NCBI GenBank assembly: GCA_003555075.1
Contig: PWHW01000007.1
Span: 1 to 45,974 of the forward strand
DNA from: Candidatus Nealsoniibacteriota bacterium
Lineage (GTDB): Bacteria; Patescibacteriota; Minisyncoccia; Minisyncoccales; PWPS01
Direction: 5' to 3'
Length of the DNA stretch: 45,974 nt
Translations under genes and position numbers: made by a program
Part shown: piece after piece, positions 1 through 45,974 of the stretch
How positions within the stretch are numbered: position 1 is the first letter of the stretch
Layout: each line of letters opens with the position of its first letter
The notes under the pieces: generated by a model
What the model saw: only the letters and a program-made list of their open reading frames with translations
Told to the model about the DNA's origin: nothing
The model's database searches: none

Positions 1-2
1 CC

Positions 3-368
3 GAAGACAAAAAGGATCCAGAGGAGGAGGAAGAAGAAGAGGGGGAGGGTGAGAAAGAAGAACAAGAGAAAGAAGAAGAGTTGGATTTCACTCTTCCGGA
101 TACCTCCGAAGACAAAAAGGAGCCTTCCTTCGAAAAAGAGGAGGAGGTCAAAAGAGAAGAAATGCTCTCATCTTTTCAACCGGAAAAAGAAGAAAAGAAA
201 AATGTTTCCGATCTTGATTTCTTTCTCCCGGAAAATGTTGATATAAGCAAGGGAAGTATTCCGGGCTCTATAGAGGAATCAAGCTCTCAGAAGAAAGGTG
301 ATGAAGAGCAAGGAGAAAATGACGAAGAAAAGAGGAATAATTTGTCCGATCTTAATTTCCGTTTTTAA
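3..368 (+). CDS. C-terminal part of a highly charged K/E-rich hypothetical protein (open at window start)
   Basis: Frame 3 is open from the window edge to TAA at 366-368. Low-complexity E/K sequence with recurring LDFTLP / SDLDFFLP / SDLNFRF motifs. Confidence 0.6.
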   Translation, partial: EDKKDPEEEEEEEGEGEKEEQEKEEELDFTLPDTSEDKKEPSFEKEEEVKREEMLSSFQPEKEEKKNVSDLDFFLPENVDISKGSIPGSIEESSSQKKGDEEQGENDEEKRNNLSDLNFRF

Positions 369-377
369 TTCTTATTC

Positions 378-704
378 ATGCATATAACAGAATCCATTAA
401 AAAAGCTCGGGAGAGAGGGCTTAGCGACGACGAGATTCTTCAGGAAATAAGAAATTATAATCCCCGAAAAGAGGAAGCTATTCAAGAAGCCTTGAACAGA
501 GGAGCTAGCTCTACTGAAATACTGGAAGAAATAATGAGACAAAGCAAACTTCAGGAAAAAATACCATCCATCGATGAATCAAAGAGGAAAGAGACTTCTT
601 ATGAGGAAATGTTGTCCAAAGAAAAAGAGAGAAAGGAAAAGGAAAAAGAAGAAGAGCAAATAAGAGAAGAATTCTTAAAAAAGATCCAAGCAAAAGAGGA
701 GTAA
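378..704 (+). CDS. Hypothetical protein, first copy of a triplicated small helical module (IKKARERG-S-EILxxI)
   Basis: ORF 108 aa; N-terminus homologous to the next two ORFs. Confidence 0.75.
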   Translation: MHITESIKKARERGLSDDEILQEIRNYNPRKEEAIQEALNRGASSTEILEEIMRQSKLQEKIPSIDESKRKETSYEEMLSKEKERKEKEKEEEQIREEFLKKIQAKEE

Positions 705-715
705 TTATTCATAAT

Positions 716-1147
716 ATGAAAATCATAGAATCCATTAAAAAAGCTCGGGAGAGGGGGTTTAATGACAAAGAGATACTTGAAAAGATAGAAAAGCAAAACC
801 CGGAAAAAAGGGATTTTCTTGAGAAAGCAAAAAATAGGGGAGCAAACCCTTCAGAGATATTGGATGAAATAATAAGGCAAAACTCCTTTTCCGATTCCAA
901 AGTCTCGGAAAAAAAAGAAGAGGCTTCCTCGGAAAAAAAGGAAGAAAAGAATATTTCTCAAGCCGGTTCATCTTATGATTCTCCGAGAACAGAAAAAGGT
1001 AAAGAAAATTCTTATCTTCGCGTAAACCCTCTAAAAGAAGAAAGGAAGGGAAAAACTGTTCTAAGTAAAGAAGCGCAAGAAAGAGAGGAAAGATTGCGAG
1101 AAAATTTCCTGAAGAGAATAGAAGAAAAAATTAAGGAAAAGGAATAA
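716..1147 (+). CDS. Hypothetical protein, second copy of the module with charged tail
   Basis: ORF 143 aa; N-terminal ~55 aa paralogous to ORFs 378-704 and 1149-2162. Confidence 0.75.
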   Translation: MKIIESIKKARERGFNDKEILEKIEKQNPEKRDFLEKAKNRGANPSEILDEIIRQNSFSDSKVSEKKEEASSEKKEEKNISQAGSSYDSPRTEKGKENSYLRVNPLKEERKGKTVLSKEAQEREERLRENFLKRIEEKIKEKE

Positions 1148-1148
1148 T

Positions 1149-2162
1149 ATGAAAATTGCAGAATCAATAAAAAAAGCACGCGAAAAATATTTTAGTGACA
1201 AAGAGATACTTGAAAAGATAGAAAAGCAAAACCCGGAAAAGAAAGAATTTTTCAACAAAGCACGAGAAAGAGGATTGAATCCTTCAGAGATATTGGATGA
1301 AATAATGAACCAAAACATTTCCTCCTTTAATGAGGAAAATGAGGTTATAAAAGAAAAAGAACCTCTTCAATTGAATGTGAATATTCCGCAAAGACCTAGC
1401 GAAGAGTCAAAGCTATGGATAAGAATCTTTATTTCCTTGGGTCTTGCAGTTTTAACAGCACTCTTTTCAACCCTTTTTTATCGTTCTTTTTTCATTCCCA
1501 GAATCGAACCGGTAGAGCCGGAAAGAATCGTAAGAGAAGTTCATACTCCCCAGGCTACCTCTCCCCTTTTAATGCTGTATCCCGAAAAGGATGAAGTTGA
1601 AAGATTTGCCATCTCCTCCGAAGAAGAATTCCTTATTCACATGAAAAGGATTATTGAAGAAGAAAGAGATGGCGATATTGTTCGAGTGATCGTGGAAGAT
1701 CACCGAGAAGATGATCCCAGTATCTTTGACCTAAAAGATCTCGAGGAGATCTTTGGTTTAAATTTCCCTCAAAAGTTTTTTGAAAAAATAGATAGTAATT
1801 TCAACTTAATTGTTCATCCGAACAAAGGAAGGAATGACCTCGCTTTCATTGCAAGATTTGATGAAGAGGACGAAGAAGAAATAGAGTGGACAATAATGCG
1901 CCCTTGGGAAGAAACCATCGAAAAAGACCTTCAAGGACTGTTCTCTTTTTTGGAAAAAGAAATTCCTTTGCTCGATAGTGACCTGGAACCGACCCCCTAT
2001 GAAGGAGACGCACCCAGAACTGTTTCCATACGTCACAGAAAAGGAGAGGATGGAGTCGGGCTCTATTATGCAATAATGAGGGAAAGATTGCTTTTTGCCA
2101 CATCCTTGGAAACAATGGAGAAGCTCATTGAAAGATATTATGAATATCAAAGAGAAAATTAA
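1149..2162 (+). CDS. Hypothetical membrane protein: third copy of the module, one TM helix, and a C-terminal domain
   Basis: ORF 337 aa; MKIAESIKKAREKYFSDKEILEKIEKQNPE module, then TM (IFISLGLAVLTALFSTLFYRSFFI), then ~200 aa acidic domain. Confidence 0.8.
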   Translation: MKIAESIKKAREKYFSDKEILEKIEKQNPEKKEFFNKARERGLNPSEILDEIMNQNISSFNEENEVIKEKEPLQLNVNIPQRPSEESKLWIRIFISLGLAVLTALFSTLFYRSFFIPRIEPVEPERIVREVHTPQATSPLLMLYPEKDEVERFAISSEEEFLIHMKRIIEEERDGDIVRVIVEDHREDDPSIFDLKDLEEIFGLNFPQKFFEKIDSNFNLIVHPNKGRNDLAFIARFDEEDEEEIEWTIMRPWEETIEKDLQGLFSFLEKEIPLLDSDLEPTPYEGDAPRTVSIRHRKGEDGVGLYYAIMRERLLFATSLETMEKLIERYYEYQREN

Positions 2163-2164
2163 CC

Positions 2165-2518
2165 ATGAACAAAAAACAAATCACAAAATTAAAAAATACG
2201 CTTGAGGAAAACAAAAGATCATTGGAAGAAATGCTGGGTCGTTTCGCCCAGAAAGATAATTTGCCGGAAGGAGATTGGGAAACCTCTTATCCCAATTTCA
2301 ACGGAAATCATCAAGAAGAAGAAGCAGATGAGGTGGAGGAATACTCTTCTCTTCTCCCGGTGGAGCACGCACTGGAAACAAAACTGAAGAACATTGAAGA
2401 AGCTCTTAAAAAAATAGAGCAAGGGACTTACGGAAAATGTGAGAAATGCGAGAAAGAAATATCCTACAAGAAACTTTCAGTTTCTCCTGAATCCAAATAT
2501 TGCAAAGATTGCCTCTAG
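2165..2518 (+). CDS. TraR/DksA-type zinc finger protein
   Basis: 117 aa; C-terminal CEKCEKEI...CKDCL four-cysteine zinc finger after GTYGKCEKC. Confidence 0.85.
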   Translation: MNKKQITKLKNTLEENKRSLEEMLGRFAQKDNLPEGDWETSYPNFNGNHQEEEADEVEEYSSLLPVEHALETKLKNIEEALKKIEQGTYGKCEKCEKEISYKKLSVSPESKYCKDCL

Positions 2519-2530
2519 TTTTAACGAATA

Positions 2531-2565
2531 AAAACCTCCCTGTTTCTTGCAGGGAGGTTTTTTAG
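2531..2565. terminator. Bidirectional intrinsic terminator
   Basis: aaaacctccctg - tttcttg - cagggaggtttttt hairpin with A and T tracts between convergent genes. Confidence 0.8.
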
Positions 2566-2576
2566 TGTTGTTCATT

Positions 2577-3599
2577 TTACATTCTTTCACCTCTTTGCAT
2601 ATGAGAAAAAGGGTTGGATCCGTTTCTTGTTTCAAAATGCAAGTGGCATCCCGTAGCTCCTATGGTGTAACCGGTATTTCCCATAGTACCCATTCTTTGT
2701 CCAGAGCTTACCCTTTGTCCTGAAGAGACGCTGACTCCCTGCATATGTGCATACAAAGCCTCAAAGTTTCCATGATCCACAAGAACATACCTTCCCGCTC
2801 TACCATCATATCCGGTTCTTACCACTATTCCGGAGGACGCGGAATATATTGGAGTTCCACAGGAATTTGCCACATCAATTGCATTTCTATGCCCGGGATG
2901 ATCACCTTGTGTTACCGTTCCCCGCGTAGGAACGGCAAATCCCACAGAAGAAAAACCTGAAGGAGCACTCGGTTCTGTTGAAGGGGCAGGTTCGGGAGGT
3001 TTCTCTCCTTCCGGTATAATAAGCATCTCCCCGGGTCTTATATCAGAAGCCTCAATGTCATTAAAGCTCATTATTCTATCAAGTTCCGCCTTGTGTTTTT
3101 CCGCGATCTCGCTTGGAGAATCGTTTTTCTCAACATAATACAATACTCCTGTAGTGGGAAGTATCAATAGTTCATCTCCTTCCTTTATTCCATTCTCCAC
3201 ATTGTTTGCCCACTCTATGGTTTCTTTGCTAATACCAAATTCTTCTGCAACACTATCCACTGTATCTCCTTTTTGTACTTTGTAGGACATTATGCTACTC
3301 CTTTCCCCTTCAAGTCCCTTTGCTCCCATAACGCTTGTTTCGGTAAAATAAGGGGTGGACCCGGCAAGCAAGGAATTGCTTCCGAAAAAAGTTATCTTTT
3401 CAAACCCCGGCCCTCCATTCTTATTATAAGAAATAAAAAGATCGTTGCTGCTGTGCTCAGGCGCTGTCTTCTCTTTTAAATCAGGGGTCCCCTGTGATGC
3501 AAAACAAGAAAATAGCAGCAATCCAAAAAAAACAAAAACAAGGAGAAAGTCGCTTCTCCTTATTTTTCTTCCTTTTTCTTTACCTTTGCTCCAAAGCAC
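2577..3599 (-). CDS. Secreted/membrane-anchored M23 peptidase with two LysM domains
   Basis: 340 aa; N-terminal hydrophobic segment; LysM (YKVQKGDTVDSVAEEFGIS; YYVEKNDSPSEIAEKH); M23 motifs HRNAIDVA and HLHFE. Confidence 0.88.
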   Translation of the reverse strand: MLWSKGKEKGRKIRRSDFLLVFVFFGLLLFSCFASQGTPDLKEKTAPEHSSNDLFISYNKNGGPGFEKITFFGSNSLLAGSTPYFTETSVMGAKGLEGERSSIMSYKVQKGDTVDSVAEEFGISKETIEWANNVENGIKEGDELLILPTTGVLYYVEKNDSPSEIAEKHKAELDRIMSFNDIEASDIRPGEMLIIPEGEKPPEPAPSTEPSAPSGFSSVGFAVPTRGTVTQGDHPGHRNAIDVANSCGTPIYSASSGIVVRTGYDGRAGRYVLVDHGNFEALYAHMQGVSVSSGQRVSSGQRMGTMGNTGYTIGATGCHLHFETRNGSNPFSHMQRGERM

Positions 3600-3697
3600 A
3601 GCTAAGGAGTTTTTTCTTTTGTTATGAATAAAACTTCACCTGGGATCTTTCTGGAAAATCGCTCTCCCAAGGAGTTTAACTTGTAAAAAAAGTGCAC

Positions 3698-3703
3698 TAT
3701 AAT
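3698..3703 (+). promoter_or_regulatory. Putative -10 element of the rsmA promoter
   Basis: TATAAT at 3698-3703; weak -35 (tttaac) about 17 bp upstream. Implies the start codon is ATG 3732, not the ORF-track ATG at 3702. Confidence 0.5.
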
Positions 3704-3731
3704 GATAGTAATAATCCCTCAAAATGTCAAT

Positions 3732-4577
3732 ATGGACCCCGCAAGCCCCGCACAATTAAGAGAATTACTCCATAGATACTCCATAAGGCCAAAAAAGCAC
3801 CTTGGTCAAAATTTTATAATAGATAAGAATATTTTAAGGAAAATAGTGTCTGCGGCCTCCTTGTCAAAAAAGGATGTCGTGATCGAACCTGGAGCAGGAG
3901 CCGGGTCTCTGACCATCTTCCTTGCAAAAGAAGCAGGACAAGTCATTGCCTTGGAAAAAGATGAAAGATTCACTCCCATCCTTAAAGAGATCTTTCAAAA
4001 AGAAAGGAACGTTATAATAAAAAACAACGACATTTTGAAATTTGAGTTCTCTTTTTTTAATTACAAAGTAGTGGGGAACCTTCCTTATTATATAGCTCCC
4101 GCTATAATCCGAAAATTCCTGGAAAGAGAGAATCCTCCTCTTTCAATGATATTGGTTACACAAAAAGAAGTGGCAGAAAGGATGATGGCAAGTCCTCCTC
4201 ATATGAATCTGCTAGCCGTTTCTTTGCAGTTCTATGCAGACTCCAAGATCATAAGCCATATTTCCAGGAACTCTTTCTGGCCCCCTCCGGGAGTAGATTC
4301 CTCGATCGTGAAAATAAATCCTAATAAAAACACTTATTACCTCCCAAAAAAATTCAGAGAAGAGTTCTTTTATCTTGCAAGAACAGGTTTTGCGCATCCG
4401 AGAAAACAGCTTCGTAAAAACCTTTCTTTTCTTGACAATAAGAAAAAGAAAGTAGTAGACTCAAACCCAGAAGAAAAGATAAAGAAACTGGAGAGTTCCG
4501 GAATAGATCTCCGCAGACGTGCGGAAGAATTAAGTATAGAAGAATGGATGACACTGGTCCGATCTTCCTTGGAATAA
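3732..4577 (+). CDS. rsmA: 16S rRNA (adenine1518/1519-N6) dimethyltransferase RsmA/KsgA
   Basis: RPKKHLGQNFIIDKNILRKIV, EPGAGAGSLT, VVGNLPYYIAPAII motifs. Confidence 0.92.
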   Translation: MDPASPAQLRELLHRYSIRPKKHLGQNFIIDKNILRKIVSAASLSKKDVVIEPGAGAGSLTIFLAKEAGQVIALEKDERFTPILKEIFQKERNVIIKNNDILKFEFSFFNYKVVGNLPYYIAPAIIRKFLERENPPLSMILVTQKEVAERMMASPPHMNLLAVSLQFYADSKIISHISRNSFWPPPGVDSSIVKINPNKNTYYLPKKFREEFFYLARTGFAHPRKQLRKNLSFLDNKKKKVVDSNPEEKIKKLESSGIDLRRRAEELSIEEWMTLVRSSLE

Positions 4578-4635
4578 CATTTTTCGATTTGCCGCAAACA
4601 GCTCCAGCGGCAATTGGCTTAAAATCAACTTAAAA

Positions 4636-5415
4636 ATGAAAAGAGAAGACAAAAGAACTCTCATCATTAGCGTGATCATGATATTTTTCCTGATCTTTGC
4701 TTCTTACTGGAGACTGGTGAATATAGGAACCTCCAAGCCTTCTTCCGACCCTCCATTGGGAGAAGGAATGGAAGCTTCCGACAGAGAAAGCTTGCTTCCC
4801 GACGACGAGGAGATCATGAAGATGATACCCGAAGAACGCCTTCAGGAAATAATGCCCAAAGAATACAGAGAAGGGTTGCCACCCGAATATCAAGAAATGT
4901 TTCCGGACTCAATCTACTCAAACGATACAAGTACAAAAGAAGAAAGTACGATTGATATAGACAATATTGAATTCGCCACCTTTTCCAAGGAAGGAGAGGT
5001 GGCTTTCAAATACCCTTCCGAATGGACAACTGTAAAAGAATTCGAAGAAGAAAAGGTTGAAACAGAAAAAGCAGAGTTCCTTTTTATCGCCCAATCGGAA
5101 GACCCGTACAACCCGCCTTCTCTGGCTGTTTTAAAAATGGAAGCCTCCGATATAGAAGAAGTGTTGGAGATAATAAAAAAGGAAATAGAAATAGATGGAG
5201 CTAATATGAAAATTACAGAAAAAGAAAAGAAGGAAAGCGGATATATTCTTGAAACAAAAAATGATCTCGGAGGAGTTATATCAGTATCAAGAAAGAAGAT
5301 AGTGTCCACAAAAGAAGGATATTATTATCTGGTTTCCGTTAGCGGATTTAGCAGGAATTGGGAAGAAGTATCACCAATAGCGGATCATATTATAGATTCC
5401 ATAAAGCTTAAATAA
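4636..5415 (+). CDS. Hypothetical membrane-anchored protein with PsbP-like C-terminal domain
   Basis: 259 aa; one N-terminal TM; C-terminal 'VAFKYPSEWTTV...YYYLVSVSGFSRNWEEVSPIADHIIDSIK' resembles PsbP/DUF1795-like folds. Confidence 0.6.
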   Translation: MKREDKRTLIISVIMIFFLIFASYWRLVNIGTSKPSSDPPLGEGMEASDRESLLPDDEEIMKMIPEERLQEIMPKEYREGLPPEYQEMFPDSIYSNDTSTKEESTIDIDNIEFATFSKEGEVAFKYPSEWTTVKEFEEEKVETEKAEFLFIAQSEDPYNPPSLAVLKMEASDIEEVLEIIKKEIEIDGANMKITEKEKKESGYILETKNDLGGVISVSRKKIVSTKEGYYYLVSVSGFSRNWEEVSPIADHIIDSIKLK

Positions 5416-5422
5416 AAAACCA

Positions 5423-7306
5423 ATGAATTCCAAAAAAGTAGTTTTTTTTCTTGCATTACTCATTCTCTTCTTTCCTCTTTTTTCTTTGGGGGAAAATAAC
5501 GAAGAAGATTTTCAAACGGCAATAGGAGATGTGGAAACTCAGCTTAATTGGCCAACTTCACCTCTAACGGGGGTCAATTTTCAGCAAATGGAAGAAGAAG
5601 GGAGAGCTCCGCAACTCCATCACTTTATTGAGTACCTTTATGGATGGGGCATAGGAATAGGAGGGTTTTTTGTTTTCGCAATGCTTGTTTACGGGGGAAT
5701 AGAATACATGACCGCCGCCGGAAACCCGGGAAAAACAAAAGAGGCAATGAAAAGAATAACCTCTGCGGCAACAGGTCTTGTATTGCTTTTGGCTTCTTTT
5801 TTGATCCTAAACACTATAAACCCTCAACTCACACAGCTCACTGATGTCACTGAAGAAGTTCAAGAGATGAAGATGAGACTACAAGGGCTTGACCCTAAAG
5901 ATCTGGGTGAACCTCCTTGTGCCTTCGTTGCTTTCTTTCCCGAAGAGAATTATGGTGGTGAGCCCGACATAGTAGAAATTGGAGAAAGAAATGTAAGTGA
6001 TATTCGCAGTAGTCTCGGAGGCGAAAACATACAATCCGTAAAAGGTTTTCGCTATATGAATCTTGACGAAGCAAGAGAATACAAGAGAAATAGAAATGAA
6101 TACGAAAAAGTCGGAGAAAGAGAAATTTATATAAGAGGAGAAGACAGAACTCTTAATTTTGAAATAAAAGAATTTGAAGGAGATAGAATTATCTATACAA
6201 ACACCACTGATGGAGATGCTCTGGGGGACTGGGATCTTCTTATAGAAACCGATTCCTCTTGTAGGGTAACTCTATACAGGGATGGAGATGGGATATTCGG
6301 AGGTGATCCCGCCACTTTGTGTGAAAGGCAGATCGGTGTAGTAACAAGCAATGTTCCCAGTCGTTCTTACTTGGAAGATGCTGTTTTTGGAGGGCAGGCT
6401 TTCACTCTGGATTGCTTAATAGTAGAAAACGTAGGGGAGGGAGCGCCATATTATGAAGAGATCTACTTTTGGAGCGAATGCGTACATGTTCCCGAATTCG
6501 CCGTGTACGATCCGGATGAAATAGATCGATGCCCCCCGGGTTCCGAACACGTCTCCAGCCATCAAAGATGCGAAGATTATTTGGGAGAGAAAAGAAGGGA
6601 TGTAATGGAGAAGTGCGGGCCCTACGAATATATTTTTTGCTGTAAAGGAAAACCCGACGAGGTTACACTCCCCGTAGAACACGATGCAGAAATAAATGTT
6701 TATAGCGATCAAAACAAAATTTCCCCTGGTGAAACAGTAGAAATAAAGTGGGAATTGACCGACAAAGACCCATCCATAGCTCCTGACTGTGTTGCATTCT
6801 CCAGTCCCACAATAAATGAATGGGACGGAGATCAAGGATCAAATCAAACAGAAGGGAGTAAAGAAATAACGCTTCAAGACGAGGGTACTTATTCTTTTGG
6901 CGTACGCTGCTGGAAAGACTCGATAGCAGAAAGAAGGGATACTACCTCTGTGACAGTCACGGAAGAAGAGGAAGCTCCCGATATAGATATAAATGTAAGA
7001 ATAGGCTGGTGGGACGATATGATCAATGAATGGGTTTATGGTCCCGTAGAAGATGAAATAAGTCATACCGATGTCCATGACGATACAGCGGGATGGGAAT
7101 ATTTTGTAAAAATAGAATGGGAATCGGACGGAGCAGAAGACTGTTATGGAGCCGCAATAATATCAGGACAAGAAATAGAAGGCACCTCGGGCACACAGAC
7201 TTGGTCGCCACTTTTCTTTAATGAGGAAGTAAACGACATTTCGATAACTTGCGAAAAGAACGGCTTTACAGAGACAAGCGGTGTAAAATATTACAGATGG
7301 GAATAA
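5423..7306 (+). CDS. VirB2/TrbC-like pilin module fused to putative beta/gamma-crystallin-like, Cys-rich and Ig-like extracellular domains
   Basis: 627 aa; signal peptide; two-TM module (GWGIGIGGFFVFAMLVYGGIEYMTAAGNPGKTKEAMKRITSAATGLVLLLASFLIL); FVAFFPEENYGGEPDIVEIGERNVSDI...NIQSVKGF Greek-key-like motif; Ig-like tail. Confidence 0.7.
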   Translation: MNSKKVVFFLALLILFFPLFSLGENNEEDFQTAIGDVETQLNWPTSPLTGVNFQQMEEEGRAPQLHHFIEYLYGWGIGIGGFFVFAMLVYGGIEYMTAAGNPGKTKEAMKRITSAATGLVLLLASFLILNTINPQLTQLTDVTEEVQEMKMRLQGLDPKDLGEPPCAFVAFFPEENYGGEPDIVEIGERNVSDIRSSLGGENIQSVKGFRYMNLDEAREYKRNRNEYEKVGEREIYIRGEDRTLNFEIKEFEGDRIIYTNTTDGDALGDWDLLIETDSSCRVTLYRDGDGIFGGDPATLCERQIGVVTSNVPSRSYLEDAVFGGQAFTLDCLIVENVGEGAPYYEEIYFWSECVHVPEFAVYDPDEIDRCPPGSEHVSSHQRCEDYLGEKRRDVMEKCGPYEYIFCCKGKPDEVTLPVEHDAEINVYSDQNKISPGETVEIKWELTDKDPSIAPDCVAFSSPTINEWDGDQGSNQTEGSKEITLQDEGTYSFGVRCWKDSIAERRDTTSVTVTEEEEAPDIDINVRIGWWDDMINEWVYGPVEDEISHTDVHDDTAGWEYFVKIEWESDGAEDCYGAAIISGQEIEGTSGTQTWSPLFFNEEVNDISITCEKNGFTETSGVKYYRWE

Positions 7307-7315
7307 AAAACATAA

Positions 7316-9010
7316 ATGACTGCCAAAAAAATCACGGTAATTGTCACTTTTCTTTTGATAGCACTCTTTCCTTCTCTTGGTTTAACAGAAAATGAAATTG
7401 ACTCATCACTCCAAAGAACTGCTAGCCTGGATTGGCCCACCTCCCCTCTCACGGGAATAAATTTTCAAGAAATAGAAAGAGCGGGAGAAGTGCCCCAAAT
7501 CCATCATCTTATTGAATACCTTTACGGGTGGGGTGTGGGAATAGGAGGATTCCTTGTTTTTGTCGTTCTGGTGTTTGCCGGTGTGCAATATATGACTGCC
7601 GCCGGAAATCCGGAGAAGACCAAGGAAGCAATGGAGCGAATTTCCTCGGCCATCATGGGGTTAATCCTTCTTCTTTCTTCCTTTTTGATACTGGAAGCGA
7701 TCAATCCCGGCATGACACAAATAAGGGATGTGAGAGAGGAGGTAGAACAGATGGAAATGCGAATGGAAGGATATGATCCAAGAGATCTGGAAGAGCCTGC
7801 TTGTGAATTCATTAAAATCTATGAAGAGGGAAATTTTGAAGGAGAAAGTGTAAGACTGGAAAGGGGAACTCATACAATAAGTGACATTGAGAGAGGGGCC
7901 GGTCTTTCTTCTTTTCATTCCTTGAAAATGTTCCGAAAACTTGATGAAGAAGAAGCCGACAGATACCTTGAGAACGGAGAAATAAAAGAAGATGTTTCAC
8001 ACGATGAGAGAGATATAATTATAGAAGACGACATACCTTACATAGAAACCCATAGCTCATGTCGCGCAACAGTTTATCGTGAAACCCGATCCACTCTGTT
8101 TGGCATAACAATAAGATCCACTCCTTGCGGAAGGCAAGTGGGAATAATAAACAATAGAATAAAAAGCTACTCTGAGCTGAACGATGTTCTTTTTCCCGAA
8201 AAAGGGACTGTTCCATCCATTGATTGTATGGTAATAGAAACCGTGGGAGAGGGAGAGCCGGCAGATTTTTATGCGGACTTAATGCCGGATGTTGAGATCC
8301 CTCCGGGGAAATGGAAGTGCGCCAAGGAAGACCCGTGTGAAACGGATGGAATACTATTCTCACAAAACCCCTCAAAAGCAAAAGATGTATGCGACCCGGA
8401 AGAATTAAAGGATCCTGATAATCCGGAAGATCACTGTAAAGAGGAAGAAGAATTATGGTGCTGTCCTCCCGTAATGCCCGACGTGCCTCACTATGCCCAA
8501 GGAGACCCGCGGTGGGGATATAAGATATATGGAAGAGATTGTGATCCACAAAGAAATATGAGTTATGCTGGATGCGGACCCACTTCCGCCGCCATGATGC
8601 TTTCCTATTACGGAATTCCTATAGACCCCTGGGATGCCGCTCAATTCGCACTACAAAGGGGTCATCGCGTGTGCGGAAGTGGAACTTATCAATCACTTTT
8701 TTCAGATATTGCAGATCATTATGGGCTAAAGTATATTTACTTGGGCCAAAACACCAGCGAGGTGAGAAAATATCTCGAAAACGGTTATCCGGTGGGAGCG
8801 AGAGTTTATGCTCCCCCTCTTCGTGCAGATGGAAGAACAGGTGGTCACTATATCGTCTTTACGGGAATAGACGAAAAATATCTCTACATAAACGATTCTG
8901 TTTTTAACCACCCGGTAAGAGTTCCCCAAGAGTCGCTGGAAACCTTACCTTACCAACATCCTGATGATAGAGGATCTAATCGTGCTTTCGTTATTCTTCC
9001 GGGAGAGTAA
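7316..9010 (+). CDS. VirB2/TrbC-like pilin module fused to putative beta/gamma-crystallin-like domain and C39-like cysteine peptidase domain
   Basis: 564 aa; paralog of the preceding gene over the N-terminal ~300 aa; C-terminal DVPHYAQGDPRW...AGCGPTSAAMMLSYYG...GGHYIVFTGID...YINDS papain-like C39_2 motifs. Confidence 0.75.
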   Translation: MTAKKITVIVTFLLIALFPSLGLTENEIDSSLQRTASLDWPTSPLTGINFQEIERAGEVPQIHHLIEYLYGWGVGIGGFLVFVVLVFAGVQYMTAAGNPEKTKEAMERISSAIMGLILLLSSFLILEAINPGMTQIRDVREEVEQMEMRMEGYDPRDLEEPACEFIKIYEEGNFEGESVRLERGTHTISDIERGAGLSSFHSLKMFRKLDEEEADRYLENGEIKEDVSHDERDIIIEDDIPYIETHSSCRATVYRETRSTLFGITIRSTPCGRQVGIINNRIKSYSELNDVLFPEKGTVPSIDCMVIETVGEGEPADFYADLMPDVEIPPGKWKCAKEDPCETDGILFSQNPSKAKDVCDPEELKDPDNPEDHCKEEEELWCCPPVMPDVPHYAQGDPRWGYKIYGRDCDPQRNMSYAGCGPTSAAMMLSYYGIPIDPWDAAQFALQRGHRVCGSGTYQSLFSDIADHYGLKYIYLGQNTSEVRKYLENGYPVGARVYAPPLRADGRTGGHYIVFTGIDEKYLYINDSVFNHPVRVPQESLETLPYQHPDDRGSNRAFVILPGE

Positions 9011-9019
9011 TAGATCGCT

Positions 9020-9472
9020 TTACATTTGCGGTTCAATCTCCGGAACATCTTCAGGAGTCTTTTCCAGTTCTAAAAGAAGCTCCTTTTCTCCTTCCAAAAA
9101 TATATTCTTTTCCGCCGGTAAATATCCTTCCTTGTAACCCCAGATCCAATACTCCCCTACGGGAAGCTCCACCACACTGGGAGTATCAAAAGAGTTTTTG
9201 CCGTCAATATAAAAGCTCGCTCCTTTCGGATCGGAGTCAATGTAAAGCTTGAACATTTCTCCAAAACGCTCTTCTTCTTCTATATACTGGGGAACTCCCA
9301 CTTCTTCAAACATCTCTCTGTCGGGAAAAAGATATTCTTCCGGCTCTCGCGGTTCTTCTTGATCATCCCTTGAAGCATAGGGGCTTACAAAAAAGATGAC
9401 AACAAGCAGTGCGATCACTATTGCCGCACCAATGAATATAAATGTTTTTTCGCTATCAATGTTTTTGAACAT
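9020..9472 (-). CDS. PEGA-domain membrane protein
   Basis: 150 aa; N-terminal TM; SDPKGASFYIDGKNSFDTPSVVELPVGEYWIWGYKEGYLP PEGA-like repeat. Confidence 0.8.
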   Translation of the reverse strand: MFKNIDSEKTFIFIGAAIVIALLVVIFFVSPYASRDDQEEPREPEEYLFPDREMFEEVGVPQYIEEEERFGEMFKLYIDSDPKGASFYIDGKNSFDTPSVVELPVGEYWIWGYKEGYLPAEKNIFLEGEKELLLELEKTPEDVPEIEPQM

Positions 9473-9518
9473 ATTATTAGTATTCTATCTCGGTTGTTTG
9501 CTCCTTGCAAGTAAGTGC

Positions 9519-9547
9519 TTGAAACAATTATACAATTACATTAGAAT
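9519..9547 (+). promoter_or_regulatory. Putative sigma70-type promoter for the TrbL-VirB4 segment
   Basis: TTGAAA (9519-9524) - 17 bp - TAGAAT (9542-9547), upstream of ATG 9579. Confidence 0.6.
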
Positions 9548-9578
9548 GAAGAAAGTTTATATATTTTAGACGCTTCCG

Positions 9579-11615
9579 ATGATAAACAACAAAAGGATAA
9601 AAACAGGTTCTCTTTTTACGTTTTTTCTTATAGCCTTCTTGGTCTTTCCTCAAATAGCCGATGCTTGGGCATTTGATGCGGCAAAAGCGGCTCTTGCAGG
9701 TCTATCCGAGATGTCTGGTCCTTTTGCGGGCATAGTGATGTTTTCCATCATATTCGCTCTCATAGGAGTGGTATTCATTTTTCTTTCCTCCGTTCTTCTT
9801 CAAGGCATGATGGAGATATCTCCTCAGCTTTTGACAGTTTCCGGCACCGGAGACATGGTGGTAGGAATAGGAGATAATGTGCAAATCGCATGGGAATTTC
9901 TCTCGGGTATAACCAATATGTTCCTTCTTATAGCATTCATCGCCATTGCTCTTTCCATTATATTGGGAGTGGAAAGTTTCGGCTTGAAGAAGTCCTTGCC
10001 AAGATTTGTTGTAGTAGCACTACTCATCAATTTTTCCCTTCTGTTTGTGGAAATAGGGATAGATATCTCCAACTTTCTCTGGAATTCCGTGGCAGACTTG
10101 TACACGACCCTTGACCCCCAAGAAGGAGGAATGCTGGAAGGAGTAGGAGATGAGAATATCTTTCTTCGCTCCATATACCCCTTAATAGATCTTGGGATGG
10201 AAATATACATTAGCAGCGCCGCTTTCATGGCAACCATGGCCGCAAGACTGGCTGTTCCTTATCTTAATGTGGCAACTCAAGTAATGTGGCTCGTAGCATT
10301 TCCTTCTCTCCTTGCAATGGTAGTGGAGAATCTGGTGTACGGAGGAATACTTTTTATGTTATCGGGAGTGTTCTTTCTTTTTTACTTTGTACTCCTTGCT
10401 CGTATATTCATAATACAAATACTGGCGGTAATTTCTCCCCTTGCATTCTTTTGCCTCATCTTTGATCAAACAAAAAAGTGGTTCGATCAATGGGTAAGTT
10501 ATTTGATACAATGGCTCCTTGTAGGAGTGGCAATGCTCTTCTTTATGTATATAGGACTTCTTTTTGCTCCCATTATTCAAAACCATGTTCGAAATATTGG
10601 AGAGATACTGTTCGCCTTTAACCTGCCGTGGTACATAGACTGGATCGTCCCGGATTTCCCCGCCATATTCGCTTACATCTCCTTATTCGTCTACTTTTTG
10701 GTAATTTTGGGAGTTATATATAAGCTCATTCCCGCAGGAGTACAAGCCGGAATGACACAAGTAAAAACAATGGCAAGCCAGTATGCTCTCCCCATGGCTC
10801 AAGCAGCCGGAAAAGGAGGAAGAAAGCATTATCAAAAAGTGGCAACCACATATGCTGAAAAAGGAAAAGAGTGGGCGACGGATGTCGCCGAGCCGGGAAG
10901 CGGAATGCAGAAAAAAGCTGCTGCTTTTGCAAAAAGAGGTCTCGGAAAAAGAATTACCGGCGCTCTAGAGGAAGAGCAAAAGGAGATCGACGAGAGAGCT
11001 AAAGAAATACAAGGAAAAAGCAAAGAAACACAAATAGCTACTCTCCATAATGCCCGCAAGGACAAAGAAAAGCTTGCAGCAGTGAAGGCCATGTACAAGG
11101 ATGATAGGCGCAACGAGGTCGAAGAAGCATTTCTGAACAATGAAGAGTCCTTTAATGAAACCTTTAAATATGCTCAAAAGATAGGTGAGGAAAAAGATCT
11201 TAAGAAATCCGCTCCTATTTCTTACGCCAAACATACGAACGCCGACCAAGGCGAAGTTGAGAAGATCGTCACTGAAACCCTTAAGCCTGAAGATATAGAA
11301 AAGGCTACCAAGAAGATCACTGAAGCATTCAAATCACAAGACAGTAAAGAAAGAAAGATAGGAGAGCAAATGATTGATGCAATATTAAAGTCAAGAGATG
11401 CTAATCGCCAAAAGAGTTTCTCAAAGGATGTCAAAGGAATAGAGTCCATTGAAGAACGCATTGATCAGCTGGCCCTTTCCCAAAATTATGTAAGCGACGC
11501 TTCCCAGATCAACCCTTCTATTCGCGGACAGGTCGTACAATCAAATTATCAATCCTTTGGCAAGCATCTTAGAAGAAAACCCGGTGAAAATCTTTACGAT
11601 ATAGAGATGTCCTAA
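9579..11615 (+). CDS. TrbL/VirB6-like polytopic membrane protein of type IV secretion-like system
   Basis: 678 aa; signal-like N-terminus, multiple TM helices over the first ~380 aa, long charged cytoplasmic C-terminal tail; neighbours PrgI and VirB4. Confidence 0.75.
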   Translation: MINNKRIKTGSLFTFFLIAFLVFPQIADAWAFDAAKAALAGLSEMSGPFAGIVMFSIIFALIGVVFIFLSSVLLQGMMEISPQLLTVSGTGDMVVGIGDNVQIAWEFLSGITNMFLLIAFIAIALSIILGVESFGLKKSLPRFVVVALLINFSLLFVEIGIDISNFLWNSVADLYTTLDPQEGGMLEGVGDENIFLRSIYPLIDLGMEIYISSAAFMATMAARLAVPYLNVATQVMWLVAFPSLLAMVVENLVYGGILFMLSGVFFLFYFVLLARIFIIQILAVISPLAFFCLIFDQTKKWFDQWVSYLIQWLLVGVAMLFFMYIGLLFAPIIQNHVRNIGEILFAFNLPWYIDWIVPDFPAIFAYISLFVYFLVILGVIYKLIPAGVQAGMTQVKTMASQYALPMAQAAGKGGRKHYQKVATTYAEKGKEWATDVAEPGSGMQKKAAAFAKRGLGKRITGALEEEQKEIDERAKEIQGKSKETQIATLHNARKDKEKLAAVKAMYKDDRRNEVEEAFLNNEESFNETFKYAQKIGEEKDLKKSAPISYAKHTNADQGEVEKIVTETLKPEDIEKATKKITEAFKSQDSKERKIGEQMIDAILKSRDANRQKSFSKDVKGIESIEERIDQLALSQNYVSDASQINPSIRGQVVQSNYQSFGKHLRRKPGENLYDIEMS

Positions 11616-11635
11616 TAAGATTGAAAAAAGGAAAA

Positions 11636-12094
11636 ATGCCCAAAAAATATACAAAAAAAGAGTGCAGAGAAATATACGAAAAGCTTCCCCCAAAGATCAA
11701 GGAGCTCTTTTGGGATGAAGATGTCTCCGATAGAATCGAAAAAGTGATAAAAAGATTCAATTTGGGCAAGATAAAGGGTGACAGATTGAACAAGATAATA
11801 TTCTATGTTTTTCTGGGGTTACTTCCACCCTCGTTAATAAAAAGAATGCTAAAGGAGAAGCTGGCCCTGAGCGAAAAAGAAAGTGAAGAGCTGGGAGACG
11901 AAGTTATTCGCTATATAATAGCTCCCATGAAGCATCTTTTGAAAATGCTTTATAAAAAGGAAGAGTTCGAAAAAGTGGGAATAAAAAGTGATTTCTACGA
12001 AAAGGATACGGAAACCGAAAGAAAGAAGTCTCCGCAGAAAAAAGAAGAAACAAGCAAGGATTCATCCGATCCTTACAGAGAACCTGTTGAGTAA
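11636..12094 (+). CDS. Hypothetical protein within the T4SS-like operon
   Basis: ORF track starts at TTG 11621; ATG at 11636 (MPKKYTKKECREIYEKLPPKIKEL...) is a likelier start. No family recognised. Confidence 0.7.
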   Translation: MPKKYTKKECREIYEKLPPKIKELFWDEDVSDRIEKVIKRFNLGKIKGDRLNKIIFYVFLGLLPPSLIKRMLKEKLALSEKESEELGDEVIRYIIAPMKHLLKMLYKKEEFEKVGIKSDFYEKDTETERKKSPQKKEETSKDSSDPYREPVE

Positions 12095-12102
12095 GTTGAA
12101 AT

Positions 12103-12513
12103 ATGCGTTTCAAGGTTCCCAGACATATAGAATACAAAGCGAAAATAGTTGGTCCAGCCACCTTCCCTCAGCTTGTCTATCTTGGGACTACCGCCCTCAT
12201 TGTTTTTTCCCTTTATCTTTTTTTGGGATCTTCAGTAGCATTCTATCTTTTCTCGATCCTTATTCTGTCAGGAGGCGTGGCACTTGCTTTTTTGGAAGTT
12301 TCCGGAGAACCTCTTCCTGACTATATCAGAAAAATGCTAACCTTTACCGTATCATCAAAAAAATATATCTGGAAAAAGGAATCCCTTTCTCCAAAGGTAA
12401 AAGTTCCGGAAAGAAGAAGTGTTCACTCAAAAGAGAAAGGAGAGAAAGAAGAAAAAATGAAGAAAAAGAAGGAAGGTAAAATAAGTAAAATAACCGATCG
12501 TTTAGCATCATAA
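12103..12513 (+). CDS. PrgI/VirB3-like protein
   Basis: 136 aa; MRFKVPRHIEYKAKIVGPATFPQLVYLGTTALIVFSLYLF, two TM near the N-terminus, immediately upstream of the VirB4-like genes. Confidence 0.8.
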   Translation: MRFKVPRHIEYKAKIVGPATFPQLVYLGTTALIVFSLYLFLGSSVAFYLFSILILSGGVALAFLEVSGEPLPDYIRKMLTFTVSSKKYIWKKESLSPKVKVPERRSVHSKEKGEKEEKMKKKKEGKISKITDRLAS

Positions 12514-12516
12514 GAT

Positions 12517-13137
12517 ATGCCCTACGAAAAAAGCACACAAGATTTCGTTCCTATAAGGCAAATAAGAGAGGGTGTTCTGATTTTGGATAACAGGGAATTA
12601 AGAGGAGTATTGATGGTATCATCAATTAATATCGGCTTGAAATCCAGTGATGAGCAAAAAGCGATAATAAATCGTTTTCAAAGCTTTTTGAATTCCCTTG
12701 ATTTTTCTTGTCAAATAGTGGTTCAATCAAGAAAGACCAATATTACCGGCTATATTGATAAAATAAGAAGATTGGAAAAGAAACAGACCAATGAGTTGTT
12801 AAAAAAACAAACCTCCGGTTATCGAAAATTCTTAGAGGAATTCGTGGAAAAAGAATCAATATACAGTAAAAGCTTTTTCGTTGTTGTGCCCTATTCTCCC
12901 GGTTTCAGCATTTCTTCCGGATCAGGAAAAAAAGAAATGAGTGAAGAGGATTTTCAAAGAGGAAAGGAACAACTCTATCAAAGAATGGAGTTCGTAGCTT
13001 TGGGTCTTAGAAGGTGCGGTCTTAATTGTGCACCTTTGACCACTCTAGAGATAATTGAACTCTTTTGGTCAATATTCCACCCCAAAAATGCTGAACATGG
13101 GTATTACCCGGAATTTCCGAAAGAACTAACCGGATAA
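12517..13137 (+). CDS. TraC/VirB4 N-terminal-domain-like protein without ATPase domain
   Basis: 206 aa; STQDFVPIRQIREGVLILDNRELRGVLMVSSINIGLKSSDEQ resembles TraC-family N-termini; no Walker motifs. Confidence 0.7.
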   Translation: MPYEKSTQDFVPIRQIREGVLILDNRELRGVLMVSSINIGLKSSDEQKAIINRFQSFLNSLDFSCQIVVQSRKTNITGYIDKIRRLEKKQTNELLKKQTSGYRKFLEEFVEKESIYSKSFFVVVPYSPGFSISSGSGKKEMSEEDFQRGKEQLYQRMEFVALGLRRCGLNCAPLTTLEIIELFWSIFHPKNAEHGYYPEFPKELTG

Positions 13138-13158
13138 AAAGATTATACTTCCCAAATT

Positions 13159-14967
13159 ATGAATTTTCTGGAAAACATTAAAAAATTTCTTCCCGGAAAG
13201 AATGGAAAAGATTTACCACAAAAGAAATCCGAAGAAGGGTCCAGCGTCGTAAGAATAGTGGATGTGGTAGCACCCTCTTCCATTGAAGAGACTCAGGGTC
13301 ACTTGAAAGTGGAAGAAAGATTTACTCGCTCCTTTTTTGTTTTTTCCTATTCCCAATACATTACAGCTGGTTGGATATCTCCAGTGATCAACATGAATAC
13401 TCAGCTTGATATTTCCTTTTTTATTCACCCCGCAAAAACAGCCGATGTACTTAAAAAACTCAGAAAACGTATAACTCAAGTACAAGCGGAAATGATGGAT
13501 AAAGAAGAAAAGGGAATAGTAAGGGATCCCGCACTGGAGAGCGCCTACAAGGACATGGAAGAGTTAAGGGATAGACTTCAATCAGCAGAAGAAAGAATGT
13601 TCCATTTTGGACTTTATATTACAGCATATGGTGATTCCAAAAAAGAAATAGAAGAAACCGAGACTAGATTGAGATCCATTTTTGAATCAAAGGCTATTTA
13701 TATAAGACCGTCTCTTTTTCAGCAATCCTCCGCTTTTATAAGTACTTCTCCTTACGGAATGGATCTTTTGCAGACCCATAACCCCATGAACACAGAACCA
13801 CTTTCAAGCATATTTCCTTTTATTTCTTTTGATCTTACTTCTTCGGATGGAATACTTTACGGAATAAATAAACATAATAATTCCCTCGTTCTTTTTGATA
13901 GATTTTCTCTCGAGAACGCCAACGCCATTATATTCGGAACCTCTGGGTCCGGAAAATCATATCTTGTTAAACTGGATGTTCTTAGATCTCTTATGTATGG
14001 AGTTGATGTGATTATTGTAGACCCGGAGAATGAATATAAGACCTTGGCAGAATCAGCGGGAGGATCTTTCTTCAATATTTCCCTGGGATCCGACAATCAC
14101 ATAAATCCTTTTGATATTCCTGTTCCCACGGAAGAAGAAACCAAAGAAGAGGTCATAAGAAGAAATGTTATCAGCTTGGTAGGTCTTTTTAGAATAATGC
14201 TTGGAGGTCTTACTCCGGAAGAGGACGCTATCATGGATCAAGCAATAACGGAAACTTATGCCGCAAAAGATATCACTCCGGAAAGTGATCCAAGCACCTG
14301 GGAAGAAAAGGTTCCTCTCTTTTCTGATCTGGAGCAGGTTCTGGAATCAATGGAAGGAACAAGAAATCTTATACTCCGCCTCAGAAAATTCACAAAAGGA
14401 ACATATTCAAAGTTCTTCAATCAAAAGACCAATGTTTCCATGGAAAACAATTTGACTGTCTTCGGGATCAGAGATCTGGAAGATGAGATGAGGCCGATCG
14501 CAATGTTCATCATTACTCGTTTCATATGGAAAGCAATAACCTCATCCATGAAGAAAAGGATGTTCGTTATTGACGAAGCGTGGCTTATGATGCAAAACGA
14601 GGATGGAGCATCATTCTTGTTCGGATTAGTGAAAAGAGCCAGAAAATACTGGCTCGGTGTTACAACCATCACGCAAGATGTTTCCGATTTTATGCATTCC
14701 AATTATGGAAAACCGATTGTAACCAACTCTGCTCTTAAGATTCTTTTAAAACAATCTCCCGCAGTGATTGACATGATCCAGAATATCTTCAATCTTACCG
14801 ACGAAGAAAAGTTCATTCTTCTTGAAGGAGAAGTTGGAGAAGGTATCTTTTTTGCCGGTCAAAAGCATGTGGCAATACAAGTAATGGCCTCTTACGAGGA
14901 AGACCAAATAATAACATCTTCTCCCGAGGAAATAGAAAAAATAAAAAAGGCTAAAGGAGGTCTATGA
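13159..14967 (+). CDS. VirB4/TraC-family conjugative transfer ATPase
   Basis: 602 aa; Walker A GTSGSGKSY, VDPENEYKTLAE, Walker B RMFVIDEAW, TTITQDVSDF. Confidence 0.92.
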   Translation: MNFLENIKKFLPGKNGKDLPQKKSEEGSSVVRIVDVVAPSSIEETQGHLKVEERFTRSFFVFSYSQYITAGWISPVINMNTQLDISFFIHPAKTADVLKKLRKRITQVQAEMMDKEEKGIVRDPALESAYKDMEELRDRLQSAEERMFHFGLYITAYGDSKKEIEETETRLRSIFESKAIYIRPSLFQQSSAFISTSPYGMDLLQTHNPMNTEPLSSIFPFISFDLTSSDGILYGINKHNNSLVLFDRFSLENANAIIFGTSGSGKSYLVKLDVLRSLMYGVDVIIVDPENEYKTLAESAGGSFFNISLGSDNHINPFDIPVPTEEETKEEVIRRNVISLVGLFRIMLGGLTPEEDAIMDQAITETYAAKDITPESDPSTWEEKVPLFSDLEQVLESMEGTRNLILRLRKFTKGTYSKFFNQKTNVSMENNLTVFGIRDLEDEMRPIAMFIITRFIWKAITSSMKKRMFVIDEAWLMMQNEDGASFLFGLVKRARKYWLGVTTITQDVSDFMHSNYGKPIVTNSALKILLKQSPAVIDMIQNIFNLTDEEKFILLEGEVGEGIFFAGQKHVAIQVMASYEEDQIITSSPEEIEKIKKAKGGL

Positions 14968-15468
14968 ACTTTCTCGATCTTCCTCTTCTTTTTTCTTTCT
15001 TATCAGAACCCTCCTTTGAGAGCCCTCTCCGAAACTCTCTGTAACAATACCTCTTTTTTGTGATAGCGCGTGATGTATAACTCTCCTTTCAAAGGGCGAC
15101 ATTGGAGGAAATTCTTTTTCCACCCCCGTGAAGAATACTTCTTCAGCGGCCTCTCTCGCAAGATCTTTCAAGTAATCTGCTTTTCTCTTCTTGTAATCAT
15201 TGATATCCAAATTTATAAAAAGCGGTTCTTTTCTTCCCTTTTTCTGAAAAACAACCTTCTTGATAAGCCCCTCTATCTCAAATAAGACTTGTCCTTTTTC
15301 TCCTATTAGAACTTGGGGGTCTTTCATCTTGACATCAACAAAAAGAGAATTGCTCTCTTTTACATAAAAGCTCACTCTTATGTCGGGGTCAATAAAATAA
15401 AAGAAGTCTTTAATTGTTTTTCTTATCTCCTCCATTTTTATTTTCTTTAGATTTATCCCGTTGTACAA
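14962..15468 (-). CDS. jag: Jag/KhpB-like RNA-binding protein (KH-R3H)
   Basis: 168 aa; VLIGEKGQVLFEIEGLIKKV KH-like; MSPFERRVIHHALSQKRGIVTESFGEGSQRRVLI R3H; downstream of yidC. The true start may be the internal Met at 15435. Confidence 0.88.
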   Translation of the reverse strand: MYNGINLKKIKMEEIRKTIKDFFYFIDPDIRVSFYVKESNSLFVDVKMKDPQVLIGEKGQVLFEIEGLIKKVVFQKKGRKEPLFINLDINDYKKRKADYLKDLAREAAEEVFFTGVEKEFPPMSPFERRVIHHALSQKRGIVTESFGEGSQRRVLIRKKKEEEDRESS

Positions 15469-16150
15469 TATACTGTTGAAATATCGAAAAAATAATTGTC
15501 ACAAGCCAATAAAGACCAACTGCAGATGGTAAACTAAGTAAAACTATAAAAGTAAAACCGGGTAAGAACATTATCATTTGAGATTGCATGGCCTTCGCCA
15601 TATCCTTCTTTTCCGAAGAATTATCATCTTCCTTGTTCTTCATTGTCATTTTCATCTGCGCATATTGTCCGGCTGCAGCAAGTATTGCGAGAAGAGCGTG
15701 AGGAGAAGACAGGTCTATGATTCCCAAGAAATGATAATTCACTGTCTCGGGGACGGTAACAAAATCATAAAGGTGCTTCATCTCTTCGTTTTCCAATCCT
15801 CTCCTGAATATCTGAAACAACGATATTAGAATGGGAAGCTGAATGATAAGAGGGCCCATCCCGGAAAAAGGACTCACCTTTCTTTCTCTATAAAGCTCCA
15901 TTATCTTCCTTGCCTGCTCTTCCTTGTTATCCTTATACTTTTCCTGTATCTTTTTCACCTCGGGCTGAATGATCTGCATCTCTCGTTGTGATCTTGCCGC
16001 TTTAATTCCCAATGGATAAAGCACACCCTTAACAAGAAAAGTTAACAATATAACAGCTATTCCTAAGTCTGGAAAAGGAACTAAATTATAAAGGAATATT
16101 AATAAATTAAATAAAGGTTGGTAAATTAAAAGATATAGTATTTCTCCCAT
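15410..16150 (-). CDS. yidC: Membrane protein insertase YidC/Oxa1
   Basis: 246 aa; DLGIAVILLTFLVKGVLYPLGIKAARSQREMQIIQPEVKKIQEKYKDNKEEQARKIMELYRERKVSPFSGMGPLIIQLPILISLF. Confidence 0.92.
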   Translation of the reverse strand: MGEILYLLIYQPLFNLLIFLYNLVPFPDLGIAVILLTFLVKGVLYPLGIKAARSQREMQIIQPEVKKIQEKYKDNKEEQARKIMELYRERKVSPFSGMGPLIIQLPILISLFQIFRRGLENEEMKHLYDFVTVPETVNYHFLGIIDLSSPHALLAILAAAGQYAQMKMTMKNKEDDNSSEKKDMAKAMQSQMIMFLPGFTFIVLLSLPSAVGLYWLVTIIFSIFQQYIVQRDKSKENKNGGDKKNN

Positions 16151-16151
16151 T

Positions 16152-16493
16152 TTATTGGATCAATTGTGCTTTTTTAAATATTTTTTCCGTTTCTTTTTTT
16201 ATCTCTTGAAAATCCTCTTCAAGTAAATTTTTTTTGATGATGAAAATAATATCAAAACCTCCCTCTAATAAGGGAAGGAAACCTTTGACCGCTTCTCGCA
16301 TAACCCTTTTCCCTCTATTCCTCTTAACTGCTTTTTTCTCTTGTTTTAAAGGGAATACAAATGCAAAACGAAAAAAAGAAAGATCATTCTTTTTGACTTT
16401 CATTGTGAACAATTTCCCAAAAAAAACTTCCCCTTCTTTAAAGACCCTCTCGAAATCTTTCCTTTTCTTGATTCTCCTTTTCGAGGGTAGCAT
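16152..16493 (-). CDS. rnpA: Ribonuclease P protein component
   Basis: 113 aa; FAFVFPLKQEKKAVKRNRGKRVMREAVK, between rpmH and yidC. Confidence 0.88.
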   Translation of the reverse strand: MLPSKRRIKKRKDFERVFKEGEVFFGKLFTMKVKKNDLSFFRFAFVFPLKQEKKAVKRNRGKRVMREAVKGFLPLLEGGFDIIFIIKKNLLEEDFQEIKKETEKIFKKAQLIQ

Positions 16494-16501
16494 AATGGAT
16501 A

Positions 16502-16636
16502 TTAAGCAGAAATCCTTTTCCTTCCCTTTTTTCTTCTGTTTTGCAAAACTCTTTTTCCTCCCTTGGTCTTCTTTCTTTCCAGAAAACCGTGAGTTCTCTT
16601 CCTTTTTCTTTTTTTTAGAACTCCTGAGTACGACAT
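16502..16636 (-). CDS. rpmH: Ribosomal protein bL34 (absent from the ORF track)
   Basis: Manual translation of the minus strand: MSYSGVLKKRKRKRTHGFLERKKTKGGKRVLQNRRKKGRKRISA* (44 aa), with the bL34 core KRKRTHGFLERKKTKGGKRVLxxRRKKGRKRISA. Confidence 0.93.
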   Translation of the reverse strand: MSYSGVLKKRKRKRTHGFLERKKTKGGKRVLQNRRKKGRKRISA

Positions 16637-16897
16637 AAGTTTTAATTTTTAGATAAAATAACTTTTACATTCTACTTTATATCACCGGAAAAGTCAATTT
16701 ATAAGAAAATTTTTCTCATTGAGGGAGCTACCTTGATATTTACCAAAAAAAAGAAAATATTATCCCCATCTTTTCCACAAGTTTTCCTTATTTGCACAAT
16801 AAAAAGGGGTTTTCCACAAAATGTTGCTCTGTGTTATAATGCTTTTACCGATAAAGAGCATCTTAACAAGAACTGTATCGGGTAATTTTTTTAATCT
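16637..16897. promoter_or_regulatory. Putative oriC / dnaA promoter region
   Basis: AT-rich intergenic region between rpmH and dnaA; two TTTTCCACA DnaA-box-like sites at 16771-16779 and 16810-16818; TATAAT -10 at 16835-16840. Confidence 0.65.
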
Positions 16898-18268
16898 ATG
16901 CAAAAAGAAAACCTCTGGCAATCGGTTTTAGCTCAAATACAATTGGAGATCTCGGATGCCAGTTTTAATACTTGGTTCAAGAATACCAAAATATCGGAAA
17001 TTGAAAGAGGAAGGGTTACGATCTCCGTGCCAAATACTTTTGTAAGAGATTGGCTAAGTAATAAATATCATAAAAAAATACTAAAAGGCTTAAGAAATAT
17101 AGATCCCGGTATAAAAGAAGTTGGGTATACCATAAACTCCTCTTCAAACTCTTCTTCCGTAAAAACAAGAAATAGTGAGAGTAAGAAAGAAAACGAAAAG
17201 GCGGTTGATAATCAGATGGAATTTCAAGAACTTTCTATAGACCATAATACCGGTCTAAATCCCAAATACACTTTTGATAATTTCGTTGTAGGGCCTTTTA
17301 ATGAACTTGCCCATGCTGCCGGGTTTGCAGTAGGAAAAAATCCGGGGTCTTTATATAATCCCCTTTTTATATACAGTAAGACCGGTCTTGGAAAGACCCA
17401 TTTACTGCAAGCAGTGGGAAATAAGGTTAAAAAAGAAATAAAAGGAAAAAGAGTTTTTTATATTCAAGCACAGAAATTTATTTCCGAAATAATATCCTCT
17501 ATTCGAAATAATAAAATGGAGGAATTCAAATACAGATATAAAGATGTGGATATACTGATCATTGATGATATTCAATTCTTGTCGGGAAAAGAGAAAACTC
17601 AAGAAGAGTTCTTTCATACCTTTAACGAGTTATATGAAAAGAATAAACAAATAATATTATCCTCTGATAGACCGCCAAAATCAATCAGCTCTCTTACCGA
17701 TAGGCTAAGATCTCGCTTTGAAGGGGGTATGATCGCCGATATAGACTATCCTGATACAGAGACAAGAGCTGCTATTTTAAAGACAAAAGCACAAGAAAAA
17801 GATCTAACCCTTTCAGATGATGTTTGTTATTATATCGCGGAAAATATACAAAGAAGCATTAGGGAATTGGAAGGAGTGCTTAATAAATTGATTATCCAAC
17901 AACAAACCAAAGATACGGTCATTAATCTCAACGAAGCAAAGAAAGTACTGAAAAACATAAATCAAACATCTTCTACCTCTTTTTCATTCAATAAGATATT
18001 AAAAACAGTCGCAAATTTTTATGAGATAAATGAAAAGGATATAATGAGTTCCTCAAGAAAAAAAGAGGTGGTCAAATCAAGACAAATATTGATATATCTT
18101 TTAAGAGAGGAATTAAACTATTCTTATCCTTATATAGGTAAAAAAGTGGGAGGAAAGGACCACACCACAATCATCCACTCTTTTTCAAAAATAAAAAAAG
18201 AAATTCAAAAAAATGAAGAAATAAAAGAAGAACTTTCTTATATAAAGGAGAGTTTAATGTCTGTTTAA
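16898..18268 (+). CDS. dnaA: Chromosomal replication initiator DnaA
   Basis: 456 aa; GLGKTHLLQAVGN Walker A, DILIIDDIQFLSGKEKTQEEFFHTFN, C-terminal GGKDHTTIIHSF. Confidence 0.97.
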   Translation: MQKENLWQSVLAQIQLEISDASFNTWFKNTKISEIERGRVTISVPNTFVRDWLSNKYHKKILKGLRNIDPGIKEVGYTINSSSNSSSVKTRNSESKKENEKAVDNQMEFQELSIDHNTGLNPKYTFDNFVVGPFNELAHAAGFAVGKNPGSLYNPLFIYSKTGLGKTHLLQAVGNKVKKEIKGKRVFYIQAQKFISEIISSIRNNKMEEFKYRYKDVDILIIDDIQFLSGKEKTQEEFFHTFNELYEKNKQIILSSDRPPKSISSLTDRLRSRFEGGMIADIDYPDTETRAAILKTKAQEKDLTLSDDVCYYIAENIQRSIRELEGVLNKLIIQQQTKDTVINLNEAKKVLKNINQTSSTSFSFNKILKTVANFYEINEKDIMSSSRKKEVVKSRQILIYLLREELNYSYPYIGKKVGGKDHTTIIHSFSKIKKEIQKNEEIKEELSYIKESLMSV

Positions 18269-18458
18269 AAGATTGTTAAAAAGAGTGGGAAAAATTATGG
18301 AGAAATAGAGAGAGAAAATATTTTAGGTTTTCAAACTTTATTTACACAAATTTTACACAAATAATTTCCACATTTTATCCCCTTCCTGTTTAGGAAGAAA
18401 TAGAGAGTTTTCCAGATGATTAATTATTACAATTAGTATTATTTAAAAAATTATTATT
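18269..18458. promoter_or_regulatory. dnaA-dnaN intergenic, DnaA-box-like cluster (possible second half of oriC)
   Basis: AT-rich; tttacaca (18340-18348), ttttacaca (18351-18359), tttccacat near 18364-18373. Confidence 0.5.
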
Positions 18459-19580
18459 ATGAAATTAACAGTACTTCAAAATAAATTAAAAGAAGGTTTA
18501 AGTATTATAGGAAAAGCTACCGCTAAATCGTCAACTCTTCCTATTTTAAAGAATATTCTTATAAGAACGGAGGATAATTTTTTAAATTTATCAGCTACTG
18601 ATTTGGAAATAGGGATAAAATGGTGGACTTTAGTAAAGGTGGATGAAGAAGGTTCTACTACTATTCCTTACAACTCTTTTTCTTCTTTTATTAATTTATT
18701 ACCTACCGAGCAGATAGATCTTAATGTTAATAATAATAATCTTTCAGTAGAATGTGAGGATTATAAAACTCAAATAAACGGAATTGATCCTGATGATTTT
18801 CCTATTATTCCTCAAGTGGAGGAAGTTAATAAAATTACGATAAATAGTAGAATTCTTTGTGAAGGTCTTTTACAAATTATAGATGTTCCCTCTTTATCAA
18901 AAGTTAAACCTGAAATATCAGGTATATTATTTTCTTATAATAATAATGAATTGAAATTAGTTGCTACGGATAGTTATAGGTTGGCAGAAAAAAGAATATC
19001 TCTTAAAGAGGATAAAAAAGATGAATTTTCATTTATTATTCCTCAAAGGACAGCACGTGAAGTTATTAATATATTAAAGGATCTTAATAAAGAAGTGGAG
19101 ATCGTATTTGGGGAAAATCAAGTTCTTTTAAGAGTTAAAATGGAAGAATTTAACCATTCTTATATTGAGATTACCTCAAAAGTGATAGAGGGTAATTATC
19201 CTGATTATGAGAAAATAATTCCTGATAATTTAAAAACTCAAATAGTTTTAAATAAAGAGGATTTTCTGAACAAGATAAAAGCTGCAAGTGTCTTTACTAG
19301 TAAGATTAATGAGATTAATTTAAGTATCTCTCCTGAAAAAGGAGAAGTGGTAATTGAAAGTAGTAATACAGATCTGGGTAATTATGAAGCAAAATTAAAA
19401 GGAAGATCAGAAGGTGAGGAGACAAAAATATCTTTTAATTATCGATTTATTGTCGATGGACTTTCAAATATCAAGAGTTCAGAAGTGATATTTGAATTAA
19501 ATGATGAGAATAGCCCCGGTATTTTGAAGCCGGTTGGAAAGAATGATTTTCTTTATGTAGTGATGCCTGTCAAGAACTGA
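18459..19580 (+). CDS. dnaN: DNA polymerase III beta subunit (sliding clamp)
   Basis: 373 aa; STLPILKNILIRTEDNFLNLSATDLEIGI, LVATDSYRLAEKRI, YVVMPVKN C-terminus. Confidence 0.95.
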   Translation: MKLTVLQNKLKEGLSIIGKATAKSSTLPILKNILIRTEDNFLNLSATDLEIGIKWWTLVKVDEEGSTTIPYNSFSSFINLLPTEQIDLNVNNNNLSVECEDYKTQINGIDPDDFPIIPQVEEVNKITINSRILCEGLLQIIDVPSLSKVKPEISGILFSYNNNELKLVATDSYRLAEKRISLKEDKKDEFSFIIPQRTAREVINILKDLNKEVEIVFGENQVLLRVKMEEFNHSYIEITSKVIEGNYPDYEKIIPDNLKTQIVLNKEDFLNKIKAASVFTSKINEINLSISPEKGEVVIESSNTDLGNYEAKLKGRSEGEETKISFNYRFIVDGLSNIKSSEVIFELNDENSPGILKPVGKNDFLYVVMPVKN

Positions 19581-21446
19581 TTATAATACCTCTTTCATTA
19601 TATCTCTCCATAAAGGAGCTGCTACACTTACACCGGAAGCGTTATACATAGGAGAGTTATCGTTATTACCTACCCACACTCCTACCACTCTGGAGGAAGT
19701 ATATCCTACCGTCCAAGCATCTCTAAAGTTCTGTGTACTTCCTGTTTTTACACTTACTTCATGATTCGGGAAGTGTAAAGGAGAATTCTCTCCAAAAACG
19801 GGAGTTCTTGCATTGTTATCAGAAAGTATATCGGTTATTTCTCTTGCTATAGAGGGTTGTAAAACTCTTTTTTGATTACTCTCATTCTTTTCTAAAATAT
19901 TTCCTTCTCTATCGGTGATCTTACTTATATAAATAGGGGAATTCTTATATCCTTCCGTGGCAAAAACTCCATAAGCGTATGATACTTCCAGCAATCTTAC
20001 ATCTCCTCCTCCCAAAACAAGAGGAAGTCCGTAGAAACTTGCGGGACGAGGAAGTTCTATTCCTAGCTCTCTTGCCATTTCCACACTGTCATTTAAACCT
20101 GCAAGATCACTTAATACTTTAACAGAGGGAACATTTAATGATTGAGCTAATGCTTCTCTTAAGGTAACCTCTCCCCTAAATTGACCATCATAGTTTCGGG
20201 GGATATAAGGGTTACTCTCTGTTCCAAAGTTTGTTCTTTCATCTACTACAATAGTATTTGATCCATACCCATTTTTAAAAGCTTTTGCATAAACGAAAGG
20301 TTTGAAGGCTGATCCCGGCTGTCTCTCACTTTTAACTACGTTTGTATAGGGACTAAATTTACAATTGACTCCTGGCGTACAACCCTTTGGAAGGGGATCT
20401 TTGAAATAATCCACCGAACCTACCATAGCCAATATTTCACCGGTATGGGGGTCAAGGACTATTACTCCTGCATTATGAGCATTATGATGTTGAAGCTGGG
20501 AAATTCTTTCTTTTACTATTCTTTCGACTTCCTTTTGAAGTTCAAGATCTATAGTGGTATGAACCTCAAACCCTTCTTCTTTTAAAAACTCTTCACCGTA
20601 TTTTGATTCTAAAATACTTTTAACTTCCATAACAAAATGAGGGGCACGTAAATAGTCCCTGGAACGATGGAAAACAAGATCCTCTTCTTTTGCTTCTTCA
20701 AACTCCTCTTCTGTTATCAGATCGGCACTATGCATTCTACTCAATAAATGGTCCTTTCTTCTCATTAATTGTTCCAAATTATCACCGTAAGGAGAAAGGT
20801 GGCTTGGGGCGGGTATAAGAGAAACGAGGGTAGCTGATTCTGCTAATGTAAGTTCTCCGGCGGTTTTATTGAAATAAGTTTGAGCGGCGGACTCTATTCC
20901 GTACGCATTTGACCCAAAGGGTATTTGGTTAAGATAAAATTCTAGTATTTCATCCTTTGAATATCTTCTTTCAAGTTCCAATGTAAGAACAATTTCTCTC
21001 ACTTTTCTTATCACCTCTCTTTCCGGGGTCAAAAATGCTGATCTTACGAATTGTTGTGATATCGTTGAACCTCCGGCGACGGTCTCTCCTGCTCTTATAT
21101 TAGTAATAAGAGAACGTCCTACTCCTCTGAAATCAACTCCGAAATGATCATAAAAATTGGAATCTTCTGCAGTTAGAAGAGCATTAACGAAATGATCGGG
21201 TACATTTTCCAGATTTGTTAATTCCCTTTTTTCTTCTCCATATATGGTATAAAGAACATTTTCCCCCGTTCTGTCATATATTTTTGTGGGTTGAGCTTTG
21301 GGATGATCTGCATATCTTTCCGGCCTGGGAAGGTCACTGGCAAAGTATATGAAAAGAAAAAGAGTAACAAAAACCCCCGACAAGAAGATTATTGCCGTTA
21401 TGTAAAGTATGTTTATTAATATTTTCTTGAAATTTCTCTTTTTCAT
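19581..21446 (-). CDS. Class A penicillin-binding protein (GT51 transglycosylase + transpeptidase)
   Basis: 621 aa; TAEDSNFYDHFGVDFRGVGRS, GGSTISQQFVRSAF, transpeptidase SAFK, SLN, KTGST motifs. Confidence 0.93.
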   Translation of the reverse strand: MKKRNFKKILINILYITAIIFLSGVFVTLFLFIYFASDLPRPERYADHPKAQPTKIYDRTGENVLYTIYGEEKRELTNLENVPDHFVNALLTAEDSNFYDHFGVDFRGVGRSLITNIRAGETVAGGSTISQQFVRSAFLTPEREVIRKVREIVLTLELERRYSKDEILEFYLNQIPFGSNAYGIESAAQTYFNKTAGELTLAESATLVSLIPAPSHLSPYGDNLEQLMRRKDHLLSRMHSADLITEEEFEEAKEEDLVFHRSRDYLRAPHFVMEVKSILESKYGEEFLKEEGFEVHTTIDLELQKEVERIVKERISQLQHHNAHNAGVIVLDPHTGEILAMVGSVDYFKDPLPKGCTPGVNCKFSPYTNVVKSERQPGSAFKPFVYAKAFKNGYGSNTIVVDERTNFGTESNPYIPRNYDGQFRGEVTLREALAQSLNVPSVKVLSDLAGLNDSVEMARELGIELPRPASFYGLPLVLGGGDVRLLEVSYAYGVFATEGYKNSPIYISKITDREGNILEKNESNQKRVLQPSIAREITDILSDNNARTPVFGENSPLHFPNHEVSVKTGSTQNFRDAWTVGYTSSRVVGVWVGNNDNSPMYNASGVSVAAPLWRDIMKEVL

Positions 21447-21499
21447 TATTCAAGAGGTAATCTTCATTATACTGATTATAACTTCTTTTATCAAGTAAT

Positions 21500-21979
21500 T
21501 CAGAAAGGAGAGTTTGCTTTTATTATTCCTGATATTGCTGCCCCTAATGCATCTGCTGCGTCGTTTGGCGATGGTTTTTCTTTCAAGTTAAGAGTTATTT
21601 TTATCATTTCTTGAACTTGTTTTTTGCTGGCTTTCCCATATCCGGTAATTGCCATTTTTATTTCAAGAGGGGTGAATTCTTGAACGGGAACACCTCTTTT
21701 TTCTGCAGTTACCATTACTACCCCTTTTGCTTGGCTTACAGGAATCACTGTTTTTATATTCTTGAAAAAATATACGTTCTCTATTGCAAGTATTTCGGGA
21801 GAATATTTATCTATAAGGGAAGAAACATTCTTGCTTAAGATATTTAAACGAGAAGAAGGGGAAAGATTTTTATTGGTCTTGATTATTCCGTATTCCAAGC
21901 AAAGAAAATCATCTTTTTCCTTTTTTACTATTCCATATCCCGTAGTGGCAGTTCCTGGATCTATTCCGATAATGATCAT
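21500..21979 (-). CDS. ruvC: Holliday junction resolvase RuvC
   Basis: 159 aa; IIGIDPGTATTGYGIV, AIENVYFFKNIKTVIPVSQAKGV, PNDAADALGAA. Confidence 0.95.
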   Translation of the reverse strand: MIIIGIDPGTATTGYGIVKKEKDDFLCLEYGIIKTNKNLSPSSRLNILSKNVSSLIDKYSPEILAIENVYFFKNIKTVIPVSQAKGVVMVTAEKRGVPVQEFTPLEIKMAITGYGKASKKQVQEMIKITLNLKEKPSPNDAADALGAAISGIIKANSPF

Positions 21980-22680
21980 GCATTTGTGTAGACCTCCTCT
22001 ATGGATTCCATTTCCAGAAGATCATCAACTAGTTCTTTATAATTCTTTTTTGTTTTTATCGGAGCTCTTGGTTTCCATCCCGGGTTTGCGGAATTGATCG
22101 TAAAACCTCTTTTTTCCAAGGACTTTTTCATTTCTTTTATATTATTCGGGTTGGTGTAAGCAAGGATAGAGCCCTCTTTTTCCTTTATATCTTCCGCTCC
22201 TTCTTCAATTATTTGAAGAATCTCTTCTTCGCTTATATTCTTATTTTTAATTTCAATTTCAATTATACCCTTCTTTTCAAACAACCAGGTGACAGAGCCC
22301 GGTTTAGCCAATTTTCCCTCATGCCTTTTGAGAACTTCCTTTATCTTGTCCAGATCGCGATTCCTGTTATCTGTTTGACCCTCGATTATCAAGGCGAGTT
22401 CTTCGGGTCCGTACGCCTCAAAAATAAAAGGAGTCAATTTTCCTTGCTCTCCCTCTCCTGCCCCTCTTTCTATTGCTTTCTCTATATTTTTAAGAGGCAT
22501 ATCCGTTTCTTTTGCTTTTTCTATCAAAGTTCTCAAATCGGGATTGGCCTGAGGGTCTTTTCCCTTTTCTCTTACTGTACCAATAATGAGCCGTGACAAT
22601 TTTGAAAAGGTTTTGGCCCTTTTTTTGTCTTCCGCTTCCTTTTTTCTTTTTATGTTCTTGAAGTGACTATGTCCCGCCAT
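21976..22680 (-). CDS. yebC: YebC/PmpR-family regulatory protein
   Basis: 234 aa; MAGHSHFKNIKRKKEAEDKKRAKTFSKLSRLI. Confidence 0.93.
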   Translation of the reverse strand: MAGHSHFKNIKRKKEAEDKKRAKTFSKLSRLIIGTVREKGKDPQANPDLRTLIEKAKETDMPLKNIEKAIERGAGEGEQGKLTPFIFEAYGPEELALIIEGQTDNRNRDLDKIKEVLKRHEGKLAKPGSVTWLFEKKGIIEIEIKNKNISEEEILQIIEEGAEDIKEKEGSILAYTNPNNIKEMKKSLEKRGFTINSANPGWKPRAPIKTKKNYKELVDDLLEMESIEEVYTNA

Positions 22681-23674
22681 TTTCTTTTTTTAAATAACTT
22701 TTTCCTTTTTCTGTTATTACTCTTCCACGAGGAGTTCTTTTTATAAGTCCCACTTGCATAAGATAAGGTTCGTATATTTCTACAATAGTCTCTTCTTCCT
22801 CTCCTGATGCCAGCGCTATAGATTGGAGGCCTACGGGACCTCCGTCGAATTTGTTGTATAGCACTCCGAGTATTTTTCTATCTCCCGATTCCAGCCCTAT
22901 CTTGTCTATATCCAAAAAGGAAAGAGCTTTTTCCGCCTTTTCTCTTGTGAGGGTGCCACCTCCTTCTACTTGAGAAAAATCTCTTACCCTCTTTAAGAGC
23001 CTGTTTGCTATCCTGGGATTGAAGCGTGCTCTGCAAGCGATGGATGATATGGCTTGTTTGTTTATTTTAACCTCTAGTAGTTTTGCGGATTTTTTTATTA
23101 TCTCTTCGATTTCTCCCATTGTATAGGAGTCAAGGCGAAATGTAGCTCCAAATCGACTTCTCAAGGGAGAGGATAAAAGAGCAAGTCTTGTGGTAGCTCC
23201 TATTAAAGTAAACTTGGGTATTTTGAGATCCATTGTCCTTGCCATGGGTCCTTTTCCTATTACTAGATTCAATCTGAATTCTTCCATTGCGGGATAAATT
23301 ATCTCTTCGCAAGAACTGTTCATTCTGTGAATCTCATCTATGAATAAGATATCGCCTTCTTTCAAGCTTGTAAGTATTGCAGCAAGATCTCCACTTTTCT
23401 TTATCGATGGTCCGGCAATAGTACGAATTCCAGAATTCATTTTTTTGGCCACCAAATAAGACAATGTAGTTTTTCCCAGTCCGGATCCTCCGTAAAACAA
23501 GAGATGTTCTATAGAAGGATCCTTTCTTTTCTTAGCTGCTTCTATGATTATTTCAATGTTCTTCTTTATGTTGTTTTGCCCTACATAATCTTCTAAGCTC
23601 TGAGGCCTCAATGCCAGATCCAGAGCCTTATCTTCTTCTTTGAGAATAGGAGATATTTTACCCTTTTTCTTCAT
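22667..23674 (-). CDS. ruvB: Holliday junction branch migration ATPase RuvB
   Basis: 335 aa; LRPQSLEDYVGQ, GGSGLGKTTLSYLVA, ILFIDEIHRMN, IGATTRLALLSSPLRSRFG. Confidence 0.95.
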   Translation of the reverse strand: MKKKGKISPILKEEDKALDLALRPQSLEDYVGQNNIKKNIEIIIEAAKKRKDPSIEHLLFYGGSGLGKTTLSYLVAKKMNSGIRTIAGPSIKKSGDLAAILTSLKEGDILFIDEIHRMNSSCEEIIYPAMEEFRLNLVIGKGPMARTMDLKIPKFTLIGATTRLALLSSPLRSRFGATFRLDSYTMGEIEEIIKKSAKLLEVKINKQAISSIACRARFNPRIANRLLKRVRDFSQVEGGGTLTREKAEKALSFLDIDKIGLESGDRKILGVLYNKFDGGPVGLQSIALASGEEEETIVEIYEPYLMQVGLIKRTPRGRVITEKGKSYLKKENGGT

Positions 23675-23680
23675 TTTTTC

Positions 23681-24988
23681 TTAGGTTATCCTATCAATCT
23701 CTTCCATGGTAGTGACTTGTTGGAGAACTTTTATGATACCGTCCTGTCTCATGGTGACCATTCCTTTTTCTATAGCCTTCTTTCTCGTTTTTGCAATAGA
23801 AGGAGAAGAAGAAAGGAATTCTTCCATTTCGTCATCCAATAAAAAGGCCTCAAATATTCCCAATCTTTCCTGATATCCGGTAAAACTACATTCTTTACAA
23901 CCGACACTTTTGGGAATCTTAATCTCGGAAGGAACCTTAAAAACATCCTTTTTTACTGTCTTTAATTCGTTCTTTATCTTGTCCTCAAGCTCTTTTTCCG
24001 GTTTTTTGAATGTTGCGCAACGAGAGCAAACTTTTCTTACTAATCTTTGCGCGATAATCATGTTTATCGCTGGTGCAATATTTGCTATTTTTTCTCCCAG
24101 TGCTACTAGTCTTGATATTGCTCCCGGAGCATCGTTGGTATGAAGAGTTGAAAACACCAAGTGGCCTGTAAGGGCGGCTTGCATGCTTATTTGCGCTGTT
24201 TCAAGGTCTCTTACCTCTCCTACCAGGATGACGTCGGGGTCTTGGCGAACGATAGCTTTCAGCCCATTTGCAAAGTCGTAACCGCTTCCGGGATTTACCT
24301 CTGTTTGAGATATTCCTTTCAAGTGATACTCTATGGGGTCCTCTATAGTAATGGTTTTTACCCCCGGCTTATTGATGGCTTTTAGGAAAGCATAAAGAGT
24401 TGTGGTTTTTCCTGAACCGGTAGGCCCGGTAACAATAACCATTCCATTGGGCTTTTCTATTTCATTCTTGAAAATTTGAAAAAGGTCGTTTCTTAGACCG
24501 AGATCCTCGAGGGTGATCAATTTTCTTGGGTCAAGAACTCTCATTACCACCGTTTCTCCATATTCGGAAGGAAGAGTGGACATTCTTATTTCTATTTCTG
24601 CATTTCTATCCCTTAGAGGTATTACTACGGTAAATCTTCCGTCCTGAGGGCGGTCTTCTATGTTGAGCTTTACCTTTGACAATAACTTTGTGCGAGAAAT
24701 TATTTTCTCTGAAATGTCCTTTTCTATACTGATTACATCCTGCAATATTCCATCAAGCCTCATTCTTATCTTGGCCCTATCCTCTTCGGGCTCTATGTGA
24801 ATATCGGAGGCTTTTGTAAAGAATGCTCCAAGAAGGATTATTTCCAACACCTTGGAAATATCATTTTTCAAACCCCTTTCTATCTCTTTTTTTACTTGCG
24901 GGAGATTATTTAATTTTTCTTCTGCTCCTTTTACTTCTTCGGAAGGAATCTTTACTTCTCCCGCGATCTTTTTTGAATTTTCTTCCAT
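23681..24988 (-). CDS. GspE/PilB-type secretion/pilus ATPase
   Basis: 435 aa; ASDIHIEPEEDRAKIRMRLDG, GPTGSGKTTTLYA, RQDPDVILVGEVRDLETAQISMQAALTGHLVFSTLHTNDAPGAISRL, CSRC/CKEC zinc motif. Confidence 0.93.
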   Translation of the reverse strand: MEENSKKIAGEVKIPSEEVKGAEEKLNNLPQVKKEIERGLKNDISKVLEIILLGAFFTKASDIHIEPEEDRAKIRMRLDGILQDVISIEKDISEKIISRTKLLSKVKLNIEDRPQDGRFTVVIPLRDRNAEIEIRMSTLPSEYGETVVMRVLDPRKLITLEDLGLRNDLFQIFKNEIEKPNGMVIVTGPTGSGKTTTLYAFLKAINKPGVKTITIEDPIEYHLKGISQTEVNPGSGYDFANGLKAIVRQDPDVILVGEVRDLETAQISMQAALTGHLVFSTLHTNDAPGAISRLVALGEKIANIAPAINMIIAQRLVRKVCSRCATFKKPEKELEDKIKNELKTVKKDVFKVPSEIKIPKSVGCKECSFTGYQERLGIFEAFLLDDEMEEFLSSSPSIAKTRKKAIEKGMVTMRQDGIIKVLQQVTTMEEIDRIT

Positions 24989-25049
24989 AAACCATTATCA
25001 TTACTATAACTCAATTTATCTTAATTCGGGGGTTTAGTCAATTTGGCCA

Positions 25050-25517
25050 ATGAAGAAAGAGGTTATAACAAAATCTGAAAAAGAGACAAGGAGAATAGGA
25101 GCTTTTCTGGGAGAAAGGATTCTTGATATTGAAAAGAGAATATTTTTTGCTCTGGAAGGAGGCCTTGGGGCGGGGAAAACCACCTTTCTTCAAGGAATGG
25201 CATTGGGAATGGGAGTGACAGAGGACGTAACTAGCCCCACCTTCCTTATATTCAAGAGATATGATACGAAAAAGGAAAGGGTTTTTTATCACTTTGATTC
25301 TTTTAGAGTAAAAGAAATAGATCTTCTTGAGCTGGGATTCGAGAAGATAATTGAAAATAATAGGAATATTATTGCCATGGAATGGAGTGAGAACGTCAAA
25401 AACATTGTTCCGCACAATGCTATAAAGATAAATTTTTCTCTTTTGGCCCCAAAAGAAAGGAAGTTGATAATAAAAGATGATAGTGGTATAATAACCGACG
25501 TCCTTCGAAGAATTTGA
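25050..25517 (+). CDS. tsaE: tRNA t6A biosynthesis ATPase TsaE
   Basis: 155 aa; ALEGGLGAGKTTFLQGMALGMGVTEDVTSPTFLIFKRY. Confidence 0.93.
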   Translation: MKKEVITKSEKETRRIGAFLGERILDIEKRIFFALEGGLGAGKTTFLQGMALGMGVTEDVTSPTFLIFKRYDTKKERVFYHFDSFRVKEIDLLELGFEKIIENNRNIIAMEWSENVKNIVPHNAIKINFSLLAPKERKLIIKDDSGIITDVLRRI

Positions 25518-25561
25518 ACAAGGTTTTGTATCTTGGTCAATATGCGAAAAGATAATAAAAA

Positions 25562-25638
25562 GGGCCCGTAGCTCAGTTGGCTAGAGCGTCGGCGTGGCAC
25601 GCCGAAGGTCACCGGTTCAAGTCCGGTCGGGTCCACCA
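25562..25638 (+). tRNA. tRNA-Ala(GGC), CCA encoded
   Basis: Cloverleaf readable: acceptor GGGCCCG/CGGGTCC, anticodon arm TCGGC-GTGGCAC-GCCGA, ends ACCA. Confidence 0.93.
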
Positions 25639-25737
25639 TGCGCGATGGTGATTCATGCAACGGGCTTAAAAGAAGATGAACACGGGGTTGTTATCGGACT
25701 TTAAAAGAGAGAAAAAGAAGAGGGGAAGCCGCTGTTT

Positions 25738-25824
25738 GGCGGGATGCCGGAGCGGACGAACGGGGCTGTCTCGAAAACAGCTGTGCCTTTATGGGCACCG
25801 GGGGTTCGAATCCCTCTCCCGCCG
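25738..25824 (+). tRNA. tRNA-Ser(CGA)
   Basis: Acceptor GGCGGGA/TCCCGCC, anticodon arm GCTGT-CTCGAAA-ACAGC, long variable arm. Confidence 0.92.
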
Positions 25825-25870
25825 CAGAGAAAACTTTTTGATTAATTATTGTTATTGTTAATCCTACAAC

Positions 25871-26239
25871 ATGTTCAATTTCGGGAAAAAGAAGGAAGAA
25901 GATCTTCCTAAAAACGCGACAGAACTCTTGGAAGAGTTAAAAAGCCTAAGAGAAGAGAATAGAAAGATAAAGAAAGAAATTGAAGATATCAAGGAGAGAG
26001 AGAAATATTTTTTTCAGAACGTGGGAGTAGTAAGGTTCAATCCTTTTACTCAAGAAGGAGGAAACCAAAGTTTCTCGATAGCACTTTTAAATGGTGAACA
26101 AAAAGGTTTTGTGATCACCAGTCTTTACACTAAGGAGGGAAACAGGGTTTATGGGAAGCCGATAAGCGAAGGAGAATCGAAATACTCTCTTTCTGAAGAA
26201 GAGAAAGAAGCAATAAAAAAAGCCCTAAAAAGAGAATAA
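25871..26239 (+). CDS. DUF4446-like hypothetical protein
   Basis: 122 aa; coiled coil then VGVVRFNPFTQEGGNQSFSIALLNGEQKGFVITSLYTKEGNRVYGKPI. Confidence 0.75.
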   Translation: MFNFGKKKEEDLPKNATELLEELKSLREENRKIKKEIEDIKEREKYFFQNVGVVRFNPFTQEGGNQSFSIALLNGEQKGFVITSLYTKEGNRVYGKPISEGESKYSLSEEEKEAIKKALKRE

Positions 26240-26244
26240 GGAAT

Positions 26245-27741
26245 ATGAAAAAGAATAAAGAAAAAAAGGATACTCAAACGAGACCCCCGGTGATAGTGGT
26301 GCTTGGGCATGTGGATCACGGAAAAAGCTCCTTGCTCGAAGCAATAAAGGATTTAAAAATAACAGGAAGTGAATCGGGCGGGATCACTCAGCACATTGGT
26401 GCATACATGATATCTCACCAAGGGAATGACATTACTTTTATTGATACTCCCGGTCATGAGGCTTTTTTTGAAATGAGGTCCAGGGGAACAAAGGTTGCTG
26501 ATATTGGTATTTTAGTTGTTGCCGCGGAAGAAGGAATAAAAGAGCAAACAAAAGAGGCTATTAAGCACTTGAAAGAAACAGGCATTCCTTATTTGGTGGC
26601 AATAAATAAAATGGACAAGAAGGAAGCCGATCCGGAAAGAGTAAAGCAAGAGCTTGCAAAGGAGGAAATAATCGTGGAATCTTACGGGGGAAGGGTTCCT
26701 TCAGTTAATTTGTCGGCCAAAGAGAAGACAGGGATTGAAGAACTCTTGGAAATAGTGATCCTTCTTGCCGAAATAGAGGAATTAGAAGCCAAGCAAGAGG
26801 GTTTTGCGGAAGGAGTTGTTATTGAGGCCAAAAAGGATCCCAAGAAAGGAATGGTAGCCACTTTTTTAGTGCAGAATGGTATACTAAGAATAGGAGATGT
26901 CATCGGGACAAGTGGCTCTTACGGGAGAGTGAGATCCATGGAGGGTTTTCAGGGAGAGGAGCTGAAAATGGCAGCTCCCTCTACTCCCGTTCAAATAACA
27001 GGACCCAAGGGCAGTCCCAAAGCAGGTGAGGTATTTTACGCATTTGAGAAAATAAATGATGCAAAGAAATTCGCTTTAGAAGAGAAAGTATGCCAAGAAG
27101 AAGGTGTGAGCTTGCAATCCAATGGAGAAAAAATTCTTAATATTGTGTTGAAAGTAGATGTAGTAGGCTCTCTTGAAGCTATTCTGGGATCCATTTCAAA
27201 GATTCCTCAGTCGAAGATAAGCATAAAAGCGGCGCGAGCGGACATAGGCAATGTCACTGAATCAGATGTGGAATGTGCCAAGGCTGCTGAGGCGGAGATC
27301 TTCGCTTTTCGAACCAAGATCGATAGAGCTGCGGAGAATATGGCTAACCGAGAGGGAATAAAAATAAGGACTTTCGATATCATATATGAATTGATCGAAG
27401 CGATAAAAGAGATGGCAAAGAAAAGGCTTGACCCGAAAATAGTAAAGGAAGAAAAAGGAAGAGTGAAGATTCTTGCTGTTTTTAAAACTCAAAGGAATAG
27501 GCAAATATTGGGAGGAAAGGCTCTCAAAGGGGATATAAGAAAAGATTTTCCGCTTGAGATATGGAGAAGTCAAGAAAAAGTAGGAGAAGGAAAGATCATA
27601 AATTTAAAAAAGGAAGAAAAGGACATGGAGAAGATCCCGGAAGGAGAGGAGTTTGGAATGCTTATAGAAAGTAACGAGAAAGTAGGAGAAGGAGATGAAC
27701 TTGTTCTTTATAAAGAGGAAAAAGTAAAGGAAGAACTTTAA
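26245..27741 (+). CDS. infB: Translation initiation factor IF-2 (short form)
   Basis: 498 aa; RPPVIVVLGHVDHGKSSLLEAI, FIDTPGHEAF, AINKMDKK; no N-terminal IF2N extension. Confidence 0.95.
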   Translation: MKKNKEKKDTQTRPPVIVVLGHVDHGKSSLLEAIKDLKITGSESGGITQHIGAYMISHQGNDITFIDTPGHEAFFEMRSRGTKVADIGILVVAAEEGIKEQTKEAIKHLKETGIPYLVAINKMDKKEADPERVKQELAKEEIIVESYGGRVPSVNLSAKEKTGIEELLEIVILLAEIEELEAKQEGFAEGVVIEAKKDPKKGMVATFLVQNGILRIGDVIGTSGSYGRVRSMEGFQGEELKMAAPSTPVQITGPKGSPKAGEVFYAFEKINDAKKFALEEKVCQEEGVSLQSNGEKILNIVLKVDVVGSLEAILGSISKIPQSKISIKAARADIGNVTESDVECAKAAEAEIFAFRTKIDRAAENMANREGIKIRTFDIIYELIEAIKEMAKKRLDPKIVKEEKGRVKILAVFKTQRNRQILGGKALKGDIRKDFPLEIWRSQEKVGEGKIINLKKEEKDMEKIPEGEEFGMLIESNEKVGEGDELVLYKEEKVKEEL

Positions 27742-27744
27742 AAG

Positions 27745-27816
27745 GGCCTGGTGGCGAAGTGGCTAACGCATCGGTCTGCAAAACCGACATCGCGGGTTCG
27801 ATTCCCGCCCAGGCCT
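27745..27816 (+). tRNA. tRNA-Cys(GCA)
   Basis: Acceptor GGCCTGG/CCAGGCC, anticodon arm TCGGT-CTGCAAA-ACCGA, discriminator T. Confidence 0.92.
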
Positions 27817-27918
27817 CATCATTATACTGCCCACTGACTAAAAGTATTTTTGAACTTGCTCGGGAGCGAGTAATTGAATTATTAATAGAGGTTCTTTTTA
27901 TTATATTCCAGTGAGCAT

Positions 27919-28000
27919 GCCCGGGTGGTGGAATTGGCATACACGCACGACTTAAAATCGTGTGCCGTAAGGCATGCGGGTTCGAGCCCCGCCCCGGGCA
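27919..28000 (+). tRNA. tRNA-Leu(TAA)
   Basis: Acceptor GCCCGGG/CCCGGGC, anticodon arm CACGA-CTTAAAA-TCGTG, long variable arm. Confidence 0.92.
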
Positions 28001-28002
28001 CA

Positions 28003-28036
28003 AAAAAAGAGAGAGCATTTGCTCTCTCTTTTATTT
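28003..28036. terminator. Bidirectional intrinsic terminator
   Basis: aaaagagagagc-attt-gctctctctttt followed by T-rich; between tRNA-Leu and the convergent 3D-domain gene. Confidence 0.7.
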
Positions 28037-28044
28037 TTTCCGAA

Positions 28045-28683
28045 CTATTCCACGATCTCTATTTGAGATATCACCCTTCCGAAATTATTAGCTTCCCACC
28101 TGCTTTCAAACCAGATGTCCACGTATCCCTCGTGAGAAACATTGTTGTAAGGAGGAGAAAACCTTGTGTTCATTCTATCCTTTACAATAAATTCTTTTTC
28201 TCCGAAGTATTCAGGTATCCTTATTCTGGTTCCGAATTCCAAGAAATTGGCGGCTACCACACCCTTTTTTACTCTGGCACCGGAAGCGGTAATAAAGGGC
28301 TGGCAGTTGGTTTGATCGGGAGTACTGGAATAACCAGTGAGTTCTACGGTTAAGGTGTCCTTGACTCTTGCATCTTCTTTTTTTATGGGTTCATTTTTTG
28401 TGTCTTTTGCTCCCAATACTTGAGGTTTCTCATGGAAAGCAGCGGAAGAAGTATTAAGAGTGTCTTTCTTGAAGAAGGTGAGATGCTCATCTGACCCCTT
28501 CTCCCTCATTTCCTCCTCTATTTCCGTTTCCATGGATGATAACATAGCGGGTTTTTCCGAGCCTTCTTTTTGTATTGTCTCTCCCTCGGTAAAAAGAAAA
28601 AAAGAAAAAAGGGAAATGATCAACACAGAAAAGAAGGCCACGTTAAGACTGCTATCGTCCAAGCTACTGCTTTGTTTCTGCAT
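28045..28683 (-). CDS. 3D-domain (double-psi barrel) protein, putative cell-wall enzyme
   Basis: 212 aa; TM N-terminus; LTGYSSTPDQTNCQPFITASGARVKKGVVAANFLEFGTRIRIP...FIVKDRMNTR...VDIWF. Confidence 0.85.
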   Translation of the reverse strand: MQKQSSSLDDSSLNVAFFSVLIISLFSFFLFTEGETIQKEGSEKPAMLSSMETEIEEEMREKGSDEHLTFFKKDTLNTSSAAFHEKPQVLGAKDTKNEPIKKEDARVKDTLTVELTGYSSTPDQTNCQPFITASGARVKKGVVAANFLEFGTRIRIPEYFGEKEFIVKDRMNTRFSPPYNNVSHEGYVDIWFESRWEANNFGRVISQIEIVE

Positions 28684-28718
28684 AACGTTTGGTTTTATTT
28701 TTTAAGTTTACTACCAAA

Positions 28719-28748
28719 TGAAAAAACTCCCACTTTCTGTAGGAGTTG
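28719..28748 (-). terminator. Intrinsic terminator of the minus-strand tRNA cluster
   Basis: Minus strand AACTCC-TACAGAAAGTG-GGAGTT followed by TTTT. Confidence 0.6.
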
Positions 28749-28820
28749 TTCCATCTTATCACAATAAGGAAAATAAGTCAATACCCAGGGAGTATTTAGT
28801 GCAAATATTGTTGTCAAATG

Positions 28821-28892
28821 AGCGGGAGACGGGATTCGAACCCGCGATCTTCTGCATGGCAAGCAGACGCTTTACCACTAAGCTACTCCCGC
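28821..28892 (-). tRNA. tRNA-Gly(GCC)
   Basis: Reverse complement GCGGGAG...TCTGC-TTGCCAT-GCAGA...CTCCCGC. Confidence 0.92.
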
Positions 28893-28899
28893 GAAGATG

Positions 28900-28971
28900 T
28901 GCCGCGGGTCGGAATTGAACCGACGACCTCTTCTTTTTCAGAGAAGCGCTCTACCCCTGAGCTACCGCGGC
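28900..28971 (-). tRNA. tRNA-Phe(GAA)
   Basis: Reverse complement GCCGCGG...CTTCT-CTGAAAA-AGAAG...CCGCGGC A. Confidence 0.92.
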
Positions 28972-29001
28972 CTCCTTGCTTTGCAAATGAAAGCAAAGTG
29001 G

Positions 29002-29075
29002 TGGGCGGTGTAGGACTCGAACCTACGGCCTTCTCGATGTAAGCGAGATGCTCTAGCCAACTGAGCTAACCGCCC
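29002..29075 (-). tRNA. tRNA-Val(TAC)
   Basis: Reverse complement GGGCGGT...TCTCG-CTTACAT-CGAGA...ACCGCCC A. Confidence 0.92.
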
Positions 29076-29174
29076 TTTCTGCTTCATTATATCCCATAAT
29101 GACCGGGAAACAAGTTTTCTACAAATTTTTTGCTCGGGCATGAAAGAACTTGAATATAATTCTGTCAAATCTTG

Positions 29175-29259
29175 TGCGCGGGGTGGGACTCGAACCCACA
29201 CGCCCATAAAGGACCTTTGGCCCTCAACCAAAGTCGTCTACCAATTCCGACACCCGCGC
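29175..29259 (-). tRNA. tRNA-Leu(GAG)
   Basis: Reverse complement GCGCGGG...TTTGG-TTGAGGG-CCAAA, long variable arm, CCCGCGC A. Confidence 0.9.
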
Positions 29260-29263
29260 TTTT

Positions 29264-29599
29264 TTACTCTTTGACCTTCTTTCTGGTCACCTTCTTTGTT
29301 TTTTCTCTGATATAATAAGCCTTCGCTTTTCTTGTGCGTCCTTTCTTTAGGATCTCTATTTTCTCTATAAGAGGGGAGTGCAAAGGGAATACCTTTTCCA
29401 CACCCACTTTGTCGATAACCTTCCTTATAGTGATTGTTCCGGGAAGACCTTTTCCGTGTTTTCTTGCAATAACAAGCCCTTCAAAGGACTGTTTTTTTCC
29501 GTTTATATTTTGCGTTACTCTTACCGTATTTCCGGTTTGTATTTCCGGAATATCCTTTTTTTCCTTCTCTTTTTTGAATTCTTCCAGTTTTACGGACAT
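29264..29599 (-). CDS. rplS: Ribosomal protein bL19
   Basis: 111 aa; DIPEIQTGNTVRVTQNINGKKQSFEGLVIARKHGKGLPGTITIRKVIDKVGVEKVFPLHSPLIEKIEI. Confidence 0.95.
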   Translation of the reverse strand: MSVKLEEFKKEKEKKDIPEIQTGNTVRVTQNINGKKQSFEGLVIARKHGKGLPGTITIRKVIDKVGVEKVFPLHSPLIEKIEILKKGRTRKAKAYYIREKTKKVTRKKVKE

Positions 29600-29603
29600 A
29601 TTT

Positions 29604-30314
29604 TTAATTTGATCTTTGATCTTTTAGTTTCCAAAGTATTTTTCTCAGGTCCTGAGAAAGTGGAGCTTTAAAAGTTTTTACTCCGTCCGGGGTTCTTATC
29701 TTCAATAATCCGGCATGCAGGAATTGTCTTTTAAGGTCTTCGGGATCCTGCTGGTCCTTAAAGCGGTAAAGTCTATCTCCCACCACCGGATGTCCCGTAA
29801 AGGAAAGATGGCATCTTATTTGATGTTTTCTTCCTGTAACAGGAATAACCTCAAGAAGGGTAAAGTCGTTGAATCTTTCTATTACCTTGAATAATGTGAG
29901 CGATCTTCTTCCTCTTTTCCCTCCCGGAGCTTGTTTTCTTCTATCCTTTTTGGATCTTTGCATCAACATCTCGATTCTTCCCTCTTCTTTTTTCATTCTT
30001 TTAAAGACCAGTGCAAGGTATTTCTTTTTCGCTCTTCTCTTTAAGAATTCTTTTTGTAAAAAGAAAAATGAATCCTCATCTCTTGCAAAAAGAACGATTC
30101 CCGAAGTATCTTTGTCCAGTCTATGTACCGCGCCATTTCTAGGGTGATTCAAGCTTCTGAGTTCCGGATATCTCTTGGATAACAAGAAGGAAAGACTTTC
30201 CTTTCTTACGGCAGTGTCATTCTCATGAAAAACTACCATTCCCGGTGGTTTGTTTACTGCTATAAGGTGCTTATCCTCATGAATTATTTCCACCATGATT
30301 CTTGTGGCAATCAT
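29604..30314 (-). CDS. RluA/RluD-family rRNA pseudouridine synthase
   Basis: EDKHLIAVNKPPGMVV, NGAVHRLDKDTSGIVLFARD, TGRKHQIRCHLSFTGHPVVGDRLY. ORF-track start (30371) lies inside a tRNA; likely start is ATG 30314 or 30296. Confidence 0.9.
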   Translation of the reverse strand: MIATRIMVEIIHEDKHLIAVNKPPGMVVFHENDTAVRKESLSFLLSKRYPELRSLNHPRNGAVHRLDKDTSGIVLFARDEDSFFFLQKEFLKRRAKKKYLALVFKRMKKEEGRIEMLMQRSKKDRRKQAPGGKRGRRSLTLFKVIERFNDFTLLEVIPVTGRKHQIRCHLSFTGHPVVGDRLYRFKDQQDPEDLKRQFLHAGLLKIRTPDGVKTFKAPLSQDLRKILWKLKDQRSN

Positions 30315-30334
30315 TTCTACGCATTGGCGTATTG

Positions 30335-30408
30335 TGGACGCGCCTGGACTCGAACCAGGGACCTCTACCACGTCAAGGTAGCGCTCTAGCCAACTGAGCT
30401 ACGCGTCC
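30335..30408 (-). tRNA. tRNA-Val(GAC)
   Basis: Reverse complement GGACGCG...CTACC-TTGACGT-GGTAG...CGCGTCC A. Confidence 0.92.
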
Positions 30409-30433
30409 CTTTCTAATAAAGGTGCTTTGTTTG

Positions 30434-30507
30434 TGGGCGCACCTGGACTCGAACCAGGGACCTTGGCCTTATAAGGACCACGCTCTCACCGACTGAGCTA
30501 TGCGCCC
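30434..30507 (-). tRNA. tRNA-Ile(TAT)
   Basis: Reverse complement GGGCGCA...TGGTC-CTTATAA-GGCCA...TGCGCCC A; anticodon UAU. Confidence 0.88.
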
Positions 30508-30579
30508 TATCTTTTCAAAGCGTTTCTATTGTAACACAAAAAGCGATTTTTTCCACCCCCTGGGGAGATTCTCGCTTTC

Positions 30580-32487
30580 TTACTTTTTCTTTTTTTCTCC
30601 TTTGCTCTCTTTCTTTTTGGGACTCTTGCTTTCCGAGCTACTCTTCTTGCCAATGATGTTCTCGTAAGTATCTCTTTCAAGAGTTTCTTTTTCAAGTAGC
30701 TCTTTCACCACCTTTTCGATCAAATCTCTTTTCTCTTTAACAACTTTTTCCGCTTTTTGCGCAGCTTCGTTTATAAAGGATGATATTTCTTTGTCTATTT
30801 TTGCTGCCGTGTCTTCGGAGTAGTTTTTCTCTTCCCCCATTTCTTTTCCAAGGAAAACATGACCTTTTTCTCCTTTGAAGTGTATTGGACCCAAAGAGGA
30901 CATACCGAATTCCTTTACAAGTTTGCGAGCGTAAGCGGATGCTCTTTCAAGATCGTTTGCAGCTCCGGTTGAAACTTCACCAAAAACTTCCTTTTCGGCA
31001 ATATATCCTCCCAGCAGCACAGCCATCTCTGAAAGAAACTCCGATTTTCTCTTTATCTTGGTTTCTTCAGAGGGTATTTTTATGGTGTAACCCCCGGTTT
31101 GTCCCCTTGCTACAATTGATATTTTCCTTACGGGTTCTGTGTCGGGGAGAAAAGAGGATACTATTGCATGGCCTGCCTCATGGTAGGCACTGAGCTCTTT
31201 TTCCTTTTTACTCATGGCATAACTTTTTCTTTCGGGACCAAGCAAAACCTTTTCAATTGCTTCCAGTAATTCTTTTTGGCTTATCTTCTTCTTTTTCTTT
31301 CTTGCTGCGAGCAGTGCCGCTTCATTTGCCAGATTCGCAATATCGGCTCCTGAGAAACCCGGTGTTCGTTCAGCTATCTCTTGAAGCTTCACGCTAGTGG
31401 AAAGAGGTTTTCCTTTCACATTAAGCTTTAGAATGTTTTTTCTCGCCTTTTTATCAGGAAGGTTGAGAATTATTTTTCTATCAAATCTTCCCGGGCGCAA
31501 AAGGGCGGGATCTAGAACATCGGGACGGTTAGTGCTTGCAAGTACTACTATCTTCGAGTCTTGAGCGAAACCGTCCATTTCAGAAAGGATCTGGTTCAAG
31601 GTTTGCTCTCTTTCATCGTGTCCTCCTCCCAGCCCTGCTCCTCTTGCTCTTCCTATTGCATCCAGTTCATCTATATAAACAATACAAGGCTGTTTTTTCT
31701 TTGCTTTGGAAAAGAGATCTCTCACTCTTCCACTTCCCACTCCCACAAACAACTCAATGAATTCCGAGCCTGAGATCTCAAAAAAGGGAACATTTGCTTC
31801 TCCTGCAACTGCTCTTGCCATAAGAGTTTTTCCTGTTCCCGGCGATCCTGTAAGAAGCACCCCTTTTGGTATCCGAGCTCCAAGACCCAAGAATCTTTTA
31901 GGGTTCTTTAAGAACTCAACTATTTCTTTTAATTCTTCTTTTGCTTCTTCTTGTCCTGCTACATCGTTAAAGGTTATACCTGCTTTGGGAGATCCTTCTT
32001 CCCCGAAAACACGTGCTCTTGTCTTTGAAAAATCCAGTGCTTGCATCGCTCCTCCTTTTGCCTGCTTGAACATGGAGCGAAAAATATAAAGAAGAATAAC
32101 AAGAGGGAGAGCAATTATTAAAAGAGTCAGCATAAAGGACCAATCTTGCTCTTCCTCATAATTTATTTCCACATCTCTTATCTTGCTTTCTTCTGCCCCC
32201 CAATTACGTAGGGACTCAAAAAGTGAAATATCCGGTTCTCTTTTTGCCATTCCAAGCGTCTCATCATCAAAAACGATGTTTATTGTTGATCCCACAACTT
32301 CTATTTTTTCCACATTTTCTCTGTTTATTTCCCTTGCAAGCCTGTTTAAAGTTATCTCTTCAACTTCTCGGAAGGACTCGGAGGCAACAAGGGCGAAAAG
32401 AAGAACCACCGCAAAAAGAAGAAGAACAAAGGAGATGATATTTTTGCTAAAACTTTTTTTCAACGATTTCTTGGAAAAATTTTTCAT
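30580..32487 (-). CDS. ftsH: ATP-dependent zinc metalloprotease FtsH
   Basis: 635 aa; [48 protein letters not shown]. Confidence 0.97.
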
Positions 32488-32565
32488 TTTTACAGTGTTT
32501 AATATTTTTATGAAACCCTCTTGTTGATAATTATTGCATCTTGCCCTTCATCCTGTTAGATATAT

Positions 32566-32638
32566 TCTCCCCGCCAGGACTCGAACCTAGATCTACTCCT
32601 TAGGAGGGAGTTGCTTTATCCTGTTAAGCTACGGGGAG
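32566..32638 (-). tRNA. tRNA-Arg(CCT)
   Basis: Reverse complement CTCCCCG...ACTCC-CTCCTAA-GGAGT...CGGGGAG A. Confidence 0.9.
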
Positions 32639-32698
32639 CACATGTCTTACAGGAAGACGGGCATTATTTCAATTTGCTTTTTTTTGAACACTAGAAAG

Positions 32699-32771
32699 GG
32701 CGACCGACGGGACTTGAACCCGCATGCTCTCGGACCACAACCGAGTGCTTTACCGTTAAGCTACGGCCGCC
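32699..32771 (-). tRNA. tRNA-His(GTG) with encoded G-1
   Basis: Reverse complement G-GCGGCCG...CTCGG-TTGTGGT-CCGAG...CGGTCGC-C; G-1:C73 pair. Confidence 0.92.
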
Positions 32772-32793
32772 ATATTGACTCTCTGAAAACTTG

Positions 32794-32867
32794 CCTCTCC
32801 GGGAGGACTCGAACCTCCAACCTGCTGCTTAGAAGGCAGCCGCTCTATCCAGTTGAGCTACGGAGAG
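32794..32867 (-). tRNA. tRNA-Arg(TCT)
   Basis: Reverse complement CTCTCCG...GCTGC-CTTCTAA-GCAGC...CGGAGAG G. Confidence 0.92.
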
Positions 32868-33012
32868 ATTTTATCAAAAAAAGATGCCCTGAGCAAAAGA
32901 GATGACTACACTGCATTATAATAAGAAAAGGTGGGGCAGTCAATTTACAAAAGAATAAGCCGCGAGAAGAAAGCTTCCCGCGACGGGATCAATGTCACTT
33001 ATAACACGAAAA

Positions 33013-34071
33013 CTATTTTTCCACCACTCTGAGGCTTAATCTGTGATCGGAGGCATTAAGAGAAAGTATCTTAAAATCGTATGTCTTGCCTATTTCCAGA
33101 ACTTCTTCCGCTTTTTCTCTTGATTGGAATTCTGAAATATGGCATAACCCCTGAATTCCCCCTTCAACCTCCACAAAAACTCCGAAAGAAACGAACTTCG
33201 AGACAACCCCTTTGATAATGTCACCTTCTTTATGATTCTTCTCCAGTTCTTTCCAAGGATCTTTCTTTAATGCTTTCAAAGAAAGGAACAGCTTCCCGTT
33301 TGCAATGTTAATGATCTTTGCTTGCACCTTCTCTCCTTCTTTCAATATGTTTCTCGGATCCTCCACGAGACTCCAATCCATTTCAGATATATGAATAAGT
33401 CCTTCTACTCCGTCTTCCAGTCTAACGAAGGCTCCGAAATCAACTATTCCGGTCACTGTTCCGTCCACTACATCGCCTTCACTGTAAGAATCAAGCGATG
33501 CCTGCTCCTCTTCTTCGTTCTTTGCTTTCTCTGAAAGAATGATCTTCTCTTTTTCTTTTGAAAGATCAAGGATCCGGACTTCCATTTTCTTTCCAATAAA
33601 TTTTTGAAGTTCTTTGAGAACTTTTGCGGAATCCCCTCCTTCTACTCGCGGATAGTTTTCCGGAGAAAGTTGAGAAGAAGGAATAAAGGATGGTATTCCG
33701 GAGATCTTAGCAAGAAGACCTCCTTTGTTTGCTCCTTCTATCTTGACCGTAATAGGTTCTTCATTCTCTTTTTGTTTTTCGAGAGTTTCCCACGCCATTT
33801 CTTTTTTGGCTTGAATGCGGGAGCACTCTACATAACCTCCTGCATCCTTGGAATCCAAGGACACTATTTTTACAGGGATCACATCGCCGTCCTCTAGATC
33901 CTTTAATTCATCTTTTGCAGCGTGGAATTCGCGGCCATAGATCACCCCTGTACCGAAAGCACCCAGGTCAACAAAAGCGGATGCTCTTCCTTTTCCTATT
34001 ATTTCTCCTTCTACGATCTCCCCCTCTTTAGGGATCTCAAGAAGATTTTTTTCTTTTAGTTGTTCTTTCAT
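33013..34071 (-). CDS. rpsA: S1 RNA-binding domain protein (30S ribosomal protein S1-like)
   Basis: 352 aa; four S1-like repeats, e.g. GDVVDGTVTGIVDFGAFVRLEDGVEGLIHISEMDWSLVEDPRNILKEGEKVQAKII. Confidence 0.88.
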   Translation of the reverse strand: MKEQLKEKNLLEIPKEGEIVEGEIIGKGRASAFVDLGAFGTGVIYGREFHAAKDELKDLEDGDVIPVKIVSLDSKDAGGYVECSRIQAKKEMAWETLEKQKENEEPITVKIEGANKGGLLAKISGIPSFIPSSQLSPENYPRVEGGDSAKVLKELQKFIGKKMEVRILDLSKEKEKIILSEKAKNEEEEQASLDSYSEGDVVDGTVTGIVDFGAFVRLEDGVEGLIHISEMDWSLVEDPRNILKEGEKVQAKIINIANGKLFLSLKALKKDPWKELEKNHKEGDIIKGVVSKFVSFGVFVEVEGGIQGLCHISEFQSREKAEEVLEIGKTYDFKILSLNASDHRLSLRVVEK

Positions 34072-34080
34072 GGCCCTCTT

Positions 34081-34108
34081 ATTCTACACAATTTCTTGAT
34101 TTTTTCAA
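34081..34108 (-). promoter_or_regulatory. Putative promoter of the rpsA-like gene
   Basis: Minus strand TTGAAA - 16 bp - TAGAAT, only 9 nt before ATG 34071. Confidence 0.55.
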
Positions 34109-34271
34109 GGGCAGTGATAAAATGACAAGAGCTTGGCTTTAGTAGTTTTTCTTACACTGCGCGTTTTTGGGGGCCGGAAGAATGAATGGGTAAAGTGAGC
34201 AGGGGAATTCTCGTTATATATTTAAAGTAAAGCTACAGCATAAGTATAAAGGTAAGATTCTTCTATCTTCT

Positions 34272-34940
34272 ATGAATATTGTTTGGTACGGACAATCCTG
34301 CTTCAAAATAACTGCGCAGGGACAAAAAAAATCAAAACAGTGGACCTCTTTGGTCGTTGATCCCTTTGACGAAAGAACCGGATTAAAGCTTCCTAAGATG
34401 GAAGCTAATATTCTTCTTATTACTCATGATCATTTCGATCACTCAAACAGGAATGCTTTTAAAAAGGAGCCGTTCACAATTGATTCTCCGGGAGAATATG
34501 AACTGAATGACATTTTTATAAAGGGCATCCACTCTTTTCATGATAATAGCGAGGGGAGCGAAAGAGGGGCGAATACAATCTATGTTATCGAGGGAGAAGG
34601 GATGAGAGTTTGTCATATGGGAGATTTTGGACAAGAAGAACTTACCAGTAAGCAACTTGAGAGCATAGGAGAAGTGGACATTTTAATGGTTCCTGTCGGA
34701 GGGGTGTATACAATAGACGGGAAGGGGGCTACAAAAGTGATCTCTCAAATAGAGCCTAGGGTCGTTATACCTATGCACTATAAAGTAGAGGGACTAAATA
34801 TAGAAATTGAAGACTTGGAACAGTTTTTAAAAGCAATAGGAGAAAAAGGGGTTTCTCGGGAAGAGAAATTGGCAATTCAAGAAAAGGATCTTCCTTCAGG
34901 TGAGATGAGGGTGGTACCTCTTGCTCCTCAGGCAAAATGA
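34272..34940 (+). CDS. MBL-fold metal-dependent hydrolase (UPF0173-like)
   Basis: 222 aa; MNIVWYGQSCFKI, LLITHDHFDHSN, CHMGDFG, VVIPMHY. Confidence 0.85.
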   Translation: MNIVWYGQSCFKITAQGQKKSKQWTSLVVDPFDERTGLKLPKMEANILLITHDHFDHSNRNAFKKEPFTIDSPGEYELNDIFIKGIHSFHDNSEGSERGANTIYVIEGEGMRVCHMGDFGQEELTSKQLESIGEVDILMVPVGGVYTIDGKGATKVISQIEPRVVIPMHYKVEGLNIEIEDLEQFLKAIGEKGVSREEKLAIQEKDLPSGEMRVVPLAPQAK

Positions 34941-34979
34941 ATTATTAGGTTTTCTTGATCTTAAGATAATTTTAAAAAA

Positions 34980-37448
34980 ATGATGAAAGAAGAAGATAAA
35001 AACAAGAAGGAGCTTGGAGCTGATATTGGATATGTAAGACCCCGCAGCATAACGGAAGAAATGAAGGAATCCTATATGGATTATGCGATGTCGGTTATTG
35101 TGGGAAGAGCTCTTCCCGATGTTCGAGACGGATTGAAGCCGGTTCACAGAAGAATTCTTTATACAATGAAAGAGGATGGCGTGACTCCTTCTGCAAAATT
35201 CAGAAAGTCGGCAAGCGTAGTGGGTACTACACTTGCTCGCTACCACCCTCACGGAGATATGGCGGTATATAACTCTTTGGTTCTTATGGCGCAAGATTTT
35301 TCAATGCGCTATCCGTTGGTACAAGGTCAAGGAAATTTCGGATCCATTGACGGAGACCCTCCCTCAGCAATGCGCTACTCAGAAGCTCGTCTTTCTAAAA
35401 TAGGAGAGGTAATGCTAAATGATATTCAGAAAGGGACGGTTGACGTAGTGTCAAATTACGACGGAACCAGGAAAGAACCCAAAGTATTACCCTCTCCCGT
35501 TCCTCAGCTATTGCTTAACGGTTCTTTGGGAATAGCAGTGGGGATGGCTACCAATGTGCCGCCTCACAACCTTGGGGAGGTTGTTGATGCTTGCTCTTAC
35601 CTCATAGAGAACCCCGAAGCAGATACGGAGGATTTACTTCAATTCGTAAAAGGTCCTGACTTTCCCACGGGAGGGGAGATATACGACAAAGAAGCGATCG
35701 TTTCGGCTTATTCTCAAGGAAAAGGCTCTATAACCGTAAGAGGTAAAGCGGAGATAGTGGAAAAGAAAGGGAAGAGTCAAATAATTATCACAGAGATACC
35801 TTATAGAGTTAGAAAATCAAAGCTTGTAGAAGATTTTGCGAAGCTTGTGCAAAAGAAGAAGCTTGACGGCGTGAAGGACATAAGAGATGAATCGGACAGA
35901 GAGGGGATGCGAATCGTTTTGGATTTGAAAACGGGAGCTTATCCCAAGAAGATACTGAACAGACTTTATAGTTTTTCCTCTCTTCAGGACACATTTCATG
36001 TTAATATGCTTGCTCTTGTTGACGGGATACAGCCTCGAGTGATGGGGCTTGCAGAACTCTTGCAATACTATATTGACCACCGAGAGGAAGTGGTAACAAG
36101 AAGGACTAAGTTTGACCTGCAAAAAGCCAAGGAAAGAGCTCATATCTTGGAAGGATTATACAAGGCGCTTTCTGATATAGATGAAGTGATAAGAACGATC
36201 AAAGCATCGGAAAACAGGGAGAATGCGAAGAAGAATCTTATTAAGAATTTCAAATTCACGGAGATTCAGGCGGACGCTATCTTGGAAATGAAGCTTCAAA
36301 AGCTTGCAAAACTGGAAAGGGAGGAAATAGAAAAGGAACTGGAAGAAAAGAAAGCCCTCATAGAGAAGTTAACGGAGATACTGAGCAGCAGAGAGAATAT
36401 AAGAAAGGTTGTAAAGAAAGAACTTCTTGAAATAAAGGATGGTTTTCGTGACGAAAGAAGAACAAAAGTTTATGAAGAGAAATTGAAAAAAACGGATGAT
36501 CTTGATCTCATCCCCCAAGAACCTACGATAGTTACTGTTACGCAAGGAGGATATATCAAAAGGGTTAACCCCTCCACTTATAAAGCTCAGCAGAGAGGAG
36601 GAAAGGGAATGCTTGGAATGAAAACGGGGCAAGATGATGTGGTGGAACACTTCATAGAAGCAATGACCCACGACTTCTTACTTTTCTTTACCGATAGCGG
36701 AAAAGTGTTCAGAGTCCCTGTTTATCAGGTTCCCGAGGGCGCAAGAGCCACGCGCGGAAGAGGGCTTCTTAATTTCTTGGAAATATCTCCCGAGGAAAAG
36801 GTTCTTACCGTTATCCCCCTTGAAAAAGACGAATTGAAAGAAAAGAAGAATTTGGTTATCACGACCAAAAACGGAATAATAAAGAAAACTCCTTTTAAAA
36901 AGTTCACCAATATTCGCAGATCCGGGCTTATTGCCATTACTTTAAGAAAAGGAGATGAGGTTTGCAGGGTCAGGAAGACCTCCGGAGAGGATGAAGTGGC
37001 AATTGCCACCAAAAAAGGGCAATTGATACGTTTTGGAGAAAAGGATGTCCGTGCAATGGGTAGGCAGGCAGGGGGAGTAAAAGGGGTGAACCTTCGTAAA
37101 GGAGATCAGGTGGCCGATGTGACGATAATCAGAAAAGAGGAGCTGGCAAAGGCGAACCTTCTTGTTATGACAGAGAACGGCTATGGAAAAAAGATAAAGG
37201 CCAAGAAATACAAGGCTCAAAAAAGAGGTGGAGTAGGAGTCAAGACGGTAAAGAACACCGAGAAGATCGGTAACACCATATCTCTTAGAATGATAACCGA
37301 AGAGAACGATCTTATAGCTATATCTCGCAAAGGAAAAGTGATAAGAATGAAGATCAAGAATATTCCTGAACAATCAAGACTCACTCAAGGAGTGAGACTT
37401 ATGAAGATGGACAAAGGGGATAAACTTGCCTCGGTCATTTGCATATGA
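34980..37448 (+). CDS. gyrA: DNA gyrase subunit A
   Basis: 822 aa; [45 protein letters not shown], GyrA-box-like [11 protein letters not shown]. Confidence 0.95.
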
Positions 37449-37463
37449 TAAATAAGCAAAAAT

Positions 37464-37961
37464 ATGGATGATTTTCTGGCTCCCGAAAAGATTATAAGGG
37501 AGATTCCTTCAAAGGAGGAAATGAGTGTTGCCGATTTCGGGTGTGGAGCAGGAGGGATCACCATTCCTCTTGCAAAAAAGTGCAAAGATGCCAAAATATA
37601 CGCAATAGATATTTTGAGCGAAGCACTTTCCGCACTAAGAAGCAGGGCGGAACTTGAAAAGGTTTACAACATTCGCACCCTGAGGGCCGATCTTGAAAAG
37701 GGGACGGAGCTTCAAGAAAACTTCTTTGACCTTGTAATAGTGTCCAATATACTTTTTCAAGCCGATGACAAAGAAGCTGTATTAAAAGAAGCTTATAGGG
37801 TGCTAAGGGACGGAGGACAATTGTTCGTGGTTGATTGGAAAATGGAGAATGATAAGGCCGAGGAAAAGATAAAAGAGGGAGCGGAAAACGAGGGCTTTAA
37901 ACTTTTAAGAGAAGTTGATGCCGGAAAGGATCACTTCGGAAGGATTTATGAAAAAAAATAA
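37464..37961 (+). CDS. Class I SAM-dependent methyltransferase
   Basis: 165 aa; MSVADFGCGAGGITIPLA, IYAIDILSEAL, LVIVSNILFQADDKEAVLKEAYRVLRDGGQLFVVDW. Confidence 0.88.
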   Translation: MDDFLAPEKIIREIPSKEEMSVADFGCGAGGITIPLAKKCKDAKIYAIDILSEALSALRSRAELEKVYNIRTLRADLEKGTELQENFFDLVIVSNILFQADDKEAVLKEAYRVLRDGGQLFVVDWKMENDKAEEKIKEGAENEGFKLLREVDAGKDHFGRIYEKK

Positions 37962-38286
37962 GAAAAAAGTCATATTTTCCACTCTTTTCTTTTTGCTTTT
38001 CGCAATTCCCTTTTTTGCCCTTGGTTCGCCTCTTGACCCCTTGGGAGGGCAATACAGCACCTTGCCCGAGCTTGTTACTGCTATCGTGAATTTCATTGGT
38101 CGGGTGGCCATTGTTCTTACTCCGCTGGTGTTTATTTATGCCGGTCTTCAGTATTATTTTTCCACTGGAGACCCGGATAAGGCGAAAAAGGCTGCGGACG
38201 CTGTAAAATGGGGAATTGTCGGACTGGGGATCATAATTGTCGCCGAGGGAATTATTTATGTTATTGAAGATGTTCTTCTAAATTAA
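37948..38286 (+). CDS. VirB2/TrbC-like two-TM pilin-like protein
   Basis: MKKNKKK start inside the 3' end of the methyltransferase gene; VFIYAGLQYYFSTGDPDKAKKAADAVKWGIVGLGIIIVAEGIIYVI. Confidence 0.78.
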   Translation: MKKNKKKVIFSTLFFLLFAIPFFALGSPLDPLGGQYSTLPELVTAIVNFIGRVAIVLTPLVFIYAGLQYYFSTGDPDKAKKAADAVKWGIVGLGIIIVAEGIIYVIEDVLLN

Positions 38287-38682
38287 ATGAAAATACTCAA
38301 GGAGGACTACAAGAGAAAAAAAACTTTAAGAAGAGGAATTTGGGGATTAGCAACCCTTTTCATTCTTGGAATTCCCTTTTTTGCGATCGCAAATAACGGA
38401 GTTCTGATAGGGGAAGGGCAAGATGTTATTGATGTTATCATTAATTTAACGGAATTCGTTTGGAGGATATTTCTGCTTATAACGGTACTTGTCTTTATTT
38501 ATGCAGGTTTTACTTATTATACGGCCGCCGGAAACCCCGACAAATTCACTACTGCCAATAAGATGGTGATGTATGGGCTTATCGGTCTTGCTGTTGCGCT
38601 TCTCGGTTGGGGAGTCAGTTCTCTTATGAAGGATTTCCTCGATCCGGATTATTATAATTATTTGTTCAATTTTTTTTCGTAA
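38287..38682 (+). CDS. VirB2/TrbC-like two-TM pilin-like protein
   Basis: 131 aa; VFIYAGFTYYTAAGNPDKFTTANKMVMYGLIGLAVALLGWGVSSLM. Confidence 0.78.
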   Translation: MKILKEDYKRKKTLRRGIWGLATLFILGIPFFAIANNGVLIGEGQDVIDVIINLTEFVWRIFLLITVLVFIYAGFTYYTAAGNPDKFTTANKMVMYGLIGLAVALLGWGVSSLMKDFLDPDYYNYLFNFFS

Positions 38683-38786
38683 TACTTCAGTGATCTATCA
38701 TTGACCCCTGCGGAAAAATTGTTTATCATTCCATTAATAGAAATTTTTGCCGAAAAAGGTCGCAAGGAACAAAATAAAAACGAAAG

Positions 38787-39140
38787 ATGAAAAAAATAGC
38801 TATAATTTTATTGTTGGTCGGGGTGCTTGTTGCTCCCATGGTTGCCGTGGGCCAACCGGATGTTACCACTCCCGAGGGGTGGAGAGGACATATAGAGAGC
38901 CCGGAGGACATAGAGAATCTTTTAGAGAGCCTTATTGAATGGATATGGGGAATCATGATAATAGTAGTGGTTGGTTTCTTGCTCTATGCCGGATTCTTGT
39001 TTGTTACTGCAGGAGGAAGCGAGGAGCAGGTCGGAAAAGCGAAGGATTTTGTGAAGTATGCGTTGATAGGTATTGTTGTGATGTTACTTGCCTGGGGAGC
39101 GGTGTCTTTGGTAGAAGCGTTCCTTCAGTTAGGGCAGTAA
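38787..39140 (+). CDS. VirB2/TrbC-like two-TM pilin-like protein
   Basis: 117 aa; signal-like N-terminus; FLLYAGFLFVTAGGSEEQVGKAKDFVKYALIGIVVMLLAWGAVSLVEAFL. Confidence 0.78.
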   Translation: MKKIAIILLLVGVLVAPMVAVGQPDVTTPEGWRGHIESPEDIENLLESLIEWIWGIMIIVVVGFLLYAGFLFVTAGGSEEQVGKAKDFVKYALIGIVVMLLAWGAVSLVEAFLQLGQ

Positions 39141-39173
39141 GCCCACACAAGGAAAAAAGAAGGTCTTGCAAAA

Positions 39174-39201
39174 AGCATCCCGTTCTTATCGGGATGTTTT
39201 G
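39174..39201 (+). terminator. Intrinsic terminator of the pilin cluster
   Basis: catcccg-ttcttat-cgggatg followed by TTTT. Confidence 0.7.
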
Positions 39202-39231
39202 TTGCTTTATTTTGCAATTGGATGATGAATC

Positions 39232-39314
39232 GCCCGGGTGGCGGAATTGGCAGACGCGCAGCGTTTAGGACGCTGTGTCCGTGTGGCGTGTGGGTTCGAG
39301 TCCCACCCCGGGCA
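39232..39314 (+). tRNA. tRNA-Leu(TAG)
   Basis: Acceptor GCCCGGG/CCCGGGC, anticodon arm CAGCG-TTTAGGA-CGCTG, long variable arm. Confidence 0.92.
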
Positions 39315-39333
39315 CCTTTTTCTTGTATATACT

Positions 39334-39366
39334 AAAAGAACCCGCATTCCGCGGGTCCTTTTTTTG
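39334..39366. terminator. Bidirectional intrinsic terminator
   Basis: aaaagaacccgc-attcc-gcgggtccttttttt between tRNA-Leu and the convergent hsp20 gene. Confidence 0.7.
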
Positions 39367-39380
39367 GTTTAAACAGAGAG

Positions 39381-39833
39381 TTAAACGTCAATTTTTCTTT
39401 TCTTCTCTTTCTCGATCTTGGGAGCCCTTATTGTAAGAACCCCATCTTCCATATCGGCTTCTATTCTTGACGGGTCGGTCTCTTCGGGCAAAATAACCTC
39501 TCTTTTGAATTCTCCGAAAAAGCACTCCTCGGTGTAGAAATTTTTTATCTCATCCTTTTCCGGCCTTTCTCTTTTTCCTTTTATTACGACCATGTCCTTT
39601 TCCGTTACGATCTCGAGGTCATTTTTCTTTACTCCGGCAACTGGTGCTTGTATAACGACATCTTTTTCGGTTTCATAAATATCAACGGCAAGCTTTCCTT
39701 CGTTTCTTACCCATGATTTTTCCTTTTTCTTTCCTTCGGTTTTTGACTCTTGATTCTCCTCGGGCGCTTCCTTGTTATTCTTCACCTTTTCCGTTCTCCA
39801 TTTTTTTTCTTTATTTTTCATGTTTTTGCTCAT
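39381..39833 (-). CDS. Hsp20/alpha-crystallin family small heat shock protein
   Basis: 150 aa; VDIYETEKDVVIQAPVAGVKKNDLEIVTEKDMVVIKGKRE...YTEECFFGEFKREVILPEETDPSRIEADMEDGVLTIRAPK. Confidence 0.93.
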   Translation of the reverse strand: MSKNMKNKEKKWRTEKVKNNKEAPEENQESKTEGKKKEKSWVRNEGKLAVDIYETEKDVVIQAPVAGVKKNDLEIVTEKDMVVIKGKRERPEKDEIKNFYTEECFFGEFKREVILPEETDPSRIEADMEDGVLTIRAPKIEKEKKRKIDV

Positions 39834-39879
39834 ACTTTAAGATAGCACCATACCTTTTAAAAGACAAGAGTGCGGATCC

Positions 39880-42144
39880 TTAGTTTTTTGGCCAGTCTTC
39901 AATCATTATATAATTCTCGCTTTCTTTTGATCTTGGGATCATTGACCATATCTCCTCGGTAACATAAGGCATAAAAGGATGCAAGAGCTTTAATTGTTTG
40001 GTCAGATGAAGATAGAGGTTCTGAAGGGCTGACATGCGCTCTTCTTCTCTCCCTTTGTAGATACTTTCTTTACTCTCTTCAATGATTATATCCGCAAAAT
40101 TGTGCCAAAAATATTGGTAAAGCTTTTCTGCCGCCAAGTAAATGCGAAAGTTCTCCATGTGTCTTGTGACCTCCTTGATATGTTTCTTTAAATCTTCTTG
40201 ATGTTTCTTCTCATTATCAAGAAGAATTGTCTCTCCGGCGATTATTTTATCCAATTCCTTTTTTTCTTCAGGCATCACGGAAACGACAAAGCGTGTGGCG
40301 TTCCATATCTTGTTTGCGAAATGTTTTTGCGCTTTTATTTTATCTTCTGATATTTTGACGTCGTTTCCCGGTGCAGATCCTATTACGAGTGACATGCGTA
40401 ACGCATCGGTTCCGTATATATCCGAAACCTCTATGGGGTCCATTATATTACCGATAGACTTACTCATTTTTCTTCCCCTCTCATCTCTTACTATTCCGTG
40501 AAGATAAACATATCGGAAGGGTATTTCTCCTATGAGAGATGTTGTCATGAGTATCATTCTTGCCACCCAAAAGAAAAGTATGTCATGCCCTGTCTCAAGC
40601 ACGGTAGTGGGGTGATAGTTCATGAGCTCTTTTGATTCCTCGGGCCATCCGAGAGTAGAGAAGGTCCAAAGACCGGAGGAGAACCAAGTGTCTAGGGTGT
40701 CGGAATCCTGCACCATTTCACACTCTCCGCAAAAAGGGCATTTTTCCGGCGCTTCTATGCTTATGTAAAAATTGTTCTTTGCATCATTTTGATGTATTTT
40801 GCGACCTTCCTTCTTGCAATAATAAGCTGGAATATGGTGGCCAAACCATATTTGCCTGCTTATACACCAGTCCCGTAAGTTATTTATCCAATGGAAGTAA
40901 GTCTTTTCGAATTTTTTGGGAACAAGAGATATGCATCCTTCTTTTACGGAAAGCTCCATTAATTTCTTGAGAGTTATCTTCTCTCCTTTCTTGATAAAAG
41001 GGAGAGAGGAATGAGGAAAGACGAATTTTTTGTTAACGTTTATAAACCACTGCATCTTGGGGAGTGGCTCTATTGTTCCGTCTGTGCGTTCCGCTTTTGC
41101 GATATTTTGAGTTATGAATTCTTCTTTTACAAGAAGGTCTTTTTCCTTTAGCTTCTCTACTATTTCTTCTCTTGCCTTACTTATCTCCTTTCCGTTGAAC
41201 TCTGAATCTTGAATGCTAATCTCTCCCTTTTCATTGATGATTTGTTTGATACTTACACCATGTCTTTCCGCTATCTCCCAGTCCGTGAAACTATGCGCGG
41301 GAGTCACTCCCACTGCTCCGGTTCCAAATTCGGGATCTATCTCCTCGTCGCCCACTATTTTTATAGAAAGAGACTCTCCCGCGAAATTTACTTTATATTC
41401 TTTTCCGATATATTCTTTATAACGTTTATCGCCGGGATTTACAGCCACTGCGGTATCTCCCAGCTTTGTTTCGGGTCTTGTAGTGGCAATGGGGATGGGA
41501 AAATCCTTGTCGTAATAAAAAGTATAAAGTTTCCCCTTGGCTTCTTCGTAGTTCACTTCGTCATCCGAAACGGTTGTTTGCCCCCTGGGGTCCCAATTCA
41601 CTATTCTCATTCCCTTGTATATGAGACCCATGTCATGCAACCTCTTAAAAGCGGTCTTTACTGCTCTGTTTCTCTTTTCGTCCAAGGTGTAGGCCTCTCT
41701 TTCCCAATCCACTGAAGCACCCATTTTTCTCACTTGTTTTACAATGGTATCATGGCTTTCACTGGCAAAGGAGTTCACTTTTTCCAGGAACTTTTTCTTT
41801 CCTAATTGATGGCGGTTTTTCCCTTCTTCCTTTTGCAAAATGGACTCCACTTTTGATTGAGTGGCAATGGCGGCATGGTCGGTCCCCGGTATCCAAAGAG
41901 TTTTATAACCCTTCATTCTATGAAAGCGAGCCAAGATATCTTCTATGGTAATTCCGAGGGCGTGACCCATGTGAAGAATTCCGGTTACATTGGGAGGAGG
42001 AAGCACCATGGAGAAATAGGGGGAATCATGAGATGCTTTTCCTTTTTCAATGCTTGTTTCCGGTTTAAAAAGGCGCTCTTTTTCCCATTTTGCGTATATT
42101 TTGTCTTCGGTCTCTTTGTGATTGTAATTTTTAGGTATTTTCAT
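39880..42144 (-). CDS. valS: Valyl-tRNA synthetase (short form)
   Basis: 754 aa; PPPNVTGILHMGHALG (HIGH), GRKMSKSIGNIMDP (KMSKS), WIPGTDHAAIATQ, WCISRQIWFGHHIPAYYC. Confidence 0.95.
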   Translation of the reverse strand: MKIPKNYNHKETEDKIYAKWEKERLFKPETSIEKGKASHDSPYFSMVLPPPNVTGILHMGHALGITIEDILARFHRMKGYKTLWIPGTDHAAIATQSKVESILQKEEGKNRHQLGKKKFLEKVNSFASESHDTIVKQVRKMGASVDWEREAYTLDEKRNRAVKTAFKRLHDMGLIYKGMRIVNWDPRGQTTVSDDEVNYEEAKGKLYTFYYDKDFPIPIATTRPETKLGDTAVAVNPGDKRYKEYIGKEYKVNFAGESLSIKIVGDEEIDPEFGTGAVGVTPAHSFTDWEIAERHGVSIKQIINEKGEISIQDSEFNGKEISKAREEIVEKLKEKDLLVKEEFITQNIAKAERTDGTIEPLPKMQWFINVNKKFVFPHSSLPFIKKGEKITLKKLMELSVKEGCISLVPKKFEKTYFHWINNLRDWCISRQIWFGHHIPAYYCKKEGRKIHQNDAKNNFYISIEAPEKCPFCGECEMVQDSDTLDTWFSSGLWTFSTLGWPEESKELMNYHPTTVLETGHDILFFWVARMILMTTSLIGEIPFRYVYLHGIVRDERGRKMSKSIGNIMDPIEVSDIYGTDALRMSLVIGSAPGNDVKISEDKIKAQKHFANKIWNATRFVVSVMPEEKKELDKIIAGETILLDNEKKHQEDLKKHIKEVTRHMENFRIYLAAEKLYQYFWHNFADIIIEESKESIYKGREEERMSALQNLYLHLTKQLKLLHPFMPYVTEEIWSMIPRSKESENYIMIEDWPKN

Positions 42145-42197
42145 GGTTCTTTTTCATCAGGAACTAAAAAGGAGAAAAATAGCTTTCTTTTTTCCGA

Positions 42198-43373
42198 TCA
42201 TTTTGTATTGCTTGCCATTGTATCATATATCTTTAAGTTTGCATTAGCCTTTATTATTTCCGGATCTCTCTCTTCTTCTACTGTTGCTGCTATTCCCACC
42301 ATTTCCGCATTATCGGTGGAAAGATGCAAGGATGGAAGTATTATCGCTAACTCGGGGAATTTTTCTTTCAATGCTTTTACTTTTTTTTGAAGTGTTCTGT
42401 TGGCGGTCACTCCTCCTCCCAAAAGCAATGTTCTCGCATCATATTCTTTTATTGCTTTTTCCAGCTTTGAAACAAGGACATCGGTGATCGCTTCTTCTAT
42501 CTCTTCTGACATTTCCATAATATACTCCTCCTCTCTTTTTATTTTTTCACTTCTTTTAAGGTGATCATATAATACGGCCGTTTTTAGTCCCGAAAAGCTT
42601 AGATCATAATTCCTTGCTTTCATCATGGGACGAGGGAGGTCAATAGAGAAGATTTTTTCCTTCTTGCTTGGTGTTTTCTCTCTCTGCACTCTCTTTTTAT
42701 TCGCTTTTTCAGCTATGGCCGGTCCTCCCGGATAACCGAGCCCCAATATTCTTGCGGCTTTGTCGAAACATTCTCCGGCAGCATCATCTCTTGTCTTTCC
42801 GATAAGAGAAAAAGAATAAAGAGATTCCATGAGAATGATCTCCGTGTGACCTCCACTTACAATAAGTGATACAGCCGGAAAATGGATTTTCTTTCTATCA
42901 AGCAAAAAGAAAAGGATGTGGGCCTTTATGTGGTTCACTGGGACGATGGGAGTGCCCAGACACAAAGCGAGTGCCTTGGCAAAGTTGATCCCTACCCACA
43001 AGCAAGGCTCTAATCCCGGCCCTACGGTCACCGCTATTTTATCTATTTTTCCTTTCAAGGAATGACCTTGAAGGAAGTCGCAAAGATCCTCATGCAACAA
43101 TTTTTCCTTCTCAAAAAAGCTTTCCAGATTCTCGGGAATTGTTGTTTTTCCTTTTTCAAGTAACCCCGCTTTTTTTAAGGCTTCTTTTAGTGTCGGGACG
43201 AGATTTTTTTGATGTTCTCTTTTTGCTTCCGAGGGATAAACTCCTCCCCACTTTTTATGGATCTCATCTTGCGAGGAAACAATACTGGCCAATGTTCGTA
43301 TTCCTTTTTCGCTTTTTTCCAGAATGGCCACCCCCGTATCATCGCATGAAGTTTCAATGCTTAAAATTATCAT
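42198..43373 (-). CDS. tsaD: tRNA N6-adenosine threonylcarbamoyltransferase TsaD
   Basis: 391 aa; ILSIETSCDDTGVAIL, VNHIKAHI, LIVSGGHTEIILM, GGGVTANRTLQ. Confidence 0.94.
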   Translation of the reverse strand: MIILSIETSCDDTGVAILEKSEKGIRTLASIVSSQDEIHKKWGGVYPSEAKREHQKNLVPTLKEALKKAGLLEKGKTTIPENLESFFEKEKLLHEDLCDFLQGHSLKGKIDKIAVTVGPGLEPCLWVGINFAKALALCLGTPIVPVNHIKAHILFFLLDRKKIHFPAVSLIVSGGHTEIILMESLYSFSLIGKTRDDAAGECFDKAARILGLGYPGGPAIAEKANKKRVQREKTPSKKEKIFSIDLPRPMMKARNYDLSFSGLKTAVLYDHLKRSEKIKREEEYIMEMSEEIEEAITDVLVSKLEKAIKEYDARTLLLGGGVTANRTLQKKVKALKEKFPELAIILPSLHLSTDNAEMVGIAATVEEERDPEIIKANANLKIYDTMASNTK

Positions 43374-43503
43374 AATTTGGATATTGCATTTTTTTATGGG
43401 TTATATTATAATCCTACTTGGTCAAAAAACAATATTCTTTTGTTTTTGCCTTGACAACTTAAATGATTTGAATATCTTTATTATTAAGTTTTTTTGAAAC
43501 TGA

Positions 43504-43581
43504 GGCCCCGTCGTCTAGTCTGGCCTAGGACGCCAGGTTTTCATCCTGGTAGCAGGGGTTCAAATCCCCTCGGGGTCACCA
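43504..43581 (+). tRNA. tRNA-Glu(TTC), CCA encoded
   Basis: Acceptor GGCCCCG/CGGGGTC, anticodon arm CCAGG-TTTTCAT-CCTGG, ends ACCA. Confidence 0.9.
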
Positions 43582-43584
43582 AGA

Positions 43585-43612
43585 AGAGCGGAGATAATTC
43601 TCCGTTCTTTTT
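43585..43612 (+). terminator. Intrinsic terminator after tRNA-Glu
   Basis: cggaga-taat-tctccg followed by ttctttttt. Confidence 0.6.
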
Positions 43613-43629
43613 TATAGAAATATACCCGG

Positions 43630-45723
43630 CTACTCAAGATGGAACTTCTTCTCAAGAGAGTCCACTCTTCTTTTTAAAAGATGGTGTTCTTTAAGTTCGG
43701 GGTCTTGAGAGAGTACCTCCTTTGCTTCGCTTCTTGCTTCTTCTACTAGTTCTCTGTCCTTCAGTGCTTCCATGGTAAAATCGGGGGATCCCCACTGTCT
43801 TTTTCCTACGAAATCTCCGGGTCCGCGGATCTCCAGATCTTTTTCGGCAAGTTGAAAACCGTTATCTGATTCCAGGAGAGCTTTCAATCTCTCTTTTGTT
43901 CTTCCGGTGTGGGAGCTTGTGAATAAAAAGCAATAAGATTGAAACTCTCCCCTTCCCACTCTTCCTCTGAACTGATGAAGTTGGGAAAGACCGAACATCT
44001 CAGCTCCCTCTATTACCATTACACTCGCGTTCTTTATATCTATTCCAACTTCGATTACAGAGGGGGAAACAAGAATATCTATCTTTTTGCTTTTAAAATC
44101 CTTCATTACTTTCTCTTTTTCCGTGGACTTCATTTTACCGTGAAGCAATTCCACTCTGAGGTCCGGAAAAACCTCTTCGTCAAGCCTTTCTTTTTCCTTT
44201 TCCACGGATTTTAATCCCGCCCATGGCGATTCATTGTCCTCGGATTCCTCTATTCGTGGACAGATAAAGAAAGCTTGCCTTCCTTTCTCGATCTCTTTCC
44301 CTATGAAGTGGTAAGCTTCTTTTCTTTTTTTGGGAGATATGATTCGAGTTATCACTTTTTTTCTCTCTTTTGGTAGTTCATTTATCACGGAAAGATCCAG
44401 GTCGCCATAGACAGTAAGAGTAAGTGTTCTTGGAATGGGAGTGGCTGTCATGGAAAGAAGGTGAGGGACTCGACCGTCATCTTTGAGACATAGTTTTGAT
44501 CTCTGTTCCACGCCGAAACGGTGTTGTTCATCCAAGACAACAAGTCCCAAGTTCTTGAATTTTACTTCTTCTTGAATAAGAGCATGAGTTCCCACGAGCA
44601 GACTCAATTCTCCTTTTTTTACCTTCTCGACAAGTTTCTTTCTTGATATTTCCAATGTATCACCTTTCAGTTTATTTGATCGCAATTTATCCTTTTTTCC
44701 GGTAAGCAGCCCTACATCGATTTTAAATCTCCAGAGAAGTTTTGAGATCTCATCAAAGTGTTGTCGCGAGAGCACTCCCGTGGGGGCCATGAATGCTACT
44801 TGATAGCCGCCTTTTATAACCGAAAGAGCTGCTATTATTGCCACAACTGTTTTTCCGGAGCCTACATCTCCCTCAAGAAGTCTGTTCATGGGAAAGTCTT
44901 TCTCCAAATCCTTTATTATTTGCCAAGCCGCTTTTTTTTGAGCGTTTGTCAAGTCAAAAGGAAGATCGGAAACAAGTTTTTGTATTTCTTTTATCTTTAT
45001 GTCTACGGGAACACTCTTTCTTTTTCCAAGGACCATTTTTTGCTTTACAAGAAAAAGCTGCAACAAGAATATCCTTTCAAAAGAAAGCCTTTCTTGCGCT
45101 TTTTTAAGTGAATCCCAGGATCTTGGGAAGTGTATTTCCTTTAATGCTTCTTCAAGGGTGTATAACTGCTTCTTTTTTATTACCTCCTTGGGAAGTGTTT
45201 CTTGGATTTTTGATTCCAAAGTTTTTAAAAGCGGCGCTATGATCGATCTTAACCATCGCGATGACAATCCTTTTGTTTCAGGATAAACGGGAGTTATGCC
45301 GATATCTGCATACATTCCTTTTGTTCTTTCGTAGTAGGGGTTAACAAACTGCACTCCCTCTCTTGAATAACTTGCTTTTCCGGAAAGCAACAATTCTTCT
45401 CCTTCTTTTAGGTTTTTTGCAAGATAGGGTTGATTCAAGAAAACAGCCTTCATTTCTCCTGTTCCGTCTTTTATTGTGATCTCTGAAAAGGGTATTCTAC
45501 GACGAAGGGTTCTCCCCGTACTTATTCTTAGAATTTTTCCTCTTATAGTGTATCTTCCTTCCGAGTATATGGAGGAAATGGAAGTCGTTTCGGAAAGGTC
45601 CTCATAGCGAGAGGGAAAATAATACAAAAGATCCCCCACCGTTCTTATTTTGAGGTTCTTTAGTTTGCTTTCATAGGAAGATCCTATGTTCGGTATTTTG
45701 GAAACGGGGGTAGAGAAAGCCAT
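43630..45723 (-). CDS. recG: ATP-dependent DNA helicase RecG
   Basis: LLEGDVGSGKTVVAIIAAL, VLDEQHRFGVEQR, SMTATPIPRTLTLTVYGDLDLSVI, GRVGRGEFQSYCFL. ORF-track start lies within a tRNA; MAFSTPVSKIPNIG at 45723 is the likely start. Confidence 0.94.
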   Translation of the reverse strand: MAFSTPVSKIPNIGSSYESKLKNLKIRTVGDLLYYFPSRYEDLSETTSISSIYSEGRYTIRGKILRISTGRTLRRRIPFSEITIKDGTGEMKAVFLNQPYLAKNLKEGEELLLSGKASYSREGVQFVNPYYERTKGMYADIGITPVYPETKGLSSRWLRSIIAPLLKTLESKIQETLPKEVIKKKQLYTLEEALKEIHFPRSWDSLKKAQERLSFERIFLLQLFLVKQKMVLGKRKSVPVDIKIKEIQKLVSDLPFDLTNAQKKAAWQIIKDLEKDFPMNRLLEGDVGSGKTVVAIIAALSVIKGGYQVAFMAPTGVLSRQHFDEISKLLWRFKIDVGLLTGKKDKLRSNKLKGDTLEISRKKLVEKVKKGELSLLVGTHALIQEEVKFKNLGLVVLDEQHRFGVEQRSKLCLKDDGRVPHLLSMTATPIPRTLTLTVYGDLDLSVINELPKERKKVITRIISPKKRKEAYHFIGKEIEKGRQAFFICPRIEESEDNESPWAGLKSVEKEKERLDEEVFPDLRVELLHGKMKSTEKEKVMKDFKSKKIDILVSPSVIEVGIDIKNASVMVIEGAEMFGLSQLHQFRGRVGRGEFQSYCFLFTSSHTGRTKERLKALLESDNGFQLAEKDLEIRGPGDFVGKRQWGSPDFTMEALKDRELVEEARSEAKEVLSQDPELKEHHLLKRRVDSLEKKFHLE

Positions 45724-45725
45724 AT

Positions 45726-45801
45726 TGGCGTGCCCGAGAGGATTTGAACCTCTGACCTCTTCCTCCGCAGGGAAGCGCTCTATCCGCTGAGCTACGGGCA
45801 C
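45726..45801 (-). tRNA. tRNA-Arg(GCG), CCA encoded
   Basis: Reverse complement GTGCCCG...CTTCC-CTGCGGA-GGAAG...CGGGCAC G CCA; anticodon GCG. Confidence 0.88.
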
Positions 45802-45862
45802 TTTAAAAGAACCCTTTTAAGGGCATTGCAATTATAACTAAAGCTTTTCTTTGTTGCAACTA

Positions 45863-45893
45863 AAAAACCGCCGGAGAGCACCGGCGGTTTTTC
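45863..45893. terminator. Intrinsic terminator
   Basis: aaaaaccgccgg-agagca-ccggcggttttt. Confidence 0.8.
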
Positions 45894-45904
45894 ATCAATG
45901 ATCC

Positions 45905-45974
45905 CTACCAGGGAGTGATGGGCTCCCAATCGGGAAGGTCGTGTTTTGTCTTGCATTCCCCGAGCTCTATTATC
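45905..45974 (-). CDS. C-terminal end of an unidentified protein running off the window
   Basis: Minus strand reads ...IIELGECKTKHDLPDWEPITPW* ending at TAG (45905-45907), followed by a strong terminator. Confidence 0.5.
   Translation of the reverse strand, partial: IIELGECKTKHDLPDWEPITPW

Follow-up and report, generated by a model that had tools for sequence, protein, structure and literature searches.

Two adjacent genes of an ultrasmall Patescibacterium encode proteins, here termed P1 and P2, in which a T4SS pilin module is almost certainly followed by a betagamma-crystallin domain, and the pair heads the VirB6-PrgI-VirB4 operon of a Patescibacteria T4SS. The window (the whole stretch of DNA that was analysed, 45,974 nucleotides) is an entire 46-kb contig of a 609-kb genome. 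P1 (627 aa; 5423..7306, + strand) consists of a signal segment, the pilin module, the betagamma-crystallin domain, a Cys-rich linker and two putative Ig/Fn3-like domains, and P2 (564 aa; 7316..9010, + strand) is built in the same way up to the linker and ends in a C39-like cysteine peptidase. The initial annotation knew of no described architecture like this and, in agreement with it, a literature search with subscription papers and preprints outside its scope found no published description of a pilin–crystallin combination; entries for such proteins may exist uncommented in automatic domain databases.

Two pilin fusions at the head of a T4SS operon

Both open reading frames were confirmed at these coordinates, free of internal stops and separated by a gap of 9 bp. 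We considered a fusion of frames by artefact and ruled it out, as neither frame is interrupted and many genomes show the same joints. The T4SS operon begins just downstream, beyond a small antisense gene for a PEGA-domain protein (9020-9472) situated between P2 and the VirB6 gene, and all its members are on the + strand. It specifies a VirB6-like polytopic membrane protein (9579..11615), a 157-aa protein conserved in the loci of relatives (11621..12094), a PrgI/VirB3-like protein (12103..12513; PF12666, E 6.8e-10), a TrsD/TraC-N-like protein corresponding to the N-terminal VirB4-type half (12517..13137; TraC_F_IV, below cut-off) and the VirB4 ATPase (13159..14967; P-loop_TraG, E 1e-29). The VirB6-like protein, for which a Pfam scan returned no family above cut-off, is a neighbour of pilin fusions and is conserved in relatives. 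The gene set of the MPF_FATA-like Patescibacteria T4SS (VirB4, TrsD-like protein, PrgI/VirB3, VirB6 and pilins) is complete here. Among the listed open reading frames, no relaxase gene was seen near virB4.

A survey of the Patescibacteria T4SS published in 2025 (Quinonero-Coronel et al., PMC12102498) describes the same gene set, including a TrsD protein, and arrays of pilins. VirB4, the TrsD-like protein, PrgI/VirB3, VirB6 and PF18895 pilins are shared between the window and the systems of that survey, as well as that of Southlakia (PMC10633639), and these systems are, like the one in the window, chromosomal and located close to dnaA.

A signal peptide and a highly similar two-helix module of the VirB2/TrbC class had been proposed for the N-terminal part of both proteins, and each of these points is borne out. 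The hydropathy of P1 and P2 reveals a signal-like N-terminal segment, then two hydrophobic helices linked by a short charged loop. The T4SS_pilin family PF18895 is matched above its curated cut-off (26.6 bits) by P1 (E 9e-10, 38.9 bits), where the module with its two TM helices spans aa 64-138 (5612..5836, + strand), and by P2 (E 1e-10, 41.6 bits), where it spans aa 61-134 (7496..7717, + strand) and AlphaFold places helices at residues 62-94 and 99-129. P1 also resembles the NCBIfam Mbov_0395 pilin-like family (NF045849; E 1.4e-7, below the model's cut-off). The identity between P1 and P2 is 70% in the pilin module and 39% across 436 aa.

With the PF18895/Mbov_0395 family, P1 and P2 have in common the match of the N-terminal module and the two-TM layout; the stand-alone PF18895 members in the window measure 117-131 aa, whereas P1 and P2 carry some 430-490 more residues, predicted to lie outside. 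Those stand-alone T4SS pilins (123, 131 and 117 aa; 37915..39140, + strand), which had been noted for the same topology, are likely ordinary pilin subunits. The three of them and one protein on another contig are the four further proteins of the genome that score above the PF18895 cut-off, and the family is present in 235 of the 241 genomes of a phylum-wide sample.

The betagamma-crystallin domain

The segment behind the pilin module, about aa 163-340 in P1 (5909..6442, + strand; with a loop inserted between the two Greek-key motifs) and about aa 161-312 in P2 (7796..8251, + strand), had been suspected of being a crystallin-like domain. Detection worked with profiles only, not with single sequences: phmmer with one relative's crystallin segment as the single query returned from the PDB no more than a chance antibody match, and a PDB search with the L070 segment yielded no crystallin. 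Post-pilin segments were trimmed mechanically, at the conserved Cys behind the pilin, and those of P1, P2 and five relatives were joined into a same-genus profile. Against all PDB sequences, 31 of its 34 matches were betagamma-crystallins, led by Protein S (4.7e-4), and the other three were kinesins. A profile of order-level relatives, the segments of which were picked by eye, returned nothing but crystallins (56 of 56, best 2.4e-6), and most of these matches span both motifs; a third one, built on full-length pilin fusions that belong to other families within the order, returned crystallins in 22 of 24 cases. The control, a profile of the peptidase-type pilin fusions from the same loci, found no crystallin in the PDB. 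The crystallin-like strings quoted in the initial annotation are present in P1 and P2, and the same-genus profile lifts their likeness beyond chance; the second Greek-key motif begins with the stretch that had been taken for a degenerate second motif (SSCRxTxYR...).

Structure prediction is coherent with the profile searches. AlphaFold models of full-length P1 and P2, based on a shallow alignment of seven sequences, have a mean pLDDT of 55 and 56, with the block at aa 160-210 of P2 mostly at 72-86 and lower values beyond. Foldseek of the P2 model against the PDB placed Protein S, clostrillin and hahellin on top (prob 1.00), with a target-normalised TM of 0.65-0.71 at about 8-16% sequence identity. 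Of the two findings that, according to the initial annotation, would have refuted it, namely an N-terminal module unrelated to the VirB2/TrbC type and a segment lacking the Greek-key crystallin fold, neither was obtained. With P1, no crystallin was among the top Foldseek matches because the Ig-like tail dominates the search; the assignment in P1 follows from the profile and from homology to P2, and the modelled strand pattern in this region resembles that of P2.

In the whole genome, searched with PF00030 at E<=10, the sole match was the post-pilin crystallin segment (E 0.07, below cut-off). The best score in the window with the Pfam crystallin models (PF00030 / PF08964) was 12.7 bits against a cut-off of 25, and in the pilin fusions of relatives, PF00030, PF08964 and PF03995 recur, always below the cut-off where one was shown. 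Such scores, and the low identity to known crystallins, speak for a generic Cys-rich beta-sandwich with an aromatic-x-G pattern, but we find so superficial a likeness hardly credible when the profiles of three sets of relatives return almost solely crystallins, the control none, and the Foldseek probability is at its maximum.

An ion-stabilised domain, as the initial annotation had envisaged, finds no support in the sequence. Stabilisation by Ca2+ was rejected, given that the motif [ND][ND]xx[ST]S occurs in none of the 23 crystallin segments; cysteines are conserved instead, and their number is even in nearly all of the 23 (there are 14 cysteines in P1 and 12 in P2 besides the candidate nucleophile C420). 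The missing motif together with the conserved cysteines suggests that disulfides rather than ions likely stabilise the domain. Protein S, clostrillin and hahellin, with their two Greek-key motifs, are the best profile and fold matches to the segment in P1 and P2, which differs from these microbial crystallins by the lack of the canonical Ca2+ motif, the conserved cysteines, the long insert between the motifs and the fusion to a pilin. In Vibrio cholerae RbmC, a betagamma-crystallin domain is a mucin-binding adhesin module (PMC10903470). Like P1 and P2, RbmC is a modular cell-surface protein with such a domain, but it is a secreted matrix adhesin without a pilin module or a link to a T4SS.

Heads, duplication and distribution of the pilin fusions

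Behind the crystallin domain, both proteins feature a Cys-rich linker recognised from the sequence, about aa 345-414 in P1 (6455..6664, + strand) and about aa 313-384 in P2 (8252..8467, + strand), which match each other. The C-terminal region of P1, about aa 415-627 (6665..7303, + strand), appears from AlphaFold strands and Foldseek to be a pair of beta-sandwiches: the best matches of the full model are multi-domain Ig, macroglobulin and tandem FnIII proteins, and with moderate to low confidence, we consider the tail to be two Ig/Fn3-like domains. P2 ends in a Peptidase_C39_2 domain (aa 385-564; 8468..9007, + strand). The Pfam model matches aa 389-528 with an E value of 1.5e-21 (77.9 bits against a cut-off of 24), and motif inspection gives Q395 (oxyanion), C420, H511 and N526/D527 as candidate catalytic residues; the head is apparently an intact C39-type cysteine peptidase. 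AlphaFold modelled both the C39 and the Ig heads at low confidence. The Pfam scan of P2 matched no VirB1-type domain (SLT/muramidase or CHAP), nor was a wall-binding domain found in the protein. The peptidase of P2, the Ig-like tail of P1 and the Cys-rich linkers had been overlooked in the initial annotation.

In a tree inferred from the pilin columns, P1 and P2 form a clade (99/99) nested within the clade of their genus (100/98), by which they are tandem duplicates, duplicated in this lineage. The same-genus relatives are shorter, at 266-300 aa, and have little beyond the crystallin domain, which suggests that P1 and P2 acquired their heads later. In pairwise comparisons, mean identity is 59% in the pilin and 35% and 26% in the two crystallin motifs; judged by these values, the crystallin neck is evolving much faster than the pilin. 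Same-genus genomes have separate pilin-M23 or pilin-C39 proteins. This genome yielded no pilin-M23 protein (a LysM-M23 protein, 2577-3599, comes closest), and P2 is the sole detectable pilin-hydrolase fusion.

A search for the combined architecture, as had been suggested, found it beyond these two genes, recurring in the taxonomic order to which the genome belongs. A pilin fusion is located directly upstream of the main VirB6 gene in 30 of 32 operons, a figure that is biased because these loci were chosen by similarity to P2. The idea that a pilin-crystallin gene precedes VirB6 near-universally was dropped: in VirB4-anchored loci outside the window's neighbourhood, the fusions are mostly downstream of VirB4. 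Among 40 VirB4-anchored loci from the class and 40 from the order, fusions (defined by an N-terminal pilin and at least 200 aa in total) were present in 20 and 27, respectively. Crystallin-type partners were detected in 8 of the 40 order loci, partly via a profile built from those loci, and by profile in none of the 40 class loci, 37 of which are from other orders; divergent crystallins escape the profiles behind both counts. Pilin fusions thus occur commonly across the class, with the crystallin variety detected only in the window's order.

Fusions of pilin with hydrolases (C39, M23, NlpC/P60) are spread wider than those with crystallins. Members of the order have pilins fused to C39 or M23, and in other orders, pilin modules occur with M23 (7.9e-11) and NlpC/P60 (9e-8). 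In several loci of the order, a long peptidase-type pilin fusion adjoins a crystallin-type one, and tandem crystallin-type pairs also exist in another family (L053, L054). Genome contigs searched with P2 alone yielded no related locus and, with a second query (A2), five; viral contigs yielded none. A genome-wide search over the class with the crystallin profile returned almost nothing and missed the window's own domain as well, which implies that its first-look filter copes poorly with a short, divergent domain; this near-empty result does not count as absence.

Possible roles at the cell surface

Considering topology, synteny, the recurrence of hydrolase heads and T4SS biology, we lean towards P1 and P2 being surface-displayed, head-bearing VirB2-type T4SS subunits, P1 with a binding head and P2 with a cutting head. 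The pilin module would be embedded in the membrane or form part of the T4SS filament, at its base or its tip; as the C-terminus would point outwards, the crystallin domain would be a surface-exposed neck stabilised by disulfides. P1 may hold the partner or host cell, and P2 may cleave peptides of the wall or proteins of the coat where the cells touch, so that an enzyme covalently attached to the pilin would do the VirB1-like work. We count in favour of this proposal the recurrent pairing of pilins with hydrolases across the genus, the order and other orders, the presence of the peptidase on P2 here versus a separate pilin-M23 protein in same-genus genomes, the fast evolution of the neck and the duplication; against it stand the bulky C-terminal head, which could block polymerisation, the many C39-like proteases that act on proteins, and the lack of a detected wall-binding domain in P2. 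Epibiotic growth of Southlakia requires the T4SS and its pilins (Wang et al. 2023, PMC10633639), and the T4SS pilin genes of Paceibacteria that live on methanogens are highly expressed (PMC10936435).

VirB1 is absent from most genomes with VirB2, from which the 2025 survey argues that the biogenesis of the putative pilus seems VirB1-independent (PMC12102498). Where that survey has a pilus without VirB1, the pilin here comes with a fused hydrolase or peptidase domain, and another reading is that the hydrolase is joined to the pilin itself. The text of the survey mentions no crystallin domain, and the sections of it drawn on here contain no pilin-peptidase fusion.

The VirB1 homologues of Gram-positive bacteria are membrane-anchored multi-domain wall hydrolases (PMC12857230). 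PrgK, TraG and Orf14 are like P2 in that a membrane-anchored extracellular hydrolase domain is encoded with a T4SS, but their SLT/muramidase, LytM and CHAP domains sit on an ordinary anchor, whereas the C39-like domain of P2 is attached to a pilin module; P2 could at most be called an analogue of VirB1-type hydrolases. The same homologues lend some weight to a reading that we regard as possible, though rather unlikely, in which the pilin-like module is a mere membrane anchor inherited by duplication, and P1 and P2 serve the producer's own envelope (as a spacer, or in wall turnover during T4SS assembly) and never host contact. C39 and M23 domains might be able to breach the wall of the producing cell itself, and the heads are far larger than the pilin. 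The Ig/Fn3-like tail of P1, in which there is no hint of an enzyme, the fast evolution of the crystallin neck and the tandem crystallin-type pairs in another family argue against a mere anchor.

Classical C39 peptidases cleave the double-glycine leaders of secreted peptides, and the head of P2 might, by that precedent, act outside the membrane on pilins or substrates of its own T4SS, processing them to maturity, rather than be a weapon against the host. Candidate substrates, i.e., the three stand-alone pilins and P1, are available. We find this improbable: the C39 leader peptidases are cytoplasmic, whereas the signal peptide and the topology place the head of P2 outside, and relatives fill the same position with the unrelated M23 and NlpC/P60 domains, the known members of which are mostly wall hydrolases.

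Extending our preferred reading of head-bearing subunits to the Paceibacteria is a good deal more tentative. The T4SS filament or its tip might be a host-boarding device composed of pilins in which a crystallin or some other neck bears an adhesin or hydrolase head. The VirB1 and VirB5 functions that are missing would then have been fused to VirB2-type pilins, and the heads (C39, M23, NlpC/P60, Ig) swapped between lineages.

Patescibacteria make up a very large share of bacterial diversity, and proteins of the P1/P2 type bear on how they attach to their hosts and feed on them. In Southlakia, the sole species tested, the T4SS is essential and the array of pilins puzzling. P1 and P2 both bear an eye-lens-type (crystallin) domain, and the adhesin-like end of P1 and the papain-like peptidase of P2 suggest a T4SS with its own grappling and wall- or coat-cutting heads. 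If pilins do carry binding and cutting heads, these would be named, testable proteins for host recognition and entry; hydrolase-bearing pilins may explain the usual absence of a separate VirB1, and betagamma-crystallin folds would be structural parts of a secretion system.

Genes flanking the pilin fusions of the window

Between P2 (7316-9010, +), the pilin-crystallin fusion with a C39-type cysteine peptidase, and the VirB6-like gene (9579-11615) lies a PEGA-domain gene (9020-9472, −) on the strand opposite to both, by which the operon is split; the corresponding interval in most relatives is a gap of less than 60 bp or an overlap. A PsbP-like gene (4636-5415, +; E 7.5e-4, below the cut-off) ends 7 bp upstream of P1 (5423-7306, +), the fusion with an Ig/Fn3-like tail, and is possibly part of the same operon. 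Near the T4SS operon, there is also a LysM-LysM-M23 secreted hydrolase (2577-3599, −). Three adjacent genes (378-2162, +) have a common N-terminal repeat, ESIKKAREKxxSDxEILExIxxxNPxKxxxxxxAxxRGxxPSEILDEI; the product of the third also has a TM segment, together with an outer domain of large size.

Pilin fusions in other T4SS loci

The domains that follow the pilin module in other orders are of the NlpC/P60 or M23 type; there are also HSxGxxxDLR-like segments after it that, judged by eye and without a Pfam match, resemble M15 peptidases (loci L145:1925-3205, L127:15146-16240, L129:16041-16865 and L132:16208-17281). A second class of pilin fusion, usually encoded immediately downstream of VirB4, conserves an EIPIG motif, contains Cys-rich and helical regions and often includes a C39 or M23 domain (L163, L169, L171, L173, L174, L175, L176, L181, L185 and L197).

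Upstream of the T4SS in relatives, large proteins (571-2152 aa) end in a two-TM stretch that resembles a pilin, the orientation opposite to P1 and P2 (L047:1799-5392, L049:370-6828, L054:8365-11070 and L065:5565-7925); similar ones occur in L168, L172, L178, L191 and L199.

Tandem pilin-crystallin genes in a relative

Locus L054 harbours two tandem pilin-crystallin genes (L054:5435-6418 and L054:6468-7655), of which the pilin modules are almost identical and the outer parts different, suggesting that the pilin part was recently duplicated or gene-converted.

Follow-up and report, generated by a model that had tools for sequence, protein, structure and literature searches.

A VirB2-like T4SS pilin with a predicted C39_2 cysteine hydrolase tail in Patescibacteria

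The window, a contig of 45,974 bp, encodes a VirB2-like T4SS pilin that is joined to a predicted C39_2 cysteine hydrolase (gene at 7316..9010, +). We consider it probable, with appreciable room for doubt, that this tail cuts peptide cross-links of the cell wall. The protein would in effect join VirB2 with a VirB1-like hydrolase, in a T4SS from which the customary SLT and CHAP enzymes are missing. T4SSs and pilin arrays of Patescibacteria are already known; the pilin-hydrolase fusion and the domain swap reported here were not found described in the literature examined, and neither C39 (0 occurrences) nor pilin-enzyme fusions are mentioned in PMC12102498. Most VirB2-bearing Patescibacteria genomes have no recognised VirB1 (PMC12102498), leaving the route through the wall unclear. 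If pilins bring exchangeable wall hydrolases with them, this gap would be closed and two T4SS parts would be fused.

Results

The fusion gene is a single ORF with an ATG start, lying inside the contig and encoding 564 aa. Pfam analysis identified a T4SS_pilin domain at residues 62-126 (PF18895; E 1.3e-10, 41.6 bits vs a cut-off of 26.6), which a whole-genome search with PF18895 also matched (7499..7696, +). Hydropathy placed two TM helices at approximately 68-98 and 107-134, separated by a short K/R-containing loop, and predicted a signal peptide at about residues 1-24 (7316..7387, +; cleavage site approximate). With PF18895 over its cut-off, two TM helices and a T4SS gene cluster around it, the protein is T4SS_pilin/VirB2-like; with a tail of ~430 aa, it is not a small, essentially pilin-only protein. 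All 13 Cys fall in the tail after the second TM helix. Taken with the signal peptide and the pair of TM helices, this makes a location of the tail outside the cytoplasm very probable. An earlier, sequence-only reading of this DNA had likewise placed the domain outside the cell, tethered to a pilin-like T4SS subunit, and the PF18895 match and the PrgI and VirB4 genes downstream agree with that tether.

Within the tail, a middle region (~160-345; 7793..8350, +) is common to the fusion and its paralog. It has no direct match in Pfam and is possibly beta/gamma-crystallin-like, as suggested by Crystall/Inhibitor_I36 Pfam matches in homologous tails. A Cys-rich knuckle (residues 335-383; 8318..8464, +) stands directly before the Peptidase_C39_2 domain, which by Pfam boundaries covers residues 389-528 (PF13529; 8480..8899, +; E 1.5e-21, 77.9 bits vs a cut-off of 24). 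This match is far beyond chance and is the sole C39_2 match in the 610-kb genome. The ORF runs on past the domain to 9007 and then stops.

To examine the catalytic domain, we aligned the six pilin-C39 fusions with a stand-alone C39 protein (L052). The window domain was only 27-37% identical to the others in this seven-sequence alignment, and the invariant columns included Gln395 (8498..8500, +), Cys420 (8573..8575, +), His511 (8846..8848, +) and Asp527 (8894..8896, +). A profile of the alignment matched the solved structures 3erv (8.8e-9), the PCAT protease 6mpz (4.1e-6) and ComA (6.9e-4), with Cys, His and Asp in register. These residues are the predicted nucleophile, base and third catalytic residue, respectively. 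Gln395 is the predicted oxyanion-hole residue, as in papain folds generally. The sequence-only reading had noted the order Cys, His, Asp/Asn, and the alignment decides for Asp, the one in IND(S).

Structure prediction, which that reading had proposed as a check, gave a confident C39/papain-like fold (AF2 model built with 36 sequences; pLDDT 90.7, pTM 0.88). Foldseek searches of the PDB with the model ranked 3erv highest (2.4e-8), followed by the pseudomurein endoisopeptidase PeiR (9.3e-7) and then PCAT1; other matches included ComA C39 domains, staphopains and the papain-like toxin/immunity pair 9l5u. The C39-like papain-fold domain originally assigned to 8480-9007 was thus recovered by profile, model and structure search, and its catalytic residues align with those of solved C39 peptidases. 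Pfam score, predicted catalytic residues and predicted fold together identify it as a predicted member of Peptidase_C39_2. Assignment as a C39 leader peptidase (PF03412) was rejected, with a score of 17.2 bits vs a cut-off of 22 and no ABC-transporter domain. An inactive relic was rejected as well, the active-site residues being kept in every fusion.

The fusion gene stands at the head of a T4SS operon, after its paralog and before the genes for a VirB6-like protein, PrgI and a split VirB4. The first gene of the apparent operon encodes a membrane-anchored PsbP-like protein (4636..5415, +; PF01789 E 7.5e-4, below cut-off). A membrane-anchored PEGA-domain protein (9020..9472, -; PF08308 E 6.3e-10) is encoded between the fusion and VirB6-like genes. 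The polytopic VirB6-like protein (9579..11615, +) has no Pfam match; its homologues adjoin pilins across the order, and we apply the VirB6 label provisionally. It is followed by a conserved small gene (11621..12094, +), whose homologues occupy the same place, and by a PrgI/VirB3-like gene (12103..12513, +; PF12666 E 6.8e-10). The N-terminal part of VirB4/TrsD is a separate gene (12517..13137, +; NCBIfam VirB4_plasma, TrsD), next to the VirB4 ATPase of the CD1110 family (13159..14967, +; NF045971, 368.7 bits vs a cut-off of 325), the only VirB4 in the genome. The same division of VirB4 into two genes (12517-14967 in the window) was seen in the relatives fetched. dnaA, recognised from its sequence, lies at 16898-18268.

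The VirB4 is of the monoderm conjugation type and by sequence marks the system as MPF-FATA-related. Patescibacteria T4SSs are related to monoderm MPF-FATA systems, often lie near dnaA and are usually without a relaxase (PMC12102498). The window cluster is such a known Patescibacteria T4SS. It resembles the VirB2-like pilin arrays described for this phylum (PMC12102498; PMC10633639) in its T4SS_pilin domains, tandem copies and proximity to VirB4, PrgI, VirB6-like and dnaA genes. VirB2 is a small pilin in those papers, whereas the window fusion has a long enzyme tail. In S. epibionticum, the only species examined by genetics, neither the T4SS nor its pilin array is dispensable (PMC10633639; PMC12857230), and the array is needed for epibiotic growth (PMC12102498; PMC10633639). 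Elsewhere in the window, at 37915-39140, three short T4SS_pilin genes that lack tails form an array of their own.

The genome holds a single C39_2 and a single M23, the latter in a LysM-M23 peptidase encoded near the cluster (2577..3599, -; PF01551 E 5.5e-25). CHAP, SLT and SLT_3 were absent from the genome at E <= 0.1. The LysM-M23 protein could provide wall opening instead of the fusion.

The tandem paralog (5423..7306, +; 627 aa) has the same pilin and middle region and shows 52% identity to the fusion within the latter's first 236 aa. The two proteins align across pilin, middle region and Cys motif, with the last four Cys spaced identically (359/374/382/383 in the fusion, 383/398/406/407 in the paralog), and beyond this motif they part, the fusion continuing with C39 and the paralog with a beta-rich tail (6650-7303, +). 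The earlier claim of a different domain at the same position in the paralog therefore holds. That reading had called the paralog tail Ig-like. With its two all-beta units, an Ig-like fold is plausible; the tail had no Pfam match, a PDB sequence search gave only E 0.69, and a single-sequence model was weak (pLDDT 56.9). A fused adhesin is conceivable for the paralog only.

This pilin was present in 244 of the 246 genomes of the order, and long tails were the rule (median length 444 aa in a sample of 130 fetched pilin frames). We identified six pilin-C39_2 fusions (the window protein, L038, L046, L087, L213 and L216) and eight pilin-M23 fusions (L039, L040, L043, L044, L047, L049, L206 and L194). 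L040 and L043 begin at a contig end and are possibly incomplete; L206 additionally showed a weak match to lysozyme-like SLT_3. The M23 metal motifs were intact in all eight M23 fusions, as were the catalytic residues in all six C39 fusions. Protein-by-protein Pfam scans of ~90 long pilins, selected by pilin match and length, revealed C39_2 and M23 as the only enzymes in the tails, plus the weak SLT_3. Non-enzyme tail domains were LTD, dockerin and crystallin-like. Lamin Tail Domain tails recurred as a cargo type (L177:4425-7004(-), L195:4811-7318(-) and L199:5735-7999(-); E 2e-12 to 8e-10). Because the majority of the order's pilins carry no recognisable enzyme, a pilin-borne hydrolase is not a universal part of the system.

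Homologous pilins of ~1000 aa from the same genus had conserved modules on both sides of an enzyme that was C39_2 in some and M23 in others. When L038/L046 (C39) were compared with L039/L047 (M23), identity was 48-55% in the pilin, 41-46% in the middle module and 54-59% in the C-terminal Cys-rich module; the enzyme domain was not shared. By sequence comparison, the exchange of C39 and M23 in these homologous pilins is a true domain swap. The swappable C-terminal slot that had been suggested from the window's two paralogs is thus found in related pilins too.

The pilin tree grouped the window protein with its enzyme-less paralog and enzyme-less sister pilins (100/90) and nested L038/L046 among six M23 proteins in a clade supported at 100/100. 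The C39 tree likewise failed to unite the fusions. Both trees contradict a single origin of the C39 fusion. The pilin tree, in which the window protein and L038/L046 sit apart, shows a separate arrival of C39 on the window's pilin: the domain came to pilins more than once, or underwent repeated swap and loss. Sister genomes have a hydrolase-bearing pilin just downstream of VirB4 (L040, L043, L047). The window genome has no long pilin downstream of VirB4, and its hydrolase is instead on the upstream tandem pilin. It looks as if the wall-hydrolase function was kept while the carrier pilin changed.

A pattern derived from these same C39 domains served to search viral contigs for relatives of the C39_2 domain. 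The relatives were lysins with PG_binding_1, GH25, or phage lysozyme plus NlpC/P60, and one overlapped an r1t holin gene. The viral closeness seen in the C39 tree (95/78) partly reflects selection because of the origin of the search pattern. PHROG 10051, annotated 'endolysin', matched the C39 domain with E 9e-4. Peptidase_C39_2 is among the listed lysin catalytic domains (PMC8223927) and also has links with transporters (PMC10318531). C39_2 was found in 197 of 384 genomes of the class, many times in unrelated secreted Patescibacteria proteins, and the fold alone therefore cannot fix the substrate. The notion that all C39_2 domains of the class are pilin fusions was rejected: L087 was the single such fusion among ~40 long C39 frames retrieved.

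Discussion

Cell-wall hydrolysis is favoured because C39 keeps company with M23, a weak SLT_3, phage lysins and a holin, and we infer from these sequence associations that the wall is the substrate of the fusion's C39. The second-ranked fold match, PeiR, is a wall isopeptidase too. The functions first suggested for the domain, which were substrate processing, remodelling of surface proteins or a role as effector, are not supported as the leading one; a VirB1-like role was not among them. Sequence evidence indicates that the tail would be displayed outside the cell by a pilin encoded at the head of the T4SS operon, and sequence and structure evidence indicate that it would hold a complete, conserved C39-type active site. 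By analogy with its relatives, it may cut peptidoglycan at the site of a pilin that sits in the translocon or is exposed on a pilus, producing a path through the wall. Mainly the cell's own wall, at the base of the T4SS, might be cut, with the host wall as another possible target; this last step is the least sure.

In Gram-positive bacteria, VirB1 proteins are anchored in the membrane and expose hydrolase domains, LytM and CHAP among them, outside the cell (PMC12857230). The fusion resembles the VirB1-like hydrolases PrgK, TraG and Orf14 (PMC12857230) in being encoded in a T4SS cluster and in combining, by its sequence, a membrane anchor with a lysin-type domain predicted to be extracellular, and the LytM (M23 type) domain of this group is shared with the pilin-M23 relatives. 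It differs from them in that its anchor is a VirB2-like pilin, not a VirB1 anchor, and its enzyme C39_2, not SLT or CHAP. Since the fusion has C39_2 and no SLT, CHAP or LytM domain, LytM/M23 occurring in its relatives only, we do not file it as a VirB1 member. Phage lysins with Peptidase_C39_2 (PMC8223927), such as the C39-like peptidase of bajarodcaudo virus 5, share family, catalytic residues and ~30% identity; they are soluble or tail lysins with wall-binding domains, unlike the membrane pilin of the window. The C39 domains of PCAT/ComA ABC transporters (PF03412) are alike in fold and catalytic residues. Those domains are transporter-fused and cut leader peptides, whereas the window C39 is predicted to lie outside, with no transporter.

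A related possibility is that pilus or tip subunits with exchangeable C39 or M23 heads open the host wall, acting as a drilling device matched to host wall type; we regard this as unlikely. Another proposal is that the pilin carries C39 onto or into a host cell, to damage or digest it, as a contact-delivered effector or toxin, the slot being a toxin cargo slot. The variation of cargo among paralogs and sister species, the toxin/immunity pair 9l5u among the fold matches and the presumed epibiotic lifestyle of the phylum (PMC10633639) are consistent with toxin delivery. Yet the enzymes found are of wall-hydrolase types only and do not form a diverse toxin set, the tail is covalently joined to a two-TM membrane protein, and no adjacent immunity gene was recognised, so we rate delivery as quite improbable; cutting of the host wall would in any case overlap with the reading that we prefer. 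We give only marginally more credence to a protease role, either in pilin maturation, by cutting the tails of this pilin or of its paralogs, or on further surface proteins, in the manner of C39 leader peptidases and staphopain-like enzymes. Long pilin tails would place substrate close by, and true proteases share this fold, with PCAT1, ComA C39 domains and staphopains among the Foldseek matches. In homologues, however, the place of C39 is taken by M23, typically a peptidoglycan endopeptidase, and the window domain has neither a double-glycine leader peptidase context nor an ABC transporter fusion, with PF03412 below its cut-off.

The domain might instead mainly bind wall peptides, as an adhesin like inactive Gram-positive VirB1 homologues. 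An adhesin role of VirB1 has been proposed for some Gram-positive systems (PMC12857230), and neighbouring tails carry the non-enzymatic LTD, dockerin and crystallin-like domains; but the retention of Gln, Cys, His and Asp in six of six C39 fusions, and of the M23 motifs in eight of eight, makes a binding module very improbable. Least credible is a chance or recent meaningless fusion, or an assembly error that attached a secreted housekeeping C39_2 protein. C39_2 is frequent in the class and the nearest sister pilins lack an enzyme, but the gene is a clean single ORF inside its contig, and independent genomes hold six fusions of a pilin with C39 and eight with M23, their active sites conserved, which largely refutes this explanation.

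A pilin-borne wall hydrolase, the reading that we prefer, suggests how a reduced T4SS machine gets past cell walls, its own or the host's. The fusions offer single-residue and domain tests of such penetration for either wall.

Additional observations

Other pilin and hydrolase arrangements were seen in the same survey. Four frames carry 150-360 aa ahead of the pilin domain, which is there internal or C-terminal (L176:4341-6056, L186:4405-5919(-), L205:3177-4355 and L209:3083-4549(-)). A well supported clade (100/99) of C39_2 proteins of ~410-520 aa (L089-L125; 17 loci) contains no pilin fusions and occurs class-wide. Two M23 proteins of 1032-1046 aa adjoin a T4SS pilin (L053:8878-11973(-) and L054:4073-7210(+)); their signal peptide and C-terminal hydrophobic segments possibly mark another design of membrane-tethered hydrolase.
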